Positions 1 to 28,545 of a stretch of DNA of 28,545 bases are shown here, in pieces; position 1 is the stretch's first letter, and every line of letters starts with the position of its first letter. This stretch comes from Pancytospora philotis (Eukaryota > Microsporidia). The notes below the pieces were generated by a model. It made no database searches and had not been told where the DNA came from. It saw only the letters and a program-made list of their open reading frames with translations. The DNA lies in NCBI GenBank assembly GCA_023647555.1, contig JALRLY010000223.1, forward strand, positions 1 through 28,545. Reading direction: 5' to 3'. A program made the translations under genes and the position numbers.

Positions 1-7
1 AATTTAT

Positions 8-1441
8 TCAAGCCTTTCTGACAAACGATCCCTCCCTGGTATCGTCAATCACAAAGCCAAACTGCTTGACGTCCTCTCTGAGAGTGTCGGACAGCCCGAA
101 GAACACAGACGGCGCCTCCTTGAGCTTGGCGGCATCGCGGACCTTCGCGCGGTACTCGCTCAGCAGAGCAACGAGCTCGTCCTCGCGGCCCTCCGACTTC
201 GCGGCGGTGCGCTGGATGCCGAAGATGCCCATGATCCGCACGACGAACGCGTAGATGCCCGCAAGCGCATCGCTGTGGAGCGTCCGCATGCTCTGGTTGG
301 TGGTGCTGATAAGCTCGAGGATCAGCTCGAGCACGCGGGGCGTGTCGATGTTGTTGCTGAGGGCCGAGTGGACGTTGTCCTTGGCCTCGTTGAGCAGCTG
401 CAGCGCGCGCAGATCAGCCGGGTTGAGGGCGCGCTTGTCGCCGCGCTTGACCACCGCCTCGGCGTTCGACATGAAATTCACGAGCTTCCTGTTGATCGCA
501 TCCGCCTCGCGCAGCTGCTCCGGCTCGTAGTTCATGTCCTTGTGCCACGCGTGCTGCAGGAAGAGAATGCGCATGTTCTCGGGCGTCGTGATCGACAGCA
601 CATCAGCGATCGTGAGGAAGTTCTTCAGCGACTTCGACATCTTCAGTCCGTTGATGTTCAGGTGGCCGGTGTGCAAGAAGTAGTTCACCCAGTGCTTCTC
701 GGAGTGGCCCTGGCACTGCGCGACCTCGTTCTCGTGGTGCGGGAACGCAAGGTCGATGCCGCCCGCGTGGATGTCCAGCTTCTCGCCGAAAACGGCGGTG
801 GACATCGCCGAGCACTCGATGTGCCAGCCGGGCCGGCCCGGGCCCCACCTGGACTCGTAGATCGGCTCGTTGGGCTTCGAGGCCTTCCACAGCACGAAGT
901 CCTCGCGGCCGCGCTTCTCGAGCGACGGCTCGGGCGCCTCCTCCTGCACCGTCTTGGGCCGCAGCAGGTTGTACTGGAAGGCCGCCTTGTACTTCGCAAG
1001 ATCGAAGTACACGCTGCCGTTCGACGCGTACGCGTAGCCGTTCTCCTCCAGGCGCTCGATAAAGCTGATGCACTCGGCCACGTACTCCGTGACGCGCGTG
1101 ACAAAGGACGGCCGCTCGATCCCGAGCTTGCCCATCTCGGCGAAGAACTCGTCCTCGTACTTGCCGATGAGCTCCGCGCAGCTGATCTGCCGCTCCGCAG
1201 CGCGCGCGATGATCTTGTCCTCGATGTCCGTGATGTTCATCACCAGCGTGACATCGAACTTGAAGTAGTCGCGCAGGACCCGCCTGATGACGTCGAACGA
1301 GATGTACGTCCGCGCGTGGCCGATGTGCGCCGAGTCGTACACGGTGGGGCCGCAGATATACATGCTGATCTTCCCCGGCGTATTGGGCACGAACTCCTCG
1401 ACCTTCTTGGTCAGTGTGTTGTAGAGCGAGAGCTTCTCCAT
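8..1441 (-). CDS. CRS1: Cysteinyl-tRNA synthetase (cytosolic, compact form)
   Basis: Charges tRNA-Cys with cysteine in the cytosol. The 477-residue protein is a class I synthetase. The zinc and active-site segment [17 protein letters not shown] at about 28-44 carries Cys30 and the HIGH motif. WHIECSAMS and [15 protein letters not shown] carry the other expected zinc ligands, and KMSKS follows near 270. The length is close to bacterial CysRS and much shorter than yeast or animal enzymes, which fits a reduced microsporidian proteome (family knowledge). Just upstream of the ATG lies AAAAAATTTGC and then ACCC, the element seen before most genes here. The stop TGA overlaps an AATAAA sequence at 3-8. 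The identification is firm; only whether this is the sole CysRS is unknown. Confidence 0.97.
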
Positions 1442-1964
1442 ACGATGGGTTTCGCTGCAAATTTTTTATTTATGTCTTTGTTTCTACTGTGCTGATTGAG
1501 TTAAATCACCGTGATTCACAGCGATGATCGAATCACGTTCGAGGGGCGGATCGGAGGCGCAGTATCAGAGAATAGCTATTATGGGGCATGGATGAAATGG
1601 TTGATCAAGCAGTTGCGCCGTTATAGGAATTGTAGTATCAGTGAGCAGCTCCTCATTATAAAATGCATGCAGTATTGATGTTTAATTAAGTGATGCATTA
1701 AAAATGAGCCTGATTGATAGAGATCAGTCATTTGGCGTAGACAGCGATGCGTAGAATAATATAGTTTCACTGCGCGCGCGTAGATCTAACAAGCTACAAT
1801 ACTTAATGCTGCTGCTCCTTGTCTTTTCGATTACATGTACGAGCAGCCGCCATTTCACTGTCAAGAGAGATCGATGGCCAGGCAGCAGCAAGGCAGAGAT
1901 TTAGAATAAGACGATGAGAGCAAGAATTTAACTATCGTGTTTAGCTACAGCGCACCTTTGAAAA
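1442..1964. other. Spacer between the ARP and CysRS genes
   Basis: About 520 bases. The CysRS start element lies at its left edge (1442-1470). The rest is AT-richer than the flanking genes, with no supported gene or RNA. Confidence 0.4.
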
Positions 1965-2921
1965 TCACAGCGCGCTCCAGGCAGTCTGTTTCTGCGCCAG
2001 CGGCCTGTAGTTCGGATTGGCCCTAAAGAGCAACTTGGATTCCAGATTCATCCCGAAGACAGAAGCGCCGGTGAAGGCGGCCGGGAGCACATCCTCGCCC
2101 ATGACCAGCTCGGGCGTGCCCGGGCAGACCTGCTTCACGAGGTACTCCTTGCACCGCGCGAATAGATCAGCATTCTTGAAGTACCCGCCGCTGAGCAGCA
2201 CCGCTCCGTTCGTGGTGGCCTTCACCATCTTGTGGGCCGTGCGCATGGCCACGAGCCTGTCGAGCAGCGCGTAGTACCTGGCCATGGGCGCATCGCCCAT
2301 GCTGAAGCGCGCGCTCCTTTTGAGGATGTCAGAAACATCGACGGGCTCTTCGGCGAGGAAGGCCCGCTCCCTGATCTCTCTGACCTTTGGCAGGTCCTGC
2401 GCCTGCACGCCCTTCATTGCGTCTTCACAGGCTGGATCCTCTATGAGCCCGCTGGCGAGGAACTCCTCGTCGGACAGCGTGGGGGACTCCTCCTTGTAGC
2501 ATTCCACGACGATGCCGTCGGAAACGACGGAGATCGTCGAAGAGCCGGCGCTGCAGCTCAGCACCATCGCGGACAGCCTCCCGATCCCGAACACCTCCGC
2601 AACAGCGCTCCGCATAAAGTAGAAGGAGCTGCACAGGCTCCGAGCGACGAGCCCCGCCGCGATTTTCTCCTCGGTCTCCTTCTCCTCGCTGCTGTGCAGA
2701 ATGATAATCAGCGAGTCCGCGCCCTCCCTGGCTGTGCACTCGCCCACGACTCCCAGGAACTTGTCGATGCTTGCGACCACAGAGTTCCGCACTGCCGGGT
2801 TCTTCCCTGGATTGCAGCGCTCCGTCCGGAACGGGCGGTAGGCCCCTGCGTAGCCGACCGTGGTGTTCTCCGTGCCGATGTCGATGATCAGCGTGTTGAT
2901 GTGCGGTGCAACAGAGGGCAT
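1965..2921 (-). CDS. Divergent, short actin-related protein
   Basis: The 318 residues have the actin/Hsp70 nucleotide-fold landmarks. A phosphate-1-like loop IDIGTENTTVGYAG is at about 13-26, a second loop-like segment LSAMVLSCSAGSSTISVV is near 115, and an adenosine-like LLSGGYFKNADLF is near 240. TGASVFGM near the C-terminus corresponds to the WIGGS region. Actins and ARPs are usually 370 residues or more, so this is clearly trimmed. The DIGTENTTVGYAG start is reminiscent of nuclear Arp4-type proteins of chromatin-remodelling complexes, but I cannot assign a subclass. The ATG follows ATTTTTGCGCCCCA, the local start element. The call as an actin-superfamily ARP is an inference from these motifs. 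Confidence 0.75.
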   Translation of the reverse strand: MPSVAPHINTLIIDIGTENTTVGYAGAYRPFRTERCNPGKNPAVRNSVVASIDKFLGVVGECTAREGADSLIIILHSSEEKETEEKIAAGLVARSLCSSFYFMRSAVAEVFGIGRLSAMVLSCSAGSSTISVVSDGIVVECYKEESPTLSDEEFLASGLIEDPACEDAMKGVQAQDLPKVREIRERAFLAEEPVDVSDILKRSARFSMGDAPMARYYALLDRLVAMRTAHKMVKATTNGAVLLSGGYFKNADLFARCKEYLVKQVCPGTPELVMGEDVLPAAFTGASVFGMNLESKLLFRANPNYRPLAQKQTAWSAL

Positions 2922-3220
2922 TGGGGCGCAAAAATGCGCATGCTGGTTGCTTTGCTTGCGGTGTCTCTGGCGGGCAAAAATCTACTGCTGCGCTGGCGGG
3001 GCACAGCGTGAAAGTGGATGGGACAGGCACCTACAATGAAACAGAACTTCACCCATATGGCTGTATTGGATGTTCATGCCATCCAAATTTGGCTAACTAC
3101 CAGGAAACACCCATAGTTATATGAAGGCCAGCCTAAAGCTACAGTGCATCTGTTAAAGCTAAAAATTTACGGATCAAAATGGCTAAAAATAGCGAAGGAA
3201 TTTATTGCACAGCCCAGCGC

Positions 3221-3535
3221 TCAGTTCTCCTCGACCTCGGCGTTGCTCGCATCGAGGCTGATGGTCTCGGAGGACTCACCCTGCTCGCCCTTGGCGCCCG
3301 CGTCTGCGCTGTCGGAAGCGCCGGAGAAGTCGGAGAGCTTCTTCGTGTAGGCCTCGATGGTCTCCTTCGGCGCAAACTTCATCTGCAGCGCGTTGGAGAT
3401 CGTCATCAGCAGCATGAACGCGGCGTAGAACACGAAGTGGAAGAACACCGGGTAGAAATAGCTGGTGCCGATGAAATAGTGCATCAGCAGGGAGGAGAGC
3501 ACGGCGCTCACGGCTACCTTCGTGAGTGTCTTCAT
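3221..3535 (-). CDS. Small two-helix membrane protein with acidic tail
   Basis: This 104-residue protein is not recognised. Residues about 4-20 and 24-50 form hydrophobic segments (LTKVAVSAVLSSLLMHYF and FFHFVFYAAFMLLMTISNAL). A soluble, Ser/Glu/Asp-rich tail of about 45 residues follows and ends NAEVEEN. It may be a small ER or Golgi membrane protein with a cytosolic acidic tail. The gene is supported by a perfect start element, GAAAATTTTACCCC, directly against the ATG. That is the same arrangement as in the two surface-protein genes and suggests strong expression. No motif allows a function. Confidence 0.75.
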   Translation of the reverse strand: MKTLTKVAVSAVLSSLLMHYFIGTSYFYPVFFHFVFYAAFMLLMTISNALQMKFAPKETIEAYTKKLSDFSGASDSADAGAKGEQGESSETISLDASNAEVEEN

Positions 3536-3827
3536 GGGGTAAAATTTTCACGCGGGCAAATCGCCGGTGTCGAATGGAATGCGTGCGTTACGATATGCTG
3601 CTTTTGTAGGCCCAGAGCAGTTTTATAAAATGACTGCGTATCGATACAGCATTTTAACTGAGGCACTGAATGATTTGTAAAATATAAAGGAGGCGCTGTT
3701 CACATCAGATTGATCTTTAGAACGCACTGATCAAACAGAGCGAACAAGCGTCGGCAGATCAATTCACGCATCAAGCTTTCTAGAATCGATCACAGCTATT
3801 TGCAATAATAAAAAAGCATTGATAAAG

Positions 3828-5648
3828 TTATTTAACCGCAGTGCCGTCGTGCAGATGCTGCTCCTCGATGATCGCCTCTTTGGCATCGGGGGTGTGCTCC
3901 AGCTCCTCCTGGGCCTCCTCCTCGTCCTCCTCCACGAGATCTATGTCCACGTTCTCGCCGTTCGCCACGGACTTGTTGTACGAACGGCTGAGGTAGGCGA
4001 CAGCAAACATCCAGCAGCCGATGAACGGAACGGAGAAGAACGCAGAGACAGGCGACATGCCGCGCACATCGACCTTGCTGCTGAGCAGACCAACGACAAT
4101 GCCGTAGGCAGCACCGAACGATTTCCCGAACTTATTGAAAATACCGTCGAACACGCTCTTGAAGCGCGGCCGGTGCTCGTCGGCGATCCGCATGCTGATC
4201 TTCTCCTTCGAAACATCGAAAGCGGTGAACTTGAAGATCTTCATCGAGGCGAGACACAGCATCCCCACGTAGTTCTCGAGGGCGAGGGCCGGCATCGCAC
4301 CACCCAGGATTTTGTTGGTCCAGCTCAGACTCATCTCCTCGGCACTCGCGTTGTAGATTCCCATGCCGAGGATCGCCGCACAGGACACGCACGCAACCAG
4401 CGGGGTGATCACCGCCACGAAGAACCAGCTCGTGCGCGACATCAGATTGGAGAACGAGGAGAGATTCAGCGAGATCACGATTATGCTGGTCAGGTACTGG
4501 TCGTAGTTGTTGAACTTGCCCGAGTAGGCCCCCTTCTCCTTGCCCAGCGCCTCGGCGCTCCGCTTCACGCCGTTCTTAAAGACCGTCTCTAGAATGTTCT
4601 GGATTACGCTGAAGAAAAAGACGGTCGCGGACATCGCAAGGAGGAACTTGGACTGGGACATGATCTCGAGGCCCTCTGCGAATCCGGCCGTGGATTTGCC
4701 CTTTGGCTTCGGTGCTGCACTGGCTTGGCTGTTCGCTCTTTGGCTGCTCTCTGCGCTGTTCTCTTCGTCCGTGTTAGGCTCAGCCGCTGGCTGCTCCACG
4801 GGGGTCTGGAAGAGCGGCGCAACCAGCACTCTGCGCTCGAGTATGTACTTGCAGAGCAGCAGTATGAGGGTCAGACAGCCCTCCACGAAGAATATGCCAG
4901 CCATAAGCATCGTGTTCTGCTCGTAGTTCAGCTTTCCTCTGATGTTGAAGAAACACGTAGTGACGACGGCGGAGATGAGCAGCGAGATGTTTGCGACGAT
5001 GAAGAGCGAGGGGAGGAAGCGGCCGTGCTGTCTGCGCGAGCAGCCCTCATTCAGGAAGGAGAGGAACAGGTAGGAGAGCATGATGGACCCCCAGAGCTCG
5101 GCGGTGATGAATATGAGAGTGGCGAGCGGCTGGCTGATGGTGAGCAGCAGATACTTCGTGACGGACAGGCCGCGCGCATCGTACGTGGACGTGTTGAAGC
5201 GGTCCTTGATCCGGTTCGGATCGAAGATGACCTGCTCCTCAAAGAGAATCACAAAGCCGAAGGCGAAGAAGAGCGCCATGAAAAACACGCAGAAGATCGA
5301 GAAGATCCGCGAGATGTTGCGGTACGACAGCATGTAGTTGATGATGATGACAGCCACGAAGGAGAGCGGGAGGATGTAGAATATCTTGATGTAGAGGATG
5401 CAGTTCGGCTCCTGGCGCACCATCACGTACGTGTCCTTAATAATGCGCATGAAAGAGTATATGAAGGAGATGATCCCAAACATTAGGCCGAAGTAGGCGA
5501 AGCGCGCGACCTCGCAGCGCGCGACGCGGATGTTCTTGAGCAGGTAGGTGTGGCTGTTGGCCTCCTCCTCGATGTCGTCCTCGGTGGGCAGGGCCGCGGC
5601 GCTCTCTGCAGCGCCGGGCTGGCGGCTGCTTGTCAGAGTCTCTGGCAT
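3828..5648 (-). CDS. NTT: NTT-type ATP/ADP (nucleotide) translocase
   Basis: The 606-residue carrier belongs to the plastid/Chlamydia/Rickettsia/microsporidia nucleotide transporter family. In microsporidia these import host ATP and other nucleotides across the parasite plasma membrane, or supply mitosomes (family knowledge). About a dozen hydrophobic segments are visible. The family-typical first helices (YFGLMFGIISFIYSFMRIIKDTYVM) are near residues 52-76, and a charged linker of about 45 residues rich in Ser, Ala, Glu and Lys (near 290-330) splits the two halves. The C-terminal tail is very acidic (VDIDLVEEDEEEAQEELE). The start lies just after CTCCCCATC. The stop reads TAAATAA, close to a polyadenylation signal. 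Microsporidia usually carry several NTT copies; only one is seen here. Confidence 0.96.
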   Translation of the reverse strand: MPETLTSSRQPGAAESAAALPTEDDIEEEANSHTYLLKNIRVARCEVARFAYFGLMFGIISFIYSFMRIIKDTYVMVRQEPNCILYIKIFYILPLSFVAVIIINYMLSYRNISRIFSIFCVFFMALFFAFGFVILFEEQVIFDPNRIKDRFNTSTYDARGLSVTKYLLLTISQPLATLIFITAELWGSIMLSYLFLSFLNEGCSRRQHGRFLPSLFIVANISLLISAVVTTCFFNIRGKLNYEQNTMLMAGIFFVEGCLTLILLLCKYILERRVLVAPLFQTPVEQPAAEPNTDEENSAESSQRANSQASAAPKPKGKSTAGFAEGLEIMSQSKFLLAMSATVFFFSVIQNILETVFKNGVKRSAEALGKEKGAYSGKFNNYDQYLTSIIVISLNLSSFSNLMSRTSWFFVAVITPLVACVSCAAILGMGIYNASAEEMSLSWTNKILGGAMPALALENYVGMLCLASMKIFKFTAFDVSKEKISMRIADEHRPRFKSVFDGIFNKFGKSFGAAYGIVVGLLSSKVDVRGMSPVSAFFSVPFIGCWMFAVAYLSRSYNKSVANGENVDIDLVEEDEEEAQEELEHTPDAKEAIIEEQHLHDGTAVK

Positions 5649-6349
5649 GATGGGGAGTTTAATTAATCATTTTTGAAAAACAAAAAGGGCAGCGCCGTGC
5701 GAAAGACTAATTGGGTGGGCTGTGTATAAGTAAATTAGCTCTAAGATCAATATCAGTACTGTAGCCTATAACTGAAGAATATAGTTCAATTATTGGACAG
5801 CTTGGGGTCGGTGCTTTGAAAATATTAAGGGTTCATTAATAAGCCGATGGATAGAATAGCTCGCTCATTACAGCGCTCTTTCATGTAATTTTTATAAACG
5901 GGTACTGTGGGCATCTCGCATCTCGCTATGATAGTTTTATACGCTATCAAGCAACTTTTTTACAGAAGGACGCTTTACCAGACCGGACATTCCAATCAGC
6001 ATTCTAACAGAGTATGGTAAGCAGGTGCATCTAATAATACTGTGCAGCGAGCGTCATGGTAGCATCGTGCTTTTAACATAGTCATATGCTCGACTATAGT
6101 GCTTGGTTGAATGTGATTGACATCATCATGTGCGTAGAAAGCGTAAGACGCAAATTGCCAAGCAAAAATGAACCAGGCAACAGAATGGTACGGAGCAGAC
6201 CGAGTCACAGCGCTATACACCTCCCCAGCCCAATCAAACATTTAAATACAGCAACCCCGATTTACTTTTCTGTAGGCAATTAAATAAGAGCAGCGAATAG
6301 CCTGTAGCTTTGTGAAACGCTATGATCCACTGTGAATGCGCGTTGAACT
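5649..6349. other. Spacer upstream of the nucleotide transporter
   Basis: About 700 bases, AT-richer than its neighbours. The transporter's CTCCCCATC start element is at 5649-5660. A minus-strand frame of 81 codons (5996-6241) lacks a start element and shows no family. Nothing else was recognised. Confidence 0.4.
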
Positions 6350-6703
6350 TCAGCGGCTGCCCACGCCCCATAGCTCGTCGACCACAGATGCAAACTCGGG
6401 CCGCAGCCAGGTGCTGTCATCGGTGTGCACACTCTGTATTTCCCTGGCGAGCGCTGTTTCAGCCACGGCCAGGAACTTTTTCACGCCGCTTTTGAACTCC
6501 TTCCCGACCAGGATGAGTCTGTGGCCGGTGATGCAGCGGTGCGCGCGGACAGCGTAGTCCTCGAACCCGTCGAGGCCCTCGGCATCCAGCGACGCGTACG
6601 CAATGAGCATCATGAGCGGGCTCCTCTCGCTCCCCTGCGCATCCAGCGTGTGCTTGAAGATAATGTCACTGTTCTCGTTGACAACAACAAAAAGGCTGGA
6701 CAT
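6350..6703 (-). CDS. TRS20: Sedlin/TRAPPC2-like TRAPP subunit
   Basis: A 117-residue longin-fold protein of the TRAPP vesicle-tethering complex is likely. It begins MSSLFVVVNENSDIIFKHTL. It then has LMMLIAYASLDAEGL, matching the sedlin region FIAHAALDLVDE, followed by a GHRLILVG strand and GVKKFLAVAETALA, like the IKNFFTDVYDLYIKF helix. It ends near the usual length of about 140. An upstream in-frame start at 6757 exists. I chose 6703 because it directly follows CCCTTGCCC, with ATTTTTCGC further up, and because homology begins exactly there. The paralog TRAPPC2L is the main alternative. Confidence 0.7.
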   Translation of the reverse strand: MSSLFVVVNENSDIIFKHTLDAQGSERSPLMMLIAYASLDAEGLDGFEDYAVRAHRCITGHRLILVGKEFKSGVKKFLAVAETALAREIQSVHTDDSTWLRPEFASVVDELWGVGSR

Positions 6704-7078
6704 GGGCAAGGGCTGTCTGCGAAAAATGAATGCCGCAGCCGCAGAGCGGGCTACCAAAATGAATACGTTGGACTACTTTATTTAAAATAAAACAGCACTG
6801 CAGGCTATTATTCACAACTTGCAAGCGAGCACACAGATAAAACGCCACAGTCACTTATTGGCCAATGAGTTATGTAGAACTTTAAAGGAGCACTGATTAC
6901 GAACCAACCCCCTTCCCACTGACAAATTTTTCACAAAGCCGCCGGCCACATACGCAAATAGTTGCACAGTGAAAAGCCGATTCGTATCCTTGTGGAATCA
7001 TAGCCCGACCGCAAAAAGCACGCACATTACCCCAACAATCAACACATGGAATAATCTAGGTGAAAGAATAAGATTTAT
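6704..7078. other. Spacer between surface protein A and the TRAPP subunit
   Basis: About 375 bases. The CCCTTGCCC element of the TRAPP gene abuts 6703, with ATTTTTCGC near 6722-6730. AATAAA for gene A overlaps the right edge at 7074-7079. No gene was seen. Confidence 0.4.
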
Positions 7079-8251
7079 TTAAGCGGATGACTTACCCATG
7101 AAGAAGTAAGCGCCAGCGCCGAGCACAACGAACACGGCCAGAGCGATACCGCCGTAAAGGAGCCAGCTAGAGCTGAACCAGGAGCTCTCCTCCTTGGTCT
7201 CAACGGCCGGGGTGGCCTCAGGGGCAGCAGTCGCAGCAGGCTTGAAGTCGGCAGACAGAGCGGACTTGCTATCGTCCAGAAGCTTGGAAGCGTTGCTCTG
7301 CAGATCAACAACATTGGCAACGGACTTCTTGACGACGGACTCCCTGACGCTCCAGAGAACGTGGGGAATACCAGTGTGAATCAAGAAATCACCCTTGTTC
7401 ACGATGGACTTGTAAGCCTCATCGTGGTCCTTGCCGTTGATCTTCTCGAGGAAGTTAGCCTTCATCTTCTTGACATCCTCGGTGACATCGTAGAGCTTCT
7501 TGGCAGTCTCGTTTTCGCTATTAGCCTTCTTCACATTCTCCTCCTTGGACTTCTCGCTGGCAGCCAGAAGATCCTTGGCCTTCTTAATGAAGTCCTCGAT
7601 CTCCTTGTTAGCCTTGGTCTTCTCCTTCTCGTTATCCAGGTCGTCAGCAGATCCACTCACAGTCTCGCACACACCAAGGAACGTATTGTGCGCATTGGTG
7701 AACTCAGTGATAGCGTTCTCGAGATGCTCATTGGCGTCGGTGGTAGCCTTACCAATCTTCGTCTCAGCCTCTTTATTTGCCCTGGTATAAGCCTCGAGCT
7801 GCTCCGCAAAAATGCCTTCCTTAGCATCGGCGATCAGCTTCTCAACATCAGCAGCAAGCTCAATATTCTTCTTCAGAAGCTCGCTGAACTTCTCATTATC
7901 TTCTTTCTTCACAAGGTTGGTGCTCTTCTTCATCTGCACGATGGTGCTGTTGTTCTTCTTAATCTCCGCCACCTTCTCGTTGATCGGCTTGTAGAGCTCA
8001 GCGTTGATCTTCTCGTCGAAGTCCTTCTTAGACTTGTCGTTTTTCTTGGCATCCTTGATCGCCTCCTGCTGCTGCTTGAGGGCATCCTCGCACTCCTTCT
8101 TGAAAGTCGTCTGGGCCTTCTCGTAAGTCTTATACCCCGTCCTGAGGCTGGGCGCATCAGAAGCGGCATAGTCCTTGTACGCCTTGGCATCAATGCTACA
8201 GAAGTTCAGAGTAACCGCAAGCAACTGCGCTGCTGTAATCCCGAAAATCAT
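7079..8251 (-). CDS. Predicted secreted or surface coiled-coil protein A, single C-terminal membrane anchor
   Basis: The 390-residue protein is not assignable to a named family. The N-terminus MIFGITAAQLLAVTLNFCSI looks like a signal peptide, with likely cleavage near DAKA. Residues about 25-330 are highly charged Lys/Glu/Asp/Ala helix, probably coiled coil. A short Ala/Thr/Pro/Glu stretch (AATAAPEATPAVETKEE) precedes a membrane helix (LLYGGIALAVFVVLGAGAYFF) and a tiny tail MGKSSA. The architecture and the N-terminal residues match the gene at 10498-11769, so the two are paralogs. The promoter is duplicated too. AAG, GAG and ATC codons dominate, as in a highly expressed gene. The stop TAA overlaps AATAAA. 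A spore-wall, polar-tube or parasite-surface role is inference only. Confidence 0.85.
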   Translation of the reverse strand: MIFGITAAQLLAVTLNFCSIDAKAYKDYAASDAPSLRTGYKTYEKAQTTFKKECEDALKQQQEAIKDAKKNDKSKKDFDEKINAELYKPINEKVAEIKKNNSTIVQMKKSTNLVKKEDNEKFSELLKKNIELAADVEKLIADAKEGIFAEQLEAYTRANKEAETKIGKATTDANEHLENAITEFTNAHNTFLGVCETVSGSADDLDNEKEKTKANKEIEDFIKKAKDLLAASEKSKEENVKKANSENETAKKLYDVTEDVKKMKANFLEKINGKDHDEAYKSIVNKGDFLIHTGIPHVLWSVRESVVKKSVANVVDLQSNASKLLDDSKSALSADFKPAATAAPEATPAVETKEESSWFSSSWLLYGGIALAVFVVLGAGAYFFMGKSSA

Positions 8252-8390
8252 GGGGTAAATTTTTTTCTTTTTTTTATATTTTTACCCCTTTTTGCACGTC
8301 CTTTATCCGGCGCGGCCCGCCCTTCTGACCAATTACGGCTCGGCGCAGCACTCGCAACCATTGGTGTTCGGTGGCGTTCGGCGACCAATC
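8252..8390 (-). promoter_or_regulatory. Promoter of surface-protein gene A: three CCAAT boxes, TATA-like tract, inverted CCCC/GGGG element
   Basis: Read toward the gene, ATTGG/CCAAT boxes occur at 8385-8389, 8358-8364 (the palindrome CCATTGG) and 8329-8333. Then come GCCGGATAAAGGA and AAAAAGGGGTAAAAATATAA. An A-rich run leads to AAATTTACCCC, which touches the ATG at 8251. The outer GGGGTAAA and inner TTTACCCC are inverted copies of each other. The same arrangement precedes gene B, with a 21-base identical core. CCAAT-binding NF-Y as the reader is inference. Confidence 0.75.
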
Positions 8391-10320
8391 ATCGCCGGCG
8401 TCCTTTTTCAGGGCTAGACTTGGCGAGCACGCCGGTTATGCGGTTGCAACTAACTGCGCGAGCACTCCCGTTGAATTGCTAGTATGCTGGCCGGACTGCT
8501 GCTTCTTGTATCTCACTTTTAATTCTTATGCCGGCCCGCATATTTTTATGAGCGCGTTGCCAGTTAATGGTAGCAGAGTGCCGCCAGAGCGGGCTCATGG
8601 TCTCCATTAAAAAATTCTGCGCTCTACAAGTAAATTTATTGTGCATTACTGCAGAGGCCGCATTAGCCCGTATGCTTCGTAACGCGGCCGTACTTATAGC
8701 TTGCGTGATGTTTTAAAAACTGGATCGTCATCGAGAACTGTATGGCACTATGAAACGCAACCAGCTCAGAAGCACTGGCATTTGGACGCACCGTGCGCGT
8801 TAAGCTTTATCGTTCTTGGCTAGGTTGAATGCTTCGTAGTGGCTCACTGCATTGCTCCTGGACGCATCTTGCTCGGTGGAACGGTTGCACGCCGCGAACA
8901 CCGAAGCTTCTTGCCGCGCTGGTGGAAATTTGCAAGTTAATTTGTCTTCTATTTAGCGTAAGCTGCTGCGTATAAGCAGCGTCAAAGCCGCGGAAAAGCG
9001 CTGCATATGGGTATCCACGGGCGTCTAGAATGCTCACGAATTCGCAGAAACAAGGAAGCACACTTCGCCAGCTGCTGGAGAATGGGCTCTGATTGACAGC
9101 AAACCCATACAGCGGTATGCGCCGCGGAACACATTCCTACATCTGTATTATGATACAGTAATTCTATATACAAAACCACTGCTGCCTATTAGCCCGTGGC
9201 CTGGAGTAGGAGCTGCTCATCCTGCGCCGAGCAGCGGCCAGTTGTAATTGGTCAGCCGCCCCCTCGGGCTGCCCCTTTTAGATAATTGAAAATTTTTAAA
9301 GGGGTATTAAGCCAGCGCGCCAATGAGCTGCGCGGAGGCTCCGCGGTACCGGCATTGTGCTGGGGGAGCTGGGTTTGCGACGGTGTAGCATGGCATAAAC
9401 TATTCATAGCAGCTTCAAATATCTATACAAACTACATTATATCACCATGCGTTTTCGCTTATCTCGGTACTTACGTGGGCCTGCCCGGGCAAATCTAGAT
9501 AAATTATGACACGTGTTATTTTATTCTAGCCCGATAACGTGGCTTGTCACTGGGTTCATAGCGGCTGCGGCAACTAATATGTTTCATTCAAGCAGTATTG
9601 TATCGGGCAGTAGACACATTCTTCATTTTCGCACTTATGTGCTAAGAAGCGGGAGTTGTTCAGCCACGGTGTCATTACGCACAGCGGCGATGGAGCCGCG
9701 TAAATTTTGAGATGCTCGCGCTAGCTTTGATTCTTGAATAAAATGAAAGTGCTAGTGATATACGCACTCAAGACACTAGACCGCGGTCCATGCGCTACCA
9801 ACAGAATGAATCTCCTTTTGCCCTCAGCGATTCTATAGACGCTGTATTCCAACAGTGGCTCAAAATACCAGGAAACGCAGATTCCAAACTATTAAACCTG
9901 GTCATTATTATTCTGCTACATATGTTTAGTATGCAACGTTGCGCATCTTACAGCGCGCATCTACCTCTATGTGATTAAGTAAAAATTCTCACCGGCGACT
10001 CATTACTGCTCGAGACAGAGAAGTAGTTTATTCTACGCAATACTGCACCAGGATACAGCTCCGAGCATTTATCGAAAAAATACTTGCACTGCTCACCGCG
10101 CACAAAATGCGAATGTGTTCAATTCTGCGTAGTCGACACCCCTGTTAAAATTTTACCACTAATAGAGCGGCGCGTTGGCTGGTAGTTATGCAGAGAGGCT
10201 CAGAACGCGAATACTAACGACCGCTGCCGCCGCATCTACATAATCATTAAATAATATTCAATAACTGCAGCAGTGTGGCATCGTCCGCGCATCTGGGAAA
10301 CCAGCGGACGCCGCTTCACA
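8391..10320. other. Long gene-free spacer between the divergent paralogs
   Basis: Almost 2 kb without a convincing gene. Reading frames here are short (under 85 codons) and lack the AAATTTT/CCC start element and GC-rich codon use of real genes. No tRNA or rRNA signature was seen. The one structured stretch is 9240-9305, which resembles the two flanking promoters. The spacer may hold a decayed third family member, but no protein similarity is visible. Confidence 0.5.
9240..9305 (+). promoter_or_regulatory. Promoter-like relic inside the paralog spacer
   Basis: GTAATTGGTCAG here is identical to 12 bases of the gene A promoter (reverse strand, 8327-8338). About 20 bases downstream comes an AT-rich inverted repeat, CCCCTTTTA at 9272-9280 against TTTTTAAAGGGG ending at 9304. 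The ATTGG-to-ATG spacing, to an ATG at 9323, is about 76 bases, near the roughly 80 of the real promoters. That ATG opens only 21 codons, so this may be the remains of a lost family member. Confidence 0.3.
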
Positions 10321-10497
10321 GCCATTGGTCGTCGTCGCTGATAGGTGAGCGCGCAGCGGAAAAACAGCCAATCAGCAATGAGACACGCAGTGCAGCAGTA
10401 TTAGTGGTGGATTGGCCGCAAAGGGGGCTTATTCCGGCGATAAGGAGATGAAGTAAAAAGGGGTAAAAATATAAAAAAAAATGAAAAATTTTACCCC
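10321..10497 (+). promoter_or_regulatory. Promoter of surface-protein gene B: matching CCAAT/TATA/CCCC layout
   Basis: CCAAT-type boxes lie at 10322-10328 (CCATTGG), 10368-10372 and 10411-10415. CCGGCGATAAGGA follows at about 10435, then AAAAAGGGGTAAAAATATAA from 10456 and an A-run. AAAAATTTTACCCC touches the ATG at 10498. The last 41 bases match the gene A promoter almost base for base, differing by a few A/T changes and one indel. The proximal CCAAT box is about 80-85 bases from the ATG in both. Confidence 0.75.
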
Positions 10498-11769
10498 ATG
10501 AGCTTCAAGATTACAACGATGGAGCTGGCGGCACTTGTCTGCGGCTTTTCATCCGTGGCTTGCAAGGCTCTGGATGAGGTGTCCATCGCGGACCTCAAGA
10601 CCAGGAAGGAGGACTTCAACAAGGAAGCGGGCACCAAGACGAAGGATGCCTGCTCTGTCGTGGCTGACAAAGTCAACGAGTCGGAGAAGCATGTGAATGC
10701 GGGCAGCCACTCTGAGGGCCCTGCCCAGTTCAAGAAGGAGTTCACCGAGGCGACTGAGAAGTTCGCTCACCCTGGCGGCGAGTACTATAAGTCGGCGCGC
10801 GATAAGGTTGCCGAGCTGATCAAGTCGGACTACGCCCCCAAGCTCCAGGACTGCGAGAACAAGCTCAAGGAGCTCCTCGAGGCGTGGAGCAAGGCTCAGA
10901 GCTCTCCGGAGAAGACCGAGAATTTGGATACGCTGAAGACGAAGGCAGACGCGTACGTGACTGCTACCCAGGAGCTGAAATCGGCGCCTGATGCTGCTTC
11001 TGTGTTCGACAAATTGTTCGAGAGCGTCGATACGCAGCTGCTTTCCAAGTACACTACTACTATGGTTGATCAGACTGGTAAATACGAGAAATTCTCCAAA
11101 GACACTATGAAATATCTGATGGATCGCATCGCGGTTATCGCGGAGAAGTTCGGTACTGCCCGTAAGGAGATCGCGGTGCTGAAGAACCAGGCTAGCGCCT
11201 ATGGTATCGTGAACAATGCCGAGGTCAACACTGAGCTCGTCAAGTGCTACAACGAGCACTGTGCTAAGCTCGATGAGGATTCTAGGAAGAACTCCAAGAA
11301 GATGATCGAGCTGCTCACCAAGGTTAAGGAGGACATCAGCAAGTTCGGTGCGGATCTCTCTGATTTCGCTCGGGGTGCTTCTGACGCTGATCTTATCTTT
11401 AAGCACTGGCTGCAGAGCCTCACTGCGGTGATTGATGAGTCCTATGCCACGGTTGCCTGCTCTGGTGCCAGAGTTGGTTTCGTTACTGGCTGGTTTGTGA
11501 AGGATGAGATGCTTGAGGACTACTGCAAGACCACCGAGAACTTCTGCGACAAGATCGCCACCTCTCTCAAGGAGAAGTGCACTTTCGCCGGTGCCAAGGC
11601 CAGCAGCACTGTCACTGGTGCTGGTGAGGCCACGGATGCCCCTGCTGCCGAGACCAAGGCCGAGGAGACTCCCTTCTACAATACCTGGTGGTTCTACACC
11701 CTGTGCATCGGCGCTGGTCTGCTCATCCTTGGTGGTGTTGCCTTCGCTGTCATGAGCTCTTCCAAATAA
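10498..11769 (+). CDS. Predicted secreted or surface coiled-coil protein B, paralog of A
   Basis: The 423 residues begin MSFKITTMELAALVCGFSSV, a likely signal peptide ending near ACKA. They align to protein A as M-x-F-x-I-T...A-x-x...F-S...KA. The middle is charged helix with repeated Lys, Glu and Ala, plus scattered cysteines (KDACS, QDCENK, KCYNEHCAK, DYCKTTENFCDK, KEKCTF), more than in A. A short Thr/Ala/Glu stretch (ATDAPAAETKAEETP) precedes the membrane helix WWFYTLCIGAGLLILGGVAFAV and the tail MSSSK. Toward the 3' end codons shift to GGT, GCT and TCT. Function is unknown; a role in the spore wall, polar tube or host contact is inferred from topology alone. The start is fixed by TTTTACCCC-ATG. 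Confidence 0.88.
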   Translation: MSFKITTMELAALVCGFSSVACKALDEVSIADLKTRKEDFNKEAGTKTKDACSVVADKVNESEKHVNAGSHSEGPAQFKKEFTEATEKFAHPGGEYYKSARDKVAELIKSDYAPKLQDCENKLKELLEAWSKAQSSPEKTENLDTLKTKADAYVTATQELKSAPDAASVFDKLFESVDTQLLSKYTTTMVDQTGKYEKFSKDTMKYLMDRIAVIAEKFGTARKEIAVLKNQASAYGIVNNAEVNTELVKCYNEHCAKLDEDSRKNSKKMIELLTKVKEDISKFGADLSDFARGASDADLIFKHWLQSLTAVIDESYATVACSGARVGFVTGWFVKDEMLEDYCKTTENFCDKIATSLKEKCTFAGAKASSTVTGAGEATDAPAAETKAEETPFYNTWWFYTLCIGAGLLILGGVAFAVMSSSK

Positions 11770-12070
11770 TACTTATTAAAAGTTTCTCTAATATGTGTTT
11801 TCTGTATATGGTTGGATTGTGCCACTAAAGTAAGCATTTACATTATTTGTGTGTATAATGACTTTCAAGCTGCGGTAGTTCTTTGTAGATTATTAGATGG
11901 CGTATCAGCGAAAGAAACGTAGAACGCTCACACGGCACAGGCTGCAACGTGAAAAAATAAATGTAAAGCGCAAGAGAGGAGTGGACTAAATTTTTAGTAA
12001 TGCGTACAAATAATACGGTTTACTCACTGGAAATAGGACGTGTGTGTACACAGCGCCAAGACGCGTGCGT
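11770..12070. other. Convergent spacer between surface protein B and the Ser-Pro-rich gene
   Basis: About 300 bases where two genes end toward each other. AT-rich strings such as CTTATTAAAAG after the stop of gene B may serve 3'-end formation. No gene was seen. Confidence 0.4.
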
Positions 12071-13309
12071 TTACATGTTGATTTTCTTCTTCAAGCACTC
12101 GGTCAGCTCATACACATCGTCGGAGAGCTGCGTGAACTCGCGCTGGAAGAGCTTGTCGTTCCCGGCGATGTTCTTGATCATGTCGAAGAGGATGTCGAGC
12201 TGCTTGTTCTGCAGCGAGAGGATGGTGAGGAGCTTCTTCGATACCGCGGCGCTGCCCGCATCGTGGTCGACAGCCTCGGTGATCTGGAATCTGCCGCGTC
12301 TGTACTGGAGCGTGGACACGCCGGTGGACTGCTCGGCAGCGGGCCGTATGACGAAGCGCCCCTTTCTGATCCCATCGTCCCGCGGAGACGTGGTGGCGCT
12401 GTAGGCGCGGGCCACCCCGGGCGAGGCCTCGGAGTTGGACTTCATGGCTTTGAATACGGGCGAGCAGTTTGGCATCACGGGCGAATAGTTGCATGTGGAC
12501 TGTTGGATGGGCGAACTGGCCGGCGAGATAATGGGCGAGGAGGGCTGGCGGGCGCTCCTACCCATGCAGCTGTCAGCCCGGACCGCAGCATGGGCATTTG
12601 CATGGGCATTTGTGGTGTTTGGCGAGTGCGGGCGCGCAGTCAGCGCATCGGAGTTCCAGTAGTTGATATCCTCAGCGCCGTTGATGGCCCCTTGGCCCCC
12701 TGCATTATCCTGCCCGTGGAACGCCTGTGCGTCGTCCTCCGCAAGCATGCTGTTGCTCCGCTCGTCATCTTTGATATTATTGAACAGAATGCTGATGTTA
12801 TTCAGACTGTGGTACTCCTCTGCAGTGAGCGGCGGCGCGCAGCAGTATTCCGAGCAGTCGATGCTCTCATCGTCGTTTCCCGCGATACTACGGTGGGGCG
12901 CCGCAGGCTCGCCGGCACTCCAGGAGCCTCTATAGCATGCCGGAGCGTCAGGGCCCTGCGCGCAGCAGTTCGCTTCACAACAGCGACTAGCACCGAACTC
13001 CGCATTCTCTGGCACCATTCCCTTGTCTATTTGGCCGGTCTGTTTATAACTGGGCTGTTTGTTGTCAGCAGTTTCACCATTCTGTCCCACTGTCATCCGT
13101 TCGCTGATGGGCTGCCGCGCGGATGTGTTCCGTAAGCAAAAATTTTGCGGTATCGGTGCGGCGGCGGCCGGGCCGCTCGGCAGCAGCAGCCGCGGCGCGG
13201 AGGTTGGCGAGCGCTCCTGCAATTGATTAAGCCATGTGATATTCGATAGTTGCAACTCCTCCGGCTCTGCCAGATGACTTCTCCGTGGACACAGCCCCGT
13301 TCGCGGCAT
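12071..13309 (-). CDS. Ser-Pro-rich protein with two GRFxI motifs, function unknown
   Basis: A 412-residue, mostly disordered protein, not recognised. The middle carries many Ser-Pro sites (PHSPNT, SSPIISPASSPI, NYSPV, NCSPV, EASPG, TTSPRD), typical CDK/MAPK-type phospho-sites. Cysteine pairs occur near SRCCEANCCAQ and SEYCCAPP. Two basic motifs, RKGRFVIRP and RRGRFQITE, sit about 27 residues apart, followed by a helical C-terminus of about 70 residues. GRFx[V/I] is the docking motif read by the CCT domain of SPAK/OSR1-type STE20 kinases; using it here is inference. The start at 13309 follows ATTTTTGCGC like the ARP gene. The opposite strand also has a long open frame, but it lacks such a start and reads like an antisense shadow. 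Confidence 0.65.
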   Translation of the reverse strand: MPRTGLCPRRSHLAEPEELQLSNITWLNQLQERSPTSAPRLLLPSGPAAAAPIPQNFCLRNTSARQPISERMTVGQNGETADNKQPSYKQTGQIDKGMVPENAEFGASRCCEANCCAQGPDAPACYRGSWSAGEPAAPHRSIAGNDDESIDCSEYCCAPPLTAEEYHSLNNISILFNNIKDDERSNSMLAEDDAQAFHGQDNAGGQGAINGAEDINYWNSDALTARPHSPNTTNAHANAHAAVRADSCMGRSARQPSSPIISPASSPIQQSTCNYSPVMPNCSPVFKAMKSNSEASPGVARAYSATTSPRDDGIRKGRFVIRPAAEQSTGVSTLQYRRGRFQITEAVDHDAGSAAVSKKLLTILSLQNKQLDILFDMIKNIAGNDKLFQREFTQLSDDVYELTECLKKKINM

Positions 13310-13636
13310 AATACAGCGCAAAAATCAGCTATGCAATAAAATGCGCACGTAGCTGTTGCAGCTATAACGGATCACATAGCGGTATTGGTTACGCGGTACC
13401 ACTCCAATCATCGCACTGCCTACGCGTGTAGGTTTGCGATGAAAGACATCGTATTAAGCACAACAGCAATCTTGAGCGCGCAGCCTAAAGTAAACTGCGC
13501 CTCCGAGCTGCAAAAGAAGAGCAAATAGTTTATTTGTTTGCTGCGCTGGCTATGTCATGACATTGAAGTGGGCATACGCGCTGCGCTGAGACGAGCAGTG
13601 GCACAACGCTATATCTCGCAAAAATTTACAGCTCCT

Positions 13637-13906
13637 ATGAGCAGCGACGAGGCCAGGATTAAGTACCGGCTGCTCTTTGCCAAGAAGACGGCGAAGCTCA
13701 ACAGAAACGGCATGGGCGTGTTTGTGCGCGACATCCTGAAGGAGTTCGGCGGCAACGCCGTGCTTAGCAGCGTGTCGATCGTGCCCGGCGACGACAGCAC
13801 CATCGAGATCAGAGCCAGCCGGGAGCACGCGCCGCTGGTGCACGGGGCCTTGATTCTGCGCGGTGTCTACAAGGGCGTGCCCTGCTGCTTCAGGGAGGTC
13901 AGATAG
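13637..13906 (+). CDS. Possible POP5/Rpp14-like RNase P/MRP subunit
   Basis: An 89-residue basic protein. It starts with a KYRLLFAKK strand and has a helix with FVRDILKEFGGNAVLSSVSI. It then has TIEIRASREHAPLVHGALIL, which resembles the Pop5 signature in which an RC-x-RE strand is followed by a hydrophobic helix. The C-terminal tail of Pop5 is missing, so the protein is shorter than the usual 120-170. The assignment rests on this pattern only. A longer frame opens at 13538, but AAAAATTTACAGCTCCT just before the ATG at 13637 matches the start element used elsewhere, so I use that start. Confidence 0.45.
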   Translation: MSSDEARIKYRLLFAKKTAKLNRNGMGVFVRDILKEFGGNAVLSSVSIVPGDDSTIEIRASREHAPLVHGALILRGVYKGVPCCFREVR

Positions 13907-14357
13907 CTTAGCGCTTTGGCCTTAGTTATTCTGCTACTTGCATACGGTAGTACCGAGCGCCGCACCGCATCGCTTCGGCGCGTGATACAGCCATTGGTCT
14001 ATTTCTTGAGCGTATCGGTGCGCCTCTCCTTGACTAACCATCGGACAATACGATTGGACAATGCAGCGTTTGCTTCCCCTGGCTGAAAAATGATAGGTCC
14101 CGCCAAATACAGGCGCTGGTCGGAGATCAGCAGCAGCGGCATGCATACGGGTGCGAGCAGTAAATTCTGTTTAAATAGAACCGGCTCTGGTGATTTTCTC
14201 TTGTTGTTGTGATGGGCGCTGCGTATATCCATTGATTTTCTGTTACATTGGCTCGGTTATTGCGGCTGAGCGCCGCCAGTCAGATGTACAGTGGGGAAAG
14301 CACGCGGTGTTTACGATCGAAATCAGACACTTAGGAGGCTCAAGAAACACAGGAGGC
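13907..14357. other. Spacer with one weak minus-strand small open frame
   Basis: 451 bases between the POP5-like gene and the 222-residue gene. A 77-codon frame on the minus strand (13999-14232, starting MDIRSAHHNNKRKSPEP) is the only candidate. It has an ATG start but no AAATTTT or CCC element and shows no recognisable family, so I do not call it a gene. No RNA gene was seen. Confidence 0.4.
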
Positions 14358-15026
14358 TCATTCAGTGGCATCGCATCGCTGGATCTGTATGTAGTCCTTG
14401 AATCGCCGCGCGCATCTCTCGAGCCAGTGCACGAAGAAATCGCTGTAGCCGCTGGACAGCCGCAGCGTAACAGCCGTGTCGCTACCGAGGATGCGCTCCT
14501 CGATGGCCGAGCTGTTAAGCTCAACGAGGCTCTTGACGAACTTGGCCGCAAATGCCTCGTCTAATGCCGTTCTGACGGGGCGGCCGAGCACAGCTGCTGC
14601 AACATCGTGGGACACGAGAAACTCTCTGAGCCGGAAGTCGCAGTCCGCCATCAGAAACATGAGGAAGCGGCAGAGCTGGGGCGACGAGGGCAGGCGCCTG
14701 AAAAAGTAGTGCGTGATGAGGTAGAAGTCATCGAGGCCCATCGCGAGCTGCAGCTTGATGCCCTCGCACAGGTACATCAGATCCTCCTCGCCAAAGGAGT
14801 CGTAGCCCTTGTGCAGGTGTGTGTCCTTGTATGTCCTCGCGCAGAGCGTGCGGTTCGACGCCGACAGCGTGTAGAAAAGCTTGGCGTACGATTTTAGTTG
14901 CCTTCCGAGCATCCGTGCAACTGCTTCGTCGGGGTACTTCCTCTCCGGGTTGCTGAACACAGCTTCGCAGAGCTCCTCGTCGTCCAGTACGCTGGGGTCG
15001 GCATCCGCTTGTCTGGCCCACTCCAT
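14358..15026 (-). CDS. Unrecognised 222-residue helical protein
   Basis: Not recognised. The protein is predominantly helical with many aromatic and Leu residues (KLFYTLSASNRTL, FYLITHYFFRRLPS, CRFLMFLMADCDFRLREF, FVHWLERCARRFKDYI) and no transmembrane segment or low-complexity stretch. This layout suggests a compact alpha-solenoid or scaffold domain. The open frame extends upstream to 15146, but AAATTTTTGGTG lies about 20 bases before the ATG at 15026, so translation probably begins MEWARQADAD. GC-rich third positions match neighbouring genes, supporting a real coding region. Confidence 0.7.
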   Translation of the reverse strand: MEWARQADADPSVLDDEELCEAVFSNPERKYPDEAVARMLGRQLKSYAKLFYTLSASNRTLCARTYKDTHLHKGYDSFGEEDLMYLCEGIKLQLAMGLDDFYLITHYFFRRLPSSPQLCRFLMFLMADCDFRLREFLVSHDVAAAVLGRPVRTALDEAFAAKFVKSLVELNSSAIEERILGSDTAVTLRLSSGYSDFFVHWLERCARRFKDYIQIQRCDATE

Positions 15027-15196
15027 GCCGCGGCTCGCACACCAAAAATTTAAGCAGCTTGATCGGCTCGCTCTACAACAGCGCAGCCACACCGATGAAC
15101 AGTCTGTGCTAGCCCAGCCAGTAAGATAAGAGCATTGCTCGGGCACATTAAGCCAAACCCAAAAGGTAAATCAAATAAACAGCCATTGATCTCCAA

Positions 15197-15202
15197 TTTA
15201 TT
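15197..15202 (-). terminator. AATAAA polyadenylation signal containing the stop codon
   Basis: Read on the minus strand, GAATAAATT carries the TAA stop of the oxygenase gene within AATAAA. Equivalent overlaps are seen at the ends of the CysRS, surface protein A and DRG genes. Confidence 0.6.
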
Positions 15203-16280
15203 CGTTCTTTCTGAAGATGAAATGTCTGAAGGTGACGGTCCGGTCGCCGGGTATAATGCATATGCTGTAGGCCATGCGCAGCACCATCAGGGTGATGCCC
15301 GGCACGGCGTCTAGGCCGAACGCGAAGTCGCCGCTCTCCTTCGCGTAGGTGACGAAGCTGGGCGCCTCGGCTGAGTCCCTGTCGAACTCGAACACGTCGA
15401 GCAGATGGCCCGTGGGCGTGTTGATCGCGTCGTTGCACAGAATGTACCCGTGCGGATCGATCCGCAGATACTGCGCGTGGATGCACTCGTAGCCGCTGAA
15501 ATCCGGCACGTACAGAAACTCGGTGTTTATTTCTGTGCATCGCCGCGAGATGAACACACCGGCCGGCTGCTCGCCCAGGACCACGTAGGGGAGATCGGGC
15601 GTCTCTATCGCGACGAGCTGCTCCTCCGGGACCTCGCCGTCGCAGGGCGCATCGCCAAGCCGCGCGACGCGCTCCTCGCACGGCAGCTCGACCGCGATCT
15701 CGTACTTCACAATGTTCGGCGGCAGCGTCAGCTCCATCGGGAACTCGCGCGCGCCGCACCGGTGCTCGGGGTAGTTCAGCCACCCGCTGATCGCCTTCCG
15801 GCCGCTGCTGGTGCAGAAGCCGACCTCGTGGTAGCTGGTGAGGCCGACCTTGAAGACCACCATGCGGTTCCGCGCGATCGCGATCCGCTTCGCCGTGGTC
15901 CTGCAGTCGTTTTCGTAGAGCACGAGCTCGCCGCTCTTGAAGTCCTCGAGGTAGAACGTGAAGGCGTAGATGCGCGAGTCCACGAGGTCGTCGTGGCACA
16001 GCAGATAGTCGCCCTTGCGGTAGTAGGAGCCGAAGATGTTGTAGAACCGGTCCTTCTGCGGCGAGTAGCGCTGGAAGACGCCGTCGAGCCGCTTTCTGAA
16101 CTTGCGCAGATTCGGGGAGCCGCTGAGCTCCTCGGTCTGGAGGAACTTGAAGAGATCGGTGTGGATTTCCCGGAACGTGAACTGGCCGTACACCGCCGCC
16201 AGCTCGCCCAGCTCCTGCTCGCTGAGCACGTCGTCGATAACTGCGTGGTAAAACGGTTCGTCGCACTCCACCAGCTTCAT
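15198..16280 (-). CDS. TPA1: Tpa1/Ofd1/OGFOD1-family 2-oxoglutarate-Fe(II) prolyl hydroxylase
   Basis: 360 residues. Family members hydroxylate a proline of ribosomal protein uS12 and affect translation termination (yeast Tpa1, human OGFOD1) or oxygen sensing (fission yeast Ofd1). The catalytic double-stranded beta-helix is complete. YLLCHDD at 93-99 gives iron ligands His96 and Asp98, SYHEV gives His151, and GRKAISGWLNY gives the 2-oxoglutarate-binding Arg161. The C-terminal half (about 235-360, from EFLYVPDFSGYECIH) looks like the non-catalytic second domain in shortened form, since yeast Tpa1 is about 640 residues. The ATG directly follows CCAGCCCCC. The stop TAA lies inside AATAAA at 15197-15202. 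Confidence 0.9.
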   Translation of the reverse strand: MKLVECDEPFYHAVIDDVLSEQELGELAAVYGQFTFREIHTDLFKFLQTEELSGSPNLRKFRKRLDGVFQRYSPQKDRFYNIFGSYYRKGDYLLCHDDLVDSRIYAFTFYLEDFKSGELVLYENDCRTTAKRIAIARNRMVVFKVGLTSYHEVGFCTSSGRKAISGWLNYPEHRCGAREFPMELTLPPNIVKYEIAVELPCEERVARLGDAPCDGEVPEEQLVAIETPDLPYVVLGEQPAGVFISRRCTEINTEFLYVPDFSGYECIHAQYLRIDPHGYILCNDAINTPTGHLLDVFEFDRDSAEAPSFVTYAKESGDFAFGLDAVPGITLMVLRMAYSICIIPGDRTVTFRHFIFRKNE

Positions 16281-16984
16281 GGGGGCTGGCAATAAAGCGC
16301 AGCCAATGCTGCTCGCCGGGCGCTAATAATGCGCATCAGAGAGCATTTCATTTTGACAGGTATAAAATGCACAAAATGCCAGATTTATCAGTAATACACC
16401 CATTATTTTTGCCGTGCAAGTGACACAACAATTCTGGGGCTGATTTCGTGTCAAATGCCACCCGAAATGAAATGTCGCTCCATTGAACAATTGCGGCATG
16501 CTGATGGACTTTTTCCGGGTTGATCCTCGCTGCATTGCTATGGAACACAGGCATGCATGAGCATCTGCGTTCTACTCTATGCGTCGGTCATAGCTAGCCG
16601 AGAACCTAATGGATAAATCTGTCATTTCGCGACTTATTGCCTTTTTACAGAAGCGTGCACCGGTTGGCTCATAGCCGTTCGCAAATAAAATACCATCGGG
16701 CTTGCGTGCGCAAGCTGCACCCCTCCTATTGTGCATTCATGCTAGGTATTGCTGCGAGTAGTAAGATTCAGCCAATGACCCATGGCCAAAAAGTGCCATC
16801 TTAGACCACGCATAAGCATCTGCTGAGACTCATCTCGTCTACCCTGTGCAATGACTATGAAATTGCACACATGACTCTTGGAAACAGATCGCCACAACAG
16901 TTAGTCTCTATCAAGCCTTAAAACCAGAACATGCGGCACCGATTCCCATCCCCGCCTTGTCAAAGCGCACCGCAGCGCCCCCAG
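16281..16984. other. Divergent spacer between the oxygenase and CAF-1 genes
   Basis: About 700 bases between divergent starts. CCAAT boxes occur near 16301-16307 and 16774-16778. Overlapping minus-strand frames of about 70 codons (16323-16554) have no start element and no recognisable family. No RNA gene was identified. Confidence 0.4.
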
Positions 16985-18202
16985 ATGGCCGAAAAATCTT
17001 TGAGCGGCTCCGGCGCATCCGTGCCGTCACAGGAAAGAGCGCCGCCCGCTTTCATCACGCCCCGGGCCGATGCGCGCGCAGAGATCACGACGCACAACAT
17101 CTACTTCCACGAGGACTCGCCGGTCCTGTCGCTCGACGCGCTGAGCGACGTCGTGGCCACCTGCGGCTGCGACAAAGTGATCCGTCTGTGGAAGATGGAG
17201 CTGAAGGACACGGCCATCAGCGAGAACGTGTGCAGAACGGCGGCGAACTCATCGGTCAGCCTCAGCTATCTGGCTGAGCTCGGGGGCTTCAACAAGCCGA
17301 TCAACTGCGTCCGGTTCTGCCGGGCGCCCTGCAGCGACGGCTATCTGCTGGCCGCGTGCGCCGACTCGGGCCGCGTTATAGTGTACGACAGCGGGGCGGG
17401 GTCTGTGATCCGCACCGAGGACGGGGATGACGCGTACGAGCTGTGCTGGGGCGACGGCATGCTCTTTGTGGGCTTTGCCAGCGGAAAGGTGGAGGCTTAT
17501 GCGATGGGGACAGGCCCATCCCGCCCGGACGAGCAAGCAGCGCAGCCGAAGATGGATGAAGAGAACGCATCTAACAGTGCAGCTAATAAGGACGATAGCG
17601 GCGCTGAGCGCACCGGTTCTAGGACCAGCTTCAGCCTCGTCTGCGCCCAGACCATACACAAGTCCACGGTGCAGGGCATCTCGTACAGCCACGAGCACCG
17701 GCTGCTTGCCACCCACTCGCTGGATAAAACGGTGAAGCTGCACAGAGTGGTCGTAGACGCAGCCGCCGGCCAGCAAAAGGGCGGCGCGAAGGCCGCTGGC
17801 GCTAAAACCAGCCTGAAGCTGCTCTCCGCCTTTGACGAGGGAATAGACAACTCGCGCGGGCTGTTCAAGCGCCTGCTGCTGAAGGGCAGCCGGCTCTACG
17901 CGTTCACCAAGCAGAATATGCTCTCAGTCTTTGCCTATCCCTTCCGCGCCATGCATCTCCAGCAGAGGATCGGCCCTCTGCGCTCGTCGGTCGTAAAGGT
18001 GCTCGAGGACAGCGGGTACTTCTACATATGCACCAAGCAGAGCTTGTACATTATTAGGGGGCAGGAGCTGGTCGTCTCCATCGATGCGTCGACCTTCCTG
18101 TCAGCGACCGATGCGTGCCTCATCGATGGTGTGCTGCTGATAAGCTCCATGGACGGATTCGTCACCTCTGTCAGGCTCGGCGCACAGTCTGCTGGATTAT
18201 AA
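16985..18202 (+). CDS. CAC2: CAF-1 WD40 subunit (Cac2/p60-like)
   Basis: Chromatin assembly factor 1 deposits H3-H4 onto newly replicated DNA, and this is its WD40 subunit. ITTHNIYFHEDSPVLSLDAL, then VATCGCDKVIRLWKM, is the family signature opening (compare HINWHDKQPVLSLDF and DTEVRIW). Later blades include KPINCVRFC, LLAACADSGRVIVYDS, STVQGISYSHEHRLLATHSLDKTVKLHRV and DSGYFYICTKQSLYII. A low-complexity insert (about 180-215) lies between blades. It has 405 residues from this start. An in-frame ATG at 16931 would add 18, but GCGCCCCCAG immediately precedes the ATG at 16985, fitting the start element. Hir1-type histone chaperone is the alternative. Confidence 0.82.
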   Translation: MAEKSLSGSGASVPSQERAPPAFITPRADARAEITTHNIYFHEDSPVLSLDALSDVVATCGCDKVIRLWKMELKDTAISENVCRTAANSSVSLSYLAELGGFNKPINCVRFCRAPCSDGYLLAACADSGRVIVYDSGAGSVIRTEDGDDAYELCWGDGMLFVGFASGKVEAYAMGTGPSRPDEQAAQPKMDEENASNSAANKDDSGAERTGSRTSFSLVCAQTIHKSTVQGISYSHEHRLLATHSLDKTVKLHRVVVDAAAGQQKGGAKAAGAKTSLKLLSAFDEGIDNSRGLFKRLLLKGSRLYAFTKQNMLSVFAYPFRAMHLQQRIGPLRSSVVKVLEDSGYFYICTKQSLYIIRGQELVVSIDASTFLSATDACLIDGVLLISSMDGFVTSVRLGAQSAGL

Positions 18203-18466
18203 GGGCTCCTGATATGGCTTTTAGCTTAGTTGTCTTCATATAAATTGTTGTTGCAGTTATTTACTCTTCTTGTTAGTGCCTGTTTATTCTTGAATGTTCT
18301 TGTTGGTCTAAAAACAGTTGCAACGGAGAAGCGTCCACTGTAGAACACATCTCAGTAAGCGTGCTACTTCATCAGTAGCACGTCTGCGCCTCAGCAATAC
18401 TATCCTATAATCGCTTGTGCATCCGTAAATTTTTCATTGAAATGAAAGCACCGGGCGCGCACCCGC

Positions 18467-19582
18467 ATGGGCTTGGGGGACAAGATCGCCGAAATCGAGG
18501 CTGAGATGGCGCGCACGCAGAAGAACAAACGGACGGAGCACCACCTTGGCGCGCTGAAGGCGAAGCTGGCGAAGTACCGCGCCGAGGTCAGCGCGCCCAA
18601 GACGCAGTCGCAGAAGCAGGACTCGTTCGAGGTGCAGAAGCAGGGCGACGCGCGCGTGGCGCTGGTCGGCTTCCCCAGCGTGGGCAAGAGCACGCTGCTG
18701 AGCACGATCACCACGACGTTCTCCAGGCAGGCCGAGACCGAGTTCACCACGCTCGACTGCATCTCCGGCAAGCTCGAGTACAAGGGCGCGTCGATCCAGA
18801 TGCTGGATCTGCCCGGGATAATCGACGGCGCGGCCGCCAACAAGGGCCGCGGGCGGCAGATCATCAGCACGGCGTGCACCGCGGATCTGATCGTGATGAT
18901 GCTCGACCACCGGCGGCCCGGCGACAGGGACATCCTGACGCAGGAGCTGGCCAGCATGGGCATCCGGCTCAACAAGGAGCGGCCCGATGTGAGCATCGTC
19001 AGGACGGGCAGCGGGATCGACATCACCGCGGTGTGCAAGCTGACCAGGATAACCGACGAGACCATCCGGGCGATCCTGCGCGAGTACAAGATCCACAACT
19101 GCCAGATAACCATCCGCGAAGACATCAGCGACGAGGATCTGATCGACGTGCTTGCGGGGCAGTCGCACTACGTGCGGTGCATATACTGCTACAACAAGAT
19201 CGACGAGCTGAGCTACGAGGAGTTTACCGGGCTCGTGGAGGAGCAGGGCCTCGACAGGTCGGGCACGGAGGGGTGCCACAGCATAGCCGTCAGCTGCGGC
19301 GCTGGGTGGAACCTGGACGGCCTCAAGGAGGAGATATGGCGCCGGCTGCAGCTGACGCGGCTGTACACGCGCAAGCGCGGCGAGGAGCCGGACTTCGAGC
19401 ATCCGGCCGTGCTGCGTAGCCCCTGCAGCGTCCGGGATCTCACCAAGACGATACACAAGGACTTCGATGCGAATTTCAAGCACGCCTTCGTCTGGGGGCG
19501 CAGCGCGAAGCACATGCCGCAGAAGGTCGGGCTTGGCCATGTCCTCAGTGACGAGGACGTCGTGCAGCTGTTCACAAAATAA
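18467..19582 (+). CDS. RBG1: DRG-family GTPase (DRG1/Rbg1-like)
   Basis: A developmentally regulated GTP-binding protein that acts on ribosomes, with DFRP/Tma46 partners, to relieve stalled translation. In the 371 residues, G1 GFPSVGKST is at 68-76, G3 DLPGIIDGAA at 114-123 and G4 NKID at 243-246. A SCGAGWN G5-like loop is near 277-282, and a TGS domain fills about 294-371. The N-terminal basic helix with KNKRTEHHLGALKAKLAK is typical of DRG1. The length equals that of yeast Rbg1. CGCACCCGC abuts the ATG and AAATTTTTC lies further up. The stop TAA overlaps AATAAA at 19578-19583. Confidence 0.96.
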   Translation: MGLGDKIAEIEAEMARTQKNKRTEHHLGALKAKLAKYRAEVSAPKTQSQKQDSFEVQKQGDARVALVGFPSVGKSTLLSTITTTFSRQAETEFTTLDCISGKLEYKGASIQMLDLPGIIDGAAANKGRGRQIISTACTADLIVMMLDHRRPGDRDILTQELASMGIRLNKERPDVSIVRTGSGIDITAVCKLTRITDETIRAILREYKIHNCQITIREDISDEDLIDVLAGQSHYVRCIYCYNKIDELSYEEFTGLVEEQGLDRSGTEGCHSIAVSCGAGWNLDGLKEEIWRRLQLTRLYTRKRGEEPDFEHPAVLRSPCSVRDLTKTIHKDFDANFKHAFVWGRSAKHMPQKVGLGHVLSDEDVVQLFTK

Positions 19583-20020
19583 AGTTTTTGGTATGATTGG
19601 CACTAGGAATGCTGTAGATATTTGGATCGTGTGTATTTCAGGGTTATTCTATAAGTGTATAGCGCGGTTAATGTTATACTATTTTCTAGTCCTCGCTCGG
19701 CTGTTGGTATGGCTTAGTCTATCCAGAACTGTTGAAGAGGGTATGCGCAGCGCTCGGAGCATCTGCTCATGTGCGTTCGCCATTTTCGTGTTAATGACTC
19801 ACACGGGCGGTACTACCGTGACTTCCTCGTTGTTTCCAACCGCTGCTTAGCACTATCATGCACAGTCCCTTCATCGCATATCTTGCCCAGTCCAGTGCAT
19901 GTAATGCGCATTGTGCTTTGTACTTACCCGCCCTGGGCTGCACTCGCAAACTCCCGCCGTTCCAGACCGCACGGCCTCCCGTTTTATTTCCCTCCAAAAC
20001 CTTCCAATTTTTGATCCCAT
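19583..20020. other. Spacer between DRG and the coiled-coil gene
   Basis: About 440 bases. The left edge carries the AATAAA of DRG, and the right edge carries AATTTTTGATCCCAT of the next gene. Longer frames here run on into the wrong frame of the downstream gene and are not supported. Confidence 0.4.
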
Positions 20021-20344
20021 ATGCAGAAGGCACTCAGAGACAAAACGAACAGACGGGCGGAGGCACCCATGAAGAGCCACGCTGGGCTGAGCGACAGAGA
20101 GACGGTCATATCGTTCCTGAAGGAGTTTTCCAGCCGGACGCGCGACGGCAACCTGAGCTACGACCTGGGCAAGTGCGTGCAGCTCCTCGAGGGCAAGGAG
20201 AACCAGGAGACGCTCGACCTCAGGGAGGCGCTGGAGGAGGTGCTTATCGAGCGCGAGTCGCTCTTCCGCGAGAAGTGCGAGCTGGTGGTGGAGCTCGATA
20301 TGCTGAAGGAGCAGAGCAGCAACATCGATATACCCGAGGAGTAG
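20021..20344 (+). CDS. Small coiled-coil protein, unknown
   Basis: A 107-residue protein, not recognised. After a basic N-terminus comes a likely helix (RETVISFLKEFSSRT) and then a long acidic coiled-coil stretch (about 60-100, with LREALEEVLIERESLF and ELVVELDMLKEQ). It ends DIPEE. AATTTTTGATCCCAT stands directly before the ATG, the full local start element, so I use this start. A second ATG at residue 17 also follows CACCC and is possible. The size and coil suggest a subunit of a larger complex, but nothing names it. Confidence 0.6.
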   Translation: MQKALRDKTNRRAEAPMKSHAGLSDRETVISFLKEFSSRTRDGNLSYDLGKCVQLLEGKENQETLDLREALEEVLIERESLFREKCELVVELDMLKEQSSNIDIPEE

Positions 20345-20498
20345 GCTGCGGATCGCCACAGGAGTAAATTATTATTAGGTGTGCAGTTTATTTGGTGTCT
20401 ATGGGGGAAAATTGTCCTGGATGTAAAAATCGGGGCGGCAGCGGTGCCACCTCCGCCCCGCAAACCGCAACTATTTAAAGCGCCGGCTGCCCAGCCCC

Positions 20499-21278
20499 AT
20501 GGAAAAAATTCTTAATACTGCATGCTCGAACGCGCTCAAGTCTGCGGACAAGCTGCCCGCGCTCGAGTCGATCTACAAGCTGCTCGGTGAGAACAAGGCG
20601 CTGGTCGCGCCGCTCGCGCAGAAGACCGAATTCCTGCTCGTCGTGATGGAGGTGATCACCGGCGCGTTCTACCAGCTCAATACCGACGAGTTCGACAGGA
20701 CCAAGGGCCACAGCGTGGAGGTCTGCGTGAAGATCATGCTGCTCCTGGTCGACGATCCGGGTTTCAAGAAGCTCTGGATAGACAGCCAGCTGGACGTGTA
20801 CATGTACCCCTTCCTGGTCGCCGACAGCACCGAGTCGCTGCGCATCGCCATTCTGCTGCTGTTCCACGAGATCCTGCGCGACGGCATGCCGTTCACCATG
20901 CACGGCGGCGAGCTGCTGCCGCTGCTCCTCAAGAATGTGGGGTTCGGCTCCGAGCGGCTGCGCTGGCTGTCGCTAAACGCGCTGCACCTGATCCTCCAGG
21001 GGCCCGGGCTCGACTACGCCGTGCAGACGCTCGACCGCTTCCACGCCATAGACATGGCGCTGAGCAAGCTCTTCCACAAGTGCGTGGTGTCCAAGAACGC
21101 CGATCTGCTCAAGAGCCTCTTCAAGATTTACATCCGGCTCTGCGACAAGTCGAACGTGCGGCAGAAGCTGAAGGAGAAGCTGCCGGAGGGCATCCTCTCG
21201 CGCGAGGCGCAGCTGCTTGCCGAGTCTGACAGGAGCCTGGCCGATCTCCGCACAAGATTCCTGCAGCTTGTGAAGTAA
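20499..21278 (+). CDS. CAF40: CAF40/CNOT9/Rcd1 subunit of the CCR4-NOT complex
   Basis: CNOT9 is an armadillo-repeat scaffold of the CCR4-NOT deadenylase that docks RNA-binding proteins and GW182-type partners. The 259 residues align through the family core. LDVYMYPFLVADSTESLRIA matches the PLFLYPFLHT...EYLRLTSL region, LNALHLILQGPGLDYAVQTLDRF matches KILLDDTGLAYICQTYERF, and LKSLFKIYIRLCDKSNVRQKL matches the YLRLSDNPRAREAL helix. The protein stops soon after LPEGIL, like the family (LPDQL). The ATG directly follows GCCCAGCCCC. Confidence 0.88.
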   Translation: MEKILNTACSNALKSADKLPALESIYKLLGENKALVAPLAQKTEFLLVVMEVITGAFYQLNTDEFDRTKGHSVEVCVKIMLLLVDDPGFKKLWIDSQLDVYMYPFLVADSTESLRIAILLLFHEILRDGMPFTMHGGELLPLLLKNVGFGSERLRWLSLNALHLILQGPGLDYAVQTLDRFHAIDMALSKLFHKCVVSKNADLLKSLFKIYIRLCDKSNVRQKLKEKLPEGILSREAQLLAESDRSLADLRTRFLQLVK

Positions 21279-21562
21279 TACAAGGCCCTGCATGCTCGAA
21301 TCGCTGTCTGAAGTAAAATAGTTGCAGAATGGGCCCTTATAGCCCATCTGGGTGTTGCGAGAGTAATGGTTGTCACTCGCTATGAATTAAAACATGCACG
21401 TTAGTGATACTTGTTGCTGTACAGCAGGTGTAGCATTTTGAGTCTTGAATATGCAATCGCCCTGCTACCATTCACTGATACAAGAGTTTCTATACAGTTT
21501 CTGCTGTAATCGATACAGAAGCAGGTAAAAAACGCCGCAAAGATCGTTAAAATTAAAGTAAT

Positions 21563-22558
21563 TTAGTTTCTAGCGATATCAATCCTGATGAGGTTACCAT
21601 CGGCAAGACCGGCAATCAGCTCGTCACCACAGAAGACCATGGAGTAGCAGTAGTGCTCGCCCTTCTCCGCGAACTCATAGGTGCCAACAAGCTTGGAGTC
21701 TATGATGTTCCAGAGCAGAATCTTGTTAGGAATGGAGATGGCAATGAGGGGCTGGTTCTCGCCGGAGGCCAGGGCAATGACCTTGTCCGGGACATCGATG
21801 GTCTGGAGGGTCTCGTTCTGCACGTGGCTCACGAGGTAGACCTTGGAGTTTCTACCGCCATAGACCAGCAGAGAGCCGTCCTTGGAGAAGGACAGCGCCT
21901 TGACGGCGTAGTCGACATCGTAGTCCTTGACCGCGAGCTTGGTCTCCTTCGCCTTGTCGTAGTCGACGAGCGCGCCGTCCATGAAGGTCTTGAGCAGGCA
22001 GTTGGTCTCGACGTTCCAGATCTTGACAGTGCCGTCCTCAGAGGCGGTCGCAAGCATGTCGGAGTAGTTCGGGATGAAGCCGGTGGCGTTGATCCAGCCC
22101 TTGTGGGAGTTCTCCATGCCGCGGCCGAACTGCTTGATGGTCTGGCCCATCACGTTCCAGAGAATGAAGCTCTCGTCCTCGGAGGCGGTGATGATCTTGT
22201 TGTTATCGGTGTTGAGCGCAACATCGGTGATCTTCCTGTTGTGCCCAGAGACCACCAGACGCTTCTTCGTCGCAATGTCCCAGATGTTGAGCTTGCAGTC
22301 GCTCGTGACAGAGATCACCTTGTCGCCAACGGGCGAGTACTCGACGCCAGTGACGTGCTTGTTCTTGCCCTCGAAGCTCTTCATAATCTTGGAGCTCCCG
22401 TTGGTAAGGTCCTGCTCGAGATCGATCAGCAGGACGTTGCCGTCCCTCGATCCGAGCAGGATGCGCGTCTTCTGCGCGGTGTTGATCGCCTTGACGGACT
22501 GGATGGCGAACTTGGAGATGTGTATGCTCTCCTTCAAACGCATTGCAACGCTGGCCAT
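21563..22558 (-). CDS. ASC1: RACK1/Asc1-like WD40 ribosomal scaffold
   Basis: A 331-residue seven-bladed propeller that sits on the 40S subunit near the mRNA exit and recruits signalling factors. Blades show the WD ends KLNIWDIATKKRLV, SFILWNVMG, TVKIWNVETN and ILLWNIIDS. GWINATGFIPNYSDMLATASEDGTVKIWN is the blade that in RACK1 reads DWVSCVRFSPN. The frame opens at 22636, but homology and the start element (a run of three AAATTTT units, then GGACCCTCA) support the ATG at 22558. Lower-GC codons and dominant AAG/GAG suggest strong expression. Heterotrimeric G-beta is unlikely because the N-terminal coil is absent. Confidence 0.88.
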   Translation of the reverse strand: MASVAMRLKESIHISKFAIQSVKAINTAQKTRILLGSRDGNVLLIDLEQDLTNGSSKIMKSFEGKNKHVTGVEYSPVGDKVISVTSDCKLNIWDIATKKRLVVSGHNRKITDVALNTDNNKIITASEDESFILWNVMGQTIKQFGRGMENSHKGWINATGFIPNYSDMLATASEDGTVKIWNVETNCLLKTFMDGALVDYDKAKETKLAVKDYDVDYAVKALSFSKDGSLLVYGGRNSKVYLVSHVQNETLQTIDVPDKVIALASGENQPLIAISIPNKILLWNIIDSKLVGTYEFAEKGEHYCYSMVFCGDELIAGLADGNLIRIDIARN

Positions 22559-22611
22559 TGAGGGTCCGCCCACCGAAAATTTTAAGTAAAATTTTTCACG
22601 AAATTTTGCAG
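22559..22611 (-). promoter_or_regulatory. Start-proximal element of RACK1 gene: tandem AAATTTT units then CCC
   Basis: Read toward the gene: AAAATTTCG, GAAAAATTTTAC, TTAAAATTTTCGG, then GGACCCTCA and ATG. Three AAATTTT units instead of one make it the richest example of the window-wide element. Confidence 0.55.
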
Positions 22612-23008
22612 GCAGACTTCGAATACAATGCAGCATTGCCAGCAGGCGCTATGCATGCTGGGCTGGGCCTGATGCTCGGTGCTATCGTAGCTGCGCATAT
22701 TATTTTTATAAGACGGGCTTTAGCTACGGTCGATTTTTTATCTATTTTTAGCTGCTGTGGATTTGTGAGATATTCCACTGCTAAACTCTCGGTTAAAAGG
22801 CGCTTAGCACCTACTATCTACGATTAGCGCTGTTTCTCAGTGCAGTTACTGCTGTATGCCAATAATTTGGACGCCATTGCCGCTAACAAAGGCGACCAGC
22901 CTGCGCAGGTTGTCTGATTGGTGAAGATGCGATGGGTATTTCAGTAAGCTCCAACCCAGATAGCCACTAGCACCAGTCCCGTAATTCCTGGTAAAATCGT
23001 GCCCCGGA
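22612..23008. other. Divergent spacer between RACK1 and the PIP-box gene
   Basis: About 400 bases, with T-rich runs such as ATTATTTTTATAAG and GATTTTTTATCTATTTTTAG near 22700-22750. These could be core-promoter AT tracts. No gene was seen. Confidence 0.4.
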
Positions 23009-23395
23009 ATGCCTGATGTGACGCCAAAAATATATCTGGAAAAGTGCGGCAAGGACGCGCACGATCTCGCCGCGGTTGCGGCCGAGCACCCGGCTTACAC
23101 CAAGGTGTTCATGAGCGTAGCCAAGACCGGTAATAGGACGCGCCTTGCCCTCTCAAAGAGCCGCGGGGACCGCCTCTACCTGGTGAGTGAGCAGGACTGC
23201 CCGAGCTACCGCGACTGCATCGCAGCGTGCCTGGAGAAAGCTGCGGACCCCGATGGCGCCACGCCGCGCGCGGAGGATCCGCCGGCGCCCCAAAGCGCCA
23301 AGCGCGCCAGCAGTCAGCTTGAGAAGGGGCCCAGCCAGGCGGCTCCGAAGAAAGCTAAGCAGTCCAACCTGCTGAGCTACTTTACGAAAAACTGA
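23009..23395 (+). CDS. Small protein with C-terminal PCNA-binding (PIP) box
   Basis: 128 residues. The N-terminal 75 form a small folded domain (TPKIYLEKCGKD, TKVFMSVAKTGNRTRLALSK, GDRLYLVSEQDCPSYRDCIA). A Pro/Ala/Lys-rich linker of about 40 follows, and then KQSNLLSYFTKN at the very end. QSNLLSYF fits the PIP-box consensus Q-x-x-[LIM]-x-x-[FY]-[FY], and a terminal PIP after a basic linker is typical of Pol32/POLD3 and other replication factors. The N-domain is not clearly Pol32. Its layout also faintly recalls SRP9/21, which would not explain the PIP box. GTGCCCCGGA precedes the ATG. Confidence 0.65.
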   Translation: MPDVTPKIYLEKCGKDAHDLAAVAAEHPAYTKVFMSVAKTGNRTRLALSKSRGDRLYLVSEQDCPSYRDCIAACLEKAADPDGATPRAEDPPAPQSAKRASSQLEKGPSQAAPKKAKQSNLLSYFTKN

Positions 23396-23852
23396 TAAGC
23401 TGATTGCTGCTGTGGGATGAAGAAATAAATCTGCTTGAGTCGAATTCAGAAGATTTTATGGCGAGCTCTAGCCGCATGCGTACACAGGTCCATGCTTTCA
23501 ATAGCTTGCTTCGCTGTAATTGGTCTAGATTCATTGTAAATAAAAGGCTGAGATGTTTGCACAGTGGCACTGCGTTTCTTTTCACTATCATCCGATGTGT
23601 TGGACAAATGCTGCTTTATTTGGTAAACGAGGGCAAATCGTGTAGTCAGCTCACAGAGTATTTATCACAGCAACGTTTGGTCCCAGACTTACTCGCCGCT
23701 CGACATGTTGTCACTAGCGCACCATCATATCCGCTTCACAGCTTCCCAGCGCGTTCTGTCCAGTTGCTCTGCTTAGCCGTGCAACACAACCGCTTCCCAG
23801 TAATTCACCTGCCCAGGCCAGCGCCCTTCAATATTTATTTCCGCGAGCCCCA
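23396..23852. other. Spacer upstream of beta-COP
   Basis: About 460 bases. A plus-strand frame from 23404 runs into the beta-COP gene in another frame and has no start element. A CCAATGGG at 23850-23857 overlaps the beta-COP start. No RNA gene was recognised. Confidence 0.4.
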
Positions 23853-26270
23853 ATGGGACAAACACTTTTGGTCGACTGGGAGCAGCGCCCGATCACGCAG
23901 CAGTACATCGAAAAGAACCCGGAGTCGGCGCTGAAGACGATCATCGCCCTGCAGACGAACGGGCAGTCGTTCAAGGACTTTCTGCACTGCATCGTGCGCG
24001 TCGTGATGCCGCGCAACGACAACACGCTCAAGCGGCTCTTCTACTACTACCTGGAGACGCTCTACGACGACCGCAGCCTCTTCATCTGCATCAACCAGAT
24101 TTCCAAGGACCTCGAGTCGCCGAACGAGTACGTGCGTGCCGTGGTGCTGGGCTTCATCTCGCGGCTCGGCACCTTCGACCTCGTGTCCAACTTTCTCAAG
24201 AGCATCCAGGGGAACCTAGCGAACAAGAGCCCGCACGTGCGCGTGGCCGCGCTCTCGTGCCTCGCCACGCTCGCCGAGAAGTTCGAGATTGACATCGAGG
24301 ACGAGCTCGCCGCGATGGCTGCGCAGGAGAGCTCGCCGCCGGTGCTGCGCGTGCTCTTCTGCGCGATGAGCCGGCTGGGAATACCGATCGACCAGTATCT
24401 GGACGTGCAGCATCCGCAGGAGGTGCTCGACACGCTCGTCAAGCTGACCGACAGCGTGCCTTTCCTGTCTGGTTGCCTGGATCTGAAGTACGAGTCCACC
24501 GCCTTCCAGGCCGCGTGCCGGCTTCTGCAGCTCGAGCACGCCGCCGTGCGCATAAACGATCTTTTTGTGCCGGTCACGGACCGCGTAGCTGGCGCTGGCG
24601 ATGCCGCGGTCCCGGCTGAGACTGCTGAGCGGGCGGTGAGCCGGGTGCTGGAGATTCTAGTAGCCGAGCCGGCCTATCGCAGGGACTTTACGCCGTACGT
24701 GCGGTGCGTGCAGGGCCGTGCGCTGGACCTGCTGCGGCTCATCGATCCGTACGAGATGGATTTCTCAGTGTGCGTTGTCGAGCAGGTGTTTGCCAGCGCA
24801 AATACGCATGAGTTTATGCGCGTTGCCGAGGGCCTGTACGCAGCGTACAGCGGGGTGGAGTCGCAGTCCGAGAAGAAGCGGCGGTACCGCGTGTTCCTGC
24901 TCGACAGCATGGCGGCCTTCGTGGCGAGCCACTGCGTGTATGTGCGTGATATGGTAACGAGAAGCCTGAAGAACGTGGGGGACGAGGATGTGGAGATCGT
25001 GCATGCCAGTCTGAAGTTCCTGGTGGCTGTGATGAAGCAAGATGCGCAGACGCAGGGCGGCGCTGCCGACGAGACCCGGCGGATGGTCGCCACACATCTC
25101 ATAAACGGCTTTGCAGGCGTGAGGCAAGGGAGGATCCTGAGGCTGATGTTCGATGCGATTGCGATAGGTGCGGACGAGGAGCTGTTCGAGCGGCTTCTGG
25201 ATGCGCTTTACAAGGCCGTGGACGGGGGCGCCGCGTGCTTTACGGGCTGCGAAGTCTTCGTCGGCACGCACATCGCGCTGTGCATAGCAGAGATGTACCA
25301 GGACGCGTGGAGCAGCAAGGCACGGGCGGTCGGTCTGCTGATAAAGCTGCTGCAGTACGGCACGAAGAGTGGGGTGGCCGATGCCTCTGCCAAGTCCACC
25401 ATTTCGCTCTGCATCCGCCACATTCTCAACCGCTGTGGCTCGTTTTCCTGCGCTGATGGCGCTGCGGTGCTGCCCGAAGCGAGCGCGAAGCAGCGCGGTG
25501 TGCTCGATCCGATTGATTTCCCGCTGCTCGGTGCCGCTGTGCGCCACGAGCCGTTTGAGTGGAACAGCAGCCTCGGCAAAGCATCCTCCGTTGTGCAGCT
25601 GAGCGGCCTGAGCGATCCGCTGTACATTGAGGCAAACGTGTCTTCCAGCCGGAACGAGATTCTGTTTGATTTTTTGGTGATCAACCAGACTGACTCGTAT
25701 CTGCAGAACATCTTCTTTGACTTCATCACCTCCAAGTACGTCAGCCTTAGCTCTAAGCTGGCGCCGCTTTCGCTCCAGCCCAACACGGCCTCTGGCTTCA
25801 AGGCCGTCTTCTCCGTCGCCGAGAGCTCCACCTGCTTCGTGTCTGCCGCCGTGTCTTTCAACTTCCCGAAGAACCAGGAGTACGCCTCGACGCACGTGCA
25901 GAACATCTGCGAGCTTACGATCAGCATCGGCCAGTTCCTGGAGGGCGCGGCAGTGGACTTCAAGCAGCACTGGAAGGATCTGGAGTGGGAGAACATCTAC
26001 TCCCTGACGTTCAGCAAGACCAATCCGGCCGTGCTGCTCGAGCGCATAGTGGCTGCCACGAACGCGCATGTCTGCGACCGGATCAGCTCACACGACTTCC
26101 TCATCGCCAATATCGCGTGCTACACGAGCCGTAAGGCGCTTGCGCTGGCCAACATCTGCTTCTCCCTCAGCGATGTGACGGCCGCCGAGGTGCGCGTGCG
26201 CTCTGAGGACGAGGAGGTCGTCAAGAACATAAGCACGCTCATCTCCCGCTGTCTCAAAGGAATCGAATGA
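23853..26270 (+). CDS. SEC26: Coatomer subunit beta (beta-COP)
   Basis: Part of the COPI coat that drives Golgi-to-ER and intra-Golgi vesicles. The 805 residues (yeast about 970) start with alpha-solenoid repeats. ALKTIIALQTNGQSFKDFL, then VVMPRNDNTLKRLFYYYLET and LESPNEYVRAVVLGFISRL, follows the conserved beta-COP N-terminus. From about 588 the appendage is clear: DPLYIEANVSSSRNEILFDF, VINQTDSYLQNIFFDF, LAPLSLQPN and then HWKDLEWENIYSL near 707, which matches the family's FEWEN box. A C-terminal platform with NAHVCDRISSHDFLIANI follows. GCGAGCCCCA abuts the ATG. The middle is trimmed relative to yeast. Confidence 0.93.
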   Translation: MGQTLLVDWEQRPITQQYIEKNPESALKTIIALQTNGQSFKDFLHCIVRVVMPRNDNTLKRLFYYYLETLYDDRSLFICINQISKDLESPNEYVRAVVLGFISRLGTFDLVSNFLKSIQGNLANKSPHVRVAALSCLATLAEKFEIDIEDELAAMAAQESSPPVLRVLFCAMSRLGIPIDQYLDVQHPQEVLDTLVKLTDSVPFLSGCLDLKYESTAFQAACRLLQLEHAAVRINDLFVPVTDRVAGAGDAAVPAETAERAVSRVLEILVAEPAYRRDFTPYVRCVQGRALDLLRLIDPYEMDFSVCVVEQVFASANTHEFMRVAEGLYAAYSGVESQSEKKRRYRVFLLDSMAAFVASHCVYVRDMVTRSLKNVGDEDVEIVHASLKFLVAVMKQDAQTQGGAADETRRMVATHLINGFAGVRQGRILRLMFDAIAIGADEELFERLLDALYKAVDGGAACFTGCEVFVGTHIALCIAEMYQDAWSSKARAVGLLIKLLQYGTKSGVADASAKSTISLCIRHILNRCGSFSCADGAAVLPEASAKQRGVLDPIDFPLLGAAVRHEPFEWNSSLGKASSVVQLSGLSDPLYIEANVSSSRNEILFDFLVINQTDSYLQNIFFDFITSKYVSLSSKLAPLSLQPNTASGFKAVFSVAESSTCFVSAAVSFNFPKNQEYASTHVQNICELTISIGQFLEGAAVDFKQHWKDLEWENIYSLTFSKTNPAVLLERIVAATNAHVCDRISSHDFLIANIACYTSRKALALANICFSLSDVTAAEVRVRSEDEEVVKNISTLISRCLKGIE

Positions 26271-26294
26271 GTAAATTTAACTTTATTTTTATCG

Positions 26295-26571
26295 CTGTAG
26301 ATTTTGAGGTACAACCGTGGAGTGAAGGTTGGCTGTATGTCATGACTTGGGACGGCGTAATGACGAAGTGTCACCGGAAGTACGTTAGCGAACTCAGCAT
26401 ATTTCCAAATGTGGAAGCCTGCATTCAGTCCAGAGTGCTGCAAAGGACAGTAGAGTCAGTGTCGTTCGACGCGCGGCGCGATATCCTCGAGGAGGGGGAC
26501 GGGCGCGGCCTGAGCTGACGGTGGAGGAAATGGTGCGCGGATGCGCACCGGGGACGCGGGAGCAAGCGTGA
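26295..26571 (+). mobile_element. Decayed element copy 1, probable 3' end of a LINE-type retrotransposon
   Basis: Begins about 25 bases after the beta-COP stop. In pieces across two frames it encodes ILRYNRGVKVG, then VMTWDGVMTKCHRKYVSEL, NVEACIQSRVLQ and DILEEGDGR, then after a 1-base shift ELTVEEMVRGCAP and a TGA at 26569. A related copy lies at 27670-27921. One-base shifts before MTW and after GDGR show it is not functional. The (V)VPxxMTWDGVxTK and xxAYIQSxVLxxT pattern recalls the region after the reverse-transcriptase domain of Dong/R4-like LINEs; this is from memory and is the weakest part. Copies starting at different upstream points fit 5' truncation by target-primed reverse transcription. 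Confidence 0.5.
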
Positions 26572-26625
26572 ATAGTTGAATGATCATACCATTATACTAA
26601 TTAAGTAAATTTATTGAGTACATAT

Positions 26626-27363
26626 TCATTCATTTTCTATTTTACATCTCTTAGCCAGCTTTCTATGCTTTAGAAGCAGCGCGTTGTGGATCTCCCTGAT
26701 ACACTCAGCCTCGGAGTGCTGGGAGAGGGCACTGGCAACGTCGTAGTTCTTCCTGTGTATTTCGATCTGCTCCTCCAGCACCTTCAGCTTGTATTCTATC
26801 TGCGCGCGCTGGAGCTCTCTCCGCCGGTAGTTCCGACTCTGCCCGTCCATAGCATTCTGAATCGCCTTCACGTCAGGCATATCAATACGTTGCTCTAGTG
26901 CTGTGTCGAGGGCTATAGGGGTAGGGCGCTCTTGATGCCGCCATCTGCTGGCGTCTAAGACCGGGACCGGCTGCTGGTGCAACCTGTATAGGCAATTATT
27001 GCACAGCACTGTTGCGTGCTGCGTTTCGTGTTCACTGTGGCTCGGGCCTGGCTCTCCGCGCGCTCTGGCAGCGCTTAAAATCTCATCTGCTCCCGCGCAC
27101 ACAACGAATCCTCGCGCGGCGCTGAAAGAGGATATTATCCTGGCAAATATATGCCTAGCCGCTGATACGTCCTCTTTTGCCCTTGTATACAGTCTGTCGT
27201 TATGCAGATACGTCGGCTGGTTTATTATCTGCCTGCACAGTATACAGCTCTCAGTGTACTCGACAGTGCTGATGAAGTCGAGAATCTGCCGCTTTAGCTC
27301 GAACTTGCGCTGTATAGCAAGCTGTCGTAGCGCAATGAATGCATCTGTGCGCGGTATTAGCAT
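26626..27363 (-). CDS. Hypothetical protein with two CxxC pairs and a C-terminal coiled coil
   Basis: 245 residues, not recognised. Early residues contain CILCRQIINQPTYLHND and, about 80 residues later, VLCNNCLYRLHQQ: two CxxC pairs about 80 residues apart that could bind one zinc ion. The last 90 residues are charged helix (QRAQIEYKLKVLEEQIEIH, EAECIREIHNALLLKHRKLAKR). Third positions are less GC-rich than in other genes. The ATG lacks a clear AAATTTT/CCC element, with only CACCTGCCATAGGCGC before it. It could be a diverged, lineage-specific gene. AATAAA lies shortly after the TGA. Confidence 0.5.
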   Translation of the reverse strand: MLIPRTDAFIALRQLAIQRKFELKRQILDFISTVEYTESCILCRQIINQPTYLHNDRLYTRAKEDVSAARHIFARIISSFSAARGFVVCAGADEILSAARARGEPGPSHSEHETQHATVLCNNCLYRLHQQPVPVLDASRWRHQERPTPIALDTALEQRIDMPDVKAIQNAMDGQSRNYRRRELQRAQIEYKLKVLEEQIEIHRKNYDVASALSQHSEAECIREIHNALLLKHRKLAKRCKIENE

Positions 27364-27669
27364 GCGCCTATGGCAGGTGCCCGGTGTATTTCATACACCA
27401 ATGTTTCAGATTTTGTAGCACCCATGGGTCGTGCACAGCGCACAGTGGAAACCGCTATCTTTAATCTGTTTATTATATTTTTATACAACACTACACCTAC
27501 TTGTTTATGCTAAATAAGCGCCAATGCAGTACTACACAAAATACTAATGAACGTGGCAAATTTTGCAATATGGCTTACATAAAGCATTGGTAAGTTATAA
27601 TAATAAATGTTTATAAGTATAGATTACAGTCGAAGCAGAGAAAGCTCACCAATATGATCTACTAGCCGG
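27364..27669. other. AT-rich spacer
   Basis: 306 bases of AT-rich DNA with many TTATAA/AATAAATG strings, just upstream of element copy 2. No open frame or RNA signature is supported. Confidence 0.4.
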
Positions 27670-27921
27670 CGAGATATTGATGATGTACAAGTGCAACCTT
27701 AAAGTCGTACCGTACATCATGACTTGAGATGGAGTAATGACAAAGTGTCACAAGAAGCACTTGCGCGAACTAGACGTCCTTACCAACGTGGAAGCCTATA
27801 TCTAGTTCAGGGTGCTGAGAAAGACTTAGAGTCTGTATCGTGCGAGGCTTGTCGAGGGATTCTCGAGGAGGGCGACGGCAGACGGCCGGAGGCGGCAGCC
27901 GAGGCGCTGGCATGTGTGTAA
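27670..27921 (+). mobile_element. Decayed element copy 2, probable 3' end of the same LINE-type family
   Basis: Homologous to 26295-26571. Its first frame gives ILMMYKCNLKVVPYIMT, stop, DGVMTKCHKKHLRELDVL, TNVEAYI, stop, FRVLRKT. After a 1-base deletion comes SVSCEACRGILEEGDGRRPEAAAEALA and a TAA at 27919. Two in-frame stops and the deletion make it a dead copy. It ends in an AT-rich tract (CCTTAATTAAATTTACATTTAATC), similar in make-up to the AT-rich tail after copy 1. Confidence 0.5.
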
Positions 27922-28080
27922 TGCGCAAAAATCCTTTAATATTACTCCTTAATTAAATTTACATTTAATCAATTACGAGAGAGAAAACACACAGTAATCA
28001 CGCATTTATGGCTAGTACAAAAAGCCAGCTTGCAAGCACAGTCCAGATTTGAAAAAGAATGAAATTAGTTGCGGATGTAT

Positions 28081-28485
28081 TTACTTATTGTCTCGATTGC
28101 CGGTGCGGCCGATTAGTGGAGGTGGGTAGTTTCTTAAAGACAGAAGCATTAGGCGTATTTCATGTGAATATTTTAGAAGTATGCGCAGTAATAGTTCACA
28201 TGCTGATGCACTTATACAACTAAGCATTATCAATACACTAAAATTACAATTAGTCTTTGCATTTATAATCGACCGCACGAGCATCAGCAAGGCTGCTGGC
28301 CTTAGCAGAGTTAGAATCCACTGCAGTCCTTTTAGTAGTACTGGGCCCAGTAGCGTATCCACTCGGGTACGTGCATTCCTCTGATTTGGATTATTGTAAT
28401 CCCGGAATACGTCTATAGTAATATGTGTTATCCTAGCCGAGGCCATGTACAAGTATTCAGGTTCCTTATAATTATTTATTTTCAT
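28081..28485 (-). CDS. Possible membrane protein, uncharacterised
   Basis: 134 residues in AT-rich DNA near the window edge. Two hydrophobic stretches (LLKGLQWILTLLRPAALLMLV and CNFSVLIMLSCISASACELLLRILL) would allow two membrane helices. A basic tail ends GRTGNRDNK. A second Met at residue 14 (MASARITHITIDVF) is an equally good start. There is no CCC element and codon use differs from the housekeeping genes. It may be a lineage-specific gene or a chance frame. Confidence 0.3.
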   Translation of the reverse strand: MKINNYKEPEYLYMASARITHITIDVFRDYNNPNQRNARTRVDTLLGPVLLKGLQWILTLLRPAALLMLVRSIINAKTNCNFSVLIMLSCISASACELLLRILLKYSHEIRLMLLSLRNYPPPLIGRTGNRDNK

Positions 28486-28545
28486 GGCCCTCGTCTTCGC
28501 GAGAGTATTTATAGCTTTTCAGGTTTAAGCGTAACTGTTTATCTA

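Follow-up and report, generated by a model that had tools for sequence, protein, structure and literature searches.

Two outward-facing and probably paralogous genes in the window analyzed here, which is an entire 28.5 kb contig (C9) of an 83-contig, 3,680,843-base genome, carry nearly the same 42 to 43 bases directly before their start codons, whereas their proteins share only about 25% identity. In an alignment of 44 columns, 40 are identical, three are gaps, and one is a mismatch, and these differences fall within or next to runs of A/T. The greater part of the block is the core promoter already known from microsporidia, here in an unusually complete and tightly held form. Two further elements of these upstream regions may be new: an AAAGGGG box located 6 to 7 bases above TATA and an ordered trio of CCAAT sites upstream of both genes. 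The best joint explanation, which we consider probable, is an old inverted duplication followed by selection on expression that holds a complete core promoter, with coordinated strong transcription of the two genes. The coordinates are collected in Table 1.

Table 1. Genes and upstream elements discussed in the text, with positions in the window
Feature	Positions	Strand	Basis or remark
Gene 1	7079-8251	minus	390 aa ORF
Gene 2	10498-11769	plus	423 aa ORF, probable paralogue of gene 1
Shared promoter block, gene 1	8252-8293	minus	40/44 columns identical to gene 2 block
Shared promoter block, gene 2	10455-10497	plus	40/44 columns identical to gene 1 block
AAATTTACCCC, CCCC abutting ATG (AAATTT-like and CCC-like), gene 1	8252-8262	minus	sequence
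AAATTTTACCCC abutting ATG, gene 2	10486-10497	plus	14 exact genome copies, control 0
TATAAAA starting at -27, gene 1	8272-8278	minus	
TATAAAA starting at -28, gene 2	10470-10476	plus	
AAAAAGGGG box (6 bases above TATA), gene 1	8285-8293	minus	
AAAAAGGGG box (6 bases above TATA), gene 2	10455-10463	plus	
CCAAT cluster, gene 1	8329-8389	minus	sites 8329, 8360, 8385
CCAAT cluster, gene 2	10324-10415	plus	sites 10324, 10368, 10411
Third gene, 104 aa	3221-3535	minus	TGAAAATTTTACCCC directly before ATG

The likeness of the two blocks was measured against the upstream regions of 125 ORFs that span 450 bases or more, drawn from 228,545 bases; if CCC directly preceded an ATG among the first 50 codons, the ORF was started at that ATG (67 of the 125 ORFs). 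When the last 45 bases were aligned locally, the gene 1/gene 2 pair ranked at the top of 7,750 pairs with a score of 65; the next pair scored 30, and the background had a mean of 12.0 and a standard deviation of 2.9. The near identity before the two ATGs reported in a preliminary description of this DNA was therefore confirmed. That description had also named a 21-base exact core, which is present, but the true exact run is longer and encloses it (AAAAAGGGGTAAAAATATAAAAAAAA, 26 bases). A genome search with the 21-mer core returned no other match at up to three mismatches, whereas the core read backwards, used as a control, matched twice. The 15-mer GGGGTAAAAATATAA occurs in only these two places in the genome. 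The similarity of the blocks ends at -43, and the upstream sequences without their last 45 bases score 36 as compared to 26.2 ± 4.8 for shuffled sequences (23 of 500 as high). Part of the matching comes cheaply owing to the A/T-run composition. Chance is excluded as the origin of the block likeness.

Across the 228,545 bases examined, no two neighboring called ORFs (450 bases or more) lie further apart than genes 1 and 2, whose entire ATG-to-ATG space (8252-10497) measures 2,246 bases as compared to a median gap of 267.5; gaps that run over the end of a 10 kb stretch are excluded. A decayed third gene copy within this space was considered and rejected, as tblastn returned chance-level pieces only (best E 0.73). 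With regard to noncoding RNA, the window, this intergenic space included, gave no tRNA and no Rfam match at the gathering score. Near the middle of the intergenic stretch, positions 9223-9306 form a weak promoter-like copy of the gene 1 upstream region, containing ATTGG, AAATTTTT, and AAAGGGG (score 39, 5 of 500 shuffles as high). This copy does not resemble the gene 2 upstream region (427 of 500 shuffles as high), and no recognizable gene lies behind it. Elsewhere, the window contains a gene for a TLC-type ATP/ADP translocase alongside further genes of eukaryotic type; for a DRG-type GTPase at 18467-19582, the nearest named relative is from the microsporidian Pancytospora epiphaga (74%), and unnamed metagenome proteins reach up to 81%. 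The DNA thus belongs to a microsporidian, probably one close to Pancytospora.

The protein encoded by gene 1 consists of a hydrophobic N-terminus, a helical middle rich in Lys, Ala, and Glu, and a hydrophobic C-terminal segment followed by a short tail. The hydrophobic termini of the gene products, read by eye, are what we take to be a signal peptide and a membrane segment, and a surface or extracellular-type location is predicted for both proteins. Local alignment of the two proteins gives a score of 158, as compared to 52 ± 8 for shuffled sequences, with 0 of 500 as high. The similarity is strongest in the first 30 and the last 70 to 75 residues (0 of 1000 shuffles as high for each), and the middle segment alone is weaker, its score being reached by 3 of 1000 shuffles in global and by 42 of 500 in local alignment. 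Judging by their sequences, the proteins are probably paralogous. At the positions with the same amino acid, Met and Trp omitted, the third base agrees in 51 of 90 cases, and 52.5 would be expected from codon usage, which indicates that the silent sites of the two genes are saturated. The preliminary claim that the proteins have diverged to scattered identity thus holds, as does the claim that the promoter is kept more tightly than the protein, with 40 of 44 block columns standing against the agreement at synonymous sites.

Database searches returned little for either protein. The gene 1 protein matched no Pfam family at E values up to 1, and the Pfam matches of the gene 2 protein were all below the cut-off. 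Within the genome, no further relative of gene 2 was found at E values up to 10, and gene 1 gave one match (E 0.03, 18% identity over 110 residues). In a search of 5.8 billion proteins for candidates sharing exact 5-residue words, the gene 2 protein matched only itself, and the gene 1 protein matched only itself among its best 7,994 candidates. An AlphaFold2 model built on the two-sequence alignment was all-helix and of low confidence (pLDDT 47), and searches of solved structures with the two proteins gave chance-level matches only (best E 0.56 and 0.24).

By position and content, the block is a promoter, and in this respect the statement that both genes carry the same promoter stands. CCCC adjoins both ATGs, so that CCC lies within about 15 bases of each start, an AAATTT-like signal lies above it (AAATTTACCCC and AAATTTTACCCC), and TATA[AT]A[AT] falls within the range of -25 to -32 in both genes. 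These elements are widespread among the 125 ORFs. CCC is found at -12 to -1 of 50 of the 125 first ATGs compared to 67 of 833 internal ATGs, and AAATTT is found at -60 to -1 of 38 of the 125 ORFs compared to 7 of 125 at -160 to -101. TATA[AT]A[AT] has six matches within -100 to -1, all of which start at -27 or -28 and two of which belong to genes 1 and 2. In addition, the third gene in Table 1, for which no relation to the pair is visible, has its own copy of the start-proximal signal, and the proximal half of the block is therefore general. As a signal of the pair's own, the promoter thus holds only in part: the proximal half and TATA are general, and the half with the AAAAAGGGG box and the A-tract, together with the CCAAT cluster, is unusual.

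Genome searches point the same way for the proximal signal. TTTTACCCCATG has nine copies as compared to one for the control, and together with AAATTTTACCCC (Table 1) it marks 19 distinct sites, nine of which have an ATG by construction. Seventeen sites open an ORF of at least 77 aa; the remaining two are a site with an ATG that opens just 10 codons and a site without an ATG near. On contig 70 near 9381 (L047), AAATTTTACCCC is followed by CCCCTTTTTGAAAGGGG without a nearby ATG. Several genes behind the AAATTTTACCCC/TTTTACCCCATG sites encode hydrophobic N-termini. Such N-termini, with a start behind AAATTTTACCCC or a close variant, are seen at L037, L038, L046, L048, and L049 (contigs 3, 48, 76, and 77) and at L008, L010, L011, and L053 (contigs 45, 81, 82, and 10), and some of these loci are clear paralogues. 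Read by eye, L050, which lies behind a general start signal, presumably encodes ribosomal protein uL6/L9, and L041 presumably encodes a GTPase.

The AAAGGGG box is far rarer. The pattern AAAGGGG-N2-9-TATAAA-N12-32-ATG has five matches genome-wide and none in the reversed control. The five places belong to three gene groups, namely genes 1 and 2, a pair of genes from contig 62, and a single gene from contig 23. Between AAAGGGG and TATA there are 6 bases at four of these places and 7 at the remaining one, with TATA beginning at -27 or -28; CCC is missing from the ATG of the contig 23 match. AAAGGGG with TATAAA is found in 0 of 123 other upstream regions. The looser pattern GGGG-N20-34-CCCCATG has eight matches compared to one for the control, and the four that lie outside genes 1 and 2 and the contig 62 pair are without a TATA box.

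Further upstream, both genes carry ATTGG, CCAAT, and ATTGG, read outward from the ATG in the sense of the gene, at 78 to 174 bases and with spacing that differs between the genes. Three CCAAT/ATTGG sites at -200 to -61 are found in two of the 125 ORFs, namely genes 1 and 2 (two of 85 among ORFs for which this region is noncoding). In this test, which was picked after the sites had been seen, dinucleotide shuffles reached three sites in 1 of 2000 cases for gene 1 and 7 of 2000 for gene 2. The entire intergenic stretch contains eight CCAAT sites, which is unexceptional (117 of 1000 shuffles as high), and the density of CCAAT is 2.06 per kb in 55 other noncoding regions compared to 0.83 overall. 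NF-Y (HAP) recognizes a CCAAT consensus, and sites clustered above the core promoter were found here post hoc, three for each gene. NF-YA (PF02045) had no match in the genome and likewise none in 14 control genomes, so the control is silent. PF00808 histone folds gave eight matches in the genome, six of them over the cut-off, which are not assigned to NF-YB/C. A possible, if doubtful, reading is that the AAAAAGGGG box and the ordered CCAAT sites form a gene-specific layer over the core promoter that marks a small one-stage regulon, the proposed members of which are the gene 1/gene 2 pair, the contig 62 pair, and the contig 23 gene.

The extent to which the block is retained sets it apart from other gene pairs. 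Paralogue pairs at 74% and 63% protein identity keep 35 of 42 and 42 of 54 upstream columns, respectively. Pairs at 34% and 36% keep only the 13-base AAATTTTTACCCC, and pairs at 23% and 25%, which are only probable paralogues, keep 20 and 19 of 22 proximal columns, respectively. These benchmark pairs are few and were selected via a match to AAATTTTACCCC or TTTTACCCCATG; those at 23 to 36% identity keep 13 to 20 proximal bases, as compared to 40 of 44 columns for genes 1 and 2. A pair on contig 62 (1319-1358 and 4977-5016, L051 and L052) shares 94 identical bases that span the promoter and the first codons and contain GCAAAAAGGGG, TATAAAAA, AAATTTCCCC, and the ATG. The likeness of this pair breaks abruptly in the short flanks covered on either side (8 bases upstream, 19 downstream), which indicates that copying of promoter blocks can happen in this genome.

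In the explanation that we favor, genes 1 and 2 would have been born of an old inverted duplication, and purifying selection on expression would hold the block as the extracellular-type proteins diverge past synonymous saturation. A block of 40 bases that evolved neutrally is not expected to survive divergence that has saturated the silent sites. TATA at -27/-28 would set the transcription start just before the ATG, AAATTT and CCCC would mark the initiator beside the start codon, and the AAAAAGGGG box 6 bases above TATA and the three CCAAT sites would act as additional activator sites. As a likely result, the two genes would be transcribed strongly and in coordination, each from its own outward-facing promoter. 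The start position, selection over recent copying, high expression, and co-regulation are each read from sequence features, and selection on the block is judged from a single gene pair. Co-regulation is likely, since the near-same and tightly held start region suggests that the two genes are probably switched on together.

The main alternative, which we consider unlikely, is that the promoter was recently copied between the inverted genes by gene conversion, in which case the identity would reflect homogenization and not long selection. The sharp edge at -43 would fit such an event, as would a likeness that extends slightly into the coding sequence (inverted arms of 60 bases with 77% complementarity), the suitable geometry of inverted neighbors 2.2 kb apart, and the precedent of the contig 62 pair with its abrupt divergence. 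However, the two blocks are set apart by indels and a substitution that fall within or next to runs of A/T, the coding sequence directly behind the ATG has diverged, and the edges of the block line up with functional elements.

It is considerably less probable that each gene independently reached the optimal strong promoter of this genome with no special link between them. TATA, AAATTT, and CCC are general elements, and the stretch from TATA to CCCC of a contig 10 gene agrees with that of gene 1 in 23 of 27 columns and with that of gene 2 in 24 of 28, at a site that was picked by pattern and with scores that exceed every pair of the 125 ORFs except gene 1/gene 2. The contig 10 gene, which by its N-terminus we take to be a member of the L008, L010, and L011 family, is apparently unrelated to the pair. 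High-consensus promoters can therefore look alike without common descent, as far as a pattern-selected site can tell. Convergence of this kind, however, would have to produce a 26-base exact run reaching to -43 that is unseen elsewhere and 15-mer and 21-mer cores that are unique to the pair, and the two proteins look related at both ends.

Both blocks also contain GGGGTAAA...TTTACCCC, an inverted repeat with arms of 8 and 9 bases. In the genome, GGGGTAAA-N10-26-TTTACCCC is found only at genes 1 and 2, and the repeat folds as RNA at -9.9 and -10.9 kcal/mol (z -2.63 each). That it is a functional unit, either as a palindromic site for a factor or as a hairpin formed in DNA or in a leader RNA, is highly improbable, because arms of 8 to 9 bases are present in 4 of 123 other upstream regions, the AAAGGGG promoters of contigs 62 and 23 keep GGGG without complementary arms (on contig 62 the complementarity is lost beyond GGGG/CCCC), and 5' UTRs of less than 7 bases, as measured in Encephalitozoon cuniculi (PMC2803860), would place the repeat outside the mRNA. 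Based on the asymmetry of the other AAAGGGG promoters and the short UTRs, the repeat is best seen as a by-product of two elements, and its symmetry is probably incidental.

Microsporidian promoters are thought to be very compact and simple. The general CCC signal alone cannot explain differential expression, and the pair described here, in which proteins at synonymous saturation still have a complete and extended promoter in common, gives gene-specific control in microsporidian parasites a concrete candidate that can be tested. Promoter likeness could also provide a way to find co-expressed, fast-evolving proteins where protein similarity fails.

Several features of the two upstream regions can be compared to known systems. 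The three CCAAT pentamers located 78 to 174 bases above each gene resemble NF-Y (HAP) sites; unlike in NF-Y systems, the spacing differs between the genes, and NF-YA was without a match in a search whose control was also silent. The fungal stress response element (STRE), bound by Msn2/4, has the consensus AGGGG, which is contained in AAAAAGGGG; unlike STRE, AAAAAGGGG has a fixed position against TATA. In the accessible portions of the literature, we found no microsporidian AGGGG box above TATA and no CCAAT clusters, although either may be among the 40 further motifs reported in PMC3486916. For Pancytospora and Enteropsectra, PMC10393165 describes large families whose members carry signal peptides or membrane segments, and PMC5415576 reports the absence from microsporidia of almost half of the fungal transcription factor families. 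The microsporidian start signal, as given by Peyretaillade et al. 2009 (PMC2803860), consists of CCC directly before the ATG with AAATTT upstream, the latter being reported for genes of ribosomal proteins and for 6 of 32 genes that encode abundant proteins, and the CCC motif also appears in Cornman et al. 2009 (PMC2685015). Genes 1 and 2 follow this signal, with CCCC abutting the ATG and AAATTT 1 to 2 bases above it; whereas the signal described there is short and proximal, the identity here reaches -43. TATA and CCC motifs are likewise described for Trachipleistophora hominis in PMC3486916, and a TATA peak at -27 for Nosema ceranae in PMC2685015. The TATA[AT]A[AT] of genes 1 and 2 agrees with the N. 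ceranae position but, unlike the TATA described there, runs into an A-tract of 8 to 9 bases and has AAAAAGGGG at a fixed distance above it.
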